From Rikenellaceae bacterium (lineage in GTDB: Bacteria > Bacteroidota > Bacteroidia > Bacteroidales > Rikenellaceae), in contig CABJAJ010000005.1 of assembly GCA_902363575.1 (NCBI GenBank), positions 124,001 through 188,000 of the forward strand: a stretch of 64,000 nt of DNA, given 5' to 3'. Below are positions 1-64,000 of the stretch, one piece after another. Position 1 is the first letter of the stretch; each line of letters starts with the position of its first letter. The position numbers were made by a program, and so were the translations under genes. The notes below the pieces were generated by a model. The model had not been told where the DNA came from and searched no databases. It was given only the letters and a program-made list of their open reading frames with translations.

Positions 1-211
1 TGCGCACGAGCGTCCAGAAATAGCCCGTGGCTCCGTTGTAATCCCGGTTGGTGATCGCCTCCTTAAGGAAGTTGCTGGCAAAGAGGTTATCCTTGCGCGC
101 TTCGGGCGTATCGCCCCACGGCGCATACCGCGGATCGGAGAAATCCTGAGCCAGGGATGCCGCACCCACGAAAGCCAGCAGCCCGGCGAGCAGAAATTTA
201 ACGTTTTTCAT
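1..211 (-). CDS. Partial TPR-type secreted protein, N-terminus only
   Basis: The gene starts at the ATG at 211 and runs off the left edge, so only about 70 residues are visible. A hydrophobic signal peptide ending near ASLAQ is followed by an RYAPWGDTPEARKDN stretch and the beginning of a helical segment (NFLKEAITNRDYNGATGYFW). I recognise this N-terminus from Bacteroidales tetratricopeptide-repeat proteins encoded after coaX and a small outer-membrane protein. That is recall; no repeat can be seen in the part present. It lies 41 bp after the outer-membrane protein gene and is probably the next gene of the same operon. Likely periplasmic or outer-membrane associated. Confidence 0.6.
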   Translation of the reverse strand, partial: MKNVKFLLAGLLAFVGAASLAQDFSDPRYAPWGDTPEARKDNLFASNFLKEAITNRDYNGATGYFWTLVR

Positions 212-252
212 GGTTTGATGTCGATTTATTTATATGCTTTTATTTCCAGTCG

Positions 253-1602
253 TCAATCGTATTTCGGCCTTACGAACCAATAGTCCTCGCCGAACATCGA
301 GATGCCGACGGCGAACTTGAAATACTGCTGTTTGACCAGCCCCACCCGGTCGTTGATCCGCGACGGGCCGCCCCGACGGCCGTACTCGATTCCCAGGTCG
401 ATGGAGGAGGCCCCCATGATTTTGAGCGGGATGCCGATGCCGGCCGTGACAGCGTATTCATTGAGCGTCTTGCCGCCGAAGGTCTGGTTGTAATCGCCGT
501 AGCGGAAGCCGACGCGGTAGGACCAGCGTTTGAGAATCCGCCTTACGTCCATGCGGTTGGGCGTCCATTCGAGCCCCGCTTTGAACGTGTTGGTATTGCG
601 GTAGGCGACCTCGAAACCCGAAGAGGCCTGCTCGCGGTACCCCTTGTTGCCGCTGCCCCAGTCCTGATAGACGTAATCCGCAGCGACCTGGATGCGCGAG
701 GTCTGGTAATAGAGACCGACAGCCACCTGATGAGGCAGCACCAGTTTCAGGTGGGGCGATTGCTCGGTCACCGTGGTGCCGAACAGATTGCCCGAATAGA
801 CCGTGCTGGTCACATCGGGCCGCAGGTCGCCGCCAATGTCGTAGGTGGCTCCGAGGGTGAGGATGCGGCGGCGCGGCTGGTTGATGATGTCCCACTGCAC
901 GCCGACCTGCCCCATGAAACGGGAAACGCTGTAGGTCTGCTTGCCGATGGCGGCCGTGAAAGATCCGCTGCCGACCACGTTGTTGGTCACCGTCGTGGTA
1001 AAAGAACGGTCGATGTCGCCCCAATAGTATTGCCCGGCTACGCCGATCGAGAAATTTTTGAAGAGCATCCAGCCGATTCCCAGCTTCACCTCGGTCACGT
1101 CGCCCTCGCCCGAGTAGAGCTGCTGCACGCGGCCGATGTTGCCCCAAATTTCGTCGTCCTCGATCGTCCCGGTGACCCGGTATCCCACGCTGCTGTAAGG
1201 GGTTAGGCTGAAGCCGAGGCCGAGTTTTCTGGCCAGGGGCATCTGCAGGGCGATGTCGTGGAAGTTGAAGGTATTGTAGCTCGTGCGGGCCGTGCGGCCG
1301 TCGCGCTGCTGGCTGTTGTAGAAATTCTGCCCCTCCACACCGAAGTCGAACAGGAACGTCTTGGGAGCGGTCGCGCTGTATGCCGCCGGATTGAGCAGAT
1401 TGACCCGCGAGGAGCTGCGCATGCCCACACCGGCGCCTCCCATCGAACGGGTCGGCAGGGCTCCCTGTGTCTGCAGCTCGCCGATGCCGTACATCGAATA
1501 GGGGGAAAAGGCGTTGATGCTGCTGGTCTGCGCCCATGCACCGCACGGCAGGGCCACGGCCGCCGCAACGACCCATTTAACGATGGTTTTCTTCACATGC
1601 AT
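253..1602 (-). CDS. Outer-membrane beta-barrel protein
   Basis: A 449-residue protein with a cleavable signal peptide (MHVKKTIVKWVVAAAVALP, cut near GAWAQ). It then has the alternating aromatic and polar strands of an outer-membrane barrel. The segment with SPYSMYGIGELQTQG and GGAGVGMRSSSRVNLLNPAAY resembles the FadL/OmpP1-type N-terminal hatch seen in Bacteroidetes proteins encoded beside coaX. Function is not established; lipid or hydrophobe uptake would be a guess from the FadL resemblance. The start overlaps the coaX 3' end by 26 bp, so the two are probably translated from one transcript. It sits in the rng-mfd-coaX-omp-TPR string. Confidence 0.75.
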   Translation of the reverse strand: MHVKKTIVKWVVAAAVALPCGAWAQTSSINAFSPYSMYGIGELQTQGALPTRSMGGAGVGMRSSSRVNLLNPAAYSATAPKTFLFDFGVEGQNFYNSQQRDGRTARTSYNTFNFHDIALQMPLARKLGLGFSLTPYSSVGYRVTGTIEDDEIWGNIGRVQQLYSGEGDVTEVKLGIGWMLFKNFSIGVAGQYYWGDIDRSFTTTVTNNVVGSGSFTAAIGKQTYSVSRFMGQVGVQWDIINQPRRRILTLGATYDIGGDLRPDVTSTVYSGNLFGTTVTEQSPHLKLVLPHQVAVGLYYQTSRIQVAADYVYQDWGSGNKGYREQASSGFEVAYRNTNTFKAGLEWTPNRMDVRRILKRWSYRVGFRYGDYNQTFGGKTLNEYAVTAGIGIPLKIMGASSIDLGIEYGRRGGPSRINDRVGLVKQQYFKFAVGISMFGEDYWFVRPKYD

Positions 1603-2320
1603 GGTACTCCAAAATTCGATTCAGTCCGTAGAAGACCAGATCACAGTTTGCAAATATCGTATTTTTAAATCGTTTCTCAAAGAATTTTGCATCCCCGCCG
1701 GTGAAAATTACCAATAAGCGGTCGTATGCGGCGCGCATGCGGTCGATATGGCCGGCTATTTCGTAACAAAGCGACGCAATCACCCCCTGCTGGATGCAGG
1801 CGCGCGTGGTGCGTCCGAGCGGCAGCTCCTCGTCGGCCGGGCCGCAGAGCGGCAGGCTGGCCGTATAATCGTGCAGGGCGCGGAAGCGGGCCCTGAAGCC
1901 GGGGGATATGAAACCGCCCCGGAACGTTCCGTCCGCGGTCAGCAGATCGATCGTCACGGCCGTCCCGAAATCCACGATCAGCACGTTGCGGCCCGGGTAG
2001 CGGTCCGCCGCGCCGACGGCGGCGGCCAGACGGTCGCATCCGAGGGTTTCGGGCGTGAGGTAGGCGTTAGCGATCGGGGTCGGCATACCGGGCCGGAACT
2101 CCAGCAGGTAGTCCGTCCGCTCGCGCAGCAGCGCGGCGACGTCCCGCCCGTCGGCCCCCGTAGCGGCCGCTATCGCCCGGTCCGCCCCCGTCCAGCGCCG
2201 GAAAAGCGCATCGGCCTCCGCACGCGTGAAACGCTCGGAGGCGTAACGGTCCGTAAGCCGGTCCCCGTCGAAGAGGGCCAGCTTGACCAGCGTGTTTCCG
2301 ATATCCGCGACGACGTTCAT
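1577..2320 (-). CDS. coaX: Type III pantothenate kinase
   Basis: Catalyses ATP-dependent phosphorylation of pantothenate, the first step of coenzyme A synthesis, in the cytoplasm. The N-terminus MNVVADIGNTLVKLALFDGD carries the acetate-kinase-like phosphate loop DIGNT. A second glycine-rich motif, DFGTAVTIDLL, is followed by FRGGFISPGF, both typical of CoaX. About 247 residues is the usual length. An upstream in-frame TTG at 2326 would add two residues and overlap mfd by 4 bp. I prefer the ATG at 2320, which lies just after the mfd stop and gives the normal family N-terminus. The 3' end overlaps the outer-membrane protein gene by 26 bp. Confidence 0.9.
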   Translation of the reverse strand: MNVVADIGNTLVKLALFDGDRLTDRYASERFTRAEADALFRRWTGADRAIAAATGADGRDVAALLRERTDYLLEFRPGMPTPIANAYLTPETLGCDRLAAAVGAADRYPGRNVLIVDFGTAVTIDLLTADGTFRGGFISPGFRARFRALHDYTASLPLCGPADEELPLGRTTRACIQQGVIASLCYEIAGHIDRMRAAYDRLLVIFTGGDAKFFEKRFKNTIFANCDLVFYGLNRILEYHACEENHR

Positions 2321-2322
2321 CT

Positions 2323-5300
2323 TCAAAGGGAGCGCAGGACGCGGTAAGCCTCCTCGATATCCTTGATTTGCCTAACGGTCATCGCCAGGCGATTATTGTG
2401 CTGCTTGAGCACAAAGCGGGAGGGGTCGGCCGTGACCCGCTGCAAAAGCTGCATGAAAGTTTCGCTCTTGTAGTAGGGCGAGGATTCGTCCCCGACGAAA
2501 TGGACGATCATCAGGCCGTTGCGGACCTTCACCCGCTCCATGCCCAGCCGCACGGCCTCCCACCGCAGCCGCACGACGTTCAGCAGCTCGCGGGCCGGGC
2601 CGGGCAAAGCGCCGAAGCGGTCGGCGAGCCGGGCCTCGAACCGCACGAGAGCCTCCTCGTCGCGCGTGGAGTCCAGCTCGCGGTAGAGGCGCAGTTTCTC
2701 GGCGGGCTGCCGCACGTAGTCGTCGGGCAGTTCGGCCAGGGCGTCGATCTCGATGGTGGCGTCCTCGATGTAATTCATCTGTCCCACGACCTCCTGTTCC
2801 CGGCTGGTGAGGCCCGCCACGTCGAGCCCCTCGGCCCGCAGTTCGGCCACGGCCTGCTGCATGATCTTCTGGTAGGTCTCGAAGCCCACGTCGGCGATGA
2901 AGCCGCTCTGCTGGGCCCCGAGCAGGTTGCCCGCACCCCGGATGTCGAGATCCTGCATGGCGATATTGAAGCCCGACCCGAGGTCCGAGAACTCCTCGAT
3001 GGCCCGCAGCCGCCGCCGGGCGTCCGACCCCAGCAGTTCGTCGGGCGGGGTGAGCAGGTAGCAGTAGGCCTTCACGTCGCTGCGCCCCACGCGGCCCCGC
3101 AGTTGGTGCAGGTCGCTCAGGCCGAAGCGGTGGGCGTCATTGACGATGATCGTATTGGCGTTGGGGATGTCGATGCCGTTCTCGATGATGGTCGTCGAGA
3201 GCAGCACGTCGAACTCCCCGTAGATGAAGTCCATGATGAGCTTCTCGAGCTGCTCGGCGGGCATCTTGCCGTGTCCCACGCCCACGCGGGCTTCGGGGCA
3301 GAGGCGGGCGAGCATCCCCTGCAACGACTGGAGCTCCTCCACGCGGTTGTGAACGAAATAGACCTGCCCGCCGCGTGCGAGCTCAGCGCGGACGGCGTCG
3401 CGCACGATCTCCTCCGAAAAGACGTGCGACTCGGTCTGGATCGGCTGCCGGTTGGGCGGGGCCGTGGAGATGACCGACAGGTCGCGCGAGCCCATCAGCG
3501 AAAACTGGAGCGTGCGCGGGATGGGGGTGGCGGTGAGGGTCAGCGTATCGACGCTCACGCTCATCTGCGTAAGTTTCTCCTTCGCCGCCACGCCGAATTT
3601 CTGCTCCTCGTCGATAATGAGCAGCCCCAGGTCGCGGAAACGGATGCCCTTGCCGAGCATCTTGTGCGTGCCGATGAGGATGTCGATTTTGCCCGCCTCC
3701 AGGTCGGCGGCGATCTGCGCCGTGTCGCGCGACGACTTGGTGCGGTTGAGGTACTCGACGCGCACGGGAAACTCCCGCAGCCGCTCGGAGAACGAGCGGT
3801 AGTGCTGGAGCGCCAGGATGGTGGTGGGCACCAGCACGGCTACCTGCTTGCCGTCGGTGGCGGCCTTGAAAGCGGCTCGCACGGCCACCTCCGTCTTGCC
3901 GAAGCCCACGTCGCCGCAGACGAGCCGGTCCATCGGCTGATCGGACTCCATGTCGCGCTTGACGGCCGCGGTCGCAGCCTGCTGGTCGGGCGTGTCCTCC
4001 CACATGAAGGAGGCCTCGAGCTCGTGCTGCAGGTAGCTGTCGGGCGAGAAGGCGAACCCCCGGCTCGCCTTCCGACGGGCATAGAGGGCGATCAGCTCGC
4101 GCGAGATATCCTTAACGGCTTTCTTGGCGGCGTTCTTGAGCTTGAGCCACGCCCCGCTGCCGAGCTTGTAGATCTTCGGAGGCTCGCCGTCGCCGCTCTT
4201 GTAGCGGGCGATGCGGTGGAGGGCGTGGACGTTCACGAAGAGCACGTCGTTATCCCTGTACACCAGCTTGATGGCCTCGTGCACCCTGCCGTTTTCGTTG
4301 ATTTTGACCAGCCCACCGAAGCGTCCGATCCCGTGGTCGATATGCACCACGTAATCCCCCATGCGAAGCTGGTTCAGCTCGGCGACGGTCATCTGCTCGT
4401 CGCGTTTGATCTCCCCGTTGATGCGGTAGCGCTGGTAGCGGTCGAAAATCTGGTGGTCGGTATAGAGGCAGCAGCGCAGGTCGTTGTCCACGAACCCTTC
4501 GTGGAGCGTCAGGGGCAGGGTCTCGAAGCGCACCTGTCCCCGGCCGACCTGCCGGAAAATGTTTTGCAGGCGTTCGATCTGCGCCTTGTTTTCCGAGAGG
4601 ATGTAAGTCGTGTAGCCCCGCTGCGCCGAGGCGAGGATGTCGTCGGCCAGCAGCTCGAAATTCTTGTTGAAGCGGGGCTGCGGCGCGGTGTCGAAATCGA
4701 CGACCGCATCGGCGGGCCGCTCGCGCAGGCTGTCCCGCAGCAGCAGCAGGCGGCTTTGCGCCATATCTTCGAGCAGGGTGCGGCGGCTGGCCAGCCGGAG
4801 GTCGATGGCCTGCGGCTCGTCCGTCTCCGCGAGCACCCGTTTGCGCAGGTCATTGACCCGCCGCAGGGCGTAATCGGCATCGGGGAACCAGTAGGCGACC
4901 CCCTCGCCGGCGAAGCGGGCGAAGGTGACGCGCGCCTGCTCCCGCTGCCGGAGGTCGGGAATGATCTCGGCCCGCTCGAGCCGCTCCGAGGAGAGCTGGC
5001 TCGAAATCTCGAAACGGCGGATCGAGTCCACGTCGTCGCCGAAGAAATCCAGACGGAAAGGCTTGCTCTCGGCGAAGGAGAAGACATCGACGATGCCGCC
5101 CCGCACGGAGTACTGGCCCGGCTCATAGACGAAATCGACCTGCACGAACCCCGCATCGGCGAGCGATTGCACGAGCACCGGAATCGAGATGCGCTCCCCG
5201 ACCCCGATGCGGATGGTTTCACGCGCGAGCGACTCCCGGTCGGCCACCCGCTCGGCGAGCGCCTCGGGATAGGTGCAAACCACCAGGTAGGGAGGCTCCT

Positions 5301-5688
5301 CCCCGCGCCGGGGCTTCGCCTCCCTTCCCGCAAAACCCGTCAGGGCATTGAGCGTCGCCGTACGCTGCACCACTCCCTGCGCATCCTCGGTGCCATAGAC
5401 GATCGAACGCTTGTAGGAGCTCGGGAAGAAGAGGATGCGCGACTCGTCGAGCAGGGCGTAGAAGTCGTTGAGCAGGTAGGCCGCAGCGTCGCGGTCCTCG
5501 GCCACGAAGACGTGCACGCCCCCCGTGCGGCGGACGGCCGTCGCCGCATGGAACGACAGCGCCCCGCCCACCAGCTCGCGCAGGTGGAGGGTCTGCGCCC
5601 CTTCGCGGCAGGCGCGCAGGAGGCGGCCCATCGGCTTCGAGGCGGACGCCAGCTCGCGGGCGTCGGTTTTTTTCACTTCGGGATTCAT
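2323..5688 (-). CDS. mfd: Transcription-repair coupling factor
   Basis: Mfd displaces RNA polymerase stalled at DNA lesions and recruits UvrA. This copy has 1121 residues, close to the E. coli length. The UvrB-like N-terminal modules come first. The RNA-polymerase-interacting region (around QMTVAELNQLRMGDYVVHIDHGIG, about residues 440-465) follows, then a superfamily 2 helicase core. That core has Walker A GDVGFGKTEVA, Walker B LLIIDEEQKFG (DEEQ where E. coli has DEEH), TATPIPRTL, and the C-terminal QLRGRVGRSDVKAYCYLL motif. It starts 30 bp after rng and ends 2 bp before coaX, so it is a central member of this operon. Confidence 0.96.
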   Translation of the reverse strand: MNPEVKKTDARELASASKPMGRLLRACREGAQTLHLRELVGGALSFHAATAVRRTGGVHVFVAEDRDAAAYLLNDFYALLDESRILFFPSSYKRSIVYGTEDAQGVVQRTATLNALTGFAGREAKPRRGEEPPYLVVCTYPEALAERVADRESLARETIRIGVGERISIPVLVQSLADAGFVQVDFVYEPGQYSVRGGIVDVFSFAESKPFRLDFFGDDVDSIRRFEISSQLSSERLERAEIIPDLRQREQARVTFARFAGEGVAYWFPDADYALRRVNDLRKRVLAETDEPQAIDLRLASRRTLLEDMAQSRLLLLRDSLRERPADAVVDFDTAPQPRFNKNFELLADDILASAQRGYTTYILSENKAQIERLQNIFRQVGRGQVRFETLPLTLHEGFVDNDLRCCLYTDHQIFDRYQRYRINGEIKRDEQMTVAELNQLRMGDYVVHIDHGIGRFGGLVKINENGRVHEAIKLVYRDNDVLFVNVHALHRIARYKSGDGEPPKIYKLGSGAWLKLKNAAKKAVKDISRELIALYARRKASRGFAFSPDSYLQHELEASFMWEDTPDQQAATAAVKRDMESDQPMDRLVCGDVGFGKTEVAVRAAFKAATDGKQVAVLVPTTILALQHYRSFSERLREFPVRVEYLNRTKSSRDTAQIAADLEAGKIDILIGTHKMLGKGIRFRDLGLLIIDEEQKFGVAAKEKLTQMSVSVDTLTLTATPIPRTLQFSLMGSRDLSVISTAPPNRQPIQTESHVFSEEIVRDAVRAELARGGQVYFVHNRVEELQSLQGMLARLCPEARVGVGHGKMPAEQLEKLIMDFIYGEFDVLLSTTIIENGIDIPNANTIIVNDAHRFGLSDLHQLRGRVGRSDVKAYCYLLTPPDELLGSDARRRLRAIEEFSDLGSGFNIAMQDLDIRGAGNLLGAQQSGFIADVGFETYQKIMQQAVAELRAEGLDVAGLTSREQEVVGQMNYIEDATIEIDALAELPDDYVRQPAEKLRLYRELDSTRDEEALVRFEARLADRFGALPGPARELLNVVRLRWEAVRLGMERVKVRNGLMIVHFVGDESSPYYKSETFMQLLQRVTADPSRFVLKQHNNRLAMTVRQIKDIEEAYRVLRSL

Positions 5689-5718
5689 CCTGCCGGCAGC
5701 TTCCGAACGGCGCGACGC

Positions 5719-7269
5719 CTACTCCTTGACCAGGTCGTTGCCTTTGCGGTCGTAATAATGGGCATCCACGATCCCCACGCTCTGGTCGGAGACGATCGAA
5801 AGCCAGAACTTGTAACGCCACATCCACCGCATACGCAGCGGCCACAGCCCCCGACGCAGATAGGACGAAACATAGGGGCTGACGCTCAGGCGGACGTATT
5901 TCTGTTTGCGGTCCTGCGTGAGGTACGAGATCTTGTTCTCGATCTTCTTGTCGAGCAGCACCGTGGGCTCGATCTTGCCCGTGCCGTTGCAGGTCGGGCA
6001 GACGTCCGTCACGTCCTGCACGGCCACCGGACGCACGCGCTGGCGCGTGATCTGCATCAAGCCGAATTTGGTGAGGGGCAGCACCGTGTGCTTGGCCTTG
6101 TCGGTGGCCATCAGCTTGGTCATCTCGTCGTAGAGCAACTGGCGGTTGGCCGCTTTGTGCAGGTCGATGAAATCGACGATCACGATGCCGCCCAGGTCGC
6201 GCAGGCGCAGTTGTCGGGCGATTTCGCGGGCGGCGGCGAGGTTCACGTCGAGCGCCGTCTGCTCCTGGTTGTCCTCGGCTTTGGTGCGGTTGCCGGAATT
6301 GACGTCGATGACGTTCATCGCCTCCGTGTGTTCGATAATCAAGTAGGCCCCGCGGCGGAGCGACACGTACTTGGCGAACAGCGACTTGATCTGCTTCGAT
6401 ATGTCGAAGTTATCGAAGATCGGGACGCCTCCCCGGTAGAGCTTCACGAGCTTTTCGCTCTCGGGCTCGATGCCCCGGATGTAGTTGCGCACCTCGTTGA
6501 AAGTGGCCTCGTCGTTCACGACGATCTGCGAGAAGGTGCCGTTGAGCGAGTCGCGGATGATGGTGTTGGCGCGGCTCAGCTCGCTCATCACCTGCGCCGG
6601 GGCCGTGCTCTTCTTCACGGCCTGAAGGGTCTTGCGCCAGCGGTCGATCTGGGTCTGCATGTCGTGCTCGATGTCCTCGTCCTTGGCTTCGATGGCCGCC
6701 GTGCGGATGATGACGCCGAAGTTCTTGGGCAGCACGGCCGCCGCGATGCGTTTCAGGCGCTTCTTCTCCTCGTTCGAGCGGATCTTCTGCGAAAGAAAGA
6801 CCTTCGACGAGAAAGGCACCAGCACGACGTTGCGCCCCGCCAGCGAAATGTCCGCCGTCAGGCGGGGCCCTTTGGTCGAGATGGCCTCCTTGGCGATCTG
6901 CACCAGGATGGTCTGTCCCACCTGGAGGTAGTCCGAAATCTTGCCCGTCTTTTCGACAGGCGGCTCCATTTTCATGGTCTCCAGCCGCATGCCCCGCTTG
7001 CCGGGCTGCTGGCTCGCCACGAGCTTCTGCAGCGACGGGAACTGCGCCCCCAGGTCGAGGTAGTGGATGAAAGCGTCCTTTTCGTGACCGATATTGACGA
7101 ACGCCGCGTTCAGGCCCGGCATGATCTTGCGGACGCGGCCCAGGTAAATATCCCCCACGGCGAATCCGGTCTGACACTGCTCCTTGTTGAGCTCCACGAG
7201 CACCTTGTCTTCACACAGGGCGATGGCTATTTCGGTTGGGTTTACGTTGATGATTAGCTCTCGATTCAT
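5719..7269 (-). CDS. rng: Ribonuclease E/G family endoribonuclease
   Basis: RNase G/E-type single-strand-specific endoribonuclease involved in rRNA maturation and mRNA turnover. The protein has about 516 residues. An S1-type RNA-binding region comes first (VGDIYLGRVRKIMPGLNAAFVNIG-like block near residues 35-60). The catalytic core follows, with metal-binding acidic residues in MNVIDVNSGN and GGIVIVDFIDL. A CPTCNGTGK motif matches the zinc-link. A longer reading frame extends upstream to 7374, but its extra 35 residues are low-complexity. The family normally begins at MNRELIINVNPTEIAIAL, so I chose the ATG at 7269. It heads the mfd-coaX string and lies downstream of HU and the tiny basic protein. 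Confidence 0.93.
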   Translation of the reverse strand: MNRELIINVNPTEIAIALCEDKVLVELNKEQCQTGFAVGDIYLGRVRKIMPGLNAAFVNIGHEKDAFIHYLDLGAQFPSLQKLVASQQPGKRGMRLETMKMEPPVEKTGKISDYLQVGQTILVQIAKEAISTKGPRLTADISLAGRNVVLVPFSSKVFLSQKIRSNEEKKRLKRIAAAVLPKNFGVIIRTAAIEAKDEDIEHDMQTQIDRWRKTLQAVKKSTAPAQVMSELSRANTIIRDSLNGTFSQIVVNDEATFNEVRNYIRGIEPESEKLVKLYRGGVPIFDNFDISKQIKSLFAKYVSLRRGAYLIIEHTEAMNVIDVNSGNRTKAEDNQEQTALDVNLAAAREIARQLRLRDLGGIVIVDFIDLHKAANRQLLYDEMTKLMATDKAKHTVLPLTKFGLMQITRQRVRPVAVQDVTDVCPTCNGTGKIEPTVLLDKKIENKISYLTQDRKQKYVRLSVSPYVSSYLRRGLWPLRMRWMWRYKFWLSIVSDQSVGIVDAHYYDRKGNDLVKE

Positions 7270-7813
7270 ATTCTTATTCGCGGTTCGGGCCGCAGGCTGC
7301 GCCTTGCGGCCGCCGCGATCGTTGGGATTATTATTTACGGCTGCCTTCGACGGGAAGCGGCAGCGGACTTCCATGTTTCAAACGGGCTTCCGGCCCCTGT
7401 CAGGATTTGCGTGAAATCGCCCCGATCCGGGGCAGGGCGTCACGGGCATCGGCACCCGGACCGACTTCGCAGGCGCTTCGTCCAACGGACGGCAGCCGGG
7501 CCGAAGCGCCCGCATCGCTGCGTACCTGCGGCAGCCGACGGATCGGCCCTGCCGTACGGCTCCATGCAAAACGAACCGGCCGCCCTTGCGCGCCGTCGCC
7601 TGCGGCGCATCGGCCGATCGACCGCGGCACTCCGGCAAGTGCTGCCGGGGAAGTGCGCTCCGACGCCTTCCGAGCCCTCTGCGGCCCCGTTTACGGCACA
7701 TTATCCGGCCTCCGGCCACGCAAACCGGGGCGGAACGGAATTTTAAACAGGTAAAGCTAAAAGAGCCTGACACCCTTTTAGCTTTATCTCGTTGCTTAGC
7801 ACGAAGGTGCTAC
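7270..7813. other. Intergenic gap before rng
   Basis: A 544-bp gap between the tiny basic protein gene and rng. It holds the hairpin at 7752-7786. The remainder is GC-rich, and several overlapping reading frames stay open in it. None has a recognisable product, and the codon pattern differs from frame to frame, so I call no gene. No exact TAnnTTTG element was found on the minus strand just before rng; its promoter is unresolved. Confidence 0.5.
7752..7786 (-). terminator. Hairpin terminator after the HU/basic-protein pair
   Basis: A perfect 12-bp inverted repeat (TAAAGCTAAAAG at 7752-7763, CTTTTAGCTTTA at 7775-7786) with an 11-nt loop. It lies 27 bp past the stop of the 29-residue gene on the minus strand. 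The AT-rich outer stem supplies some U residues on the transcript, but there is no long U run. Confidence 0.6.
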
Positions 7814-7903
7814 CTACTTTTTCTTATGACGGTTCTTGCGAAGACGTTTTTTGCGTTTGTGGGTAGCCATCTTATGCCCTTTTCTTTTCTTACCGCTCGG
7901 CAT
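7814..7903 (-). CDS. 29-residue AURKAIP1/COX24-type basic protein, probably ribosomal
   Basis: Reads MPSGKKRKGHKMATHKRKKR, then nine more residues ending in RHKKK. About half of the residues are Lys or Arg. Bacteroidetes genomes carry a nearly identical tiny protein, annotated (from memory) as an AURKAIP1/COX24-domain protein. That domain is shared with mitochondrial mS38 and actinobacterial bS22, so a small-subunit ribosomal role is likely but inferred. It sits 38 bp after HU and before a hairpin terminator, so HU and this gene probably share a transcript. An internal ATG at residue 12 could give an 18-residue form. It is short enough to be missed by gene callers. Confidence 0.75.
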   Translation of the reverse strand: MPSGKKRKGHKMATHKRKKRLRKNRHKKK

Positions 7904-7941
7904 AGTTCAAAATTTTTGAGGTTTTACTTCTTTATCGGGTC

Positions 7942-8214
7942 CTACTTCAGCTTGGCCGCGAAACTCTTGGCGGGTTTGAAAGCAGGGATGTTATGTTCGG
8001 GAATGGTGATGGTGGTGTTTTTGGAGATGTTACGCGCCACTTTCTGTGCGCGTTTCTTGACGATGAAGCTACCGAAGCCGCGCAGGTACACGTTATTATT
8101 GCTTTCGAGCGCACACTTGATGCTCTCCATGAAAGCCTCGACGATGGTCTGCACCTGGGCTTTCTCGGCACCGGTGCCCTTAGCGATTTCGCTTACGATA
8201 TCTGCCTTAGTCAT
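7942..8214 (-). CDS. hup: HU-family DNA-binding protein
   Basis: A 90-residue histone-like protein that bends and compacts DNA as a dimer. It starts MTKADIVSEIAKGTGAEKAQ and has the HU/IHF signature around residues 45-65 (RGFGSFIVKKRAQKVARN). It ends with the beta-arm IPEHNIPAFKPAKSFAAKLK, where the conserved Pro of the DNA-intercalating arm is present. Length is standard. A Bacteroidetes promoter lies just upstream (8252-8283), so this is a first gene. The tiny basic protein follows 38 bp later. Confidence 0.95.
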   Translation of the reverse strand: MTKADIVSEIAKGTGAEKAQVQTIVEAFMESIKCALESNNNVYLRGFGSFIVKKRAQKVARNISKNTTITIPEHNIPAFKPAKSFAAKLK

Positions 8215-8251
8215 GTTATAATAGTTTATAAGTTAAATACATTTAAGGACT

Positions 8252-8283
8252 GCAAATATAGGTTTTATTTGAATATCCGGCAA
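8252..8283 (-). promoter_or_regulatory. Bacteroidetes promoter of the HU gene
   Basis: On the minus strand, TTG (8283-8281), a 20-nt spacer, then TATATTTG (8260-8253). This matches the sigma-ABfr consensus TTTG-N19/20-TAnnTTTG. It places the start of transcription about 35 nt upstream of the HU ATG. Confidence 0.75.
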
Positions 8284-8617
8284 CTAATTCTCTTTTTTTT
8301 TGCGCCGATCGGGCAATAACCCGGTCAGCGTGTTTATTTTACAGTCTGTCAGCGCTTCCATCAAATACCGGGCCACAGCTTGAATTATCCGTCACGAAAT
8401 CCACGCGCAACGCCCGGAGCAGCCCCGCGAACCGGACTGGCGCGGGCCCGGAAAAGGGTTCGCCCGCACGGACCGGCCGGCGCGCGGCGGTCCGCCCGCC
8501 GCGTGGGAGCTTCGATGTGTTTCGACACGCCGCTCGCATTCAGCGTATTGCCGACCGACCTGCCCGCGGATGCGGAAACAGACGGGCTCCGGCACAATAA
8601 ATTGCCCGATATTCGCA

Positions 8618-8647
8618 TTGTATTCTAAGGAAATATCCCTACTTTTG
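8618..8647 (+). promoter_or_regulatory. Bacteroidetes promoter of porX
   Basis: TTG (8618-8620), 19-nt spacer, TACTTTTG (8640-8647), matching the Bacteroidetes housekeeping consensus. The porX ATG follows 20 nt later. Confidence 0.75.
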
Positions 8648-8667
8648 TTCGATTAAAGCCGAAAGAA

Positions 8668-10218
8668 ATGGTCAGAATACTCTGGGTCGATGACGAGGTG
8701 GAGCTGCTCAAGCCCCACGTGCTTTTCCTCCGCTCGAAAGGGTACGAGGTGGACACCTGCAACAACGGATACGACGCCATCGATATGGCGGCCGAGGGGG
8801 CTTACGACCTGATTATCCTCGACGAGATGATGCCCGGGATGACGGGTCTGGAGACCCTGCCCCGCATCAAGGAGGCGCGTCCGACCACCCCCGTCATCAT
8901 GGTCACCAAGAGCGAGGAGGAGAACATCATGGACAAGGCCGTCGGATCGAAGATCGCCGACTACCTCATCAAACCCGTGAACCCCAACCAGGTGCTCCTG
9001 TCGATCAAGAAAAACGTCCACCAGCAGCAGTTGGTCACCGAGCAGACCTCGGCCGACTACCGTTCGGAATTCGGCCGCATCACCGCCTCGCTCGCCTCGG
9101 CCTCGACCTTCGCCGACTGGTGCAACATCTACCGCCGCATCATCGGCTGGGAGATCGAGCTGCAGGAATCGACCGACCAGGGCATCAAAGAGGTGCTCTC
9201 CTACCAGAAAAGCGAAGCCAACCAGGAGTTCTGCAAATTCGTGCGCCGCAGCTATTACGACTGGATCAACCGCCGCGACGACGATGCGCCGGTGATGTCG
9301 CACATGCTCATGCGCTCGAAGATCTTTCCCGTGGCGGACGAAAATCCCAAAACCACACTGCTGCTGATCGACAACTTCCGCTACGACCAGTGGCGTTCGA
9401 TCTCCCCGCTGCTGAGGGGCTACTACGACGTGGCCGTGGACGACTTCTACTGCGCGATCCTCCCCACGGCGACCCAGTACGCCCGCAATGCCGTCTTCGC
9501 CGGACTGATGCCCCTGTCGATCGACAAGCTGATGCCCGACCGCTGGCTCAACGACAACGAGGAGGGGGGTAAAAACCGCTACGAGGAGGAGTTCCTGCGC
9601 CGCCTGATGCAGTCGAGCGGCAAGAACTACAAATACACTTTCGACAAGCTCGTGCGCCCCGAGGCGGGACGCCGGCTGCTCGACAACATCCAGCGCATCT
9701 ACGACGCCGACTTCTCGGTGATCGTCTATAACTTCCTGGACATCCTCTCCCACGCCCGCACCGAAACCGACGTCATCCGCGAGCTGACCGAGGACGAGGC
9801 GGCCTTCCGCTCGCTGACCCGCTCGTGGTTCGAGCACTCCGACCTGCTGACGCTGCTGCGGCTCCTTTCGGAGCGGGGGCACACGGTGGTCGTCACCTCC
9901 GACCACGGAACCATCCGCGTGGACAACCCCGTCAAGGTCACGGGCGACCGCGAGACCTCCGCCAACCTGCGCTATAAGACGGGGCGCAACCTGTCGTACA
10001 ATGCACGCGAAGTCTATGAGGTATTGCGCCCCGAGGACATCCAGCTTCCCTCGAGCAACCTCACCTCGAGCTACATCTTCGCCTACAACCGTGACTTTCT
10101 GGTTTACAACAACGACGCCAACCGCCATATCCGCTACTACCGCAACACGTTCCAGCACGGAGGCATCTCGATGGAGGAGATGATCGTGCCTTACATCGTG
10201 CTCAAACCCAAGCAATAA
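8668..10218 (+). CDS. porX: PorX, type IX secretion response regulator with PglZ phosphatase domain
   Basis: PorX is the response regulator of the PorX/PorY pair that controls type IX secretion genes in Bacteroidetes. The protein has 516 residues. An N-terminal CheY-like receiver carries the acidic pair D8/D9, the phospho-acceptor D52 (LIILDEMMPG) and K-containing VTKSEEE. A helical linker (about 125-210) leads to a PglZ alkaline-phosphatase-fold domain with TLLLIDNFRYDQW, PTATQYARNAVF and VVTSDHGTIRV, which carry metal-ligand-type Asp, Thr and His. There is no DNA-binding domain, as expected for PorX. It has its own promoter, and tsaE follows 10 bp later. Its presence implies that this organism secretes proteins by the type IX route. 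Confidence 0.95.
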   Translation: MVRILWVDDEVELLKPHVLFLRSKGYEVDTCNNGYDAIDMAAEGAYDLIILDEMMPGMTGLETLPRIKEARPTTPVIMVTKSEEENIMDKAVGSKIADYLIKPVNPNQVLLSIKKNVHQQQLVTEQTSADYRSEFGRITASLASASTFADWCNIYRRIIGWEIELQESTDQGIKEVLSYQKSEANQEFCKFVRRSYYDWINRRDDDAPVMSHMLMRSKIFPVADENPKTTLLLIDNFRYDQWRSISPLLRGYYDVAVDDFYCAILPTATQYARNAVFAGLMPLSIDKLMPDRWLNDNEEGGKNRYEEEFLRRLMQSSGKNYKYTFDKLVRPEAGRRLLDNIQRIYDADFSVIVYNFLDILSHARTETDVIRELTEDEAAFRSLTRSWFEHSDLLTLLRLLSERGHTVVVTSDHGTIRVDNPVKVTGDRETSANLRYKTGRNLSYNAREVYEVLRPEDIQLPSSNLTSSYIFAYNRDFLVYNNDANRHIRYYRNTFQHGGISMEEMIVPYIVLKPKQ

Positions 10219-10228
10219 TCACCGTCCG

Positions 10229-10645
10229 ATGAAAACCATGCAAATCGGCTCGCTCGCGGAGCTGCCCGACGCGGCCGAAGAGATCATCCGCTCGCTCGGC
10301 GGGCGCACCATCGTCGCGTTCCGGGGCGAAATGGGCGCCGGCAAAACCACGCTGATCCGCGAAATCGCGGCCCGGCTCGGCTCCGACGACGTGGTCACCA
10401 GCCCCACCTTCGCCATCATCAACCAGTATGCGGCGGCGGAGGGCCGCACCCTCTACCATTTCGACTTCTATCGCATCGACCGTCTGGAGGAGGCCTACGA
10501 CTTCGGCTACGAGGAGTATTTCGACTCGGGCGATCTCTGCCTGGTGGAGTGGCCCGAGAAGATCGAGCCGCTGCTCCCCGAAAACACCATGAACGTGCGC
10601 ATCACCGCCCTCTCCGAGCAGGAGCGGCGCATCGAGATCGACTGA
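10229..10645 (+). CDS. tsaE: tRNA threonylcarbamoyladenosine ATPase TsaE
   Basis: TsaE is the ATPase partner of TsaB/TsaD in making t6A37 on ANN-decoding tRNAs. 138 residues, with Walker A GEMGAGKT at 33-40. A switch-like TSPTFAIINQY segment follows, then YHFDFYRID and the LVEWPEKI motif, all diagnostic. The first ATG (10229) is used; a second at codon 4 is possible. It is placed 10 bp behind porX and is probably co-transcribed with it, a gene order also seen in other Bacteroidetes. Confidence 0.95.
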   Translation: MKTMQIGSLAELPDAAEEIIRSLGGRTIVAFRGEMGAGKTTLIREIAARLGSDDVVTSPTFAIINQYAAAEGRTLYHFDFYRIDRLEEAYDFGYEEYFDSGDLCLVEWPEKIEPLLPENTMNVRITALSEQERRIEID

Positions 10646-10764
10646 GCGGACGCCGGGAATGTCCCGCCCGAGGGGAGGGGCGCCGGCAGAGGCTCCGCAA
10701 TCCGCCGGAGCGGTCCGCGCCGCACAGTGAGCAACCTGACTGACCGTACAATCCAAGACACACC

Positions 10765-11208
10765 ATGCAAGAATACACTTCCAAGCAACACCGCATCCAG
10801 CGGCCCGCCGAGCAGATTTTCGCTGCCGTGAGCCGCTTCGACAACCTCACCCCGGCCGTAGCCGACCGCGTAGAGGAGTGGCAGGCCACAGAGGACACCT
10901 GTTCGTTCAAAGCCAAAGGTTTCACCGTGAAACTCCGCATCGCGGAAAAGGAGGCCCCCAGGTATGTGAAAATCGAGAGCGACGAAGGGGGGCTGCCTGT
11001 CGATTTCTCGTTCTGGATCCAGCTTCAGCCCGTGGCGGCCTACGACACCCGCATGCGTCTGGTGCTCCGCGCCGACCTGAACATGATGATGCGCATGATG
11101 ATCGGCGGCAAATTGCAGGGGGCTATCGACCAGATCGCCGAAGCGCTCGCCAACGCCTTCAACGGGATCGTGCCGCCGGGCTTCGACCCCTCGGCCGTGC
11201 AGTCCTGA
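10765..11208 (+). CDS. SRPBCC-fold (polyketide cyclase-like) protein
   Basis: A 147-residue cytoplasmic protein with no signal peptide. The pattern fits the START/Bet v1 (SRPBCC) helix-grip fold: an N-terminal strand and helix (HRIQRPAEQIFAAVSRFDNL), a run of beta strands (SFKAKGFTVKLRI, VDFSFWIQLQP), and a long C-terminal helix (GAIDQIAEALANAFNG). These folds bind hydrophobic ligands; the ligand here is unknown. Similar short proteins are widespread in Bacteroidales. It lies 119 bp after tsaE and could be expressed alone. Confidence 0.65.
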   Translation: MQEYTSKQHRIQRPAEQIFAAVSRFDNLTPAVADRVEEWQATEDTCSFKAKGFTVKLRIAEKEAPRYVKIESDEGGLPVDFSFWIQLQPVAAYDTRMRLVLRADLNMMMRMMIGGKLQGAIDQIAEALANAFNGIVPPGFDPSAVQS

Positions 11209-11303
11209 ACGCCGGTCGCGTACGGCCCGTGAGCTGCGACCTTACCCGCCGGCCGCACGAAAAAGGACGGACAAGCCCTTATCGGAGCGTGTTTCCACCG
11301 GAA

Positions 11304-11909
11304 TCACCCCTTTCGCCCGACGCACGCCATCACGCAGCGGATGGTCGGGAAGGTGGCCCGAAGGTGTCCGTCCAGCTCCGAGGGCGGACACCAGACGACC
11401 CGTTCGATCCCCTCCTCCCGCTGGGGAGACAGGGCGCAGGATCCGTCGAAGCGCATCTCGAACCAGCGTGTGCGCTTGAGCTCCCACCGTCCCCGCATCG
11501 GATAGGCATGGAAGGTTTCGCACAGAGGCCGCACGATCCGCACGCCCCGTACGCCGGTCTCCTCGCCGACCTCCCTGACGGCACACTCCTCGATGGTCTC
11601 GCCGGGCTCCCAATGTCCTTTGGGCAGGTCCCAGCGGCCGTTGCGGAAGATCATCAGCCATGCGCCGCAGGCATCCCCGACCACTCCGCCGGCCGCCTCC
11701 ACCCGGATGAAATCCGTGGCGAACGCCTCGAACGCCGCCGCCGGGTCGGACGAAAGAACGGCGAGCGAATTGTGATTTTCGAGAATTTTGAGTACCTTCG
11801 CTCTGCCGATCTTCTCTCCCGGCTCCGCCCGGAGGGTGAAATCGGCCCCCGAGGGGCGGCTGTCCGTGAAAAGGAGCTCCTTATCGGCGAAATAGACGGC
11901 AAAAGGCAT
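11304..11909 (-). CDS. NUDIX hydrolase
   Basis: Hydrolyses nucleoside diphosphate-X compounds; the substrate cannot be read from sequence. About 201 residues. An N-terminal region unlike the MutT core (residues 1-65) precedes the NUDIX domain, whose box reads GHWEPGETIEECAVREVGEE, a full match to GX5EX7REUXEEXGU. An in-frame TTG at 11933 would extend it by 8 residues. That TTG, however, lies inside the promoter -7 element, so the ATG at 11909 is the start. Transcription probably comes from the 75-bp promoter-bearing repeat immediately upstream, with a leader of about 20 nt. It is convergent with the SRPBCC gene. Confidence 0.88.
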   Translation of the reverse strand: MPFAVYFADKELLFTDSRPSGADFTLRAEPGEKIGRAKVLKILENHNSLAVLSSDPAAAFEAFATDFIRVEAAGGVVGDACGAWLMIFRNGRWDLPKGHWEPGETIEECAVREVGEETGVRGVRIVRPLCETFHAYPMRGRWELKRTRWFEMRFDGSCALSPQREEGIERVVWCPPSELDGHLRATFPTIRCVMACVGRKG

Positions 11910-11930
11910 GGTGCGGGAGTTTTGTTCCGG

Positions 11931-12005
11931 CAAAGATAGTACAAACCGAGGGCAAAAGCAACCGCGCTTGCGAGGTTGTTTTGCCGAGGTGCAGTCTGTC
12001 TTCTG
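11931..12005 (-). repeat. 75-bp promoter-bearing repeat, gene-proximal copy
   Basis: First of two exact-length tandem 75-bp units upstream of the NUDIX gene. Read on the minus strand, it holds an imperfect hairpin (GGCAAAACAACC paired with GGTTGCTTTTGCC) and ends with TTG-N20-TATCTTTG (11961 to 11931). That is a full Bacteroidetes promoter directed at the NUDIX gene. The same family occurs at 42611-42831 before nadC. Confidence 0.85.
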
Positions 12006-12080
12006 TAAAGATAGTACAAACCGAGCGCAAAAGCAACCGCCCTTGCGGGGTTGTTTTGCCGAGGTGCAGTCTGTCTTCTG
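12006..12080 (-). repeat. 75-bp promoter-bearing repeat, distal copy
   Basis: Second tandem copy, differing from the proximal one at a few positions, mostly in the hairpin loop and stem. Its last base makes the -7 element TATCTTTA instead of TATCTTTG, so its promoter is probably weak or inactive. The stretch 12081-12232, between the repeat and the peptidase gene, holds nothing I recognise. Confidence 0.85.
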
Positions 12081-12232
12081 TGCGGTGCGCTGCCGTCGGG
12101 AGACCCGGCAGTACTTGCGACAACTATGCCCATTAGGGCAGACCGCCCCGCATCCGGACGGAAGCGAAACGAGGAGATGCCGCCCGCCGTCCCGAAACGA
12201 GAACCGATAAAACTACTTAACAATACCCAACG

Positions 12233-14404
12233 ATGAAAAAATTCGCGCTACTGATGGCTATTACGGCAGCGGGGCTGAGCGGCTGTGCCGAACGTCCCCA
12301 ACCCCTTCAGATCGACAACAGCCTCACTTCGGAGGAGATCGCCCGCGGGACTCTGACCCCGGAGGTGCTGTGGAAAATGGGCCGCGTGGGGCTGGGCTCG
12401 CTCTCGCCCGACGGCGAACGGCTGCTCTATACGGTCACCCGCTACAACATGGATGAAAACCGGGGCGTCACGGCGATCTACGTGCAGCAGATGGCCACGG
12501 GCGAAAGCAGGCAACTGACCGACCTGGGCTCCGACAACAGCTCGCCCGCGTGGAGCGCCGACGGCAGCCGGATCTACTTCCTGTCGGACCGCAGCGGCTC
12601 GTCGCAGATCTGGCGGATGAACCCCGACGGCGAGGGGGCGAAACAGCTCTCCTTCATCGACGGCGACGTGGAGGGCTTCGGCGTGAGTCCTGCGGGCGAT
12701 AAGCTCTTCTACGTCAAGACCGTGCAGGTCTGCGACCGCAAATCCGCGGACGTGTACAAGGATATGCCCAAGTCGAAGGCCCGCATCTACGACGACCTGA
12801 TGTGCCGCCACTGGAACTGCTGGGACGAAGGCGCCTACCGTCATATCTTCGTGGCCGACCTCACGGGCGACCGTGCGGACGAGGGGGTGGACATCCTCGG
12901 CCCCGACGCCGCATGGGATGCGCCGCTGGCCCCCTACTTCGACATGGGCGAAATCGCGTGGAACCATGCGGGCACGCAGCTCGCCTACACCTGCAAGCCC
13001 CTCACCGGCACGCAGTACGCCCAATCGACCGACTCCGACATATTCGTTTACGACCTTGCGAGCGGCCGCACGACCAACATCTGCAAGCCCCTCGACGGCA
13101 AAGTCCGCTACAACGCGATGGTCGAACGCGCCGCCGCGATGCCGGGATACGACAAATACCCCGTCTTTTCGCCCGACGACAAGAAGATCGCCTTCCGCTC
13201 GCAGCGCCGCGCGGGGAACGAATCGGACAAAGAGCGCCTGATGGTCTGGAACTCCGAGACGGGCCGCATGCAGGACCTCACGGCCGCTTTCGACTACAAC
13301 GCCACCAACGTGCTGTGGGACGGCAACGAGGCTCTCTGGTTCCTCTCGCCCATCGAAGCCACGCACCAGCTCTGCCGCGTGGCCTACCGCCCCGAGCTCG
13401 ACGGCAAAGCCTCGCACGACCTGCTTCCGCAGGTGGAGGTGCTCACCCGCGGCGACCACGACATCAACGCCGTGACCATCGAAGCGGGCCGGGCCGTAGC
13501 CGACATCTGCACGATCTCGCACCCCTCGGAACTCTTTGAAATCGGGCTGCAGGACGGTGCGATCCGGCAGATCACGGCCATCAACAAACCCATTCTCGAC
13601 CACATCCGCATGGGCGAGGTGCAGAAACGCTGGGTGGAGACCACCGACGGCAAACGGATGCTCACGTGGGTGATCCTGCCTCCTGACTTCGACCCCGCGA
13701 AGAAATACCCGACCCTGCTCTATTGCGAGGGCGGCCCGCAGAGCGTGGTCTCCCAGTTCTGGAGCTACCGCTGGAACTTCCAGTTGATGGCCGCCAACGG
13801 CTATATCGTGGTGGCTCCCAACCGCCGGGGCGTCCCCTCGTTCGGACAGGAGTGGCTCGACCAGATTTCGGGCGACTACTCGGGCCAGAACATCCGCGAC
13901 TACCTTGCGGCCATCGACGACGTGGCCCGCGAACCCTGGGCCGACGAGCAGCACATGGGCTGCGTGGGGGCCTCCTATGGCGGCTATTCGGTCTATTTCC
14001 TGGCCGGACACCACGAAGGGCGCTTCAAGGCGTTTATCTCCCACTGCGGCATCTTCGACTTCGAGTCGATGTACGGAGAGACCGAGGAGCTGTTCTTCAT
14101 CAACAACGATTACGGAGGTCCCTACTGGGATAAGTCCAACCCCACGGCCGTGCGCTCCTACGCCAATTCACCCCACAAGTTCGTGGACAAGTGGGATACG
14201 CCCATTCTGATCGTCACGGGCGAATACGACTTCCGTATTCCTTATACCCAGTCGCTCGAAGCCTTCACCGCAGCCCGCGTGCGGGGTATTCCCGCCCGGC
14301 TGGTGGAGTTCGAGAACGAAGCGCACCAGGTCTTCAAGCCCCAGAATTCGCTCGTCTGGAACCGCGAATTCTTCGGCTGGCTCGACAAATACCTCAAGCA
14401 GTAA
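12233..14404 (+). CDS. dpp5: S9 family prolyl-oligopeptidase-type lipoprotein, DPP5-like
   Basis: A 723-residue serine peptidase, probably removing dipeptides from peptide N-termini in the periplasm. The N-terminus is a lipoprotein signal (lipobox LSGC, Cys19). WD40-like propeller blades follow (SPAWSADGSRIYFLSDRSG, YPVFSPDDKKIAFRSQRR; about residues 60-420). The C-terminal alpha/beta-hydrolase domain has nucleophile S581 in GASYGGY, D666 in GEYDFRIP and H698 in ENEAHQVF. The Ser-Asp and Ser-His spacings (85 and 117) fit the S9C subfamily, to which Porphyromonas DPP5 belongs; the exact specificity is inferred. It stands alone, followed by a strong terminator at 14477. No clear promoter motif was found before it. 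Confidence 0.85.
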   Translation: MKKFALLMAITAAGLSGCAERPQPLQIDNSLTSEEIARGTLTPEVLWKMGRVGLGSLSPDGERLLYTVTRYNMDENRGVTAIYVQQMATGESRQLTDLGSDNSSPAWSADGSRIYFLSDRSGSSQIWRMNPDGEGAKQLSFIDGDVEGFGVSPAGDKLFYVKTVQVCDRKSADVYKDMPKSKARIYDDLMCRHWNCWDEGAYRHIFVADLTGDRADEGVDILGPDAAWDAPLAPYFDMGEIAWNHAGTQLAYTCKPLTGTQYAQSTDSDIFVYDLASGRTTNICKPLDGKVRYNAMVERAAAMPGYDKYPVFSPDDKKIAFRSQRRAGNESDKERLMVWNSETGRMQDLTAAFDYNATNVLWDGNEALWFLSPIEATHQLCRVAYRPELDGKASHDLLPQVEVLTRGDHDINAVTIEAGRAVADICTISHPSELFEIGLQDGAIRQITAINKPILDHIRMGEVQKRWVETTDGKRMLTWVILPPDFDPAKKYPTLLYCEGGPQSVVSQFWSYRWNFQLMAANGYIVVAPNRRGVPSFGQEWLDQISGDYSGQNIRDYLAAIDDVAREPWADEQHMGCVGASYGGYSVYFLAGHHEGRFKAFISHCGIFDFESMYGETEELFFINNDYGGPYWDKSNPTAVRSYANSPHKFVDKWDTPILIVTGEYDFRIPYTQSLEAFTAARVRGIPARLVEFENEAHQVFKPQNSLVWNREFFGWLDKYLKQ

Positions 14405-14476
14405 CGGGCGCAGCAGGTTCCGGAACAAGGGCACCTGCGGCCCGGCGGCTCTCCGCCCCGTGCGGCGGCCATGCAC

Positions 14477-14513
14477 AAGCGAGCGACGATCCGTCGGGGA
14501 TCGTCGCTCGCTT
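14477..14513 (+). terminator. Hairpin terminator after the DPP5-like gene
   Basis: A perfect 16-bp stem (14477-14492 with 14498-14513) and a 5-nt loop, 72 bp after the stop codon. AAGCGAGCGACGATCC forms the left arm. The following bases are not a U run, but the stem is very stable. Confidence 0.8.
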
Positions 14514-14827
14514 ATCCATAGGAAACCGCCCCGGACTGCCGCCTGAATAAGCGGGCCGGAAAAGCCCGGAGAGCACGGTAACCGCATCCGGCAGCCCCCA
14601 CCGGATGCGATTCCCTCATCTGCCCGGCGACATCCGAATGACACCCCTTATGGCTGATTCAAGGGTCTCCTTGCGGTATTTTTCGGGCAACCGTCCCGCC
14701 GCCGCGCGCGAACGTTACGACCACAAAAAGCGCGATTCCGAAGAAAAATTTTCTGCGCCTGCGGGCGGTTTCGTTGAAACATTTTCCCGGTTCGTTGAAT
14801 TTATTTTATAATAGGTGTCCCGCTGCC

Positions 14828-14835
14828 TATTTTTG
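14828..14835 (+). promoter_or_regulatory. Putative -7 element of the surface-lipoprotein operon
   Basis: TATTTTTG matches TAnnTTTG and lies 24 nt before the ATG at 14860. The -33 region is only TTTT (14804-14807, 20-nt spacer), so the promoter may need an activator or be weak. Confidence 0.55.
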
Positions 14836-14859
14836 CGGAGCAATTAAAAACAGAACCTT

Positions 14860-16638
14860 ATGAGAATCCAGCTACCGATGTTTCTCGCTGCGCTCACGCT
14901 GCTGGCCGCAGCCTGCTCGCAGGAGGAGGGCGCGAAGCCCGGCAACGGGAAAATCCGGGTTTGCGTAGGCGCTCCCGACGGGCCGTCGCCGCAGACGGCC
15001 ATCGGCGACGACGGCATCACGGCCCGGTGGGAGCCCGGCGACCGGATCGGCCTCTGGGCCGCAACCGACGAAGGGTTCGTCCTGGCCGCCGAGCCTTTCA
15101 CGCTGTGGCACTACGGAACCGAATATCCGACGGCCGTCTTCACGGCCGAGATCGACCCGATGGCTGCGGGAAGCTATACCTACTACGCCCTCCACCCCGC
15201 CCCCGCGACGTGGCAGGGCACCGCGGCGGAGTACGAGATTCCCGCCGTGCAGGACGGCACGTTCGACGGCACGCTGGATCTGATGGTCGCCGAGCCCGTG
15301 CGGGGCGGCGAGCTGACGGCCGATAGCGGCGAGCGGATCGACCTGCACTTCCGCCACCTGACGCATGTGCTGCGAATCACGATTCCCGAGGACAAAAATC
15401 TGGCGGGACAACCCCTCACGGGGCTCGAAATCGCCTTCCCCGCCCCAGTGGTCGGGCGCGTTCGGGTCGATGCAGCCGACCCGACGCCGGAGATCGCGTT
15501 TGTCAGCGGGGGGGGGTCGGTGTTGCGGCTTGAATTCGCCGAGCCCGTCGATGCGGGCGCGACCGTCTGGGCGGTGATCGCCCCGTGCGACCTCACGGGC
15601 GGGGAGCTCGTATTCAAGGGGCTTGTCGGCAAACGCGAATCCGAGACCGTCTCGACGCCGGGCCGCCTGCTGGCGGCAGGCCACACCACCCCCATTGCGC
15701 TCACGATCCCCAAGCTGTACCACAACACACGCCTGAACTTCTCGCTGGGTGAAAACCATCTGGGCGAAGCGGTCCGCGAGTTCACGCTCACGGCTCCCGA
15801 AGGGTGCGACCTGGGCGGAGGCAGCAATGTGCGCACCTTTACCGTGAATAGCGACAATCACTACGAAATCAATTTCGAGGGCGATTTCACGGACCAACTG
15901 TCCGGACGCCCCATAACGGTCGCCTTCGACTCGGAGAACGCACTGGTCACCGACACGTTCACCATGCCGCAGCTCAACGCCGACGAAAACAACGACATCC
16001 CCGCGCTGACGGTTCCCTACCTGATGGCCCAGGACTTCGACACCATCGGCGGTAAGGACGGTTACGACATCGGCAGCGAGTGGAAAAGTACCGACCCCAA
16101 CAACACGGCCCCGTCGTCGCTCGACGGATGGGGGCTGACAGGCTGGACGGGATCGCGGGCAGGCGTGGGCCCGAGCCCCACCTCGCTCCGCATTTCGTGC
16201 AACACGATCATCGTCTTCGGCAATCCGCAATCCCGGCGTCAGGGACGGGTCGATACGGCGCCGCTGACGGGCATCAAGCCCGGCAAGAGCCCGACGGTGC
16301 GCGTATCCTACACCTACTGCGGCACCCTGTTCGAGGGGGTCGGCAGCGGCGGCAACATCCTCGTCTCGGCGGGCTACACCCGCCAGACGGGAGGCATCGA
16401 CAGCAAGAACGAAATTTCGGACATCCTCATACCGGAGGCCGCGGTCGGCAAGGACGCCACCGACAACAACGCCCACTACGATATGGCGGGCCTCCACGCG
16501 AACGACTTTAGGATCGCAGGATGCACCTCCGACGTGCGGCTGAGCTGGCGCGTGACCACCGACCGCAAGGGCGGCATAGGGGGCAACGGCTGCTACTGGC
16601 TCTACATCGACAACATCAAGGTACAGATCGTCCAATAA
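14860..16638 (+). CDS. Fimbrillin-like surface lipoprotein
   Basis: First gene of the 14.9-24.8 kb operon; 592 residues. A lipoprotein signal with Cys19 is followed by SQEE, an acidic stretch resembling the Bacteroidetes lipoprotein surface-export signal. The region 45-300 (WEPGDRIGLWAA, YTYYALHPAP, then DLHFRHLTHVLRITIP) has the features of fimbrillin/Mfa-like N-terminal domains. The C-terminal 230 residues form a separate beta-rich module (YLMAQDFDTIGG near 387, CYWLYIDNIKVQI at the end), possibly carbohydrate-binding. A run of nine G encodes three glycines at 15508-15516. The exact function is unknown; adhesion or pilus-like assembly is the usual role of such proteins. Confidence 0.7.
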   Translation: MRIQLPMFLAALTLLAAACSQEEGAKPGNGKIRVCVGAPDGPSPQTAIGDDGITARWEPGDRIGLWAATDEGFVLAAEPFTLWHYGTEYPTAVFTAEIDPMAAGSYTYYALHPAPATWQGTAAEYEIPAVQDGTFDGTLDLMVAEPVRGGELTADSGERIDLHFRHLTHVLRITIPEDKNLAGQPLTGLEIAFPAPVVGRVRVDAADPTPEIAFVSGGGSVLRLEFAEPVDAGATVWAVIAPCDLTGGELVFKGLVGKRESETVSTPGRLLAAGHTTPIALTIPKLYHNTRLNFSLGENHLGEAVREFTLTAPEGCDLGGGSNVRTFTVNSDNHYEINFEGDFTDQLSGRPITVAFDSENALVTDTFTMPQLNADENNDIPALTVPYLMAQDFDTIGGKDGYDIGSEWKSTDPNNTAPSSLDGWGLTGWTGSRAGVGPSPTSLRISCNTIIVFGNPQSRRQGRVDTAPLTGIKPGKSPTVRVSYTYCGTLFEGVGSGGNILVSAGYTRQTGGIDSKNEISDILIPEAAVGKDATDNNAHYDMAGLHANDFRIAGCTSDVRLSWRVTTDRKGGIGGNGCYWLYIDNIKVQIVQ

Positions 16639-16648
16639 CGACTCAGGC

Positions 16649-17428
16649 ATGAAAACTTACCTCATCCTTATCCTCGCCCTCGCTTCGGCGCTGCTGGCGG
16701 GATGCGACAAAGAGAGCGGAGCCGACGACGCACCCGGGCAGGTGCGTCTGAGCTGCCGCGCATCCGAGCGGATCGAGATCGCCGGGCGGCACGGGCTGCA
16801 GACGACAGCCCCCTCCGGAGAGGAGTTCTCGCTACGCATCACCGGCCCCGACTACGACCGGAGCTGGGCGAGCGTAGCCGACTTCGACCCCGAGAACGAA
16901 TGGTTCTCCCCGGGCAGCTACACCGCCTCGGTCGCCTGGGGCGACCCGCAGGCCGAAGGGACAGACAAGCCCTGCTTCGCCGGCGCGCAGGAGTTCACGA
17001 TCATCCCCCGCCGCACGGTCGATGTGGCTGTCACGGCTCTGCTCGCCAATACGAAGGTGCGCATCGTTTGCACCGAAAACTTCCTCGGTTATTTCCACGA
17101 CGCCGCCTTCCGCGTGACCACCGCCGCGGGCAACGAATTTCCGTTCCGCTTCGGCTTCGACGGCGAGAGCGACACGGCCGAGCCCGTCTATGTGCGGCCC
17201 GTCTCGTTCACGGTCTCCGGCTCGGCACTCAAACAGACCGGCGCCGAGGTGACCTTCTCGGAGCAGAGCTGCCCCGAGGCCAAGCCCCAGACCCTCTACA
17301 CCTATCGTTTCGACGTCTCGCAGGCCGGACAGACCGTCGTGAGCATCTACCTCGACGACACCCTTTCGGAGACCCGCGAGGTGGACGAGGAGCTCAACGA
17401 CAACGCCAAACCCGATTTCATCCGCTAA
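16649..17428 (+). CDS. DUF4493-type lipoprotein
   Basis: 259 residues with a lipoprotein signal (LLAGC, Cys19) and the acidic +2 to +6 stretch DKESG. The body contains the recurring pattern FSLRITGPDY, WFSPGSYTASVAWGDP, FAGAQEFTI, RTVDVAVTALLANTKVRI. I recognise this as the DUF4493 family of Bacteroidales surface lipoproteins. It starts 10 bp after the fimbrillin-like gene. The next two genes share the same layout and appear to be diverged paralogues. Role unknown. Confidence 0.72.
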   Translation: MKTYLILILALASALLAGCDKESGADDAPGQVRLSCRASERIEIAGRHGLQTTAPSGEEFSLRITGPDYDRSWASVADFDPENEWFSPGSYTASVAWGDPQAEGTDKPCFAGAQEFTIIPRRTVDVAVTALLANTKVRIVCTENFLGYFHDAAFRVTTAAGNEFPFRFGFDGESDTAEPVYVRPVSFTVSGSALKQTGAEVTFSEQSCPEAKPQTLYTYRFDVSQAGQTVVSIYLDDTLSETREVDEELNDNAKPDFIR

Positions 17429-17442
17429 AAAAACCACCCGAT

Positions 17443-19089
17443 ATGAAACACACGAAACCCATCACCGAGGCCCTGCTGGTCTGCGCCCTGCTGACCGCGG
17501 GCTGCGTGAGCGAAAACACGGATTTTTCCCTGCCGGTCGCTCCGGAGGGCACCACCGGAAGCCTGTCGCTCTCGGCAATGACGCTCGACGTGGTCGCCGA
17601 CGCGGAGATCGTCCCCTCGTCCACGCGGGCCGTGACCACCGAGGATTTCACAGTCGATCTGCTGGACGACGCGCAACAGGTGGTCCGCACGTTCCGCTAT
17701 GGCGACAAACCCGCCGACCCGATCGAAATGGAGGTCGGCAGCTACACGTTGCGCGCCTCGTCGGGCACGCCCGAAGCGGCCGCCTGGGAGAGCCCCGCCT
17801 ATTCCGGTAGTCAGGATTTCGCCATCGCCAAGCTCGAAACCACCGAGCTGGGGGCCGTGGTCTGCCGCCTGTCGAACGTCAAGGTAACGGTCACCTATGC
17901 CGCCGACCTGCTCGACCTGCTGGGCCCGGGAACCGTGGCCGAAGTCGCGGTGGACGACCGCACGCTCGCCTTCGGGCTCGACGAGCGGCGGGCGGGTTAT
18001 TTCAGCGCCGCCGAGGGCGGCAGCACGCTCACCATGCACCTCACCGGCACGCTGGACGGCGAACCGCTCGATATGACCTCCCGCATCGAGGGGGCGAAGG
18101 CGGGCCAGTGGCGCAAGATCCATGTGGCCGTCGCCCACACCTCCGAGGGCAAGGCCAAGATCGTCGTGACGGTCGAGACGTGGACGCTCGACGAGCAGAT
18201 CACCGTGGACATCGATCCGATGGAGGAGGTGATCCCCGACCAGCCCGGGGGTGACGCGCCCGCGATCGAATGGCCCGGTCACGACCTGAGCGAGCCGTTC
18301 CAGCTCAGGGCTTCGATGTTCGATGAAGGGGTATGCACCGAACCTTTCGCCTTCACCGTCGCCATCCCCAACGCGGCCGCGCATTTCCTCGTGGAGATCG
18401 GATCGACGAACGAAAGTTTTATCGCCGACCTCGAAAAGACCGGCATCCCGACCGCTTTCGACCTCTGCGAGCCGGGCGATGCGGCCACCCTGCTCTCGGC
18501 GATGGGCTTCCCCGTGGGCGACCGCGTGAAAGGCCAGACCGAAGTGGGATTCGACCTGACGACCCAGATGCCGCTGCTCTACAACTTCGAGGGCACCCAT
18601 ACGTTCCGCTTCGCGGTCACCGACGCCAAGGAGCTCACCGCCGAACAAGCGCTGACCATCCTGGTCGATCACGCTTCCGAAACCGTCGAAGGCCCCACGA
18701 TCGTCTGGGCCGGCGGTTACGATTTCGACACCCGTTACGACGTGGTCGCCGACCTGACCGTAAACATCGAAGTGGCGGCGCCTGCGGGAATTAAGGGCTT
18801 TACGGTGGATATCGTCTCCGACACGCTCACCCCCGAAGAGCTCCAAAGCGCCGGTCTGAGCGACCACATCGACCTCGTCAATCCGGGCGAGATGGAGGTG
18901 TACCTCCACAGCTTCGGCTTCCCCACGGGCGACGCGGTGCGCGACCAAGCCGAAGTCGGCTTCGACATCACCGACCTGGTGCAGCGGATGCTGGCACATA
19001 TCGGCTCCGGCGATTCGGACTTCACGCTGACGGTCACCGACAATAACGACGTGCAGACCGTCCGCACCCTGATGCTTCGCGTACTGTAA
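17443..19089 (+). CDS. DUF4493-type lipoprotein with two Ig-like tail modules
   Basis: 548 residues from the ATG at 17443; lipobox TAGC, Cys21. The N-terminal 270 residues repeat the DUF4493 pattern (DFTVDLLDD, EVGSYTLRASSG, YSGSQDFAI, LSNVKVTVTYA). The C-terminal half holds two similar modules of about 130 residues. Each begins with an IEWPGHDL or IVWAGGYDF turn and contains a GFP(V/T)GD(R/A)V-type motif (FPVGDRVKGQTEVGFDL, FPTGDAVRDQAEVGFDI), which suggests an internal duplication. A single module of this kind also occurs in the next gene. 14 bp separate it from the preceding gene. Confidence 0.72.
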   Translation: MKHTKPITEALLVCALLTAGCVSENTDFSLPVAPEGTTGSLSLSAMTLDVVADAEIVPSSTRAVTTEDFTVDLLDDAQQVVRTFRYGDKPADPIEMEVGSYTLRASSGTPEAAAWESPAYSGSQDFAIAKLETTELGAVVCRLSNVKVTVTYAADLLDLLGPGTVAEVAVDDRTLAFGLDERRAGYFSAAEGGSTLTMHLTGTLDGEPLDMTSRIEGAKAGQWRKIHVAVAHTSEGKAKIVVTVETWTLDEQITVDIDPMEEVIPDQPGGDAPAIEWPGHDLSEPFQLRASMFDEGVCTEPFAFTVAIPNAAAHFLVEIGSTNESFIADLEKTGIPTAFDLCEPGDAATLLSAMGFPVGDRVKGQTEVGFDLTTQMPLLYNFEGTHTFRFAVTDAKELTAEQALTILVDHASETVEGPTIVWAGGYDFDTRYDVVADLTVNIEVAAPAGIKGFTVDIVSDTLTPEELQSAGLSDHIDLVNPGEMEVYLHSFGFPTGDAVRDQAEVGFDITDLVQRMLAHIGSGDSDFTLTVTDNNDVQTVRTLMLRVL

Positions 19090-19108
19090 CCCATAAACCG
19101 ACCGACCG

Positions 19109-21388
19109 ATGAAACATGCAATCAGATACCTGTTCATCCTTGCGGGGGCGCTCCTCTCGGGCGCCTGCGCACAGGAGGGGCCCGAGGGTGCGGCCGACGG
19201 CGAGGGCACGCTCACGCTCCGCCTGCTGACCGGCACCCGTGCCGACGGCGACGGCTACGACGCCCGCGATTACGGCAGCGTGCGCATTTACAATGCCGAG
19301 GGGCTCATCCGCGCCTATGCCTGTTCGCCCGAATCGCCCATGCCGGAGTCGCTCGACCTGAGCCTGCGGGCCGGCGAGTACACGATCGAGGCCGAGGCGG
19401 GCGACAGAACCCCCGTCTCCTTCGACCGCCGCAGCTATGCCGGCAAGGAGACTTTCACCGTCGCCGCCGGCGAAAAACGGGAACTCGAAGTGCGCTGCAA
19501 GCTGCTCAATTCGCTCGTCGAGGTACGCTTCGACGAAACCATCCGCCGGAATTTCGGCACCGACTTCCGTGCCGACCTCTGCGCCGCCGAAACCTTCGAC
19601 GCCGAAGCGGTGGAATCGGGCCGGGTACCGTCGCTCCGCTTCACGGACGACGGCGAAGGCTGCTTCCTGCCGGACGAGGGAACGGAGACGATCTGCTGGC
19701 GCTTCACCGGCACCCACACCGAGCGGGGCGAAATCACCAAGACGGGCTTCATCGGCGAAGTAAAACCCGCCGGGAAGTACATCCTCACGCTCCGCTACTC
19801 CAAAGACCTGGGAGGCGAGGTGAGCTTCACGCTCGAAATCGACGACACGACCGACGACAGCGACGACGTGATCCTGGTCAATCCGGCCCCCTCGATCCGC
19901 TGGGGCGGCAACGACCTGGAGGAGCGTTACCCGATGAGCGAAGGGATGCAGGTCGCCCTGGAGATCAAGGCCTTCAACGGCATCGAAGCGCTGCGTGCGC
20001 AGATCGCCTCCCCGGTGCTCACCGCAGAGGCGCTCGCCGAAATGCACCTCGCCCCGGAGATGGACCTCGTGCACCCGGCCTCGGAGGAGATGGCCGCGCA
20101 GCTCACCGCGCTGGGGTTCCCCGCGGGCGCGACGATCGCCGGCGAGAAAAACCTGCGATTCGACCTCGCGGGCTTCGTCGCCGAGCTGCTCGCACGCTGC
20201 AAGGGATACGACACCTGCGACCACGACCTGACCCTGCGGGCCACCGACCGGCTGGGGCGCGAAAGCGTCGCCACGCTGCGGCTGCGATACGTCAAAACCA
20301 TCAATACGGCCCTCTATAACCGCGACGCGGACCTGTGGGCGAATACGGGCACGATGACCCTCACGCTCGAAGCCGGCACCGCTGCCGACCGCGTCGGCCT
20401 CCGCTACCGCCGCACGGGTGACACGCAGTGGCAGCACGCCGCGCTCGCCGCGCTGGACGAAGGGCGCTTCACCGCCTCGATCGCCCCCGTCTGGAGCGAG
20501 GGAACCAATGCGGCAGGGCTCACGATCCACACCGTCGATCCCTCCACGGGACTCTTCGCCGGCCGCACCTACGAATACGAGCTGTTGCTCGACGGCGAAG
20601 CGGTGGACACCGGTACGTTCTCGACGGAGCAGGGCGACGCGATCCCCAACGCCGGCATGGAACAGTGGAGCACCTACAACGTGGTGGGCGGCACCTTCAC
20701 CGGCGGCTCGGTTCCCTACCCCAACGCTTCGGGCGACACCGTGGGGTGGACGAGCGGCAACAACAAGCAGACCAACGGTCTGTGCACCGGCAGCGACTTC
20801 GAGGGACACAACGGCGAACGTTGCGCCCGGCTGCAGGGGGCGACGGCTTTCAGCATCTTCGCCGCAGGCAACCTCTTCACGGGCCATTTCGAGTGCGGCA
20901 CCGGCACGTTCGACACGTTCGGCTTCGCCTCCTTCGGCCACAAATACCGCTTCAGCGCCCGTCCGACGGCGCTCCGCCTGCGCTGCCACGCCACCATCAC
21001 CCCGATCACCAACAAGGGCAGCATCGACGACACGCACGCCGTGGGCGACACCGACCCGGCCCGCATCCTGGTCTGCATCGTGGACTGGACGGCGCAGCAC
21101 CGGGTGAAATCGGGCGCCAGCGCCGACGTCACAACGTTCTGGAATCCGGAAAACACAACCGATCCGGGCGAGGGCCCCATCCTGGGATACGGCACCCTCA
21201 ACCTCGAAACCTCGACCGACGGATGGACCGAACTGACGCTTCCCATCAGCTATTACGACCCCGCGGGCACGCCGGCAGCGGACAACTATTCGCTGGTGAT
21301 CTCCTGCTCGGCGAGCGCCTACGGCGACTACCTCACGGGCAGCACGAACAACGTGCTCTACGTCGAAGATTTCGAGTGGGTATATTAA
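19109..21388 (+). CDS. DUF4493/PCMD-type surface lipoprotein
   Basis: 759 residues; lipobox SGAC, Cys20. Order of modules: a DUF4493-like region (about 25-260: SLRAGEYTIEAEAGD, YAGKETFTV); one copy of the Ig-like module shared with the previous gene (IRWGGNDLEERYPMSEGMQ, about 265-395); a fibronectin-like strand region (about 396-510); then a C-terminal domain from IPNAGMEQWSTYN to YVEDFEWVY. This last part is what I know as PCMD, a putative carbohydrate-metabolism or glycan-binding domain. The same C-terminal domain ends the last gene of the operon. It is probably exposed on the cell surface. Confidence 0.72.
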   Translation: MKHAIRYLFILAGALLSGACAQEGPEGAADGEGTLTLRLLTGTRADGDGYDARDYGSVRIYNAEGLIRAYACSPESPMPESLDLSLRAGEYTIEAEAGDRTPVSFDRRSYAGKETFTVAAGEKRELEVRCKLLNSLVEVRFDETIRRNFGTDFRADLCAAETFDAEAVESGRVPSLRFTDDGEGCFLPDEGTETICWRFTGTHTERGEITKTGFIGEVKPAGKYILTLRYSKDLGGEVSFTLEIDDTTDDSDDVILVNPAPSIRWGGNDLEERYPMSEGMQVALEIKAFNGIEALRAQIASPVLTAEALAEMHLAPEMDLVHPASEEMAAQLTALGFPAGATIAGEKNLRFDLAGFVAELLARCKGYDTCDHDLTLRATDRLGRESVATLRLRYVKTINTALYNRDADLWANTGTMTLTLEAGTAADRVGLRYRRTGDTQWQHAALAALDEGRFTASIAPVWSEGTNAAGLTIHTVDPSTGLFAGRTYEYELLLDGEAVDTGTFSTEQGDAIPNAGMEQWSTYNVVGGTFTGGSVPYPNASGDTVGWTSGNNKQTNGLCTGSDFEGHNGERCARLQGATAFSIFAAGNLFTGHFECGTGTFDTFGFASFGHKYRFSARPTALRLRCHATITPITNKGSIDDTHAVGDTDPARILVCIVDWTAQHRVKSGASADVTTFWNPENTTDPGEGPILGYGTLNLETSTDGWTELTLPISYYDPAGTPAADNYSLVISCSASAYGDYLTGSTNNVLYVEDFEWVY

Positions 21389-21414
21389 CGACAAGGAAAA
21401 ACGAACGCCTCACC

Positions 21415-22251
21415 ATGCGAACCAACAAACTAACGGGTCTGCTCCTGCTGCTGTGCCTCGCGGGCACGGCGCAGGCCCAGCAGCCCGTCACGCCGGCGGA
21501 CAGCGCCGCCTCCGTCGCCGACGCCGGCAGCACGGAGCTGACCGTAAACCAGCGCCGGCAGGAGCGCGGCCTCACCTCGAAATCCAACGTCTTCGTTCCC
21601 CGGGGACAGTGGATCTTCGGCGGGACGGCCTCCTACTCGACCCACTCCAACGACAGCTACAACTTCCTGGTGGTCGAAGGGATCGACTCCAAGGGGTACA
21701 CCTTCAAGGTGAGCCCGCTGCTGGCCTACGCCTTCCGCGACAATATGGCCCTCGGCGCACGCTTCATCTACGGTCGCACGCTGCTCCAGATCGACGGAGC
21801 CGACATCAAGATGGGCGATCCCGACACGGGAATCAACCTGACCACGGACTACTACTACGCTATCAGGCACTCCTACACCTTCGCCGTCATCTGGCGCCAG
21901 TACATCCCCCTGGGCAACAGCAAGCGTTTCGCCCTGTTCACCGAGACGCAGCTCGCGGGGGGCGGGACGCAGGCCAAGTTCGCCATGGAGCAGCCCAAAA
22001 AGGACCAGTTCATCCCCTACAAGGGGACTTACGAAACGGGATACCACTTCTCGCTGGGCGTCTCGCCCGGCCTGATCGCCTTCGCGACCAACAATATGGC
22101 CGTCGAGGTGAGCGTCGGGGTCATGGGCATCCAGTACTCCCACACCAAACAGACCCACAACCGCATCAGCGTGGGCGAACGCTCGTCGAGCAACATGAAT
22201 TTCAAGGTCAATATCTTCTCGATCGGCCTGGGCATCTCGTTCTACCTCTAA
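21415..22251 (+). CDS. Small outer-membrane beta-barrel protein
   Basis: 278 residues from the ATG at 21415. It has a cleavable signal peptide (ending TAQAQQ) and no lipobox Cys. After a Gln/Arg-rich linker (ELTVNQRRQERGLTSKS) it shows about eight to ten amphipathic strands typical of a small barrel (GQWIFGGTASYSTHSND, KVSPLLAYAFRDNMALGARF) and ends in ISFYL. It is paralogous to the next gene; both share the pattern of a barrel with a SPLLAY/NPFIGY turn. It lies 26 bp behind the PCMD gene. Role unknown; anchoring or exporting the neighbouring lipoproteins is a guess from context. Confidence 0.68.
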   Translation: MRTNKLTGLLLLLCLAGTAQAQQPVTPADSAASVADAGSTELTVNQRRQERGLTSKSNVFVPRGQWIFGGTASYSTHSNDSYNFLVVEGIDSKGYTFKVSPLLAYAFRDNMALGARFIYGRTLLQIDGADIKMGDPDTGINLTTDYYYAIRHSYTFAVIWRQYIPLGNSKRFALFTETQLAGGGTQAKFAMEQPKKDQFIPYKGTYETGYHFSLGVSPGLIAFATNNMAVEVSVGVMGIQYSHTKQTHNRISVGERSSSNMNFKVNIFSIGLGISFYL

Positions 22252-22261
22252 ACCAAGCGAC

Positions 22262-23224
22262 ATGAAACAGATCATCTCCTTTACGCTGGCCCTGCTCGCT
22301 TTCACGGGCTTCCCGTCGCCGTCCGCCGCAGCCGTTCCCTCCCTGCCCGACCCGTTCGCCGCCGCGCCCGTACCCGGCACGACGAGCGCGGACCTCGCCG
22401 AAGTCGCCCCTTCCGTCCTTTCCGAAGCCGCTCCCGAGACCTGCATCGCCGCTCCCGTCTTTGACGAGGTGTTCCTGCCCGTGCAACGCGAGGAGCGGAA
22501 GCGGCAGCGTTTCCTGCCCATGCGCCGCCGCATCGACCGCAAGGTGGACAACATCAAATTCGCCTACAAGGGCGAGGTGATCCTCGGCCTCACCGCCTCC
22601 TACGGCACCCTGACCAGCGAGGACACCGACTACTTCCTGCTGCTGGACAACTTCAACGCCGACGGCTCGATCACCACCGTAAACCCCTTCATCGGCTACT
22701 TCTACCGCGACAACCGCTGTGTGGGCGTCCGCTTCGGCTACCGTCATATCGGGGGAACGCTGGGGAACATCGATCTCGACCTGGGCGACCAGAACGACTT
22801 CGACTTCTCGATCGACAACATGGATCTGTCGAGCGACAACTTCTCGTTCGGGGTTTTCCACCGCTCCTACGTGGGGCTCGACCGCAAGGGACGCTTCGGG
22901 CTGTTCGCCGAGCTGGAGCTCTCGGTGACCACCGGATCGTCGGACTTCAAGTACAAGTCGGGCGACACCTACAAAACCACCTACAGCGACAATTTCCAGG
23001 CCCGCCTGTCATTCAATCCCGGTATGGCGGTCTATATCTTCCCCAACGTCTGCGGCACGCTCTCGTTCGGACTGGGCGGCATCCAGTACTCCTCGGTGAC
23101 GCAGAAAGACGAAAACGGCGTGAAGACCGGCTCGCGCGAAGCCTCGAAGATGCGATTCCGCCTCAACCTGGCCAATATCAACATCGGTATGACCGTTCAT
23201 CTGTGGGACAAGAAAAAGAAGTGA
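22262..23224 (+). CDS. Small outer-membrane beta-barrel protein, paralogue of the previous gene
   Basis: 320 residues with a signal peptide, then a Pro/Ala-rich linker (about 22-75) and a basic patch (REERKRQRFLPMRRR) before a barrel of amphipathic strands (EVILGLTASYGTLTSED, TVNPFIGYFYRDNRCVGVRFGY). The shared strand layout with the upstream gene points to duplication inside the operon. It starts 10 bp after that gene and ends 2 bp before the next. Function unknown. Confidence 0.68.
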   Translation: MKQIISFTLALLAFTGFPSPSAAAVPSLPDPFAAAPVPGTTSADLAEVAPSVLSEAAPETCIAAPVFDEVFLPVQREERKRQRFLPMRRRIDRKVDNIKFAYKGEVILGLTASYGTLTSEDTDYFLLLDNFNADGSITTVNPFIGYFYRDNRCVGVRFGYRHIGGTLGNIDLDLGDQNDFDFSIDNMDLSSDNFSFGVFHRSYVGLDRKGRFGLFAELELSVTTGSSDFKYKSGDTYKTTYSDNFQARLSFNPGMAVYIFPNVCGTLSFGLGGIQYSSVTQKDENGVKTGSREASKMRFRLNLANINIGMTVHLWDKKKK

Positions 23225-23226
23225 CC

Positions 23227-24846
23227 ATGAAAACACGCCATATTGCCCTCCTGCTGGGGCTTTGCGCCCTGATGCTGACCCCCGGCTGCATCCGCAACGA
23301 CATCCCCTACCCGGTGGTGCCGCTCGAAATCCTCGGCATCGAGGGCGAGGGTTTCACCTGCACGGTCAGGGACATCGACCCCGTGACCCACACGGCTACG
23401 CTGCAACTGGAGGAGACCACCGACATCGCCCGGGTGACGATCACCGGCGTCACCCTCACCGAAGGGGCCGAGCCGTCGCGCCCGCTGACCGGGACGTTCG
23501 ACCTGCGCAGCCCGCTCTACGTCACCCTCTCGCTCTATCAGGACTACGACTGGACGATTCGCGCCGAACAGACCGTGGAGCGCAGTTTCCGCGTCGCGCA
23601 GCAGGTCGGGGAGACCGAATTCGACCTGAAGAACCGCATCGCCCGGGCCCGGGTGCCCGAGGGGGAGGTCGATCTGACCGACGTGCATGTGACCGAGCTC
23701 AAGCTCGGCCCGCGCGACATCACCACGATCGACCCGCCGAAGGAGGAGCTGACCGATTTCACGTCGGTACGGTACGTCGAGGTCAGCTACCACGACGTGC
23801 GCGAACGCTGGTCGCTCTATGTCACGCCGACCGATGTGACCGTGCAGCTCACGGGCGCCGACGCCTGGACGAGCGTCATCTGGCTCTCGGGCACCGGGCT
23901 CAGCGGCACGGAAATGGGCTTCCGCTACCGCAAGGCGGGCGATGAAACGTGGCTGGAGGTGCCGGACGTGACCGTCACGGGCAGCACGTTCACCGCACGG
24001 CTGGCGGCAGAACCCGAAACCGAATACCAGGTGCTCGCCTACTCCGGCGACAAGCAAACCGACCCGCTCACCGTGCGCACACAGGAGGCCAGACAGGTGA
24101 CCAACAGCGGTTTCGAGGATTGGTGCTCCGTGGACGACATCATCTATCCCTATGCCCCCGGCGCATCTCCCTACTGGGGCACGGGCAACGTGGGGGCCAG
24201 CCTGGGCAGCGCCGTGCTCACGGACAAGACCACCGACACGCGACCCGGCTCGGAGGGCCTCTACGCCGCCCGGCTCGAATCCAAGACCGTCATCGGCAAG
24301 TTCGCCGCCGGCAACCTGTTCATCGGCAAGTACGCCGCCACGCGCGGCACCAACGGCATCATCACCTTCGGAGCGCCGTTCACCTGCCGCCCGACGGGGC
24401 TGCGCATCTGGGTGAAATACACGCAGGGCAGCATCAACAAGATCGACAAGGTACCCGCCGGAGTCACCATCCGGCAGGGCGACCCCGACACGGGCATCGT
24501 CTATATCGCGCTCGGCACCTGGACGGCCGAGGAGTACGGCTACACCGAGGACAAAGGGGTTCCGACCCGCTTCGGCACCGACGAGTCGCCCATCTGCATC
24601 GATACGCGCAACGTGAACACCTTCTTCAAGCCCGACGGCAAGGACGTGGTGGCTTACGGCGAGCAGCTGATGACCTCGACCGTCGGCGAATGGACGCAGT
24701 ACACCATCCCGCTCGACTACCGCACCACCGCCGTCGTCCCGACGCATATCATGATCGTCTGCTCGGCCTCGCGTTACGGCGACTATTTCACCGGCTCCAC
24801 CGACAGCCGGATGTGGGTCGATGACTTCGAGCTGCTCTACGAATAG
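23227..24846 (+). CDS. PCMD-domain surface lipoprotein
   Basis: 539 residues from the ATG at 23227; lipobox TPGC, Cys21. An N-terminal domain of about 220 residues follows (IEGEGFTCTVRDID, YVTLSLYQDYDWTI; one or two immunoglobulin-like folds with a fibronectin-like segment to about 290). The C-terminal PCMD domain starts at VTNSGFEDWCSVDD and ends in RMWVDDFELLYE, closely matching the end of the gene at 19109. It is the last gene of the operon; a perfect rho-independent terminator follows 20 bp later. Glycan binding is the family expectation, not shown here. Confidence 0.72.
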   Translation: MKTRHIALLLGLCALMLTPGCIRNDIPYPVVPLEILGIEGEGFTCTVRDIDPVTHTATLQLEETTDIARVTITGVTLTEGAEPSRPLTGTFDLRSPLYVTLSLYQDYDWTIRAEQTVERSFRVAQQVGETEFDLKNRIARARVPEGEVDLTDVHVTELKLGPRDITTIDPPKEELTDFTSVRYVEVSYHDVRERWSLYVTPTDVTVQLTGADAWTSVIWLSGTGLSGTEMGFRYRKAGDETWLEVPDVTVTGSTFTARLAAEPETEYQVLAYSGDKQTDPLTVRTQEARQVTNSGFEDWCSVDDIIYPYAPGASPYWGTGNVGASLGSAVLTDKTTDTRPGSEGLYAARLESKTVIGKFAAGNLFIGKYAATRGTNGIITFGAPFTCRPTGLRIWVKYTQGSINKIDKVPAGVTIRQGDPDTGIVYIALGTWTAEEYGYTEDKGVPTRFGTDESPICIDTRNVNTFFKPDGKDVVAYGEQLMTSTVGEWTQYTIPLDYRTTAVVPTHIMIVCSASRYGDYFTGSTDSRMWVDDFELLYE

Positions 24847-24866
24847 GGATGCCGGACAAGCAGGAC

Positions 24867-24893
24867 GGGGAGGCTTTGCGGCCTCCCCTTTTT
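24867..24893 (+). terminator. Rho-independent terminator of the lipoprotein operon
   Basis: An 8-bp GC stem GGGGAGGC/GCCTCCCC (24867-24874, 24881-24888), a 6-nt loop, then five T. A textbook intrinsic terminator that closes the 10-kb operon. Confidence 0.92.
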
Positions 24894-25027
24894 CGTCTCG
24901 CGCGCAAAGCTGCCGTCCCGCGCAGCCGGCCGCCGAGCGGTCGGCGCGGCAGACCGGCGCAGGACGGGTCGGAATGGTACCGTTGTTGCGCAGGCGTCCC
25001 GGTAACGAAACGCTAAAAACGAAGGCA

Positions 25028-25249
25028 ATGAACGACGTGAAATTTCCATCCGATCGCACCATCCTCTCGACGGACAACAACGGATTCGCCGGCGACGAGC
25101 GCGACGAAAACCTGGTGGCGGAGAACCTGTGGGAGAGCGAAATCCCGACCGACGACCGTATTCCCGACGCGACCGGCGAGATCGAGGAGGACAACCGTCC
25201 CGTCTATGATGAAGAGGGGTACGGCAACGACCCGGGGCCGGGCCACTGA
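25028..25249 (+). CDS. Small acidic hypothetical protein
   Basis: 73 residues beginning MNDVKFPSDRTILSTDNNGF, rich in Asp and Glu (about 30 percent) and ending in a Gly/Pro tail. No signal peptide, membrane segment or Cys. I do not recognise a family. Coding is supported by the acidic, codon-biased, non-repetitive composition and by the break from the surrounding GC-skewed filler. The evidence is modest; it may be a small disordered or nucleic-acid-mimicking protein. The 174 bp after it, up to nfo, show nothing clear. Confidence 0.5.
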   Translation: MNDVKFPSDRTILSTDNNGFAGDERDENLVAENLWESEIPTDDRIPDATGEIEEDNRPVYDEEGYGNDPGPGH

Positions 25250-25423
25250 CCGAGGCTTCGGGACATCCTCCGCTTAGCGTGCAGGCAAGAGTCCCGGCGG
25301 ACAGCCCGCCCGCGATGCCCGCAGCGGCACGCACGGATACAACCCCCGAGCGGCACGGATGCGCACACCCCGCAACCAGCCAACCGGTTACCTTGCGCTA
25401 AAAGGCGCATCCCGTCCGGCGCC

Positions 25424-26272
25424 CTATTCCCCCTCGGCAAAGGCCTTGAGCCGGGCGATCTCCTCGGGCCACCGCTCCTCGTCGGGGGTTTCCAGGATGA
25501 TCGGCATGCCGTCAAAACGGGGGTCGCGGGCGATGTAACGGAAACACTCCATGCCGATCTGTCCCTCGCCCATCGGGGCGTGGCGATCCACGCGGCTGCC
25601 CAGCGGCTTCATCGCATCGTTCAGATGCAGACCCCGCAGGTACCTCAGCCCGACGATCCGGTCGAGCTCGCCGAACGTGCGCTCGCACGCCTGCTGCGTG
25701 CGCAGGTCGTACCCGGCGGCAAAGGCGTGGCAGGTGTCGATGCAGACCCCCACGCGCGACTTGTCCTCCACCGCGTCGATGATCTCGGCGAGCTGCTCGA
25801 AAGCGTATCCCAGGTTGGAGCCCTGTCCCGCCGTATTCTCGATCACGGCCGTCACGCCGCGCGTGCGGTCGAGCGCCAGGTTGATCGACTCGGCGATGCG
25901 TCGCAGACATTCGCTCGCCGAAATGCGGTTCAGGTGGCTGCCCGGATGGAAATTGAGCCGGTCGAGCCCGAGCAGCTCGCAGCGGCCCATCTCGTCGTAA
26001 AACGCCGCGCGGGATTTTTCGATCCCCTCGCGGTCGGGATGGCCCAGGTTAATCAGGTAGCTGTCGTGGGGCAGGATGCTCTGCGGGGGATAGCCCCCGG
26101 CGCGGCAGTTGGCCCGGAATGCCTCCGCCTGACGCGGGTCGAGCGGCGCGGCGGCCCACTGGCGCTGGTTCTTGGTGAAAAGGGCGAAACCCGTGGCTCC
26201 TATCTTCCGGGCGTTGAGCGGGGCGTTTTCCGGCCCGCCCGCGGCGCTGACGTGTGCTCCGAAGTATTTCAT
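25424..26272 (-). CDS. nfo: Endonuclease IV (deoxyribonuclease IV)
   Basis: AP endonuclease of base-excision repair, cutting 5' of abasic sites with three metal ions. 282 residues, standard length. Family motifs in order: [13 protein letters not shown] at the start, [38 protein letters not shown] and [16 protein letters not shown]. These carry the His, Glu and Asp metal ligands. A TATATTTG element (26306-26299 on the minus strand) lies 26 nt before the start and overlaps the divergent promoter of the DUF3078 gene. Confidence 0.95.
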
Positions 26273-26298
26273 AGTTTTTGCAAGGCGATTAAATCAAG

Positions 26299-26336
26299 GC
26301 AAATATACCGTTTTTCTAAATAATTTCATAAATTTG
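26299..26336. promoter_or_regulatory. Overlapping divergent promoter elements for nfo and the DUF3078 gene
   Basis: Minus strand: TATATTTGC (26307-26299) towards nfo. Plus strand: TAAATTTG (26329-26336) towards the gene at 26367. Both match TAnnTTTG. The -33 elements are poor on both sides. The elements lie about 22 bp apart, so RNA polymerase could hardly bind both at once. Confidence 0.6.
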
Positions 26337-26366
26337 TACCGCTTAAATCCGCTTACAACACACGGA

Positions 26367-27536
26367 ATGAAACCTATTTACGCAGTACTCGCGCTCGCGC
26401 TCGCCGGAACCTGCGCACCGGCGGCACGGGCCCAGATCTCCATCGACGAGGTCAATGCCCGTCAAACCCCCGTCCGTTTTTCAGACCCCGTGAAGTTCGA
26501 TTCGGTCGATACGGACTACTTCAGCCCGGCCAAGTACCGTGCCGAACGAGCCGCCATCCGCAAGGAGCGCAACTTCCTGGAATTCGGAGGCGGACTGCTC
26601 GGCTCGCTCACCTCCTACAACGATTCGTGGCGGGCCACTTCGGGCGGCGACAACGCGATGGCCGTGATCGCCAACTTCAACCTGCACCACACCTTTACCA
26701 AGGAGCGTTTCTTCATCGAAACGAAATTCGACCTGAAGTTCGGCTACAACCGCATGGACGTCGAAACCGAGGATGCGGCGGGCAACACCCTGAGCAACGG
26801 CGTGTGGTTCAAGAACCAGGACGAATTTTCCGTCTCGACGGCCCCGGCCTACAAGCTGCCGCGCAACTGGTCGCTGGCCTCCAATATCAAGTTCCGCAGC
26901 CAGATCGCCAACGGCTACGTCTCCCGCACCAGCCAGACCCCGGACGCACGCAAGAGCACCTTTATGGCTCCCGGCTACCTGGATGTTTCGCTCGGTTTCA
27001 CCTGGACCAGCCCCAAGCCCAAATTCCCCGTCAAGGTAAACCTTTCGCCCATCGCCCTGAGCGCCGTGTTCGTCGAGAGCGGACAGGTGCGCCGCAACAC
27101 CTGGGACGACAAGCCCGGCTGGGACGCCTACGGCCTGGCGGGGCCGAACAAGACCTCCAAATACGAAGGCGGCTCCTCGATCCAGATCGACTTCGACCGC
27201 ACATTCTTCAAGGGGGTGCTTCGCTACCGCACCACCCTCTTCTCGTTCTACGGCTGGATCACCAGCGCAAGCCAGAAAAACAAGTACAGCGGCTACCGGG
27301 ACTACCGGCAGGCGCTCGACCAATGGGCCGCGCTGGAGAATCCCGACCCGACGCTCAAACCCCAGCTCACGATCCATCCGACCGTGCGATGGGAGAACAA
27401 AATCGACATCAAGGCCACCAAATACCTGACCACCAATTTCAGCTTCCAGCTCTACTACAACCGTGCGCAGAACACGAGCGTGCAGACCGAGACGCTGCTG
27501 AGCGTGGGCCTTACCTACACCTTCAAGAACAAGTGA
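26367..27536 (+). CDS. DUF3078 outer-membrane protein
   Basis: 389 residues from the ATG at 26367, with a signal peptide (cut near ARAQI). The body has the DUF3078 hallmarks: an N-terminal NFLEFGGGLLGSLTSYNDSW motif, a long series of amphipathic strands (FNLHHTFTKERFFIETKFDL) and a C-terminal barrel strand ending TYTFKNK. This family is Bacteroidetes-specific and of unknown function, presumably in the outer membrane. Its stop is 1 bp before the start of the S41 protease, so the pair is co-transcribed. Confidence 0.75.
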   Translation: MKPIYAVLALALAGTCAPAARAQISIDEVNARQTPVRFSDPVKFDSVDTDYFSPAKYRAERAAIRKERNFLEFGGGLLGSLTSYNDSWRATSGGDNAMAVIANFNLHHTFTKERFFIETKFDLKFGYNRMDVETEDAAGNTLSNGVWFKNQDEFSVSTAPAYKLPRNWSLASNIKFRSQIANGYVSRTSQTPDARKSTFMAPGYLDVSLGFTWTSPKPKFPVKVNLSPIALSAVFVESGQVRRNTWDDKPGWDAYGLAGPNKTSKYEGGSSIQIDFDRTFFKGVLRYRTTLFSFYGWITSASQKNKYSGYRDYRQALDQWAALENPDPTLKPQLTIHPTVRWENKIDIKATKYLTTNFSFQLYYNRAQNTSVQTETLLSVGLTYTFKNK

Positions 27537-27537
27537 C

Positions 27538-29190
27538 ATGTACCGCAACTCCCGCCGTACCATCCTCTTTCCCCTGCTGCTGGCAGCGGGCGTCGTCGCC
27601 GGGCTGCTGCTGGGCCAGTTCCTGGGCCGCAACAGCCTGGAATCCCGCATGCGGAACGTATTGCAGGGGTTGAGCCTGCCGACCAACAAGCTCACCTACA
27701 CGATGGCCCTGATCGAGCGCGAATGGGTCGATTCGATCCCGATGGACACGCTCGCCGAACGGGTGATCCCCCTGCTGGTTTCGGAGCTCGATCCCCACTC
27801 GGCCTACATTCCCGCGTCGGAGATGCAGCGCGTGAACGAGCCGCTCGAAGGGGAGTTCGACGGCATCGGCGTGGTATTCAATATGGCTACCGATACGGTG
27901 ATCGTGCTCAACGTCATCCCGTCGGGGCCGAGCGACCGCGCGGGCGTGCGGGCCGGCGACCGCATCCTGCGCATCAACGACTCGCTGGTAGCCGGACAGC
28001 GGATTCCGCAGGAGCGGATCGTCAGGCGGCTGCGGGGGCCGCGCGGCTCGAAAGTGCGTCTCTCGCTCGGACGGCAGGGCATCGGGGAGCCGGTGGAGGT
28101 GGAGGTCGTGCGCGACGTGATTCCCCTGCGCAGCGTCGAATCGGCCTTCATCATCCGCGACGACATCGGTTTCGTCAAGCTCTCGCAGTTCGCCCAGACC
28201 ACCCACCGCGAGCTCACCGACGCCCTGGACACGCTGCGGCGGCAGGGCATGAACAAGCTGATCCTCGACCTGCGCGGTAATTCGGGCGGCTACCTCGATC
28301 AGGCGATCCGGCTGGCCAACGAGTTCCTGCCCGCAGGCGACCTGATCGTCTATACCGAGGATCGCAACCACGAACAGGTGCGCGAATACGCCGACGGCAC
28401 GGGACGGTGGCAGGAGTTGCCCCTGGCGGTGCTCATCGACGAACAGAGCGCCTCGGCAAGCGAGATCCTCGCGGGCGCCCTCCAGGACAACGACCGGGGC
28501 ACGATCGTCGGCCGCCGCTCCTTCGGCAAGGGGCTCGTGCAGCGGCAGATCGGCTATCCCGACGGCTCGGCACTGCGGCTCACCACGGCCCATTACTACA
28601 CTCCCACGGGCCGCTCGATCCAGAAGCCCTACACCGTCGGCGACAACGCCAGCTACGAGGACGAGCTGTGGAACCGCTACGAGCACAACGAATTCTTCAC
28701 GGCCGACAGCATCCGTTTCGCCGACTCGCTCCGGCGCCTGACGCCCGGAGGCAAGGTCGTTTACGGGGGCGGCGGCATTATGCCCGACCGTTTCATCCCG
28801 GCCGATACGAGCGACGTGACCCGCTACTTCATCGAAGTGTCGGGCCGCAACATCCTCTACCGCTACACCATCGAGTACGCCGACCGCCACCGCGAGGCGC
28901 TCAACGCCGTGCGTTCGGTCGCGGAGCTGCGCGAGCTGCTCGACCGGGACACGGGGCTCGTGGACGACTTCGTACGCTATGCCGCACGCCACGGCGTGAA
29001 GCCCGACTACCGGCAGATCGCCCGCTCGCGCCGTCTGATGGAGGCGCAGCTCAGGGCCTACATCGGCCGCAACACGCCGCTGGAGGACAACGGATTTTAC
29101 GCCAACATCTACCCCGTCGATGCGGTGATAACCGCCTCGATCGAGCTGCTCGACGAACCCGCGACCAAACAACCCGCCGACCATGATTAA
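27538..29190 (+). CDS. S41 family C-terminal processing peptidase
   Basis: CtpA/Prc-like serine protease, 550 residues, anchored by an N-terminal membrane segment (about 8-25). A PDZ domain (about 85-190: EFDGIGVVFNM, AGVRAGDRILRIND) precedes the catalytic domain. There the SASASE motif holds the presumed nucleophile S306 and FGKG holds the general base K331. Their 25-residue spacing is that of Prc-type enzymes. It cleaves proteins at C-terminal tails in the periplasm. It follows the DUF3078 gene directly and overlaps the next small gene by 8 bp. Confidence 0.93.
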   Translation: MYRNSRRTILFPLLLAAGVVAGLLLGQFLGRNSLESRMRNVLQGLSLPTNKLTYTMALIEREWVDSIPMDTLAERVIPLLVSELDPHSAYIPASEMQRVNEPLEGEFDGIGVVFNMATDTVIVLNVIPSGPSDRAGVRAGDRILRINDSLVAGQRIPQERIVRRLRGPRGSKVRLSLGRQGIGEPVEVEVVRDVIPLRSVESAFIIRDDIGFVKLSQFAQTTHRELTDALDTLRRQGMNKLILDLRGNSGGYLDQAIRLANEFLPAGDLIVYTEDRNHEQVREYADGTGRWQELPLAVLIDEQSASASEILAGALQDNDRGTIVGRRSFGKGLVQRQIGYPDGSALRLTTAHYYTPTGRSIQKPYTVGDNASYEDELWNRYEHNEFFTADSIRFADSLRRLTPGGKVVYGGGGIMPDRFIPADTSDVTRYFIEVSGRNILYRYTIEYADRHREALNAVRSVAELRELLDRDTGLVDDFVRYAARHGVKPDYRQIARSRRLMEAQLRAYIGRNTPLEDNGFYANIYPVDAVITASIELLDEPATKQPADHD

Positions 29191-29602
29191 GCGCATCATC
29201 GGACTGCTATTCGTCGCAGCGGCGATCGCGGTCATCGTCCTGACCGTCCTCGATCGCAACGCCTACACCTCGCTCGTACGGACGAACGGAACGACGCAGG
29301 CCGGGGCCGCAGCGATGGACGGCAGCGCAGACGGCAACACGGCTGACGTGGGCAACATGAACAGCACGGGCGGTATGGACAGCAGGAGACCGGCCGTAAG
29401 CGCCGGAGCAGACGGCACCGCGGGTGGAGCGGACGGCATGGTCAGAACGCATAGCACAGGCGGAGCGGACGGTTTCGCTCCGGAAAGCGGTGTCGTCCCC
29501 GCATCCGCCGTACCGGATTCCGCCGTCGTGCGAACGAGCCCGCCGGTCGAAGCGGACACCCGGACAGAGGGCGGGCCGGCTTCCCGGACAGACAACCGCT
29601 AA
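29183..29602 (+). CDS. Small membrane-anchored low-complexity protein
   Basis: 139 residues. One N-terminal transmembrane helix (RIIGLLFVAAAIAVIVLTVL) is followed by a tail of about 110 residues made mostly of Gly, Ala, Ser, Thr, Asp and Val with no secondary-structure pattern. The start overlaps the S41 peptidase by 8 bp, which argues that the N-terminus is truly translated. The tail may be a degenerate repeat region (several GADG/GGAD/GGMD units). No family recognised; periplasmic spacer or protease partner are both guesses. Confidence 0.55.
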   Translation: MIKRIIGLLFVAAAIAVIVLTVLDRNAYTSLVRTNGTTQAGAAAMDGSADGNTADVGNMNSTGGMDSRRPAVSAGADGTAGGADGMVRTHSTGGADGFAPESGVVPASAVPDSAVVRTSPPVEADTRTEGGPASRTDNR

Positions 29603-29664
29603 CGCGGAAGCGCACTCCGTCTCTCCTCTCTGCACAACGCACAGCACCCCGGACACAACAAACG

Positions 29665-29699
29665 AACGGCCGCCTTTGCCCGGTGTGAAGGCGGCCGTT
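29665..29699 (+). terminator. Hairpin terminator
   Basis: A perfect 12-bp stem AACGGCCGCCTT/AAGGCGGCCGTT (29665-29676, 29688-29699) with an 11-nt loop, 62 bp after the small membrane protein. It can act on both strands, which suits the convergent gene at 29947. Confidence 0.75.
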
Positions 29700-29729
29700 A
29701 ATCGGTCGGAGCGCCACCACCTAAGGCGT

Positions 29730-29955
29730 CCCGCACGGAAAGTCCGTTGCGGAAGCCCGAGCAGGCCGGTGCAGGGTCAATCGCGGGCGAACTGCCGGGA
29801 CTGCGAAAGACCTCCCGCACGGAAAGTCCGTCGCAGAAGCCCGAGCGCTCCGGATGCAGGGTCAATCGCGGGCGAACTGCCGGAACTGCCTAAAGCCTCC
29901 CGCACGGAAAGTCCGTCGCGGAAGCCCGAGCGCTCCGGATGCAGGGTCAATCGGC
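29730..29955. repeat. 84/85-bp tandem repeat reaching into a gene end
   Basis: Three units, starting at 29730, 29814 and 29899; the third is partial. Each begins CCCGCACGGAAAGTCCGT, a small hairpin (CGGA-AAG-TCCG flanked by CCGC/GCGG). Each also contains GCAGGGTCAATCG. In the third unit that TCA is the stop codon of the lipoprotein gene at 29947-30501. The region belongs to the 344-bp gap 29603-29946, which holds no gene. Confidence 0.8.
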
Positions 29956-30501
29956 GGCAGGGACGATCAGCCGGCCGGTATATTCGACCCGGTAGGTTCC
30001 GGCGCAGACGAACGTGAGCGAGAGCTCCACATCCCGCACCTGGCCGTCGATCTCCGTCAGCACATAGCGTTCATAGGGAGTGCCCGCAATCCGGGGAACG
30101 ACCTGCTCCGCCTCCACGTCGATCCAGCCGGCGGCAGGCGTGTAACGGATCCCGTAGGCCTCCATTTCGAGCGGGGGCATCTTATCGGCGAAGCGCGTTT
30201 CGTGCATGAACAACGCGAGCGTCCGTTGCTCCGCAGGTGCCTGCGCCTCCATCGGTACGAGCTCGAAGCGGGCCTTTTCGTCCACGAAGCGATCGCCCGT
30301 GGCGATGGTCTCCACCTCGGCACGGCCGAAGAAAAGCATGGAGGTATTCACCCAGCCGTCCGCGACGGCGTCGTTGTTTCGGGCCCAATCGTAACCGGCC
30401 GGGAGGCCGTTGCCCGCCGGGGGCGTGTCGTCGCCGTCGTCACAGGCCGAAAAGGTCGTCAGCGCAGCGAGCGTCAGCAGCAAGGTGCAAAATCGTTTCA
30501 T
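29947..30501 (-). CDS. Lipoprotein paired with a TonB-dependent receptor
   Basis: 184 residues with a lipoprotein signal (TFSAC, Cys20) followed by the acidic DDGDD stretch typical of surface-exported Bacteroidetes lipoproteins. The body is beta-rich (FELVPMEAQAPAEQRTLALF, ELSLTFVCAGTYRVEYTG). I recognise no family. It starts 18 bp after the TonB receptor stop and is surely co-transcribed with it, so it probably helps to capture the same ligand. The stop codon lies inside the neighbouring tandem repeat. Confidence 0.7.
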   Translation of the reverse strand: MKRFCTLLLTLAALTTFSACDDGDDTPPAGNGLPAGYDWARNNDAVADGWVNTSMLFFGRAEVETIATGDRFVDEKARFELVPMEAQAPAEQRTLALFMHETRFADKMPPLEMEAYGIRYTPAAGWIDVEAEQVVPRIAGTPYERYVLTEIDGQVRDVELSLTFVCAGTYRVEYTGRLIVPAAD

Positions 30502-30519
30502 CGGTTCGGAATTGAGGTT

Positions 30520-32844
30520 TTACAAAAGAATACTGAGCCGCACGCCCATCGTGCGGGGACGTCCCTGCTGCACGAAGGCATTGCGGATCGATACGAAATA
30601 GAAAGCGTCGTAACGGGTGTCGAAGAGGTTGCGCACCCACAAATCGAGCGTATAATGCCGGTGCTCGAAGCGCACCGAGCACTCCGTAAGCAGGTAGAAG
30701 GGCTGGCCGAGGCTGTTCCGTTCGTTCCACCAGATGCGCCCCAGACCGCTGACGCCCGCGCTCACCACCACCCGGTCGAGCCACCGCAGCCCGGCGGGAA
30801 TGGCCCACGACGCCTGCACCGAAGCCGTGTGCTGCGGAGCATAGGGCACGAACCGGTGGCGGAAGTCCTCCTGTCCGTTGTCATAGCGCACGAAACGGGC
30901 GTTGGTGTAGCCATAGGCCGCATTGAACTCCAGCCGCCGCGCCACGACCGCCTGCAGGGAGGCCTCGCCGCCGAAGCTGCGCGTGCGGCCGGCGTTGGTC
31001 ATCATGCGACCCGTGCCCAGGTCGTCGGGAAAGACGGTGAGCTGCTGGTCCCGGCAGTCGATCCAGAAGAGCGCGAGGTCGGCCCGAAGCGTCCCGGAGG
31101 GGTTCTCCAGGTGGCTGCCGAGCTCGTAGTTCCAGCTCTTCTCGGGTTTGTAGGTCACGATGTCGGCCACGTCGCCGAGCGTGCCGATGCCCATTTGTTT
31201 CATCATCTGCTGCTGGAGCACGTCCGAAAACATCTGGGTGTTGAATCCCCCCGCCTTGTATCCCTTGGCCACCGAAGCATAGAGCGTACTGCGCCTCTCC
31301 GCGCCCAGCCGCACCTGCGCCGAGAAACGGGGCAACACCTCGGTGAAGGAGAGACGCAGGGCATCGTCGTTGTCGATGGCGATACGATGGGGGTAGATCC
31401 GGCCGTCGGAGACGGTCTGCGTGGTATAGTCGCTTGCGGTGGCGCTACGGTAGTCGAGGCGTCCGTGCTCGTAATCGACCCTCAGGCCGGCGGCCAGCCG
31501 CCACCGCCCCAGCACGAGCGTCGATTCGTGGTAAAGGGCCGCCCCCCACGAGGGATTGCGGAAGCGGCTGTCGAGCAGGAATTCGTCGGTCGGCGAGTCG
31601 GGCGTGCCCCACCATGCACGTATCTCTTCGGAGCGGATATGGCTGAGAATCAAATTGTCGATTCCATCTTTGAGGAAAGTCACCGGGGCCTCCATCCGCA
31701 TGTGGCGCACGAAGCCGAATGCCCCCGCAAGCCAGCGGTAAACCCCATCGTCGCGCGAGCGAACCACCACGTCCTCGGTCAGGGCGTGCTCGGTGCGGGC
31801 CTGCGTCAGCGTGAAATAGGAGAGGGGCAGGAAATCCTGATCGAGCACCATCTCGTCGTCGAGGTACTGGTAGCTCGTGATGCTGCTGAGCGAGCAGCCC
31901 CCCAGATCGGCCCGCACGGTGAAGCCGTCGCTGAGGGTCGTGCGGCGGTAGGAGCAGGGGTCGTTGTAGGCGATCCGTCCCGGCGTGGGGGCATACTCCC
32001 CCGGCAGGGGTTCGTCGGTGGTACGTCCGGCGAAAGCATAGGCGTAACCGCCCTGCCGCAGATCGCCGAAAGCGAGCGTGTTGTCGATGCGCAGCCCGTC
32101 CCGCACGGCCCATTGCACGCGGAAGCGTCCGCCGCCCGACCGTTCCCAATCGCATTTGCGGCCCGTGAAGTCGTTGGTGTAAAACCCGTCGCTGCTCCCG
32201 TAATGGGCGGCGACGGACACCCCCACGTCGGGCGCGACCCGGAAGTAGGAGGAGGCCCTCGCCCGCCAGGTGTTGCCGCTGCCGTACTCCATCCCGATGC
32301 GGGCCCCTTCGTAAGTGAGGGGCGAAAGCGTGTAGATGTTGATGACCCCGCCCATCGTATTGCGGCCGTAGAGGGTGGACTGCGGCCCCCGCAGCACCTC
32401 GATCCGTTCGATGTCGGCCAGGTCGAAATCGTAGGCGTCCTTGTTCATGTAGGGCACGTTATCGACGTTGAGCCCCACGACGGGCTGGTCGATGCGGGCC
32501 CCCAACCCCCGCACATAAAGCGACGAGGTCATCCGCGAACCGTAGTCGGGCATGTGGAAATTGGGCACCAGCGACGCCGCATCCTTGAGCGAGCGGATGC
32601 CCTGCCGCTCGATCCGTTCGCGCCCGACCACCGAGGCGGCTACAGGCTGGTGACGCAACACAAGCCCCTGCTTGATGGCCGTCACCTGCACGCGTTCGAC
32701 CGTCACCATCGTATCGACGGCCTCAGAGACAACACGAGGCGCCTCTTCCCGCCCGGGGACGGCCGCGGGGAAGTCCGACGCCGAGGCCGGAAGTGCGGCC
32801 GGCATCGCAAGAAGCAATGGAAGCAGGAATCGTCTTAAACGCAT
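30520..32844 (-). CDS. TonB-dependent outer-membrane receptor
   Basis: 774 residues. Takes up a scarce ligand (siderophore, heme, vitamin or similar) through the outer membrane using TonB energy. A signal peptide (MRLRRFLLPLLLAMPAALPA) is followed by the plug domain (about 60-180: SLKDAASLVPNFHMPDYG, VLRGPQSTLYGRNTMGGVIN) and a 22-strand-type barrel to the end. There is no SusC-type CarboxypepD_reg extension and the partner is not SusD, so polysaccharide use is unlikely. An upstream frame to 32934 exists, but the ATG at 32844 precedes the signal peptide and a promoter sits just before it. The LuxR-type gene upstream may regulate it. Confidence 0.9.
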   Translation of the reverse strand: MRLRRFLLPLLLAMPAALPASASDFPAAVPGREEAPRVVSEAVDTMVTVERVQVTAIKQGLVLRHQPVAASVVGRERIERQGIRSLKDAASLVPNFHMPDYGSRMTSSLYVRGLGARIDQPVVGLNVDNVPYMNKDAYDFDLADIERIEVLRGPQSTLYGRNTMGGVINIYTLSPLTYEGARIGMEYGSGNTWRARASSYFRVAPDVGVSVAAHYGSSDGFYTNDFTGRKCDWERSGGGRFRVQWAVRDGLRIDNTLAFGDLRQGGYAYAFAGRTTDEPLPGEYAPTPGRIAYNDPCSYRRTTLSDGFTVRADLGGCSLSSITSYQYLDDEMVLDQDFLPLSYFTLTQARTEHALTEDVVVRSRDDGVYRWLAGAFGFVRHMRMEAPVTFLKDGIDNLILSHIRSEEIRAWWGTPDSPTDEFLLDSRFRNPSWGAALYHESTLVLGRWRLAAGLRVDYEHGRLDYRSATASDYTTQTVSDGRIYPHRIAIDNDDALRLSFTEVLPRFSAQVRLGAERRSTLYASVAKGYKAGGFNTQMFSDVLQQQMMKQMGIGTLGDVADIVTYKPEKSWNYELGSHLENPSGTLRADLALFWIDCRDQQLTVFPDDLGTGRMMTNAGRTRSFGGEASLQAVVARRLEFNAAYGYTNARFVRYDNGQEDFRHRFVPYAPQHTASVQASWAIPAGLRWLDRVVVSAGVSGLGRIWWNERNSLGQPFYLLTECSVRFEHRHYTLDLWVRNLFDTRYDAFYFVSIRNAFVQQGRPRTMGVRLSILL

Positions 32845-32854
32845 GAATTCGGCA

Positions 32855-32885
32855 CAAAGAAACGCATTTATTTCGGAAACGTCAA
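32855..32885 (-). promoter_or_regulatory. Promoter of the TonB receptor operon
   Basis: Minus strand: TTG (32885-32883), 20-nt spacer, TTTCTTTG (32862-32855). It differs from TAnnTTTG by one base at the second position. It ends 10 nt before the ATG, giving a very short leader. Confidence 0.6.
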
Positions 32886-32973
32886 TCCTTAGTAATGAGG
32901 AGCCCGTGTACCATCGGTTCCGCTCGCGGGACACGCACGCACCAGACGCATAAGAGACCGGCGGACGGGCGGC

Positions 32974-33022
32974 GGAAGAGGGAAAGGAGAAAGGGGGAGG
33001 AAGAAAAGGAGAGAAAGGAAGA
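32974..33022. repeat. 49-nt homopurine tract
   Basis: An unbroken purine run on the plus strand, with an imperfect purine-rich continuation to about 33045. It lies about 90 bp upstream of the TonB receptor promoter, in the 299-bp gap 32845-33143, which otherwise shows no gene. Confidence 0.7.
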
Positions 33023-33143
33023 CGAGAGAGTGCGCAGGAGGCGGCCGAAAACGGTCTGTCGGGCAGGCTGCGAACCGGTGCGATGCGCCAGAGGAGTGGT
33101 AAAATGCGAGTGCCAGATGTGACCGGAAAGCAGCCTCAGGGTG

Positions 33144-33851
33144 TCAGAGGGCGTCCACGCCGACCAATCCCCGCATGACGGCATAGATCGTCAGCCCGGC
33201 GACCGAACGCACCCCCAGTTTCTCGGTGATGCGCTTGCGATGGGAGATGACCGTGGTGAGGGCGATCCCCAGTTCGGCGGCGATCTGCTTGTTCTGGAGA
33301 CCCCTCACCACCAGCCGCAGCACCTCCGTCTCGCGGGGCGTGAGCGGCTCGCAGAGCGGCTGTCCCGCCGGATCGGGCCTGACGCCGTGACCGTGGCGGT
33401 GCGCCCCCTGATGCATGCGCAGGATATCGCGGACGAGCTCCTGTTCGCGCTGGTGTACGTTCAGGCAGTGAAGCCCCGCAAACTGCTGCTGTGCCGCCCC
33501 ATCCGTGAGCAGGATCGTCCGCATGCGCCGCCGTCCGAAAAACGCCGGATCGGAAAGATAGACGCCCGGGGTGACGAAATAGTGGTAGAACTCCTCCCCG
33601 CCGTACAAAACCCCCGACAAGTCGGCCGCCTCACCCCCGTCCGCGTATTGCGGAGCCGGCACCGTATCGGTTCCGCCCTGGGGCGCATCCGGCCCGTCCG
33701 TACGCGCAGGCGGGCCGCCGTGCAGCAGTTCGTCGAGGCTGCCGAACAGCGCCACCTCCCCCATCGGGATAATCCGCTCGAGCAGGGCGCGCAACCCCAG
33801 CCCGGTGAGCAGGTTGGGGGTGACGACGGCGATACGGGGCGGACGGGGCAT
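33144..33851 (-). CDS. LuxR-type transcriptional regulator with degenerate receiver
   Basis: 235 residues from the ATG at 33851. The C-terminal HTH (about 170-230) is a clear LuxR/NarL domain: LTPRETEVLRLVVRGLQNKQ, then LGIALTTVISHRKRITEKLG. The N-terminal part has the receiver-like start RIAVVTPNLLTGLGLRALLE, but the acidic pair is replaced by Thr-Pro, so phosphorylation is doubtful. The middle (about 50-85) is a Gly/Asp/Pro-rich insert. It begins 1 bp after rlmH and is probably co-transcribed with it. The nearest downstream target is the TonB receptor operon. Confidence 0.82.
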   Translation of the reverse strand: MPRPPRIAVVTPNLLTGLGLRALLERIIPMGEVALFGSLDELLHGGPPARTDGPDAPQGGTDTVPAPQYADGGEAADLSGVLYGGEEFYHYFVTPGVYLSDPAFFGRRRMRTILLTDGAAQQQFAGLHCLNVHQREQELVRDILRMHQGAHRHGHGVRPDPAGQPLCEPLTPRETEVLRLVVRGLQNKQIAAELGIALTTVISHRKRITEKLGVRSVAGLTIYAVMRGLVGVDAL

Positions 33852-33852
33852 G

Positions 33853-34326
33853 TTATTCGTGGTGATAGGGTTCGTTATTGAGGATGGTGAAGGCCCGGTA
33901 GAGCTGTTCGGCAAGGAGCACCCGCACGATCTGGTGGGAAAAGGTGAGCTTCGAGAGCGAAAGCCGCGCGTCAGCGCGGGCATACATCGCATCGGAAAAC
34001 CCGTAAGGGCCCCCGACGGCCAGCACCAGACGGCGCGTGCCGCCGAGCATGCGTTTCTGCAACCAGCCCGCCAACTCCACCGAGCGGTACTCGGCCCCCC
34101 GCTCGTCGAGCAGGGTCAGGCAGTCGCCCGGAGCGACCTGCCTGAGCAGCGCCTCGCCCTCCAGCACGCATTGCTGCCGGGGCGTGAGGCTGCGCGTGCG
34201 CTTCACATCGGGCAGCATCGTGACGGTGAACCTGCAATAGAAGTTGATGCGCCGGGCATACTCCGCCACCAGCGCCGCAACCTCCGGCGAATCCGTCTTG
34301 CCGATCGTAAGCAGGTCGATATTCAT
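33853..34326 (-). CDS. rlmH: 23S rRNA pseudouridine-1915 N3-methyltransferase
   Basis: SPOUT-class methyltransferase acting on helix 69 of the 70S ribosome. 157 residues starting MNIDLLTIGKTDSPEVAALV. The knot region carries LTLLDERGAEYRSVELAGWL, LVLAVGGPYGFSDAM and LSKLTFSHQIVRVLLAEQLY, all diagnostic, ending EPYHHE as in most RlmH. The upstream frame continues to 34551 but encodes only degenerate short repeats, so I use the ATG at 34326. Confidence 0.95.
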   Translation of the reverse strand: MNIDLLTIGKTDSPEVAALVAEYARRINFYCRFTVTMLPDVKRTRSLTPRQQCVLEGEALLRQVAPGDCLTLLDERGAEYRSVELAGWLQKRMLGGTRRLVLAVGGPYGFSDAMYARADARLSLSKLTFSHQIVRVLLAEQLYRAFTILNNEPYHHE

Positions 34327-34375
34327 GGGCGGGCGGGCACTGTTTTCCGGTCGGGACGGCTGCCTCTCGGAGCTG

Positions 34376-34520
34376 TCCGGGTTGTCGGGACAGCCAAGTC
34401 TGCCGAGGCTGTCGAGACGGTCGGGGTTGCCGTGGCTGCCAAACCTGTCAAGACCGTCGGGACTGCCAAGCCTCTCAAGAATGTCCGGGTTGCCGGGGCC
34501 GGAGCTGCCGGGGCTGCCGC
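34376..34520. repeat. Degenerate short-period repeat upstream of rlmH
   Basis: GC-rich stretch in which GTC(G/A)AGAC(C/G)GTCGGG(G/A)(T/C)TGCC-like segments recur at steps of 36 and 27 bp, that is, multiples of 9. It fills most of the gap 34327-34567 and creates a spurious open frame on the minus strand. Confidence 0.55.
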
Positions 34521-34567
34521 CCCGAACCGTGCGGCAGAGCCGGCCGCACAAAAGCGGTCGCCGGCCG

Positions 34568-35875
34568 TCATAGGTCGGTGTTCCACTCGCCGTCGGCGTC
34601 GAGGTAGATGACGAAACGCTGCGGCTCGGCCTCTTTCAACCACAGGTAGGCCTTGTACATATTATAGCCGTTGCCCGAATCGCTGCCGAGCGCGAAGCCC
34701 GCCACCGAAGGGTGGTTGCGCGAGCGGAAGTACATGCCCCTGATGCGGTCCATATACTCCCCGAGCAGAGCGGGGTCATTGGAGGGGGTGCCCCCGATGC
34801 GGCGATCCTCCTTGCGGTCGGGGGCGTTGATGGCCGCCTGATCCACCACCATCAGCCCCATTTCGTCGCACAGGTCATAGAACCAGTAGGGCTGGGGATA
34901 GTCGGGGAAGAGCATATTGACGCCCGATGCGCGGAGCGCTTCGAGCTGCTTGCGCGTGGTGGCCAGATCGCCGGCGGCATTGTACGTGGCCTCCCGCACC
35001 GCGATTTCCGACCCGAGCCGCATCAGCCGCCCGTCCTCGATCCCGGTCGTGCCGAAGCCCAGCCGCACGGGGATGTATTCCCGCAGGGCGCCGTCCCGCT
35101 TGGTATAGAGCATCAGCCGGTACAGCGGAGCGTTCCTGCCGGGCCAGGGGTGTTCGTAGGTGTGGTAAACATAGGGATGAAAGCGCACCGTATCGGTCGA
35201 GCGGCCATCGACAGTCACTTCATTGATGCTGAAATCCAGCAATTTGCCCGTAGGATCGTAAAGGTCGTATCCGACGGTGACCGGCTCGGGATAGTTGAAG
35301 CCGTTCATCACCACGATCTGCAGGTCGAGCACCCCGAAACGGCGCGTGGAGTCGGGCACGAGCGCGGCGCTGAAATCCACCACGCTCCGCTTGTCCTGGC
35401 AGAGTACATAGCTGTTGGCGAAAGGCTCCGCCGGCGCCGGAATGAAACCCCGCTGCAACTCGGGCGTGCGGCTGTCGCGCAGGTCGAGCAGCACCACGTT
35501 GGGCCCCTCCTTCAGAAAGGGCGACACATAGAAGTCGGCCGGGGTGAGCGCATCCTCCACCTCGGCGACGGGACGGCCGTTAATGAGCAGCGTATAGGGC
35601 GAGCCGGTGTTTTCGAGGTGGAGATAGACCGCTCCGTCCGTCCACGCGGAGGGCACGTCGATCACCTGCCCCAGCCCGATCGTTCCGTCGGAAGCGGTGA
35701 AAGGCGCGGGACGCAGCGGCACGTAACGGCTGCTGCCCGTGCGGTCGCGCGACTCGGCGGCCTCGCGGGTGTCGTAGGTGACGAACTCCGAACGGTAGAT
35801 GCGACCTGCGGGCAGTTGTGCGGCGGCGGGCGCGGCGAGCAACAGCCCCAGCAGGGGGATAAGGATGCGTTTCAT
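34568..35875 (-). CDS. GH2-like secreted protein, probably not catalytic
   Basis: 435 residues with a cleavable signal peptide (LLAAPAAAQLP). The region 40-175 has the jelly-roll sugar-binding fold of glycoside hydrolase family 2 (WTDGAVYLHLENTGSPYTLL). An Ig-like region follows, then the first part of a TIM barrel (MLFPDYPQPYWFYDLCDEMG, RSRNHPSVAGFALGSDSG). GH2 enzymes have Asn-Glu in the latter motif, with Glu as acid/base. Here it is Ser-Asp (D399). The protein ends about 35 residues later, before the place of the nucleophile, whereas full GH2 enzymes run to 600 residues or more. It may be a binding protein or a relic. Its promoter faces that of asnS. Confidence 0.7.
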   Translation of the reverse strand: MKRILIPLLGLLLAAPAAAQLPAGRIYRSEFVTYDTREAAESRDRTGSSRYVPLRPAPFTASDGTIGLGQVIDVPSAWTDGAVYLHLENTGSPYTLLINGRPVAEVEDALTPADFYVSPFLKEGPNVVLLDLRDSRTPELQRGFIPAPAEPFANSYVLCQDKRSVVDFSAALVPDSTRRFGVLDLQIVVMNGFNYPEPVTVGYDLYDPTGKLLDFSINEVTVDGRSTDTVRFHPYVYHTYEHPWPGRNAPLYRLMLYTKRDGALREYIPVRLGFGTTGIEDGRLMRLGSEIAVREATYNAAGDLATTRKQLEALRASGVNMLFPDYPQPYWFYDLCDEMGLMVVDQAAINAPDRKEDRRIGGTPSNDPALLGEYMDRIRGMYFRSRNHPSVAGFALGSDSGNGYNMYKAYLWLKEAEPQRFVIYLDADGEWNTDL

Positions 35876-35903
35876 AGGCGGAAAGCGGCTCTAATGACGG
35901 TTA

Positions 35904-35934
35904 CAAAGGTACTTTTTTTTTGCCAAATCCCAAA
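35904..35934 (-). promoter_or_regulatory. Promoter of the GH2-like gene
   Basis: Minus strand: TTTG (35934-35931), 19-nt spacer, TACCTTTG (35911-35904); an exact match to the Bacteroidetes consensus. It interleaves with the asnS promoter. Confidence 0.8.
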
Positions 35935-35949
35935 TAGTTCCTACCTTTG
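35919..35949 (+). promoter_or_regulatory. Promoter of asnS
   Basis: TTTG (35919-35922), 19-nt spacer, TACCTTTG (35942-35949); an exact consensus match. It has the same elements and spacing as the opposite promoter, so the -33 element of each lies inside the spacer of the other. Confidence 0.85.
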
Positions 35950-35987
35950 TAAATTGAGTCAAAAACAAGGTCAAAGACAGATCCGAT

Positions 35988-37376
35988 ATGAAAAGCATGA
36001 GAATCGCTCAGTTACTCCGCATGCCGGCCGACGGGGCCGAAGCGGTGGTCAAGGGATGGGTGCGCACCAAGCGCGGCAACAAAAACGTGGCGTTCATCGC
36101 CGTGAACGACGGTTCGTGCGTGGCCAACATCCAGGTCGTCGTCGATCCCGCCGCCATCGACGAGCAGACGATGCGGCAGGTGACTACCGGAGCCTGCATC
36201 CGTGCGGAAGGGCGGCTGGTCGCCTCCCCCGGCTCGGGTCAGGGGGTGGAGTTGCAGGCCTCCTCCATCGGGATCTACGGCCCGGCCGACCCCGAGAGCT
36301 ATCCCCTGCAGAAGAAGGGCCACTCGCTCGAATTCCTGCGCGAGAAAGCCTACCTGCGTCCCCGCACCAACACCTTCGGGGCGATTCTGCGCATCCGTCA
36401 CGCGATGGCCTATGCGATCCACAAATATTTCAACGACAAAGGATTCTACTACCTCCATACGCCGCTTATCACAGGCTCGGACTGCGAGGGTGCGGGGGCG
36501 ATGTTCGCCGTCACGACCCTCGATCTGAACAACGTGCCCAAAACCCCGGAGGGGAAAGTGGACTATGCGCAGGACTTCTTCGGCAAGGCCTGCAACCTCA
36601 CCGTCTCGGGGCAGCTCGAAGGGGAGCTGGGGGCCCTCTCGCTCGGGCAGATCTACACGTTCGGCCCCACGTTCCGGGCCGAGAACTCCAACACCCCGCG
36701 CCACCTCTCGGAGTTCTGGATGATCGAGCCGGAGATGGCTTTCTACGAGCTGGAGGACAACATGGAGCTCGCCGAGGATTTCCTCAAGTACCTGATCCGC
36801 TATGCGCTGGAAAACTGCCGCGAAGACCTCGAGTTCATGAACAAGATGTGGGACGAGGGGCTCATCGAGCGGCTCAACTTCGTGCTGGAGCACGATTTCA
36901 AGCGGCTCGACTACACCGAGGGGGTCGAAATCCTCAAAGCCTCGGGCCGCAAGTTCGAGTTCCCGTGCGACTGGGGCTGCGACCTGCAGTCGGAACACGA
37001 GCGTTATCTGGTCGAGGAGCATTTCAAGCGCCCCGTCATCCTGATCAACTACCCCAAGCAGATCAAGGCTTTCTATATGAAGCAGAACGAGGACGGCAAA
37101 ACCGTGCGGGCGATGGACGTGCTCTTCCCGAAAATAGGCGAAATCATAGGCGGATCGGAGCGTGAGGCCGACTATGGCAAACTTCGTGCAAGGGTCGGGG
37201 AGCTCGGCATGAACGAGAAGGATATCTGGTGGTATCTCGACACCCGCCGCTGGGGGTCGGCGCCGCACTCGGGCTTCGGTCTGGGCTTCGAGCGGCTGCT
37301 GCTTTTCGTCACGGGCATGGGCAACATCCGCGACGTGATCCCCTTCCCCCGCACGCCCAAGAACGCGGAGTTCTGA
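35988..37376 (+). CDS. asnS: Asparaginyl-tRNA synthetase
   Basis: Class II synthetase charging tRNA-Asn; 462 residues, normal length. An N-terminal OB-fold anticodon-binding domain ([20 protein letters not shown]) is followed by the catalytic core. Motif 2 is seen in [20 protein letters not shown] and motif 3 in [19 protein letters not shown]. Direct charging of Asn implies that no Asp-tRNA-Asn amidation is needed. The gene has its own promoter and is followed by a 206-bp gap before rpoN in which I see no clear terminator. Confidence 0.96.
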
Positions 37377-37544
37377 TCCCCGTCCCCGGGGCGGCTGCCG
37401 CGAGGTACGATAAGACGGCAAGCGGCCGGAAAGGAGAAGGCATGGGCAGGCCCGACACGGCCCGCACGCCCGGGCACCCTGCACCCCGATAACCGCGCAG
37501 CGCATCCCGGCGGACAGGCGGGCCGCAGAAACTTAAAGAAGAAG

Positions 37545-37574
37545 CCAATTAATAATTGTTCGATTACTAATTGG
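37545..37574. promoter_or_regulatory. AT-rich inverted repeat before rpoN
   Basis: CCAATTA (37545-37551) and TAATTGG (37568-37574) form a 7-bp inverted repeat with a 16-bp centre. It ends 8 bp before the rpoN ATG in an otherwise GC-rich gap. It could be an operator or a leader hairpin; no TAnnTTTG element is visible here. Confidence 0.35.
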
Positions 37575-37582
37575 ATTAAACT

Positions 37583-39001
37583 ATGGCTATCAACCAGAAA
37601 CAGGTACTTTCGCTCCAGCAGAAGCTCTCGCCCCAGCAGATTCAGATGATCAAGCTGCTGGAACTGCCGACCGTGCAGCTCGAGCAGCGCATCAAGCAGG
37701 AGATCGAGGACAACATCGTGCTGGAAGAGGAGGAGCGTAACCCCGAGGACGAACAGCCCCAGCAGATTTCGGTCGAGGAGTACCTGCGCGAGGACGACAC
37801 CCCTTCGTACAAGAGCCGCATCAACAACTACTCCAAGGACGACAAGCAGCGTCCGGTCTATCTCTCGGGAGGCCGCTCGCTGCAGGAGTACCTGATCGAG
37901 CAGCTTGGCTACCGGAGCCTCACGGAACGGGACATGCGGCTGGCGGTCTATCTGGTCGGGAGCATCGACGAGGACGGCTACCTGAGGCGCGACCTGGAGT
38001 CGGTCGCCGACGACATCGCCTTCACGGTGGGGATCGAAACCTCCGTGCCGGAGCTCGAGCGGGTGCTGGCCACCATCCACGAACTGGAACCCGCGGGCGT
38101 CGGAGCCCGCAACCTGCAGGAGTGCCTGCTCCTGCAGATGGGGCAGATCCCGATGAACAGCCGCGCCCGCCGTCTGGCCCGCAAGATCGTCGCCGGCTAC
38201 TTCGACGAATTCGTCAAGAAGCATTACGAGAAACTGATCTCCCGGCTTCAGGTCTCCGAGGACGACTTCCGCGAGGCGCTGGCCGAAATCAAGCACCTCT
38301 CGCCCAAACCGGGCAACCTCTATTCGGAGGGGGGCACCGACGCCACCCCCTACATCATCCCGGATTTCATCCTCGACTACCACGACGGGCAGTTCGACCT
38401 GCAGCTCAACTCCTACAACGTGCCCGAGGTGCGCGTGAACCGCCGCTACATGGAGATGATCCGCGAGATGGTGTCGCCCGACGGCACCGTGCGCGAGAAA
38501 GACCGCGAGGCGATCCAGTTCGTCAAGAACAAGATCGACTCGGCCAAGTGGTTCATCTCGGCCATCAAGCAGCGGCACGATACGCTGATGCGCACCATGC
38601 AGGAGATACTGGACTACCAGCGCGAATACTTCCGCGACGGGGACAAAAGCAAGCTGCGGCCGATGATCCTCAAGGACATCGCCGACCGCACGGGACTCGA
38701 CGTCTCGACCATCTCGCGGGTGGTGAACAGCAAGTACGTGCAGACCCAGTTCGGGATCATCCTGCTCAAGTCGCTCTTCTCGGAGGCCATGCAGACCGAC
38801 AGCGGCGAGGAGGTGTCGAGCTACGAAATCAAAAACATCCTGCAGGAGTGCATCGACGAGGAGGACAAGCGCCACCCCCTGACCGACGAAACCCTCATGG
38901 ACATCCTCAACGCCAAAGGCTACCGCATCGCCCGGCGCACGGTGGCCAAATACCGCGAAATGCTGGGCATCCCCGTGGCGCGGCTGCGCAAGCAGATCTG
39001 A
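37583..39001 (+). CDS. rpoN: RNA polymerase sigma-54 factor
   Basis: 472 residues. Region I (MAINQKQVLSLQQKLSPQQI, Gln-rich) interacts with enhancer-binding proteins. An acidic region II (LEEEERNPEDEQ) follows, then the core-binding domain, the HTH (about 365-400: IADRTGLDVSTISRVVNSKY) and the RpoN box ARRTVAKYRE near the C-terminus. All expected parts are present. Its targets would be recognised by GG-N10-GC promoters with AAA+ activators, none of which is in this window. A membrane protein follows 44 bp later. Confidence 0.96.
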   Translation: MAINQKQVLSLQQKLSPQQIQMIKLLELPTVQLEQRIKQEIEDNIVLEEEERNPEDEQPQQISVEEYLREDDTPSYKSRINNYSKDDKQRPVYLSGGRSLQEYLIEQLGYRSLTERDMRLAVYLVGSIDEDGYLRRDLESVADDIAFTVGIETSVPELERVLATIHELEPAGVGARNLQECLLLQMGQIPMNSRARRLARKIVAGYFDEFVKKHYEKLISRLQVSEDDFREALAEIKHLSPKPGNLYSEGGTDATPYIIPDFILDYHDGQFDLQLNSYNVPEVRVNRRYMEMIREMVSPDGTVREKDREAIQFVKNKIDSAKWFISAIKQRHDTLMRTMQEILDYQREYFRDGDKSKLRPMILKDIADRTGLDVSTISRVVNSKYVQTQFGIILLKSLFSEAMQTDSGEEVSSYEIKNILQECIDEEDKRHPLTDETLMDILNAKGYRIARRTVAKYREMLGIPVARLRKQI

Positions 39002-39045
39002 GCGCGCCCGGCACCTCCAACCGCAAATGCGCCCCGGCGCTCCGG

Positions 39046-39666
39046 ATGATGAAACTACCCCTTACGACCCTCTCCAAAGCCCTCTCCGTCGTGCTGCACC
39101 CCTTCGTGCTGCCGCTTTACGTCATGCTGGTTCTCCTGTTCGCCGGCACGGTTTATACCCGCTATCCGACGGGCACCAAGCTCTACCTGCTGTGGGTGGT
39201 CGCGCTCTACACGCTGGTCATCCCGCTGCTGATGATGGCCGTGCTGCGGTCGCTGGGCCGCCTGAGCAACTTCAGCGCCACCGAACGCCGCGAGCGGCTG
39301 CTGCCCCTTGCCATCGGCACGGTCTGCTACCTGCTCTGCGCCCTGAACCTGTCGAAAGTCCCCTCGGCGGGACTGCTGGGCCGCTTCATGGTGGCGGCGG
39401 CCTGCTGCGAGGCATTCGCCCTGTGGATCACCTTCCACTGGCGCATCAGCCTCCACCTGACCGCAATGGGGGCCGTGGTAGCCTTTTTCGTGCTGATGAA
39501 CGTGGCCGGCGCGGGCGGGATGATGCCGCTGCTCGTGGCTTCGGTCCTCGCCGCCGGGGTGCTCGCCTCGGCCCGCCTGCAACTGGGCAGCCACAACGGA
39601 GCCCAGATTCTGGCGGGCTTCGCCGCGGGATTTCTCATCTCCTCCGCCGTGGTGCTGCTGCTCTGA
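39046..39666 (+). CDS. Polytopic membrane protein, possibly PAP2-like
   Basis: 206 residues with about six transmembrane segments (HPFVLPLYVMLVLLFAG, LYLLWVVALYTLVIPLLMMA, MVAAACCEAFALWI, and two more). The last part, SHNGAQILAGFAAGF, resembles the C-terminal motif of PAP2-family phosphatases, where His lies close to a membrane helix. The other catalytic motifs are not evident, so this is a weak call. Similar proteins follow rpoN in other Bacteroidetes. Two adjacent ATGs (39046, 39049) are possible starts. Confidence 0.6.
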   Translation: MMKLPLTTLSKALSVVLHPFVLPLYVMLVLLFAGTVYTRYPTGTKLYLLWVVALYTLVIPLLMMAVLRSLGRLSNFSATERRERLLPLAIGTVCYLLCALNLSKVPSAGLLGRFMVAAACCEAFALWITFHWRISLHLTAMGAVVAFFVLMNVAGAGGMMPLLVASVLAAGVLASARLQLGSHNGAQILAGFAAGFLISSAVVLLL

Positions 39667-39715
39667 ACCTCACCCCGGCACCTCATCACGCTCCTCCGAT
39701 CACGCCCGTCCCGCC

Positions 39716-39782
39716 CCGCAGGTCGCAATTCAGCAGATCGCAATTCCGCAGGTCGCAGTCCCGCTCAGGTCGCAGTCCCGCC
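39716..39782. repeat. Short 15-17-bp direct repeats
   Basis: Four imperfect units built on CGCAGGTCGCA(A/G)T(T/C)C in the gap between convergent genes, just left of the terminator hairpin. Confidence 0.6.
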
Positions 39783-39792
39783 CGGCAACGGA

Positions 39793-39827
39793 TGCGGTCC
39801 GCCCGGAATGGTTCCGCACGGACCGCA
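39793..39827. terminator. Bidirectional hairpin between convergent genes
   Basis: Outer stem TGCGGTCCG/CGGACCGCA (39793-39801, 39819-39827) and inner stem CGGAA/TTCCG around a 3-nt loop, interrupted by a small internal loop. It lies between the membrane-protein gene and the PiT gene, which point at each other. Confidence 0.75.
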
Positions 39828-39850
39828 CTTTCCCATCCGGCTGCGGCCGG

Positions 39851-42091
39851 CTATGCCGAGGCCCGGTGATCGAGCAGATAACGCTGGGATTTGAGCAGGT
39901 TGCGGGCCTGCAAAACCATCGTGCGGGTTTCGTTGAGAATCGTTAGGTAGAGCATGCTCGCCCGCGTGCCGCCGCCCGGTTCGTCGCGCAGCCGCCTGAG
40001 CTGGCTCTTGACCGCCTCGGCGATCCGTCCGAACAGCTCGTCGCGCATGCGGAGCACCTCGTCCAGTTCGGAAAAATCCTTCGTCCGCAGCATGCCGTTG
40101 ATCTTCTCGAATATCCGCTCCACGCCGTCGTTCACCCGCATCAGATCGACCACCTGCTCCTTCGAGAGCCCCTCGTGGTTGTTGGAAATGTGCTCCATCG
40201 CCGGACGGGTGATGTGCAGCAGGGCTTTGGAGACTTCCGAGAGGTAGTCGGTCACCTGCACATAGAAATGCCCCGTGTCGATGTCGCACGCCTCGATGCG
40301 GCGCAGCATCGGCACGAGCGAATATTTGCGGTCGCGGGCCTCCCGGAAAAGCCGTTCGGAGGCGCCGACCACCTCGCGCAGCACCCGGCGGTTCTCCTTG
40401 AACACGGCCACGAGCGTGCGGTTGTAGGTGCGCGTCACCTGCTCCATCACGGCGCACACCTCCCCCGTGCAGAGGCACAGCACCTCGTCGGCGCTCTCGC
40501 CCGGCTGCAACGCCCGGATGGTGCTTGCCTCGGCCTGCTCCGGGGCTGCGGGTGCGGGGCGGCGCAGGTGGCTCCTGACGAGCAGCCAGCCGCAGAGCGC
40601 GGTGGCCCCGACCACGGCGATCCACCCGCCCCAGAGCAGCAGCAGCGTCACCGCGCAGGCGATCAGGAAACCCGCCAGCGCCGTCACGAACCACCCCGAA
40701 ATCACGGCCATCACCCCCGTAATGCGATAAACGGCGCTCTCCCGCCCCCAGGAGCGGTCGGCGAGCGACGAGCCCATCGCCACCATAAAGACCACATAGG
40801 TCGTCGAAAGGGGCAGCTTATAGGAGGTGGCCACCGAGATCAGCACCGATGCCGCCGTCAGATTCACCACCGCACGGATCATATCGTAGGAGGCCGTGCT
40901 GCGCTGCTCGGCGGGCAGGGGCTCGAAACGGCGGTCGATGGCCGCCCGCAGACGGGCGGGGATGCGGCGCTCCCACCAGCGGTTCACCCCGAGGGTCGCC
41001 CGCACCAGCGAACGCGAGAGGGCCGTCGAGCCGAACCGCTCCTCGCCCTCGTGCTGCGAGGCGAGCTGCAGCTCGGTCTGAGCCACGTGCATCGCTTTGC
41101 GGGAAAAGCAGAGCGTGAGCACCATAACCACACCCGCACCGCAGAGGATCAGCAGGTTGGCGCGCGCCGGATGCATCAGTCCCTCCATCATAAGCGACGT
41201 GGTGCCGGCTTCGCCCGCGAGCCGCCAGGAATCCCATCCCGCCAGCGGCACGCCGATGAAATTGACCAGGTCGTTGCCCGCGAACGCGAGCGCAAGGGCG
41301 AACGTACCCGCGAGGATCGTCACCCGCATGATATCGACCCGCAGGCGTTGAAGCACCCACAGCCCGACGGACGAGACGCCCCAAAGCGCCAGGAGGGTCA
41401 GAAATACATGCTGCGACACCTGTTCGCTGAGTGCGGGTCCGATCAGGCCCGAGCTCTTGAGCCCCTTGAAAAGCGCGAAATAGAGGATGCCCGCAAGCGA
41501 AATACCGCACCACACGGCTCCCAGGCGGCGGAACGCCGGGGCATAGCGGAACGAGAACAGCAGGCGCGAGAGGTACATGAACCCGATGCCGGCCGCGAAA
41601 GCGAGCACGACCGACAGCAGGATCGCCGCGATGATGACCATTGCCTTGCCCGAGTTGATGAACTGCGGCAGGTCGGCCAGCCCGAAACTCGCTTCGGTGC
41701 CGATGCGGTAGAGCGCGGCGGCGACGGCGGCCCCGAGCAGCCCGAAGACCATCGACACCGTGGTCGAGGTGGGCAGCCCCAGCGTGTTGAACAGATCGAG
41801 CAGGATCACGTTACCGAGCATCATCCCCAGAAAGAGCATCATCACCTCCGTGAAGGTGAACTGCCCGGGATAGAAAACCCCGCTGCGGGCCACCTCCATC
41901 ATACCGGTCGAGGTGAGCGTCCCGACAAGGATGCCCGCAGCGGCCACGGCGAGGATCACCCGCCGGGGCGCGACCTTCGAGCCGAGGGCGGAATTGAGGA
42001 AATTGACGGCGTCGTTGGCCACGCCGACTACGATGCCGAGCACGGCCAGCACGGCCAGCACGACGACGATAAACGTAAAGAGAGGGGTCAT
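39851..42091 (-). CDS. PiT-family inorganic phosphate transporter with PhoU-like C-terminal domain
   Basis: 746 residues. The N-terminal half has the two PiT signature repeats, seen in VGVANDAVNFLNSALGSKVAPR and in AFAGNDLVNFIGVPLAGW, within about ten membrane helices. The cytoplasmic C-terminal part (about 540-746) is helical and resembles PhoU/DUF47 proteins (SEVSKALLHITRPAMEHISN, RVNDGVERIFEKINGMLRTK). Single-chain fusion of transporter and regulator is common in Bacteroidetes; elsewhere they are two genes. A Pho-box-like direct repeat lies 145 bp upstream. Confidence 0.9.
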   Translation of the reverse strand: MTPLFTFIVVVLAVLAVLGIVVGVANDAVNFLNSALGSKVAPRRVILAVAAAGILVGTLTSTGMMEVARSGVFYPGQFTFTEVMMLFLGMMLGNVILLDLFNTLGLPTSTTVSMVFGLLGAAVAAALYRIGTEASFGLADLPQFINSGKAMVIIAAILLSVVLAFAAGIGFMYLSRLLFSFRYAPAFRRLGAVWCGISLAGILYFALFKGLKSSGLIGPALSEQVSQHVFLTLLALWGVSSVGLWVLQRLRVDIMRVTILAGTFALALAFAGNDLVNFIGVPLAGWDSWRLAGEAGTTSLMMEGLMHPARANLLILCGAGVVMVLTLCFSRKAMHVAQTELQLASQHEGEERFGSTALSRSLVRATLGVNRWWERRIPARLRAAIDRRFEPLPAEQRSTASYDMIRAVVNLTAASVLISVATSYKLPLSTTYVVFMVAMGSSLADRSWGRESAVYRITGVMAVISGWFVTALAGFLIACAVTLLLLWGGWIAVVGATALCGWLLVRSHLRRPAPAAPEQAEASTIRALQPGESADEVLCLCTGEVCAVMEQVTRTYNRTLVAVFKENRRVLREVVGASERLFREARDRKYSLVPMLRRIEACDIDTGHFYVQVTDYLSEVSKALLHITRPAMEHISNNHEGLSKEQVVDLMRVNDGVERIFEKINGMLRTKDFSELDEVLRMRDELFGRIAEAVKSQLRRLRDEPGGGTRASMLYLTILNETRTMVLQARNLLKSQRYLLDHRASA

Positions 42092-42235
42092 AAGCGGGTT
42101 TTATGGCGTCCCGGGCGCCGTTGCGGTTGAATCATCGCTGTCCGGTTTGGTTTCATTCATGCAGGCTGCGGGTCGAGGGAAAGGCATTTCGCCCGCCGTT
42201 TTCGTGTGCAAAGAAACCGGAAGCAGATGACAAAA

Positions 42236-42253
42236 CCGTTACGATTCCGTTAC
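42236..42253. promoter_or_regulatory. Pho-box-like direct repeat upstream of the PiT gene
   Basis: CCGTTAC-GATT-CCGTTAC: two 7-mers at an 11-bp step, the same architecture as the enterobacterial Pho box (CTGTCAT with an 11-bp period). Its position 145 bp before a phosphate transporter gives it some weight. Bacteroidetes PhoB sites are not well enough known to me to be sure. Confidence 0.3.
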
Positions 42254-42320
42254 GGGCGCACGAAATATGCACCCGAACGAAGCACTCTCCCGCTCCCTGC
42301 GGCTTATACCGCCCTCCCCG

Positions 42321-42540
42321 CCGGCAAATCTTCCTCCCCGCATCCCGCACGAGCTGCGTACGACACAGGGCCGACGCTCGCCGGCCTGCCCCCCGGCGGG
42401 CGACGCCGCACCGAAGAGCAGCCCTTTCCACCGGCAAATCCTCCTCCCTGTATCCCCTACGGGCAGCGCACGACACAGGGCCGACGCTCGCCGGCCTGCC
42501 CCCCCCCGGCGGGCGACGCCGCACCGAAGAGCAGCCTTTT
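42321..42540. repeat. 110-bp tandem duplication
   Basis: Two copies, beginning CCGGCAAATC at 42321 and 42431. They are nearly identical over CGACACAGGGCCGACGCTCG and the following GCC block. They differ in a C homopolymer (6 versus 9 C). No coding role seen. Confidence 0.8.
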
Positions 42541-42610
42541 CCGCTGCCGTCACCGGTCATCGGCCCCGTCCGGCATCGGCCGCCGTGCCCGGTTGTCCGC
42601 TCCGTCTGCG

Positions 42611-42681
42611 CAGACAGACGGCACCACGGCAAAACAACCCCGCAAGCGCGGTTGCCTTGCGCTCGGTTTGTACTATCTTTA
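42611..42681 (+). repeat. 75-bp promoter-bearing repeat, copy 1 (71 bp)
   Basis: First and most diverged copy at nadC: three bases are missing near the start and one in the hairpin's TTTT. It ends TATCTTTA, so its promoter is probably inactive. Confidence 0.8.
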
Positions 42682-42756
42682 CAGAAGACAGACGGCACCT
42701 CGGCAAAACAACCCCGCGAGCGCGGTTGCTTTTGCGCTCGGTTTGTACTATCTTTA
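42682..42756 (+). repeat. 75-bp promoter-bearing repeat, copy 2
   Basis: A full 75-bp copy, differing from copy 3 at one base in the hairpin loop and at the last base (TATCTTTA). Confidence 0.88.
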
Positions 42757-42831
42757 CAGAAGACAGACGGCACCTCGGCAAAACAACCCCGCAAGCGCGG
42801 TTGCTTTTGCGCTCGGTTTGTACTATCTTTG
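42757..42831 (+). repeat. 75-bp promoter-bearing repeat, copy 3, likely nadC promoter
   Basis: The copy next to nadC. It contains the hairpin GCAAAACAACC/GGTTGCTTTTGC and ends with TTG (42801-42803), a 20-nt spacer and TATCTTTG (42824-42831), a full Bacteroidetes promoter 24 nt before the nadC ATG. Confidence 0.88.
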
Positions 42832-42855
42832 CCAGCGAACAAACGCATATCCCTT

Positions 42856-43707
42856 ATGAAACCCGAATACGAACCTTTCGTCGAAAAGCTCATCGAACTC
42901 TGCATCCAGGAGGACCTCGGCGACGGCGACCACACCTCCCTTTGCTGTATCCCCGCCGACCAACAGGGCCGCATGCGCCTGCTCTGCAAGCAGGAGGGGG
43001 TCATCGCCGGCATCGAGATCGCCGAACGGGTGCTGCGCCGCCTCGATCCGCAGGTGCGCTTCGAGCAGGTGCTCCGCGACGGCGACCGCGTGACGCCCGG
43101 CCAGGTGGCATTCTACGTCGAAGGACGGCTGCTCTCGCTGCTGCAGGCCGAACGCATCCTGCTCAACATCATGCAGCGCATGAGCGGCGTGGCGACCCAG
43201 ACGGCCGTTTACGTCGCACGCCTCGAAGGACTGCATACCCGCGTGCTCGACACGCGCAAAACCACGCCCGGCATGCGCGTGCTGGACAAGATGGCCGTGA
43301 AGCTGGGCGGCGGCGAGAACCACCGCATGGGGCTTTTCGACATGATTCTGCTCAAAGACAACCACATCGACTTCGCGGGCGGCATACGCCCCGCCATCGA
43401 GGGGGCGCGGGCCTACCTCGCCCGACTCGGACGCCGGCTGCCGATCGAATGCGAAGTGCGCACGCTGGAGGACATCGACGAGGTGTTCGCCGCAGGGGGC
43501 GCTGACCGCATCATGTTCGACAACTTCACCCCCGAACAGACGCGCCTTGCGGTAGCGCGGGTCGCCGGACGCTGCGAAACCGAATCGAGCGGCGGCATCA
43601 CCCTCGACACGCTCCGCGAATACGCCGAAACGGGCGTGGACTTCATCTCGGTCGGGGCCCTCACGCACCAGATCCGCTCGCTCGATATGTCACTGAAAGC
43701 CTGTTAG
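42856..43707 (+). CDS. nadC: Nicotinate-nucleotide pyrophosphorylase (quinolinate phosphoribosyltransferase)
   Basis: Converts quinolinate and PRPP into nicotinate mononucleotide in de novo NAD synthesis. 283 residues from the ATG at 42856. Motifs: EDLGDGDHTS at the N-terminus, QAERILLNIMQRMSGVATQT, RVLDTRKTTPGMRVLDKMAV and GGGENHRMGLFDMILLKDNH, which contain the substrate-binding Arg, Lys and His residues. EVRTLEDIDE and SSGGITLDTLREYAETGVDF follow near the end. Its promoter lies in the nearest 75-bp repeat. The sulfatase-family gene begins at the very next base after the stop. Confidence 0.96.
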   Translation: MKPEYEPFVEKLIELCIQEDLGDGDHTSLCCIPADQQGRMRLLCKQEGVIAGIEIAERVLRRLDPQVRFEQVLRDGDRVTPGQVAFYVEGRLLSLLQAERILLNIMQRMSGVATQTAVYVARLEGLHTRVLDTRKTTPGMRVLDKMAVKLGGGENHRMGLFDMILLKDNHIDFAGGIRPAIEGARAYLARLGRRLPIECEVRTLEDIDEVFAAGGADRIMFDNFTPEQTRLAVARVAGRCETESSGGITLDTLREYAETGVDFISVGALTHQIRSLDMSLKAC

Positions 43708-45768
43708 ATGAAACGCTGGCTCAGAAGCCACCCCGCGCTGCTCGTCCGGCGGCTGGCACTGCTCTACGTCGTGTTGGCGCTCTGCCGCGCGGTTTTCTAC
43801 CTCTATAACCGCGCGCTGATCGGCCCGATTCCGGGCGCGGAGTTCGGGCCGCTGCTGCGGGGCGCTCTGCTGTTCGACACCGCCTCGGTGCTCTATGCCA
43901 ATGCCCCGTTCATCCTGCTTGCGCTGCTGCCCACCCCGCTGCGCGAGCGTCGGTGGTACCGCGCACTGCTTTTCTGGTACTACACGGCGGTCAATGCGGT
44001 GCTGGTCGTCGCCCTCAACCTCGCCGATGCGGTTTACTTCCACTACACGCAAAAACGCTTCACGGCCGAAGAGCTCTTTTTCGCCGACAACGACAACTCG
44101 CTTGCGCTGGCCCTGCGGTTCGCCGCCGAAAACTGGTACCTGGTGCTCGCGGGCATCGGGCTTATCGTCCTGCTGGTCAAAGGTTACGGACGCCGCATCC
44201 GACCCGAATCGCCGCTTCGCCCCGGCTGGGGTTACTACCTGGTCAATACCGCCCTGCTGCTGCTCGCAGCGCTCCTCACGGTGGCCGGCATCCGGGGCGG
44301 AATGACGCGGGCCACCCGCCCGATCACCCTGTCGAACGCCACGCTCTATGCCTCGACCGGCGAGCGGGCCAACCTGATTCTGAGCAACCCGTTCTGCGTC
44401 CTGCGCACGGCAGGCAGCGGAGGCGCGCCCGCCGTACCCCGCTATTTCGACCCCGAAGAGCTCGTGCGGCGCTACACCCCCGTCCACCGGCCCGACTCGT
44501 CGGCCGTCCGTCTCGCCGGACGCAACGTGGTGATCTTCATTATGGAGAGCATGTCGGCCGAACAGTCGGCCCACCTGCGTCCCGATCTCTACGAGAACCT
44601 GCCCGTCAAAGGCTTCACCCCCTTTCTCGACTCGCTCATGCGCACGGGCTTCTGCTTCACGCGCATGTATGCCAACGGCATGCGCTCGATCCAGGCGATG
44701 CCCGCGATCCTGGGCAGCATCCCCTCGTTCCGCCAGCCCTTCGTGCTGATGCCCCAGTCGCTCGGGCGGAGTCGCCAACTGCCCCGCATCCTCGCGGACA
44801 AGGGCTACTCGACCGCGTTTTTCTGCGGCTCCGAGCGCGGCTCGATGGGCTTCGGGGCCTATGCCCGCTCCGCCGGGGTGGAACGGCTCCTGAGCCGCGA
44901 GGACTACGAGGCCCGCCACGGCAAGGGGGACTTCGACGGCTTCTGGGGCATCTGGGACGGCCCCTTCCTGCAATTCGCAGGCGAAGAGCTGGATGCGATG
45001 CCGGAGCCGTTCTTCGCCAGCCTGTTCACCCTGAGCGCCCACCATCCCTTCGGGGTGCCCGACGCCATCCGCGACTCGCTGCCCGAGGGCTTCACCAAAA
45101 TCCAGCGACCGGCGGCCTACGACGACCTCGCTTTCCGCCGCTTCTTCGAGCGGTTCGGCGATCGGGAGTGGTTCCGCCGCACGATCTTCGTCTTTGTGGC
45201 CGACCATGTGTCGTCGGAAAAATGGGCGCCCGAAACCCGCACCTTTCCCGGCAACTACCATATCGTCGGATTCATCTACACCCCCGACGGGGCTCTGCGG
45301 GGCCAGTGCCCGCAGATCGTGCAGCAGATCGACCTGATGCCCACGCTGCTGGGTCTGCTCGAGGTGCGCGAACCCTATTTCGCTTACGGGCGCGACGTGC
45401 TCAACGAGCCGGACCGCGCACCCTGGGCCGTGATGTACGACACCGAATACCGCGCGATGGACGATCGGGCGATCCTCTCGTTCGACGGCGAACGGCTCAC
45501 GGGCCTTACCATGCGGGGGGGGGTCGTATCGCCCTCCGTCGGGGAACCCGCACCGGGCGAAGACGCCGATCGAATCGCCGCACAGAATACGGATGCGGCC
45601 GCCGACGCCGGCACCGCGACCGCCGCCGTGCGGACACGCATCCCGGCGACACCTGCAACGCCGCCCGCCGTCCCGCCCGCCGCAGACTCGCTGCTCGGGC
45701 GGTTGCAGGCCCTCATCCAGCACTATTACGGGCACATCGAACAGAAAAATTACACCGTGGAGGAGTGA
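43708..45768 (+). CDS. LtaS-like sulfatase-fold membrane enzyme
   Basis: 686 residues. Five transmembrane helices occupy about residues 15-210. An extracytoplasmic alkaline-phosphatase/sulfatase domain follows, with VVIFIMESMSAEQSAHLRPD, a MYANGMRSIQAMPAILGSIP motif and FVFVADHVSSEKW. The order matches lipoteichoic-acid-synthase/phosphoglycerol-transferase relatives of Gram-negatives, which modify membrane glycolipids or periplasmic glucans. Ser in NGMRSIQ takes the place of the catalytic Thr of LtaS. A low-complexity Ala/Pro/Thr linker (about 600-660) precedes the C-terminal helix; a nine-G run lies at 45515-45523. It follows nadC without a gap and precedes the DUF2156-GNAT gene by 7 bp. Confidence 0.82.
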   Translation: MKRWLRSHPALLVRRLALLYVVLALCRAVFYLYNRALIGPIPGAEFGPLLRGALLFDTASVLYANAPFILLALLPTPLRERRWYRALLFWYYTAVNAVLVVALNLADAVYFHYTQKRFTAEELFFADNDNSLALALRFAAENWYLVLAGIGLIVLLVKGYGRRIRPESPLRPGWGYYLVNTALLLLAALLTVAGIRGGMTRATRPITLSNATLYASTGERANLILSNPFCVLRTAGSGGAPAVPRYFDPEELVRRYTPVHRPDSSAVRLAGRNVVIFIMESMSAEQSAHLRPDLYENLPVKGFTPFLDSLMRTGFCFTRMYANGMRSIQAMPAILGSIPSFRQPFVLMPQSLGRSRQLPRILADKGYSTAFFCGSERGSMGFGAYARSAGVERLLSREDYEARHGKGDFDGFWGIWDGPFLQFAGEELDAMPEPFFASLFTLSAHHPFGVPDAIRDSLPEGFTKIQRPAAYDDLAFRRFFERFGDREWFRRTIFVFVADHVSSEKWAPETRTFPGNYHIVGFIYTPDGALRGQCPQIVQQIDLMPTLLGLLEVREPYFAYGRDVLNEPDRAPWAVMYDTEYRAMDDRAILSFDGERLTGLTMRGGVVSPSVGEPAPGEDADRIAAQNTDAAADAGTATAAVRTRIPATPATPPAVPPAADSLLGRLQALIQHYYGHIEQKNYTVEE

Positions 45769-45775
45769 CACGCGC

Positions 45776-47161
45776 ATGATCCGATTCAACCCGGTACGTC
45801 TGGCCGACAAGCAGACCATCGAATCCTATACCCTGCCGAGCGGCATCGACAACTGCGACCTGGCATTCGCCAACATGTTCTGCTGGGAGTTCAAATACCG
45901 CAGCGCCTGGGCCGAGCAGGAGGGCTTCCTGCTGATCCGCTTCCAGATCGACGGGGGCGAACGCATCGGCTACATGCAGCCTGTGGGCCGGGGAGATTTT
46001 TCGCACCTGATTCCCCTGCTGCGCGAGGACGCCCACGCCCACGGCCAGCGGCTCCGCATCATCGGCCTCACGGACGAAGGGGTCGCCGCAATCCGGACGG
46101 CCCATCCGGGACAGTTCGCCTTCGACTCCGACCGCGACATGGAGGACTACCTCTACCGGGCCGATGACCTGCGCACCCTGACGGGCCGCCGCTACCAGCC
46201 CAAGCGCAACCACATCAACCGCTTCGAGGCCGAGCACCCCGATTACCGCTACGAACCCCTCACGCGCGACCGCTTCGCCGAGTGCCAGCGGCTCGAAGCC
46301 CTCTGGCGCCGCAGCCACGAAGGGCGCACCTACGAGCTCTCGGCCGAGCAGCGGGCCATGCAGCGGGCTTTCGATCATTTCGAGGAACTCGGACTGCGGG
46401 GCGGCTGCATCCTGGTCGGCGACCGGCTGGTGGCTTTCACCTACGGCTCGGCCGTGAACGAACACACCTTCTGCACCCACGTCGAAAAGGCCGATACGGA
46501 GTTCGACGGGGCCTTCACCATCATCAACAAACGCTTCGCCGAGCAGCTTCCGCCCCAATACACCCTCATCAACCGCGAGGAGGATCTGGGCATCCCCGGC
46601 CTGCGCCACTCGAAACTCTCCTACCACCCCGCCGCGTTGCAGCACAAGTTCACCGCAATCCACCTCCATCCCGACGAACTGGGATGCAAAGAGCTGTGGC
46701 AAAGCAGCTTCGGGGACGACGACGCCTTTATCGACCGCTTCGTCATCTCCTATTACAGCCGCCGCCGGATGCTCGCCGTCGAGGAAGACGGACGCATCGT
46801 CGCGATGCTCCACCTGCTGCCTTTCCGCTCCGAACTGGGCCGCACCACCTACATTTACGGCGTAGCGACCGCCGCCGCCTGCCGCCGCCGGGGACTTTCG
46901 ACCCGCCTGATGACGGAGGCCATGCGGCGCATCGGCGAGTCGGGCGACGATGCGGCGATCCTGATTCCCGCCGAACCGTGGCTGAGGGGCTATTACAGTC
47001 GGTTCGGATTCGCCGGCGAGGTGCCCGTGCAATTCCTTTCGGCCAGCGGGTTCGATTTCGGCACCGGCGATCCGGCGCTCGACCGGGCGATGGTCTGGCG
47101 CCCCGGCGCCCCGCAACCGCTGCCGGAGGCGCTCACCTGCACCTATGCAGGCAAGGAGTAG
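45776..47161 (+). CDS. Fusion of DUF2156 (MprF-C-like) and GNAT acyltransferase domains
   Basis: 461 residues from the ATG at 45776. The N-terminal part (1-300) matches DUF2156, the fold of the aminoacyl-phospholipid synthase part of MprF: LPSGIDNCDLAFANMFCWEF, RRYQPKRNHINRFEAEHPDY and INREEDLGIPGLRHSKLSYH are typical. The C-terminal part (about 305-461) is a GNAT domain with the acetyl-CoA loop ATAAACRRRGLSTRLM. In other Bacteroidales these are, from memory, often separate neighbouring genes. Substrates are unknown. Context after an LtaS-like enzyme suggests lipid or envelope modification. Confidence 0.78.
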   Translation: MIRFNPVRLADKQTIESYTLPSGIDNCDLAFANMFCWEFKYRSAWAEQEGFLLIRFQIDGGERIGYMQPVGRGDFSHLIPLLREDAHAHGQRLRIIGLTDEGVAAIRTAHPGQFAFDSDRDMEDYLYRADDLRTLTGRRYQPKRNHINRFEAEHPDYRYEPLTRDRFAECQRLEALWRRSHEGRTYELSAEQRAMQRAFDHFEELGLRGGCILVGDRLVAFTYGSAVNEHTFCTHVEKADTEFDGAFTIINKRFAEQLPPQYTLINREEDLGIPGLRHSKLSYHPAALQHKFTAIHLHPDELGCKELWQSSFGDDDAFIDRFVISYYSRRRMLAVEEDGRIVAMLHLLPFRSELGRTTYIYGVATAAACRRRGLSTRLMTEAMRRIGESGDDAAILIPAEPWLRGYYSRFGFAGEVPVQFLSASGFDFGTGDPALDRAMVWRPGAPQPLPEALTCTYAGKE

Positions 47162-47163
47162 CC

Positions 47164-47186
47164 GCCTGTCCGGAACGCGGACAGGC
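47164..47186 (+). terminator. Hairpin terminator of the nadC operon
   Basis: Perfect 9-bp stem GCCTGTCCG/CGGACAGGC with a 5-nt loop, starting 2 bp after the stop codon. No U run follows. Confidence 0.6.
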
Positions 47187-47259
47187 AGTCTGCGGATTCG
47201 CAACCGACTCTCAGAGCGCCGATCCTGTCAGCCGCCATCCGGCAGGAGATCGAACGGCT

Positions 47260-47328
47260 TGAAATGACGGTTTGAAATAACCGTCCTGAAATGACCGGCC
47301 TGAAATGACCGGCCTGAATAACCGTCCC
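47260..47328. repeat. 14-bp minisatellite, five units
   Basis: TGAAATGACCGGCC-type units begin at 47260, 47273, 47287, 47301 and 47315; two are identical and the others differ at one to four positions. Noncoding. Confidence 0.85.
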
Positions 47329-47396
47329 CGACGCCAGCCGGGTCGGGATCGGGTCGTATTTTGCAGCGCCAGAAGCACGGCCCGCCCGTATCCAAC

Positions 47397-47522
47397 CTCC
47401 TTCCTCTCTTACTCTCTTACTCTTCCTCTCCCTCTCTCTCTCTCCCTCTCTCCCTCTCTCTCCCTCTCTCTCCCTCTCTCTCCCTCTCTCTCCCTCTCTC
47501 CCCCTTCCTTTCTTCCTTTCCC
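47397..47522. repeat. Homopyrimidine tract with 10-bp repeat
   Basis: An almost pure C/T stretch of about 125 nt on the plus strand. It includes five exact consecutive copies of TCCCTCTCTC (47451-47500). A mirror-type homopyrimidine tract of this kind can form triplex DNA and is prone to slippage. Confidence 0.9.
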
Positions 47523-47851
47523 ATTCGCCGGCTCTCCCTGCATCCCGCACAATCCCTTTCCGACGACAGCTACAATCGTCTGCTGAGTACACCCCCGACA
47601 CCTCGGCAGATCAAACCGATGCCCGGCCAGCGGACAAGCATCCGCCCGCAAAAGGCGCAAAACCCGCATAGGAAATTCGTCGGACAGCGGGCTGAGAGGC
47701 CGCGCAAAAGATTTCCGCGCCCCGAGGCCCGGCACCGGAAAAACCGCCCCGCAAAGGAGTTCGGCATCCGCACAGCGCCCCGCAAAGGGCGATATGTACC
47801 TTTTGACACCGGAAATATACGTTTTGCAAGCAGCCGAGCGGGGTTCCCGGA

Positions 47852-47859
47852 TAATTTTG
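47852..47859 (+). promoter_or_regulatory. Putative -7 element of the 47894 gene pair
   Basis: TAATTTTG fits TAnnTTTG and lies 34 nt before the ATG. The nearest TTTG upstream is 25 nt away, beyond normal spacing, so support is partial. Confidence 0.45.
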
Positions 47860-47893
47860 TAAACGACTAATTTCTCTAAACGATACCTATGCT

Positions 47894-48478
47894 ATGATGA
47901 AAAAACTACTTTTGCTGGCCGCCGCCGCAACGATGATCTGCGCGGCCGCCTCGGGACAGGACCAACCCAAGAAAAAAGGAGGTTTCTGGAACAAAGTGAA
48001 AAAAGGAGTCGAATCGACCACCGGCCTCGACGTGTCGAAAGAGACGCTCTTCGTCTATCCCGAAATGGGAAAATGGAAAATGGAGTTCATCAGCGCGACC
48101 GGCGACAGCGCGACCGGTCTGGTGCTGGTGCGCATCGGCATTATGCCCCTCGCGGGCCAGAAAGCCGCATTCCTTCAACTGACGGGGGTAATCGACGGCG
48201 ACGGACAGGCATTGCCCGAGGGCAAGAGCTGGAAGGCGACGAGCAAGTTCCGCACCTCCGATCTGGACAACTGCCCGCTTTTCCACGAGAATCTGACCGC
48301 CGGGACTTTCTCACAATACCTGTTCCAGCCGATCCGCGCGACCGTGGGCACCAAATCTTTCAAAACCCTCAAATTCAACCTCGAAACGGGCAATGCCGTG
48401 GAGGAGGGTTTCGAGGCCCGCGACGTGCCCATCACCTGGGAAGAGCCTGCCCAAACACCCCCGGCAAGCGAAGAGTAA
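47894..48478 (+). CDS. Secreted hypothetical protein
   Basis: 194 residues with a signal peptide (MMKKLLLLAAAATMICAAAS). A Lys-rich segment (QPKKKGGFWNKVKKGVESTT) follows, then a beta-rich domain (KWKMEFISATGDSATGLVLV, FNLETGNAVEEGFEARDVPI) and a Pro-rich tail. No Cys near the cleavage site, so it is periplasmic or exported rather than a lipoprotein. I do not recognise a family. It precedes the DUF4878-like lipoprotein by 22 bp and is probably co-transcribed with it. Confidence 0.7.
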   Translation: MMKKLLLLAAAATMICAAASGQDQPKKKGGFWNKVKKGVESTTGLDVSKETLFVYPEMGKWKMEFISATGDSATGLVLVRIGIMPLAGQKAAFLQLTGVIDGDGQALPEGKSWKATSKFRTSDLDNCPLFHENLTAGTFSQYLFQPIRATVGTKSFKTLKFNLETGNAVEEGFEARDVPITWEEPAQTPPASEE

Positions 48479-48500
48479 CCTTTAACCCCAAATAAAACCG

Positions 48501-48902
48501 ATGATGAAAAAACTCTACCTCGCGACCGCGCTCGTATGCGCGATCTTCACGCTCGGGTGCTCGTCGTCCGCATCCGCGGACTCGCCCGCAGGCGTGGTCA
48601 AGGCGTTCTACAAAGCGATGAATGCCGAAAATTACACGGCCGCCGCCGACTGCATCCTCTACGACGGCAAGGACATCGAGAAGGACAAGGCCATGATGAC
48701 CGAAATCCTCTCGACCTACCTCGGTCCGTCGCTCAAGCAACTGGGAGGCGTACAAGTCGAAATCCTCTCCGAGACGATCGGGGACAACGGCGAAGCGACC
48801 GTCGAGTTCAACATGAAAAACGGCAAGGGCCAGGATGGTAAGGAGACCGCCAAATGTGCGCGGGACGCATCCGGCGCCTGGAAAATGCGACCCGCATTCT
48901 GA
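48501..48902 (+). CDS. DUF4878-like lipoprotein
   Basis: 133 residues with a lipoprotein signal (FTLGC, Cys20). The domain of about 100 residues begins SPAGVVKAFYKAMNAENYTA and ends AKCARDASGAWKMRP. This is the NTF2-like cone pattern of DUF4878 and its relatives, which often bind small ligands. A strong hairpin terminator follows 21 bp after the stop. Confidence 0.78.
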   Translation: MMKKLYLATALVCAIFTLGCSSSASADSPAGVVKAFYKAMNAENYTAAADCILYDGKDIEKDKAMMTEILSTYLGPSLKQLGGVQVEILSETIGDNGEATVEFNMKNGKGQDGKETAKCARDASGAWKMRPAF

Positions 48903-48923
48903 CGCCAATCCCCGGCACGCCGA

Positions 48924-48953
48924 TGACGCCCGGTTTTTCCGAACCGGGCGTCA
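48924..48953 (+). terminator. Hairpin terminator after the DUF4878-like gene
   Basis: Perfect 12-bp stem TGACGCCCGGTT/AACCGGGCGTCA with a 6-nt loop (TTTCCG). Confidence 0.8.
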
Positions 48954-48990
48954 GCCTGTCCGTAAGCGATGCCTTTTCCCATTTTTTCGT

Positions 48991-48998
48991 TACATTTG
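48991..48998 (+). promoter_or_regulatory. -7 element directly before the AraC-type gene
   Basis: TACATTTG matches TAnnTTTG and ends only 8 nt before the ATG at 49007. Transcription from it would give an almost leaderless message. No good -33 element is seen. Confidence 0.5.
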
Positions 48999-49006
48999 TT
49001 TCCGTC

Positions 49007-50197
49007 ATGCTTAACGATCTTGCCTACTTCCTCAACGGCGTGTCGCTGATGTTCTTCCTGATGGCCGCGATTCGGGTCACGGTGTATGCCCTCCAGGGCG
49101 CTTCGCGGCCCCATCGTCTTTTCGCCATCTGCCTAGCGTGGATGGTCGTCATCGAGGCCAAAGAGTTCTTCCTCAGCTACGACCCCGCCTACCAATACGA
49201 GGTGCTGGCTCCCGGCTACACCTTTCCCGACCTGTTCACCCTGCCGCTGCTGTCGCTCTTCTTCTTCGAGCTGGTGATGCCCGGCCGCATCACCGGCCGG
49301 TATGCCCTGCGGCTGCTGACCCCGTTTCTGCTCCTGGCCGGGGCCTATGCCGCCGGCTCGCTCTGTATGCCGCGCACGCACTACCTGTCGTTCGGCGCGC
49401 TGCTCGGCGACCTGCCCGCTTTTCTGCCCTCGGTGCTGCTGCTCTATGTGCTCTATGCCGTCGGCTACTGCATCTTCGCGCTGGTGCGCATCATCGGCTA
49501 CTCGATCCGCTACGCCGAGCAGATCACCCAGGCCTACTCGTTCACCGAGCGGATCCACCTGCGCTGGATGCGCTGGATGTCGGCCGTGCTGGCCTTCTAC
49601 CTGGTCTCCTATGTCGGCATCATCGCTTTCACCTGCTCGCCCCTTTACACCAATTTCATCTATGCGATGTCGCTCTGCGTGTGGGCGCTGCTCTACGGAT
49701 GCATCATGGAATACCGCACCCCCGAAATCATCCGGGACTATTGGCAGAAACAATCCGCCGCGCCCGAGCCGGAAGAGTCCCCCACGGAACAGTCGGGACG
49801 CATCGCCGTCCTGCGCCAACAGGTTGCGGCGGCGATCGGCGAACGCAGGCTCTATCTCGACCCCGGCCTGACGATCGTCGATCTGGCGACCGAGTGCGGC
49901 ACCAACCGCACCCACCTCTCGCAGTTCTTCAACAACGAGCTGGGCATGCCGTTCCGCGACTACATCAACCGCTGCCGCATCGAGCACGCCACGCGCCTGA
50001 TGGAGCAGAACAGCTACAAGATCGAAGAGCTTGCCCAGCTCGCCGGCTTCGGCAGCACGACGACCTTTTACCGCGCTTTCGCCAAGGAGAAGGGGATGAC
50101 GCCCCAACAATGGCAGGAGACGGCTTATGCACAGAAAATCCGGGGGGGGGATTTTGACCCCGCCGACCTCACGTCCTTCCTGCCCGGCCCCGAATAA
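49007..50197 (+). CDS. Membrane-bound AraC-family regulator
   Basis: 396 residues from the ATG at 49007; a longer frame begins inside the preceding gene and terminator, so it is rejected. The N-terminal half holds about seven transmembrane helices (ADIs of LAYFLNGVSLMFFLMAAIRV, FTLPLLSLFFFELVMPG, SVLLLYVLYAVGYCIFALV, MSAVLAFYLVSYVGIIAF). A linker leads to a C-terminal AraC-type double HTH (about 275-375: RTHLSQFFNNELGMPFRDYI, IEELAQLAGFGSTTTFYRAF). Such 7TM-AraC proteins sense envelope or extracellular signals in Bacteroidetes. A nine-G run at 50142-50150 lies near the end of the gene. Confidence 0.85.
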   Translation: MLNDLAYFLNGVSLMFFLMAAIRVTVYALQGASRPHRLFAICLAWMVVIEAKEFFLSYDPAYQYEVLAPGYTFPDLFTLPLLSLFFFELVMPGRITGRYALRLLTPFLLLAGAYAAGSLCMPRTHYLSFGALLGDLPAFLPSVLLLYVLYAVGYCIFALVRIIGYSIRYAEQITQAYSFTERIHLRWMRWMSAVLAFYLVSYVGIIAFTCSPLYTNFIYAMSLCVWALLYGCIMEYRTPEIIRDYWQKQSAAPEPEESPTEQSGRIAVLRQQVAAAIGERRLYLDPGLTIVDLATECGTNRTHLSQFFNNELGMPFRDYINRCRIEHATRLMEQNSYKIEELAQLAGFGSTTTFYRAFAKEKGMTPQQWQETAYAQKIRGGDFDPADLTSFLPGPE

Positions 50198-50510
50198 GAG
50201 CGGGGAAACCCCCGATCCGGGCCGCGGAGACGGTCGCCCCCGCGGTGAGGGCCGACCCAAAAAGCGCTCCGCATAACCCGGCGAATCGCACCGGCCGCCG
50301 GCTCGGGATGGCGCAGAGTCTTTTGGCCCATGCTCTTTCTGCTCGCCTGCCTTTTCAGCTCCATCCGAAAGAGAAAGGCGCAGCCGTTCTTGGGCAAGCA
50401 CAAGCAGGAAGCGCTCTGCCCGCAGTTTCCGAGGGGGGGGGTGGCCGGCTTGTTCCGACGATCGCATGAAAAAAGGCCGTAATTGCTGTCTCCAGTCAAT
50501 TATCGGCCTT
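50198..50510. other. Gap between the AraC-type gene and the tRNA
   Basis: Contains the tRNA terminator at its right end (50469-50511) and a nine-G run at about 50433-50441. The remaining 270 bp show no gene, promoter or repeat that I can support. Confidence 0.5.
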
Positions 50511-50511
50511 T
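50469..50511 (-). terminator. Terminator of the initiator tRNA gene
   Basis: On the minus strand, AAAGGCCGATAATTG and CAATTACGGCCTTT pair with one bulge around an 11-nt loop, followed by a T run (50474-50469). It starts at the tRNA 3' end. Confidence 0.85.
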
Positions 50512-50586
50512 GGTAGCGGGAGGAGGACTCGAACCTCCGACCTTTGGGTTATGAGCCCAACGAGCTGCCAACTGCTCCATCCCGCG
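50511..50586 (-). tRNA. Initiator tRNA-fMet (CAU)
   Basis: 76 nt including an encoded CCA. The anticodon loop reads CTCATAA. Two initiator hallmarks are present: three G-C pairs next to the anticodon loop (GGG/CCC) and an unpaired position 1-72. Position 1 is C as in E. coli, but 72 is U rather than A. D-arm GCAGTTGGCAGC and T-arm GGAGG-TTCGAGT-CCTCC fold normally. Confidence 0.95.
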
Positions 50587-50743
50587 ATATATCGGTATAT
50601 CGAATGATATTTCGCTTTTGCGTGTGCAAAGATAATGCAAGGAATCGGAAAATGCAAATTTTTTCCGCGAATCTTTTGCCTCGCGCTCCGAACAGGCCGC
50701 AACAGACCGGAACAGACCGCTTTCCGCCGTTTTTCCGACGCCC

Positions 50744-51217
50744 CTATTTCCGGTAACGGGCGCAGGTCAACGTCTTGCGGAACCGGTCGAAGCGTTCGGC
50801 GCCCGCAAATCCCGCCGGCGAGAAAGCGAACTTTCCGTGCGGGGTGGCGATCCGCAGCGCTTCGTCGTCGTTCTGCTCGAAGGTCAGCGTCCGCACCTCC
50901 AACTCGATGCGCTCGGTACGGTTTCCGCGCCGGACGGGGAACGAGAGGATTTCGTCTTCCAAACGGATTTCGCCGTCGATCAGCGGACTCCGGATCGTCC
51001 GGACGATCACCAGGGCGCAGGCCAGCACCACGGTCAAGAGCAGGAAAAGCAGCCAGTAAATCCGATATTCCGGGGGAATGGCTCCTATCAGGCTGCCGCC
51101 CCTGTCCGCCACGGAAAAGAGCGCGAGCAGGCCGCCGCACATGGATACGCCGGCCAATGCGACCGACAGGAGCGTCCACCGGACGCTCGTTCCGCGATAA
51201 GTGAATTGTTCATTCAT
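50744..51217 (-). CDS. Small inner-membrane protein at the end of the Hdr operon
   Basis: 157 residues. Two transmembrane helices (WTLLSVALAGVSMCGGLLAL and YWLLFLLLTVVLACALVIV) are followed by a cytoplasmic beta-rich domain of about 80 residues (EIRLEDEILSFPVRRGNR, ATPHGKFAFSPAGF), similar in layout to bacterial PH-domain membrane proteins. It begins 12 bp after the large Hdr-type subunit and is in the same direction, so it is probably the last gene of that operon. No known function. Confidence 0.7.
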   Translation of the reverse strand: MNEQFTYRGTSVRWTLLSVALAGVSMCGGLLALFSVADRGGSLIGAIPPEYRIYWLLFLLLTVVLACALVIVRTIRSPLIDGEIRLEDEILSFPVRRGNRTERIELEVRTLTFEQNDDEALRIATPHGKFAFSPAGFAGAERFDRFRKTLTCARYRK

Positions 51218-51229
51218 TGCAGGCCGGGT

Positions 51230-53038
51230 TCAGGAGTTGTCCGAAAAAGTGTGCCCGGCACGGATATGCGCCGCCACGACCTCCGAGAGATCGGCCACCG
51301 GAAGGGAGGCGCCCCGTCCCAGCGCTTTCTTGCAGAGCGGGCAGGCCGTCACGATCGCCGTGGCGCCCGTGGCTTCGAGGCAGCTCGTGACCGAGCGGGC
51401 CAGTTCGAGCTGCTGGGCGTCGGAGATGGCTGTGTTGGCCACCGACGAGCCGCAGCAGAGGGCATGCTCGCGCGTCTGCTCCGGCTCGAGCAATTCGCCG
51501 AGGGCGGCCACGACCGCACGGGGTTCGTCGTAGATGCCGCTCCCGCGCCCCAGCTCGCAGGGGTCGTGGTAGGTGTAGCGTTCGCCGCTGCCCTCGACGG
51601 CAAGCCGTCCTTCGCGTAGCAGACGCAGGATATACTGCGAATGGTGCAGCACCTCGATCCCCTCGAGACGGTACTCTTCCCGAAAGACCTTGAGGCAGAT
51701 CGGACACGACGTTACGAGGGTCGTGATTCCGTGGCGGCGGAAGAGCGCCGTGTTGTAATCCGCCATCTTGCGGGCCGAGTCGGTTTCGCCCGACAGCTTG
51801 AGGGGGCGTCCGCAGCAGACCCCGCCGTCGCGGTCGGCCCACCAGACCTGTTCGCCGGCGGCGGCGAAAATCCGTTCCATCGCCCGCAGGGTACGGGGCG
51901 TAAGCAGGGTCATGCACCCGGCGAAGTAGCCCACCCTGCCCGTACCGGACGAGCGGTCGAGGCCGCGGAAGTAGTCGAAGCGCCGCTCGTCGGGGGTGTT
52001 GCGCATCCGGTCGCGGGAGTTGAGCCGCAGCGTGTTGAGCTCGATACCCACGGGGCACCGCTGTTCGCAGCGGCCGCACATCAGGCAGTTGTTGGCGACC
52101 GCCTGCCGCAGCATACCGTGCCGCCGGTCGCGCAGGAAATAGACCGACTGCACGTCGTCGATCCCCAGCTCGCTCTGCAACTGGCAGGGGTCGATGCAGA
52201 TGCCGCAGCGCGAGCAGGCCTCGATCTGGAAATGGTCGTAAGCCCCCTCCTTTTCGGACGAGCGGATGCCGTACCGCCGCAGGAAGATCAGGGGAATCTC
52301 GGTGAAGATATGCATGTAGCGCGAGAACGGCAGGGCGACGAAGAAAATCCCGAGGGCAAGCGAGTAACCCCACCAGGCCGGCTGGAACAGAGCCCGCAGC
52401 ACCTGCGCGTCCGCGTGGCCGGCAAGCAGGCTGCCGATCGTGCCGGTGAGAAAGCCCCCGCCCCCGTAGAGCGCGCACGTCAGGCTCTCGGCCGCCAGCC
52501 GCAGCGGGAAGATGAACCAGAGGGCCGAGAGGGCAATGCGGTCGCCCATCACGTGGCGCGTGGTGCGGCGCATCCCCATCGCCCGCGACCAGACCCGCTT
52601 GCCCCAGGCGAGGGCGACGCCGCTCAGCACCAGCAGCAGGAGCAGGTCCATGATGAAGTCGAACACGGGCTTGTGTTCCATCCCGATCGAGAAGTAGCGG
52701 AAAAAGACGTGACCCTGCAAGGGCACGTAGCGCAGTCCGAGGTAGGCGGCCGTCTCGACCCATCCGGCGACGATCAGCAGGAACCACCCGAATGCGAGGC
52801 TCATGTGCATATACCCCAGCAGCGGATTGACGCGGAAGATGCGGCGGTGGAGCAGCGACTCGCCGATGACCTCGCCGACGGCTTCGAGCGTGCGGCGCGT
52901 GGGCAGCCCCCGGACAAAACGGAGCTTGTCGGCGCGGGGCAGGCCGTAGAACCACCAGGCGTATTTGGCGGCCAGCGCCAGCAGCATCACCGCCGCGCCG
53001 ACCATGAAAGGCACACAGAAGGGAGCGAAGAAAGTCAT
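51230..53038 (-). CDS. Membrane-bound HdrD/DsrM-like iron-sulfur oxidoreductase subunit
   Basis: 602 residues. The N-terminal 260 residues form about five membrane helices with His residues placed as in heme-b-binding NarI/DsrM domains (YMHMSLAFGWFLLIV, SRYMHIFTEIPLIF). Two [4Fe-4S] motifs follow (CSRCGICIDPC and CLMCGRCEQRC, about 265-330). Two Cys-rich CCG domains come last (YFAGCM, VCCGRPL, SCPICLK; YHDPCELGR, ALCCGSS, ACPLCKK). This fused layout is that of a quinone-linked heterodisulfide-reductase-type subunit. It is the likely membrane exit for electrons of the upstream Hdr-like subunits. Start 1 bp before the previous stop codon. Confidence 0.88.
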   Translation of the reverse strand: MTFFAPFCVPFMVGAAVMLLALAAKYAWWFYGLPRADKLRFVRGLPTRRTLEAVGEVIGESLLHRRIFRVNPLLGYMHMSLAFGWFLLIVAGWVETAAYLGLRYVPLQGHVFFRYFSIGMEHKPVFDFIMDLLLLLVLSGVALAWGKRVWSRAMGMRRTTRHVMGDRIALSALWFIFPLRLAAESLTCALYGGGGFLTGTIGSLLAGHADAQVLRALFQPAWWGYSLALGIFFVALPFSRYMHIFTEIPLIFLRRYGIRSSEKEGAYDHFQIEACSRCGICIDPCQLQSELGIDDVQSVYFLRDRRHGMLRQAVANNCLMCGRCEQRCPVGIELNTLRLNSRDRMRNTPDERRFDYFRGLDRSSGTGRVGYFAGCMTLLTPRTLRAMERIFAAAGEQVWWADRDGGVCCGRPLKLSGETDSARKMADYNTALFRRHGITTLVTSCPICLKVFREEYRLEGIEVLHHSQYILRLLREGRLAVEGSGERYTYHDPCELGRGSGIYDEPRAVVAALGELLEPEQTREHALCCGSSVANTAISDAQQLELARSVTSCLEATGATAIVTACPLCKKALGRGASLPVADLSEVVAAHIRAGHTFSDNS

Positions 53039-53039
53039 C

Positions 53040-53375
53040 TCAGAAATCCCCCAGTTTACGTTTTATGAGCATCACCACGCCCCGCGTATTGATCCCGCGC
53101 GGGCAGACCAGCCGGCACTTGCCGCAAAGCATGCACTTGTTCATCTCTTCGTAGGCCCCCTCGTACTCCCCCCGGCGCACGAGCGTATGCACGCGCCGGA
53201 AGTTGAACGAGGTGAGGTTGCCCGCCGTGCAGACGGCCGTGCAGCCTCCGCATCCGATGCAGCTCTGCAACTCGGGCATCTCGCGCAGGATTTCGTCGCT
53301 CTTGCGCAGGTTATTGCTGTCGATGTCGATCGCCCGCGGCTTGCTGATCGAGTAGCCCCAGTTGATCGCGCTCAT
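53040..53375 (-). CDS. HdrC-like 4Fe-4S ferredoxin subunit
   Basis: 111 residues with two cluster motifs, CIGCGGCTAVCTAG (about 41) and CMLCGKCRLVCPRG (about 84). They are spaced as in HdrC/GlpC-type proteins, with a short helical linker. The ATG at 53375 overlaps the preceding stop as ATGA, which indicates translational coupling; the GTG at 53384 is a less likely start. It shuttles electrons between the flavoprotein and the membrane subunit (inferred). Confidence 0.88.
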   Translation of the reverse strand: MSAINWGYSISKPRAIDIDSNNLRKSDEILREMPELQSCIGCGGCTAVCTAGNLTSFNFRRVHTLVRRGEYEGAYEEMNKCMLCGKCRLVCPRGINTRGVVMLIKRKLGDF

Positions 53376-54385
53376 CGTTCGCACGTATTAAGGTAGTCGC
53401 GCACGGCAAGGGCTGCCGCAGCCCCGTCGCAGAGGCTCTCGCCGAGGTTCTTGGGCGCGGTGACGGCTCCGGCGTAGAAGATTCCCTCCACTCCGCTCCC
53501 GGCGCTTCCCAGGAAACGGTCGCGCGGCTCCATGAAGCCGCTCGGGGCCTGCCGCAGCCCCGTCCGGGCCGCCAGACGGCCGTTGTCGTCGTTGGCCCGC
53601 ATCCCCACCAGCAGCACCAGCATATCGACGCTCATCTTGAGCGGACGCCCCGTGAGCGTATCCTCGGCCTTGATCTGGATGCGCCCCTCGATGGTGGGGC
53701 TGGCCTCCGAAATGCGGCCCCGCACGAAATGGATGTTGTAGTCCTGCTGGGCGCGGCGGTACATCTCCTCGTAACCGGGCCCGAACATGCGGATATCCAT
53801 GTAGAAATTGAAGACGTCGGCCTCGGGAAAAAGCTCTTTCATCTCCATCGCCTGCTTGACGCCCGTGACGCAGCACACCTTCGAGCAGTGGGACTGGCAG
53901 ACCTTCTCGTCGCGCGAACCCACGCAGTGCAGGAAGGCGATGCGGCGCGGACGGTTGCCGTTCTGGAGCGCCACGCGCCCCTGGTTGAGCATCCGTTCCA
54001 GATCCACGGAGGTGAAAACGTTGTCGTAAATTCCGTAGCCGTACTCCTCCTTGATGCGGGCGTCGAAGAGCGTGAAGCCGGAGCAGACGACCACCCCGTC
54101 GCAGGCGAGCCGCCGCCCGTCCGAAAGGGTCACCTGCCGGGGTTCGACCTCCGAGGCCTCGGCACCCGTCAGACATTCGATACCGGCGTCGGCCACGCGG
54201 CGGCGCAGCTCGCCGAGCACCTCGTGCGCGGGGGTGAACGAGGGGAAGAGCCGGTGCCAGCCGCGCAGTTTGCCCCCCAGTTCCGACTCCTTCTCGACGA
54301 TCAGGGGAATTGCTCCTTCGGCTTTCAGGCTGAGGGCCGTCTGCATGCCCGCCGGGCCGCCCCCTATGACGATGATTCGCTTCAT
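53372..54385 (-). CDS. HdrA/QmoA-like FAD-dependent subunit
   Basis: 337 residues. The N-terminal Rossmann motif VIGGGPAGMQTALSL binds FAD. A Cys cluster in HCVGSRDEKVCQSHCSKVCC (about 175-195) is the HdrA/QmoA-type [4Fe-4S] site. YAGAVTAPKNLGESL near the C-terminus is the second FAD motif. It lacks the extra ferredoxin domains of full HdrA (about 650 residues) and is closer to QmoA length. It shares its first base with the stop codon of the HdrB-like gene (TAATG). Confidence 0.88.
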   Translation of the reverse strand: MKRIIVIGGGPAGMQTALSLKAEGAIPLIVEKESELGGKLRGWHRLFPSFTPAHEVLGELRRRVADAGIECLTGAEASEVEPRQVTLSDGRRLACDGVVVCSGFTLFDARIKEEYGYGIYDNVFTSVDLERMLNQGRVALQNGNRPRRIAFLHCVGSRDEKVCQSHCSKVCCVTGVKQAMEMKELFPEADVFNFYMDIRMFGPGYEEMYRRAQQDYNIHFVRGRISEASPTIEGRIQIKAEDTLTGRPLKMSVDMLVLLVGMRANDDNGRLAARTGLRQAPSGFMEPRDRFLGSAGSGVEGIFYAGAVTAPKNLGESLCDGAAAALAVRDYLNTCER

Positions 54386-55473
54386 TATTGCAGTTTGATG
54401 TTGTAAACGGTGTCCTGAGCGCAACTGTTGACCACCGCCGCCTCGGGCTTGCCGATGTATTTGCCGTTGCGTCCCAGGTATTTGGCCGCGGGGTCGTAAC
54501 TTACGCCCATCTTTTCGAGCAGCGGTTCCACGTCCACCTGGTGCATCTGCAACCCCAGTTCCCAGGGGTCGTAACCCAGCACCAGTCCGGCCATCTCCTC
54601 GTAGGTGAGCACCGGAATGCCGCGCCCGTTCTCTCCGTAGGTGACCCCCTCCATTTCGGCGATGGTGTACTGCCACTTGTCGAGGAACATCGCGCAGCCG
54701 GGGCAGTTGGCCACGATGAAGTCGGGCTTGTAGGGGGCCATGCTCTCGAGTTTTTTGTGCGAGTTGGCGATCGGAAAGCCCCGGTTGGCCTGCACGAGGT
54801 AGTTGCGGAAGCCGAAGCCGCAGCAGTGGCGCCGTTCGGGATAATCGACCACCTCGCCGCCCCACGACTCGACCATTCCGGCCAGCACATAGGGGAACTC
54901 CGAGCCGCCGATTCCCTGCCGTGGGAAGATCTTGGCGTAGTGGCAGCCGATATGTTCCACCGCGCGGAGCGGCTCGCCCGTCTCGGCATTGACGAGGCGG
55001 TATTTCGCTTTCGCGGCAATCTGCTCGCGGAAATGGAAGACGATATCCGACGTGTGGGCCAGCGAGCGGGGCTTGCGCAGCTCCCGGCCGGTCGCTTTGT
55101 AGAGGTTTTCGCGGGCCCGCTCCTCGGTCTCGGGAAACTCCTCCCACGTATTGAGGATTTCGGTGTAGATGCCGAAGGAGGTGATGCAGGAGCTGATGAA
55201 ATTTTCGTATCCCGCCTCCCCCATCAGGGCGAACTGCCGGGCCACGACCGCCATGATGGTATCCAGCGGCACGATGTCCGAGTGGTAGCCGATGCCCGTG
55301 CAGGAGCTGTGGAGCGGATCGTCCAGCACGTCCCGCCCCAGGTCGCTGCGCAGCATCTCCAAGAAGAGCTTCTCGCTTCCCGGAAAGAAATTCTGGCGGA
55401 TGCAGCTTCGTGCGTAATAGTAGTGGTCGTCGGCGATATCTTTCTGATATTCGGCCCAGCTCGCTCGTTTCAT
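54385..55473 (-). CDS. HdrB-like CCG-domain subunit
   Basis: 362 residues from the ATG at 55473; a GTG at 55497 is an unlikely alternative. HdrB carries the site of disulfide reduction in methanogens. The C-terminal CCG domain is complete (GCHYAKIFPRQ, then RHCCGFGFRN, then ANCPGCAMF). The N-terminal one is partial (SSCTGIGYHSD). The natural substrate in this organism is unknown, since coenzyme M and B are not expected. It ends with TAATG overlap into the flavoprotein gene. Confidence 0.85.
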   Translation of the reverse strand: MKRASWAEYQKDIADDHYYYARSCIRQNFFPGSEKLFLEMLRSDLGRDVLDDPLHSSCTGIGYHSDIVPLDTIMAVVARQFALMGEAGYENFISSCITSFGIYTEILNTWEEFPETEERARENLYKATGRELRKPRSLAHTSDIVFHFREQIAAKAKYRLVNAETGEPLRAVEHIGCHYAKIFPRQGIGGSEFPYVLAGMVESWGGEVVDYPERRHCCGFGFRNYLVQANRGFPIANSHKKLESMAPYKPDFIVANCPGCAMFLDKWQYTIAEMEGVTYGENGRGIPVLTYEEMAGLVLGYDPWELGLQMHQVDVEPLLEKMGVSYDPAAKYLGRNGKYIGKPEAAVVNSCAQDTVYNIKLQ

Positions 55474-55509
55474 AAGGGGTGTCGTTATCCTCCGCACGGC
55501 GGAGGGAAA

Positions 55510-56208
55510 TCAACTGTGTTCGTTGGAGTTGCGGGTAAAAGTATCCATCATGTAGCCCGCATCGGCCCCGTCGGGGTAGCCCATCTCGCGGGCCTTGCGG
55601 TCGGAGTGCTCCTCGATGCGGTCGAACATCTCCTGCCCGCCGCTCACCTCGAAGATGCGTCGCAGCTCGGCGAGCGACTCCTCGTCCATGCGGCGCAGGG
55701 CACCCGCCCCCTGCTGCATATATACGGGGGTGAAGCGGCCGTACACCTCGCGGTCGTTCTCGAAAATCCAGCGCCACACGCTGCCCTGCTCGGGATGGAG
55801 GTCGGGTTTGACCAGACGGGGCACGATGCAGTAGCCCGTGCGCAGGATGTTCTCCCCGATGATGCGCTTGAGGGCGAGCTGCTGCCGCCCCTTCTCGCTC
55901 TCGACGAAAAATCCGAGCTGCTGCGAAAGGGTCCTGAGCGCCTGGATGACATATCCGGGCGTGTTGCCGCGCGGACAGCGGGGACGGCACGACATGCACT
56001 CGCCGCAATACCAGATGGTCTCGCTGCGCAGCAGCTCCTCGATCGCCTCGTCGTCGCGCGACTGGACGATATTGACGATCTCGCGCGGATCGTAACAGTA
56101 GAACTCCGCCGCCGGACAGACGCCCGTACAGACCCCGCAGTTCATGCAGGCGTGCAGCCCTTCGCGCATCCGCACGTCTTCGAGCAGCATATCGTAATAT
56201 TTACCCAT
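55510..56208 (-). CDS. HdrC-like iron-sulfur subunit, first gene of the Hdr operon
   Basis: 232 residues from the ATG at 56208; longer frames run into the promoter. Two motifs are present: CMNCGVCTGVCP (about 21) and a second Cys group CGECMSCRPRCPRG (about 70), the HdrC signature. A long helical tail follows (about 100-232), longer than in typical HdrC. Transcription probably starts at TAACTTTG on the minus strand (56240-56233), 24 nt upstream. It is the first of five tightly packed redox genes plus a small membrane protein. Confidence 0.85.
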   Translation of the reverse strand: MGKYYDMLLEDVRMREGLHACMNCGVCTGVCPAAEFYCYDPREIVNIVQSRDDEAIEELLRSETIWYCGECMSCRPRCPRGNTPGYVIQALRTLSQQLGFFVESEKGRQQLALKRIIGENILRTGYCIVPRLVKPDLHPEQGSVWRWIFENDREVYGRFTPVYMQQGAGALRRMDEESLAELRRIFEVSGGQEMFDRIEEHSDRKAREMGYPDGADAGYMMDTFTRNSNEHS

Positions 56209-56232
56209 AGAAAACTTTGCTCTCCCGGACAG

Positions 56233-56240
56233 CAAAGTTA
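56233..56240 (-). promoter_or_regulatory. -7 element of the Hdr-like operon
   Basis: Minus strand TAACTTTG, a match to TAnnTTTG, 24 nt before the ATG. No TTTG at the proper -33 distance. Confidence 0.55.
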
Positions 56241-56275
56241 TGCCAAACAGGCCGAAATGCGAGTGGTATAAATAC

Positions 56276-56758
56276 CTATTTCTTCCGCTCCCAGGTCTGG
56301 AACGCGTAGGGCCACGGGAAATCGGGCCCGCCCGCACGGGCTTCCGAGGCCGTCAGCCGCCACGCCGCCTCGTCCCACTCCGGGAAGTATGCGTCGCCCG
56401 GGTAGGGGCGGCGGATGCGGGTGAGCAACATCCGGTCGGCCAGCGGCAGGGCCTGACGGAAGAGCTGCGCGCCGCCGATGACGAAAAGCTCCTCGTCGGG
56501 CGGAAAGAGGGCGACGGCCGCCTCGAGCGAGCGGACGGCTTCGGCCCCCTCGGGCCGAAGCTCCTGCCGGCTCACCACCACGTTGCGACGCCCCGGCAGG
56601 GGGCCGCCGAGCGACTCCCAGGTCTTGCGCCCCATCACCACCCCGTGCCCGAGGGTGAGGGCCCTGAACCGCTGCAAATCCTCCTTCAGATACCACGGCA
56701 TCCGGTTTCCCGCGCCGATCACGCCGTTTTCCGCCACGGCTGCAACAAGAGTTATCAT
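56276..56758 (-). CDS. folA: Dihydrofolate reductase
   Basis: Reduces dihydrofolate to tetrahydrofolate with NADPH. 160 residues from the ATG at 56758. Motifs: MITLVAAVAENGVIGAGNRM-type start, MPWYLKEDLQRF with the substrate-binding acidic residue, VMGRKTWESLG, RRNVVVSR and LFVIGGAQLF. The frame extends upstream to 56797, but a TATCTTTG element (56774-56767) lies there, so the shorter start is right. It is divergent from the ThyX-like gene. Confidence 0.95.
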   Translation of the reverse strand: MITLVAAVAENGVIGAGNRMPWYLKEDLQRFRALTLGHGVVMGRKTWESLGGPLPGRRNVVVSRQELRPEGAEAVRSLEAAVALFPPDEELFVIGGAQLFRQALPLADRMLLTRIRRPYPGDAYFPEWDEAAWRLTASEARAGGPDFPWPYAFQTWERKK

Positions 56759-56766
56759 AGGTCGGT

Positions 56767-56774
56767 CAAAGATA
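56767..56774 (-). promoter_or_regulatory. -7 element of folA
   Basis: Minus strand TATCTTTG, an exact TAnnTTTG match, ending 8 nt before the ATG. The -33 element is not evident. Confidence 0.55.
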
Positions 56775-56858
56775 CGAATTTCCGGCCAATGTCGCACGAA
56801 AGAGCGTGCATCCCCGCAGATAGGGCCGCCGATATGCCGGGCGATTCCATATTTTTAT

Positions 56859-56866
56859 TAACTTTG
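56859..56866 (+). promoter_or_regulatory. -7 element of the ThyX-like operon
   Basis: TAACTTTG, an exact TAnnTTTG match, 22 nt before the ATG at 56889. The -33 element is weak. Confidence 0.55.
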
Positions 56867-56888
56867 TTTTCAAATTGTCGATCCTTCC

Positions 56889-58502
56889 ATGAGCAACCTC
56901 TCTTTTATCCGGGAACCGTTCACCGAGCGCGAACGTGCGATCCTGAGCAACTATTTCACCAACACGGACAAACCCGTCTTCGGGCTCATCAACCTGCCCG
57001 ACGTGGTCAAGGGCGCCCTGTTCGCGCGTTACAGCCGCTCCGACAAGAGCCTGCGGCGGCTCTTCCTGGACGAATTCTGGATCGACACGCCGGACTCCGC
57101 AGGCACCTGCACTGCGGGCGGGCTGAACACGGAGCGCGCCGGCAGGCTCTACGACAAGATGATCCTCGACTTCGGCGACGACTCGGTCGCCCAGCTCGGC
57201 GGGGCTCACCTGGCCTGCGAGCAGGTCTCCAACCTGCTGGCCAAGTTCATCGAGAAGGGGCGCATCGCCTCCTACCTCGAGCAGAGTACCCGCTACGTCT
57301 ATTACAACCGGAAGCGGGAGGGCCGTTACGGCTACCTCACGCCCCCCGAGATCGAGTCCTCCTCCTGCTGCGCCCTCTACCGCGAGTTCATGGACGCGCT
57401 TTTCGACACCTACACCGACCTGCAGCAGCGGCTCATTCCGGTCTTCCGCGAGCGCTATCCCCGCACCGAGGGGATGACCGACGGAGCTTGGGAAAATACG
57501 ATCAAGGCCAAAGCGTGCGACACGATCCGCGGCCTGCTGCCGGCCTCCACCCGCACCAACCTGGGCATCTTTGCCAACGGGCAGTATTATGAATACCTGC
57601 TCATCAAGATGTTCGCCAGCCGCAACCGGGAGGTGCTCGCCTATGCCGATATGATGCTCACGGAGCTGCGCAAGATGATCCCCTCGTTCCTCACGCGCGT
57701 CGATCTGGAAAACCGGGGCCGCGCGTGGAGCCGCTACCTCTCGGACATCCGCGACGACATGGAGCGTTTCGTCCCGCAGCCCGGAGCCGTCCTGCCCGCC
57801 TCGCCGCAGCCGAACACCGTCGAACTCGTCGGCTGGGATCCCGACGCCGTGCGGCGGATCGTGCGGGCCATCCTTTACGAATACTCCGACCGGTCGAAAA
57901 CCCAACTCGACCAGACCGTCTCCCGGCTCACGGAGCCGGAGCTCGGACAAATCGTCCGCGCCTACTGCGGCGAGCGCCTCAACCGGCGCCACAAGCCCGG
58001 CCGGGCCTTTGAAGCCGCCAGCTATGAGTTCGACCTGCTCTCGGATTACGGCGCATTCCGCGACATCCAGCGCCACCGCATGCTCACGATCGACTGGCAG
58101 CGGCTCACCACCGACAACGGGTATTTCAAACCCGCGATCCTCGAAGAGCTGCCCGCCGAAGGGGCCCTTTACGACGGGATTCTCCGCCGGGCGCAGCAGG
58201 TATTCGAGACGCTGCGCCGGGAACTGGGCCCCGACACGGCCCAGTACGCCGTGCCCTTCGCCTTCCGGCTGCGCTATGCGATCACGATGAACCTGCGCGA
58301 AGCTTTCCACCTGATCGAACTGCGCACGCAGCGGCAGGGCCACGACTCCTACCGACGCATCTGCCTGAGGATGCACGAGCTGATGCGCGATCGGGCCGGA
58401 CACGGCCTGCTGACGGATGGGATGCGATTCGTTGATGACAACTTCTACGACCTTGCCCGCGCAGAAGCCGAAAAACGCAAATCCGCAAAAAAAGGGCAAT
58501 AA
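56889..58502 (+). CDS. thyX: Double-length ThyX-like flavin-dependent thymidylate synthase
   Basis: 537 residues, twice the usual 210-260 of ThyX. ThyX makes dTMP from dUMP using FAD and methylene-tetrahydrofolate. The protein looks like two ThyX units with complementary decay of the signature RHRxxSxNExSxRY. In the first unit the RHR part is lost, but SYLEQSTRY (128-136) is kept. In the second RHR is kept (395-397), but the following S..NE..RY is lost (LTIDWQRL). NLREAFHLIELR near 470 is the usual C-terminal nucleotide-binding motif. A working active site could form between the two halves. Whether it still makes dTMP is not certain; folA next door fits. Its stop overlaps the next start (TAATG). 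Confidence 0.78.
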   Translation: MSNLSFIREPFTERERAILSNYFTNTDKPVFGLINLPDVVKGALFARYSRSDKSLRRLFLDEFWIDTPDSAGTCTAGGLNTERAGRLYDKMILDFGDDSVAQLGGAHLACEQVSNLLAKFIEKGRIASYLEQSTRYVYYNRKREGRYGYLTPPEIESSSCCALYREFMDALFDTYTDLQQRLIPVFRERYPRTEGMTDGAWENTIKAKACDTIRGLLPASTRTNLGIFANGQYYEYLLIKMFASRNREVLAYADMMLTELRKMIPSFLTRVDLENRGRAWSRYLSDIRDDMERFVPQPGAVLPASPQPNTVELVGWDPDAVRRIVRAILYEYSDRSKTQLDQTVSRLTEPELGQIVRAYCGERLNRRHKPGRAFEAASYEFDLLSDYGAFRDIQRHRMLTIDWQRLTTDNGYFKPAILEELPAEGALYDGILRRAQQVFETLRRELGPDTAQYAVPFAFRLRYAITMNLREAFHLIELRTQRQGHDSYRRICLRMHELMRDRAGHGLLTDGMRFVDDNFYDLARAEAEKRKSAKKGQ

Positions 58503-60709
58503 TGGAACTTAACGACATCAATCCGCAACGGTCGCTCGACTGGCTGAAAAATGCGGTCGAAGCGCTCGCCGAGCACCATGTGAAAGAGGAGAAGCAGAAA
58601 AAGAAGAATAAGTACCTGACCTTTATCCGCTCCTCGGAATCCTGCTCTCCGAAGGAAGCCGGGGAAGAGCCTCGGAACAACGTAAACGGAGGGGAGCAGG
58701 AAAAGGCCTCGGTTCACTTCTTCCCGACGGCTACATTCCATGCCTACGCGGCTTTGGCCGACGCTTTCGGCTTCCTGGAGGAGCTGGGGGAGGCGGACTT
58801 CCTGAAAAAGATCGGGGGAATGCTCAGCCTTACCCCCGACAAATCGCAGTATGCCGCCGCTCTGCGAGACCGGCTGTTCGATCTGCTCAGGGAATGCGAC
58901 GCCACCGGTTTGACCAAAAGCTCGGCCAATAGCAGGCAGCGTTCGATTATCCTGTGGGAAGCGCTGCTGAACGCGGTGGAACGGTGCCCGGAGAAAAAGG
59001 AGAGAAACGGGGAGGGAATCGAGCTCCCGGACAAAGACCCGATCGAGAAACTCGTCCAGGACCTGATCGGAAACCCGGATTCAAGGAATCCGACAATCAT
59101 CTATCCCGATCCCCCCGGCTCGCCGTGGTTTATCCTCACCGCCCTGAACTGCAAAAGATCGCTGGAAAAGATCGTAATGACCGCCGTCGGGAAGAACTTT
59201 CCCGGTGAAAAGGAACTCAGAGACAAAACCGACCGCCATATCGACTACCAGATGGCCCGCTCCGGCCTGGGAGGACACTCGTTCGACCCCGTTTCGCTCG
59301 CCATCGCCGTCTGCTGCAAATTGCGTCTGGACAAAGAGTTCCGCCATAACCCGCTCTTCGTGGAGTGTCTGCGCAAAATCTTCGCCTGCCAACAGCCCGA
59401 CGGCTGCTGGCCCACGGGAGCGGCGATCTCCCTCCACGATTCGGGCGACGTAATCCAGCAACCGAGCATCGCACTGGTCACCGAGCTGATCGAGGCGATT
59501 GTCGATTACGACCTGCTGGTCGCGCACAGCGAACAGTCGCAGCGGATTCTGGAGCTGGTCACGCCCCTTTTCCAGCGGCTCGCACGCTTCCTCGAAACCA
59601 CCTATAGCACGGCCCAACGAAGCGACGCATCCCCCGATGATCCGGTCACGATTCACGGCTGGTGCAGCGACCGTTTGCGCCTGCCCTACTTTACCGAAAC
59701 CTGGATCACGGCCTACGTCTGCCGGTTCCTGCTCAGGTACCATCTGCTCGAAAAAGCCTGCCTCCGCTCCCAGGCCCTCAGGCAACTGGGCGTGCCGGGC
59801 TTCACGCCCAGGCGTGCGACCGCCCGCCCGAAAGGAACCACGAGTGACGGAGATGGACATTCGGACTGGGAGAAAATTCTGGAGCCGGACAACATACTGA
59901 CCCCCAAGAGCGAGATCGAAGCCCTCACAGCCGGGCTCATTGCCAAGTGCGACAACGGCAATTCGCTCCGGCTATGCGAAAAAGACCACGTGTCCTTTAT
60001 CGTTTGCGGGCCTCCGGGGAGCGGAAAAACCCACCTTGTCACCCAACTGGCCGCCCGCCTGGACTGGCCGCTGGTCGAGCTGTCGCCGAGCCATTTCATC
60101 CGCAACGGCATGGAGTTCATCGAAAGCACCAGCAAGGAGGTTTTCGACGCCCTGATGCAGTTGTTCCATGCGGTGGTCTTCTTCGACGAATGCGACGAGC
60201 TCTTTTGCGACCGCACGTTGGCGGGCAACAACCGCAACATCCTGAGTTTTCTCACCCCCTGCATGTTACCCAAGCTGCAGAAGCTCCACGACTGCCGGCA
60301 GGTGATCTTCGTCGTGGGCACCAACTTCCTGCACCGGATGGACAAGGCCATCATCCGCTCCGGACGTTTCGATAAAAAGCTGCTTTACGACCTCCCCGAC
60401 GAAGCCTGCCGGGAGCAGATTTGCGACCAGACGGGTCAAACGGATCGATTGAACGACTTTCTCGTACAGACCCGGGGACTGCCCTATAAGGAGGTCGCAA
60501 AATACCAAGTCACCAAACAATGCGCTCCCGTCCTGCCGGCCGATTACAGCTCGTGGATCGAAAATATCGCCCAGAATGAAATCAAAGAGTGTAGTTACAA
60601 CGAGTACACAAAAAATGCGAAGCAAGCATATTGGGACGACCTGACGCGCAACAACCCGGAGCAAACGGAGAAGCCGACTCCCGTTCCTGCGGCCGGTCAA
60701 AAGCCATAG
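58502..60709 (+). CDS. AAA+ ATPase with helical, toroid-like N-terminal domain
   Basis: 735 residues. The C-terminal part (about 465-690) is an AAA+ domain: Walker A GPPGSGKT (503-510), Walker B FFDECDEL with D562/E563, sensor-1 N608 in VVGTN and SGRFDKKL with the finger-type Arg. The N-terminal 450 residues have no family I can name with confidence. They are helical with repeated aromatic and Gly turns and include CQQPDGCWPTG (296-306), which resembles the QW motif of terpene-cyclase/prenyltransferase alpha/alpha-toroids. A charged, Lys/Glu-rich linker lies at 25-70. It is translationally coupled to the ThyX-like gene and followed 5 bp later by a HIT gene. Confidence 0.75.
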   Translation: MELNDINPQRSLDWLKNAVEALAEHHVKEEKQKKKNKYLTFIRSSESCSPKEAGEEPRNNVNGGEQEKASVHFFPTATFHAYAALADAFGFLEELGEADFLKKIGGMLSLTPDKSQYAAALRDRLFDLLRECDATGLTKSSANSRQRSIILWEALLNAVERCPEKKERNGEGIELPDKDPIEKLVQDLIGNPDSRNPTIIYPDPPGSPWFILTALNCKRSLEKIVMTAVGKNFPGEKELRDKTDRHIDYQMARSGLGGHSFDPVSLAIAVCCKLRLDKEFRHNPLFVECLRKIFACQQPDGCWPTGAAISLHDSGDVIQQPSIALVTELIEAIVDYDLLVAHSEQSQRILELVTPLFQRLARFLETTYSTAQRSDASPDDPVTIHGWCSDRLRLPYFTETWITAYVCRFLLRYHLLEKACLRSQALRQLGVPGFTPRRATARPKGTTSDGDGHSDWEKILEPDNILTPKSEIEALTAGLIAKCDNGNSLRLCEKDHVSFIVCGPPGSGKTHLVTQLAARLDWPLVELSPSHFIRNGMEFIESTSKEVFDALMQLFHAVVFFDECDELFCDRTLAGNNRNILSFLTPCMLPKLQKLHDCRQVIFVVGTNFLHRMDKAIIRSGRFDKKLLYDLPDEACREQICDQTGQTDRLNDFLVQTRGLPYKEVAKYQVTKQCAPVLPADYSSWIENIAQNEIKECSYNEYTKNAKQAYWDDLTRNNPEQTEKPTPVPAAGQKP

Positions 60710-60714
60710 CGACC

Positions 60715-61425
60715 GTGCGCCATCCGCCCCATACCGCGCACCCCGAGTGCGGCGGCCACGGCCCCTCACAGCCGGAGGCGTATGCCGCGCCCTGCGACTT
60801 CTGCGACGAGTTTGCGGGACGCCCTACCCGGTTCACGCAACTGTACGGGGAGCGGAGCCGTCTGCTTTACGCCGACGAGACGTTCGTAGTCTTTCCCACC
60901 CTCGGACAGATCGGCCTGCTCTACCTGCTGATCGCCCCCCGCCGCCATATCGGGTGCATGACGCAGCTGCTCCCGGATGAAATCGTGCGGCTCGAAAACC
61001 TGCTCGGCAGGTTGTGCGAGCGGCTGGCTCCTTTCGGGCAGGTCGTCGGGTTCGAGCACGGGGCCACAGGCCCGGTCGGAGGAAGCAACAGCGTCTCGCA
61101 CGCCCATTTCCATCTGCTCGCCGTGCCCGCCGCGATCGACATGCGCCGGTTCTTCGATCCGGATGACCCCGTATGCAGCGCCCCGACCCTCGGCGTCTGC
61201 TACCGACGGCTCGCGGATGCGCAACAATACCTGCTGAGCTGCGACCCTGCGGGCGGTATCCGTTATCTCGACACAACGGCGCTTGCGGGAAAATATCCGT
61301 CCCAGTTTTTCCGCCGCGCTTTGGCCGCATACCTGGGGACAGCCGGGACGTGGGACTGGCGGGCGTGCGGCGTCGAACCGGAGCTGCTCGACACGCTCCG
61401 CCGATTCTCCGGCGGCATCCTGTAA
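60715..61425 (+). CDS. HIT-family protein with N-terminal CxxC
   Basis: 236 residues from a GTG at 60715; no ATG is available in this part of the frame after the previous gene. The histidine triad reads SVSHAHFHLLAVP, matching HxHxHxx, so nucleotide hydrolase or transferase activity is expected. CDFCDEF near residue 25 is a zinc-type CxxC seen in several HIT proteins. FVVFPTLGQIGLLYLLIAPR matches the core strands of the fold. The C-terminal 80 residues extend beyond the usual HIT domain. The gap to the ATPase gene is only 5 bp, so the three genes form one operon. Substrate unknown. Confidence 0.8.
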   Translation: MRHPPHTAHPECGGHGPSQPEAYAAPCDFCDEFAGRPTRFTQLYGERSRLLYADETFVVFPTLGQIGLLYLLIAPRRHIGCMTQLLPDEIVRLENLLGRLCERLAPFGQVVGFEHGATGPVGGSNSVSHAHFHLLAVPAAIDMRRFFDPDDPVCSAPTLGVCYRRLADAQQYLLSCDPAGGIRYLDTTALAGKYPSQFFRRALAAYLGTAGTWDWRACGVEPELLDTLRRFSGGIL

Positions 61426-61892
61426 CCGGAACGGACGCGCGCACCACGCATCCGGGCCCCGGCGGCTATTTCATCCCGATTCCGGACGCGGACAAAGGCA
61501 GATTACCGGGCAGCAACAACGCCCCGGCCATACGCCCTCTCGCCAGCAAAAGCACCGGCCAACGGATCGTGACGGAGACAGACGGAAGCGTGGGAAATGA
61601 GCGACCAAGTGACCTAACCGCTGGGGAAGCCCGCCAACGGATCGGGATGGGGACAGGCGATCGAGCGTGAAAAAGTGACCGACAATAGGGAACAATCCGA
61701 GACAACCGGCCTTTGGATCGGAGACAGGCGGAAGCGTGAGAAATAAGCGGCCAAGTGACCTCACCGCCGGGGAAGCCGCTAAACGGATCGAAACAGGGAC
61801 AGGCGGATCGAAGCGCGGGAAGCTGGTACCATCCGAGACGACAAAACCCCGGCCTGCGGATCGGGACGGGAGGGAATGGGTGCGATACCGGG
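61426..61892. repeat. 146-bp degenerate tandem repeat filling an intergenic gap
   Basis: Two diverged copies (61583-61728 and 61729 to about 61876) share CGGAAGCGTG(G/A)GAAAT, CCAAGTGACCT, GGGGAAGCC, AACGGATCG and ATCCGAGAC in the same order. A remnant of a third copy precedes them. Nothing else is recognisable in the 467-bp gap between the HIT gene and lpxH, which are convergent. Confidence 0.7.
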
Positions 61893-62633
61893 TTACTCCG
61901 TGAATTTCTCGAGCGTCAGCCGCCCCTGCGCATCGAGGGAGGCGAAAGCGGGCTGCCGCTCCCATTCGCCGAGGAAGAGGGCCCGAAACCCCTCGTCGCG
62001 GTAGTCGCGGATCACGTGCATGTGGCCGAAAACAAAGGTATCGACATCGGGCCGGGCCGCATGGTAATCGCGGGCATAATCCACCAGCGGGGCCGTCACC
62101 CCCTCCTCCTCGGGCTCCGGCCCGTGGGACTTGCGCGACTTGCCGCTCCACCAGCGGCCGAAACGGACGGCCCAGTCGGGATGGACGAGCCAGCCGAAGA
62201 GCCAGCGCAGCACGCGCGAGCGGAACACGGCGTTCATCAGCCGCAGCACAGGCAGGTGGTCGATGCGCATATTGTCCCCGTGGGCCAGCAGCATGCGGCG
62301 GCCTGCGAGCAGGAACTCCTGCGGCGCAGTGTAAACCTCCAGACCGCATTCGGCGCTCAGGTAGTCGCGCACCCACATATCGTGATTGCCCGTGAGCAGC
62401 ACCACCCTCACCCCGCGATCGGTGAGCGCGGCCAGACGGCCGAGCGTGCGCACGAAGCCCCGGGGCGCCACTTCGCGGTACTCGAACCAGAAGTCGAAGA
62501 GGTCGCCCAGCAGAAAAATCGCCTCCGCGTCGTCCGCCACCCGGTCGAGCCACGCATCGAAACGCCGCTCGATGCGGCGGGCCGTATCCCTGCCGCCGGC
62601 GCCGAGGTGTATGTCGGAAGCGAAATAGATCAT
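61893..62633 (-). CDS. lpxH: UDP-2,3-diacylglucosamine diphosphatase
   Basis: Makes lipid X in lipid A synthesis at the inner-membrane surface. 246 residues, a calcineurin-like phosphoesterase: SDIHLG, FLLGDLFDFWFEYRE, LLTGNHDMWV, LAHGDN and FGHMHV supply the metal ligands, and the FDFWFEY motif is typical of LpxH. Start is 2 bp after the stop of the TlpA-like gene, so the two are co-transcribed. It confirms a Gram-negative envelope. Confidence 0.93.
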   Translation of the reverse strand: MIYFASDIHLGAGGRDTARRIERRFDAWLDRVADDAEAIFLLGDLFDFWFEYREVAPRGFVRTLGRLAALTDRGVRVVLLTGNHDMWVRDYLSAECGLEVYTAPQEFLLAGRRMLLAHGDNMRIDHLPVLRLMNAVFRSRVLRWLFGWLVHPDWAVRFGRWWSGKSRKSHGPEPEEEGVTAPLVDYARDYHAARPDVDTFVFGHMHVIRDYRDEGFRALFLGEWERQPAFASLDAQGRLTLEKFTE

Positions 62634-62635
62634 CG

Positions 62636-63769
62636 TCAGAGCAGCTCCGCGAGCCGTTTTTCGAGCCGGTCGCCGTACAGGTCGCGGTCCACGACCACCC
62701 CGCTGCGGTCGATCAGGAAGTTGGTCGGCAACTGCCTTACGTTATAGAGTCCCATTGCGGGCGAAGCCTCTCCCCGGAAGTCGCAGACCGACACCCAGGG
62801 CAACCCCTGCTCCTGCACCGAGGCGATCCAGTCGGGCTTCGACGTGTCGGCCGACACCTGGTACACCTCGAAGCCGCGGTCGCGGAACCGGTCGTAGAGC
62901 ACCTTCAGATCGGCGTTCAGGGCGTTGCTGTTCCCGGACTCCGCCGACCAGAAATCGACCAGGATCACCTTACCCCGAAGCGACGAAAGGCGCACCTTGC
63001 GGCCGTACATATCGGGCAGTTCGAGGTCGGGATACCCCGTTTCGGCAATCGACGAACTGAGGTTCAGCCGGGCGTCGAGCCGGGCGATCTCGCTCGTCAG
63101 GGTCGTCAGGTAGGGGGATTCGGGGTAACGCGCTGCAAGGGCATCGGCGACGGTGCGGTAATAGATGGCGTCGCTCTGGAGATTGAACAGGTAGCGATCC
63201 CCCGGCAGCCGTTGGTAAAGGGCGTAAACCGCCGCCAGCGAGGATTTGTTTTCGATGATGAAACGGAACTGCTCGCGCTTGATGCGCCGGTATTCGCGGG
63301 TGTACTCCCGGGCCATCGTCTGTCGCTGCTCCTGCGTGAGCGGCTGGCCTCCGGGGGTGCTGGCAATGCTGTCGAGCCGCTGCAACCCAGCGACGAAAGG
63401 CTGGTAGAAACGGCGCAGCAGCTCCGACTCTTCGGACCCTGCGACCGTGTAGTTGCGCACCACGCTCCCCACCGAATTGACCGTCAGGCGGTCGCCGCCG
63501 CTCAGATAGAGCGGGATGCGCTCGCCGTCGCAGATCAGGTCGTAGAGCATCGGGGTCGCCGCCACGCCCCGCACGTCGAACCGGTAGTTGCCCCCCTCGT
63601 CCATCGCGGCCGAATCGACGACCGACCGGGCCAGGGGCGTGATCCGTTCGAGATAGACCTGGCGGTCGTCGGCGCCGACGATCCGCCCTTCGATGCGCAC
63701 ACGGCCCGATTGGCAGGAGCACAGCAGGGCCGCGGCCGCGAGCATGAGATACAGCGCGTGTCTGTTCAT
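62636..63769 (-). CDS. TlpA-like lipoprotein lacking the redox cysteines
   Basis: 377 residues from the ATG at 63769 (a GTG at 63778 would add three). Lipobox LLCSC. An N-terminal DUF4369-type beta domain (about 25-120: RVRIEGRIVGADDRQVYLER) is followed by a helical linker and a thioredoxin/AhpC-TSA-like domain (about 240-377: GKVILVDFW, VYQVSADTSKPDW, LPTNFLIDRSG with the cis-Pro). The active site WCxxC is replaced by WSAESGNS: S278 and S281 stand where the cysteines should be. It cannot do thiol-disulfide exchange and may act as a binding or chaperone protein. A TACTTTTG element lies at 63798-63791. Confidence 0.82.
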   Translation of the reverse strand: MNRHALYLMLAAAALLCSCQSGRVRIEGRIVGADDRQVYLERITPLARSVVDSAAMDEGGNYRFDVRGVAATPMLYDLICDGERIPLYLSGGDRLTVNSVGSVVRNYTVAGSEESELLRRFYQPFVAGLQRLDSIASTPGGQPLTQEQRQTMAREYTREYRRIKREQFRFIIENKSSLAAVYALYQRLPGDRYLFNLQSDAIYYRTVADALAARYPESPYLTTLTSEIARLDARLNLSSSIAETGYPDLELPDMYGRKVRLSSLRGKVILVDFWSAESGNSNALNADLKVLYDRFRDRGFEVYQVSADTSKPDWIASVQEQGLPWVSVCDFRGEASPAMGLYNVRQLPTNFLIDRSGVVVDRDLYGDRLEKRLAELL

Positions 63770-63790
63770 GGTATCCACGGGTTAGGTATG

Positions 63791-63798
63791 CAAAAGTA
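63791..63798 (-). promoter_or_regulatory. -7 element of the TlpA-like/lpxH pair
   Basis: Minus strand TACTTTTG, exact TAnnTTTG, 21 nt before the ATG. No clear -33 element. Confidence 0.55.
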
Positions 63799-63821
63799 GG
63801 TATTTTCCCGTAAAACGGAAA

Positions 63822-64000
63822 TTACTTCTGCGAATTGTGCCTCGGTCCGTTTTTCTGGTAGCGGTTGACGTGCTGCCCGGGGTGCGGATTGGGATGCGGG
63901 TTGCGGTTCTTCTGGAGAGCACGCTGCTGCGGGCGCTGCTGGTTTTTCTGAGGACGCGCCGGAAGGTGCTGTTTGTAGTCGCTTCGGAGATTATTTAAAG
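63822..64000 (-). CDS. Partial gene, basic Gln/Asn/Pro-rich C-terminus
   Basis: Only the last 59 codons are in the window. They encode a low-complexity tail (repeated Q, R, P, N, H with KN turns such as QKNQQRPQQRALQKN and RNPHPNPHPGQHVNRYQKN) ending in a TAA. The composition suggests a disordered, RNA-binding-like or envelope-linker tail, but no family can be named from it. It lies 53 bp upstream of the TlpA-like gene in the same direction. Confidence 0.5.
   Translation of the reverse strand, partial: LNNLRSDYKQHLPARPQKNQQRPQQRALQKNRNPHPNPHPGQHVNRYQKNGPRHNSQK

Follow-up and report, generated by a model that had tools for sequence, protein, structure and literature searches.

The open reading frames of the 64-kb window (the whole stretch of Rikenellaceae DNA analysed here) include three genes that lie head to tail, all on the + strand, and encode in this order a double-length ThyX, an ATPase and a HIT protein. 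The features of this trio and of its 5' neighbour, in window coordinates, are as follows:

56276..56797, - strand: dihydrofolate reductase gene (DHFR/folA; PF00186, 182.4 bits), divergent and just 5' of ThyX
56889..58502, + strand: double-length ThyX, FAD-dependent thymidylate synthase, 537 aa, with two PF02511 stretches (133.5 bits)
57258..57296, + strand: ThyX N-half motif GRIASYLEQSTRY, with the serine and the RY part kept and RHR not kept (alignment of four double ThyX)
58071..58079, + strand: ThyX C-half RHR, invariant in all four double ThyX; the serine after RHR is not kept
58502..60709, + strand: toroid-AAA+ ATPase, 735 aa (PF00004, 65.2 bits; alignment of 14 rows; AlphaFold2 model)
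58502..59791, + strand: N-terminal (alpha/alpha)6 toroid in the predicted structure, about residues 1-430
59987..60601, + strand: classic-clade AAA+ module with GPPGSGKT, FFDECDELF, GTNF and GRFD (PF00004 at residues 500-628)
60715..61425, + strand: predicted CWF19-type HIT protein, 236 aa, with a GTG start 5 bp past the ATPase stop
61099..61113, + strand: HIT catalytic motif HAHFH; H131 and H133 are invariant and H129 nearly so in the HIT alignment

An earlier note on this DNA had read the three genes as one coupled operon, and both the TAATG, in which the ThyX stop and the ATPase start overlap by one base, and the 5-bp gap before the HIT gene are confirmed. It had also called the combination undescribed; indeed, no description of ThyX, toroid-AAA and HIT together was found in the titles and abstracts of the open-licence literature searched. 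The G+C contents of the ATPase (58.3%), ThyX (63.8%) and HIT (66.9%) genes, compared with 63.6% for the window, are weak hints. On the 3' side of the trio, the opposite strand carries a phosphoesterase gene, the best NCBIfam match of which is of the LpxH type and below cut-off (77 vs 134 bits). A run of genes on the - strand (51230-56337), two of which were scanned, has iron-sulfur and pyridine-nucleotide oxidoreductase domains, and presumably resembles a cluster of the heterodisulfide-reductase type.

The structure model supports the toroid that the earlier note had placed at the N-terminus of the ATPase, and its fold is terpene-cyclase-like, the same as that of squalene-hopene and class II terpene cyclases. 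A Q-x-x-DG-x-W stretch like that of terpene cyclases occurs in 13 of the 14 rows of the toroid-AAA alignment, with Q-x-x-SG-x-W in the remaining row. However, D-x-D-D, the acid motif of class II terpene cyclases, is found in the toroid part of only one of the 14 rows, at an unconserved place, and the toroid is here fused to AAA+; it is probably a binding domain, not a cyclising one. In the AAA+ module, GPPGSGKT, FDECDE and GRFD are present in all 14 rows. PADLOC models matched the window ATPase only in this module, the best being IetA (45.2 bits; 70.1 bits for a rhizobial relative), and the match to the NCBIfam model IteA, again confined to the module, scores 43.2 bits, far below the cut-off of 510. 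The ATPase has a classic AAA+ module in common with the IetA/IetS anti-phage system, but differs in its toroid N-terminus and in its partner, HIT or DUF4406. The partner of IetA is a protease; no protease adjoins the window ATPase, the adjacent genes being ThyX and HIT. One relative (L047:7172-9292, genome G283) has ordinary-looking metabolic genes on either side, and is probably unable to hydrolyse ATP, because its P-loop reads GPPDGAKAAL.

The third gene had been taken for a HIT nucleotide enzyme, and the HxHxH motif that defines the HIT superfamily is present in its product as HAHFH; 29 of the 34 rows of a wider HIT alignment have it. The window protein scores just under the Pfam cut-offs (HIT, 18.2 vs 21.5; DcpS_C, 23.9 vs 24), and its orthologue in P. 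distasonis exceeds both. The model supports assignment to the CWF19 type by fold, so that in this protein the Cwf19-type proteins of the spliceosome appear to have a relative in bacteria. The matched spliceosome chain 8ro2_L1 is named CWF19-like protein 1, and we take the remaining matched chains to be Cwf19-type. Compared with the CWF19/CwfJ C-terminal proteins of the intron-lariat spliceosome, the window protein is bacterial, with 12% identity, an AAA+ neighbour and no spliceosome. It has a weak match to the PADLOC 'HIT family' model ThsC2/ThsC (17.3 bits, E 7.5e-4), and the HIT proteins of Mycobacterium and P. distasonis had no PADLOC match at E 0.01. A search of 246 genomes of the G001 phylum with a HIT profile of 221 positions gave matches in 83, of which only that of G001 reached position 220 and those of two genomes position 188; the others ended at position 156 or less and so represent the generic HIT domain.

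Members of this HIT subfamily were also found without toroid-AAA, in five plasmid loci (L037, L038, L043, L044 and L046), and from their neighbours the subfamily itself seems to keep nucleotide company. By annotation or Pfam, HIT has a cysteine-desulfurase-type gene directly beside it in L043 and at a distance of one gene in L038 and L046; in L037 such a gene adjoins HIT by eye only, and L044 has no annotated gene of this type. The plasmids with this pairing belong to Streptomyces and Lactococcus, and by eye only to Rhizobium; they perhaps represent a separate nucleotide-sulfur pathway. In L046 a dCTP-deaminase-like gene immediately precedes HIT. In the Caulobacter plasmid locus (L044:5941-11857), HIT forms a run with genes for a small membrane-looking protein, for a protein of 815 aa in which a PRA-PH domain scores just above cut-off, and for a GNAT protein that matches PIN_3 below threshold and PADLOC PDC-M11A weakly.

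The window ThyX clearly exceeds the Thy1 domain cut-off (PF02511, 133.5 vs 24.8 bits), and falls below that of the equivalog model TIGR02170 (46.5 vs 87.9 bits), as does the P. distasonis ThyX (70.8 bits), to which it is 59% (58.6%) identical. Both are double forms with split motifs. Identity to the stand-alone double ThyX of Euzebya and Miltoncostaea is 45% and 41%, respectively, and the four aligned proteins share GR(I/L)(A/G)(S/A)YLE(Q/K)STRY in the N-half and RHR in the C-half. The window protein thus has the two Thy1 stretches and split motifs of the two stand-alone forms, and differs from the ThyX family in its sub-cut-off TIGR02170 score and its junction to AAA-HIT. Set against the site motif of single ThyX, the two half motifs look complementary. 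According to PMC5954106, three subunits meet at the active site of single ThyX, so that the two halves plausibly build one composite site. That the split motifs are the sign of a modification enzyme found no support and was abandoned, because the stand-alone double ThyX proteins have them too.

Euzebya and Miltoncostaea have a double ThyX without the AAA-HIT pair, and a phage carries a distant copy (26%), again without the pair; the window ThyX therefore seems to be an ordinary thymidylate synthase that can be separated from its neighbours. The Euzebya gene is near dcd and the phage gene lies beside dCMP deaminase and dUTPase, company that fits ordinary dTMP synthesis. At 2 kb from the Euzebya ThyX there is an annotated AAA gene, which is unrelated, and the cut AAA gene in the vicinity of the Miltoncostaea ThyX did not match the window ATPase.

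A survey in PMC5954106 has, in its row 'Bacteroides (55)', no ThyX and 53 ThyA among 55 genomes; we take this row of the survey to mean the whole phylum. In the control genome Bacteroides ihuae, ThyA is listed and ThyX is not. By tblastn (E 1e-4) with the open frames of the G001 and G002 ThyA loci as queries, ThyA was not found in the 64-kb window or in the 20-kb P. distasonis stretch L007; as a positive control, the L078 ThyA frame matched the L079 frame (55.6%). Frames from both ThyA loci matched the DHFR genes of the window and L007, which implies that thyA has a DHFR gene no more than about 4 kb away in G001 and G002. It is plausible that this operon took thyA's place beside folA, the absence of ThyA being known for the 64-kb window and the 20-kb L007 alone.

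All parts were compared by a uniform tblastn (E 1e-4) in 19 stretches, comprising seven toroid-AAA, three ThyX and five HIT loci and four extensions of L001 and L002. Eight toroid-AAA loci were read in context (the window, L001, L002, L003, L007, L008, L047 and L048); L004-L006, in which the match is limited to the AAA module, were excluded, and the membership of L003 is weaker, because its match does not extend beyond the AAA module and the toroid end. HIT is next door in three of the eight, namely the window and L007 in Bacteroidales and L001 in Mycobacterium. A DUF4406 gene takes the HIT position in the two rhizobial loci, L008 and L048; we take DUF4406 to have a nucleoside-deoxyribosyltransferase-like fold. 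In these five loci the toroid-AAA gene and its partner overlap or nearly touch. At E 1e-4, no HIT, ThyX or DUF4406 was found in the remaining 3/8 (Myxococcales, Phycisphaerales and G283). ThyX stands beside toroid-AAA only in the window and P. distasonis. The Sinorhizobium partner (L048:5511-7481) combines DUF4406 (22.0 bits, at cut-off) with a long C-terminal part that has no Pfam match. Both rhizobial copies of toroid-AAA are on plasmids typed as conjugative.

In P. distasonis (NZ_OY725790) the gene order is ThyX, toroid-AAA, HIT, PRA-PH (71.7 bits) and DHFR; 3 bp separate ThyX from toroid-AAA, 1 bp toroid-AAA from HIT and 19 bp HIT from PRA-PH. The P. distasonis ATPase and HIT proteins are 39.9% and 36.7% identical to those of the window. 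The 277-kb record (NZ_OY725790.1) is named "plasmid 45", but L007 contains housekeeping-type genes (queA-type, galactose-1-epimerase and DHFR) and the record may be a chromosome fragment. In Mycobacterium sp. 852002-50816 toroid-AAA and HIT overlap in ATGA, with no double ThyX alongside; a single-length ThyX and a ThyA are located elsewhere in the genome. It is very improbable that the trio consists of three unrelated genes that are neighbours by chance, against which stand this Mycobacterium overlap and the same order in P. distasonis.

From the counts of HIT (3/8), DUF4406 (2/8) and ThyX (2/8), what recurs, as read from gene content, is toroid-AAA together with a small enzyme that probably acts on nucleotides, ThyX being a partner specific to one lineage. 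The earlier note had asked whether the trio is conserved around the ATPase: it recurs in two of the eight loci, but in Bacteroidales only, and the wider unit is AAA-HIT or AAA-DUF4406. ThyX is indeed apart from the ATPase in nearly all relatives; the AAA-HIT pair is not, being together in three of the eight. The trio as one widespread system was accordingly dropped.

Two of the eight loci lie near genes of the Dnd type. A complete dndABCDE cluster lies 1.4 kb away from the Mycobacterium AAA-HIT pair: HIT (50503-51261) is followed on the opposite strand by DUF4760 (51401-52009), then by dndA (52675-53892) and, on the + strand after dndA, by dndB, dndC, dndD, dndE and a Dnd-associated methyltransferase gene, to 60473. 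DndA (480.8 bits) is barely over the NCBIfam cut-off of 480, and dndB (519), dndC (661), dndD (585), dndE (114) and dnd_rel_methyl (649 bits) are all over theirs. In Myxococcales, toroid-AAA has dnd_rel_methyl (577 bits) on its 3' side and, 5' on the opposite strand, a DndB-like DGQHR gene (124 bits vs 58.85; PF14072, 125 bits) that fails the DndB equivalog (91.8 vs 328); DndD-like (195 vs 246 bits) and DrmC-like (83 vs 133 bits) genes nearby are below cut-off. The PF14072 match near toroid-AAA is the single one per genome in Mycobacterium and Myxococcales, and the G283 and G003 genomes have none. In neither case are the dnd genes in one transcription unit with toroid-AAA, and this proximity may be general island clustering. 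The defence role suggested by the earlier note gains indirect support from these neighbours, but an unsystematic look at the two Bacteroidales loci noticed no defence or dnd gene. In the main text of PMC10853773 the whole word HIT is absent, and the one 'toroid' refers to Ssp-type ATPase rings.

Toroid matches were found in two of 396 genomes of the G001 phylum, one of 78 of the G001 genus and one of 235 of the G002 phylum; apart from one of the two genomes among the 396, all of these are the genomes around which the samples were centred. The phyla of G003, G879 and G880 gave 0/246, 0/398 and 0/378, weak results for samples that have no known positive, the 4-row profile having missed G003, whose AAA module is a relative. 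This profile was used for the samples of 396, 235, 246 and 78, and a 7-row profile for those of 398 and 378; the phylum samples cover five phyla, Bacteroidota not among them. The toroid-AAA module is rare in the genomes sampled. A protein search with ATPase residues 1-480 gave 11 relatives among 7999 candidates scored. In a plasmid search, 27 records matched, and among the 20 listed four matched beyond the AAA module: P. distasonis, S. meliloti and two of R. beringeri, which have identical genes and were counted once. As to viral carriage of the module, nothing usable emerged: a phage collection gave no match at E 1e-10, two single-protein viral scans gave no relative, and a viral alignment scan gave at least 24 loci with matches only within residues 453-701, on the AAA side.

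Our tentative reading, to which we give a probability of about 45%, is that AAA-HIT is a module that serves in conflict or stress, toroid-AAA controlling a partner that acts on nucleotides. It is favoured by the tight packing of AAA and partner, the Dnd neighbours, the patchy distribution, the conjugative plasmids, the weak ThsC match and the failure to find ThyA. It is weakened by the three of eight loci without HIT or DUF4406, by the decayed P-loop and ordinary-looking neighbours in G283, by the limited PADLOC matches, and by the Myxococcales DndB-like gene that fails its model and the separate transcription units of the Dnd genes. The travelling unit would be two genes, for an AAA+ remodelling ATPase, presumably hexameric, and a small nucleotide-acting enzyme encoded by the next gene. 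The terpene-cyclase-like toroid would sense or grip a protein target, and ATP hydrolysis would remodel the target or free the partner. The partner, a CWF19-type HIT protein or, in rhizobia, DUF4406, would then cleave or transfer a nucleotide. The formation of a complex, the substrate, a defence role and any direct link to ThyX are all parts that we infer. In Bacteroidales the double ThyX sits beside folA, which is the place of ThyA in the two genomes compared; it most likely still makes dTMP, and may supply or protect the pool that the partner uses.

Next in rank comes hitch-hiking, in which AAA-HIT is a module of its own and an ordinary ThyX landed upstream of it in a Bacteroidales ancestor, co-transcription having no functional meaning. 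In other phyla ThyX is found apart from the pair, and PMC5954106 describes thyX and thyA as genes often transferred laterally; however, order and tight spacing have been kept in two loci with AAA proteins only 40% identical, and we regard this as somewhat unlikely. Less probable still is a metabolic activase, in which toroid-AAA would pry an inhibitory nucleotide or a dead-end flavin adduct off ThyX and HIT would destroy the released inhibitor, with PRA-PH and DHFR completing a thymidylate operon. The layout would be like that of CbbX, the Rubisco activase, and CbbY, the phosphatase that clears the released inhibitor: an enzyme gene, an AAA+ activase gene and a small hydrolase gene. The client is, however, another one, and the likeness considered here is that of the AAA+ module. 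The order ThyX-AAA-HIT in both Bacteroidales loci, with PRA-PH and DHFR beside the P. distasonis trio and DHFR beside that of the window, speaks for this activase and for the nucleotide metabolism suggested in the earlier note, but Mycobacterium has the pair with no adjacent double ThyX, its single-length ThyX and ThyA being elsewhere, and the double ThyX of Euzebya, Miltoncostaea and, distantly, the phage has no pair. We rank the conflict module first, then hitch-hiking, the activase and chance; the rest of the probability falls to something not thought of.

On the preferred reading AAA-HIT is mobile and probably conflict-related, and in Bacteroidales it is joined to thyX beside folA; the evidence gives a hint of a nucleotide-based module that has not been described and whose function is uncertain. 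A more specific and quite doubtful form would be an immune module, in which toroid-AAA detects an invader and switches on the HIT or DUF4406 enzyme, which would act against a nucleotide or against a nucleic-acid end that is branched or modified; in Bacteroidales it would be wired into thymidylate synthesis, host dTMP being shielded or monitored. Its HIT enzyme would then be a bacterial relative of a spliceosomal lariat-handling protein.

ThyX, absent from all 55 genomes in the 'Bacteroides' row of the survey in PMC5954106, is here joined to AAA-HIT, and in two other phyla toroid-AAA neighbours DNA-modification genes. If the link is functional, the supply of dTMP would be tied to an ATP-driven nucleotide machine.
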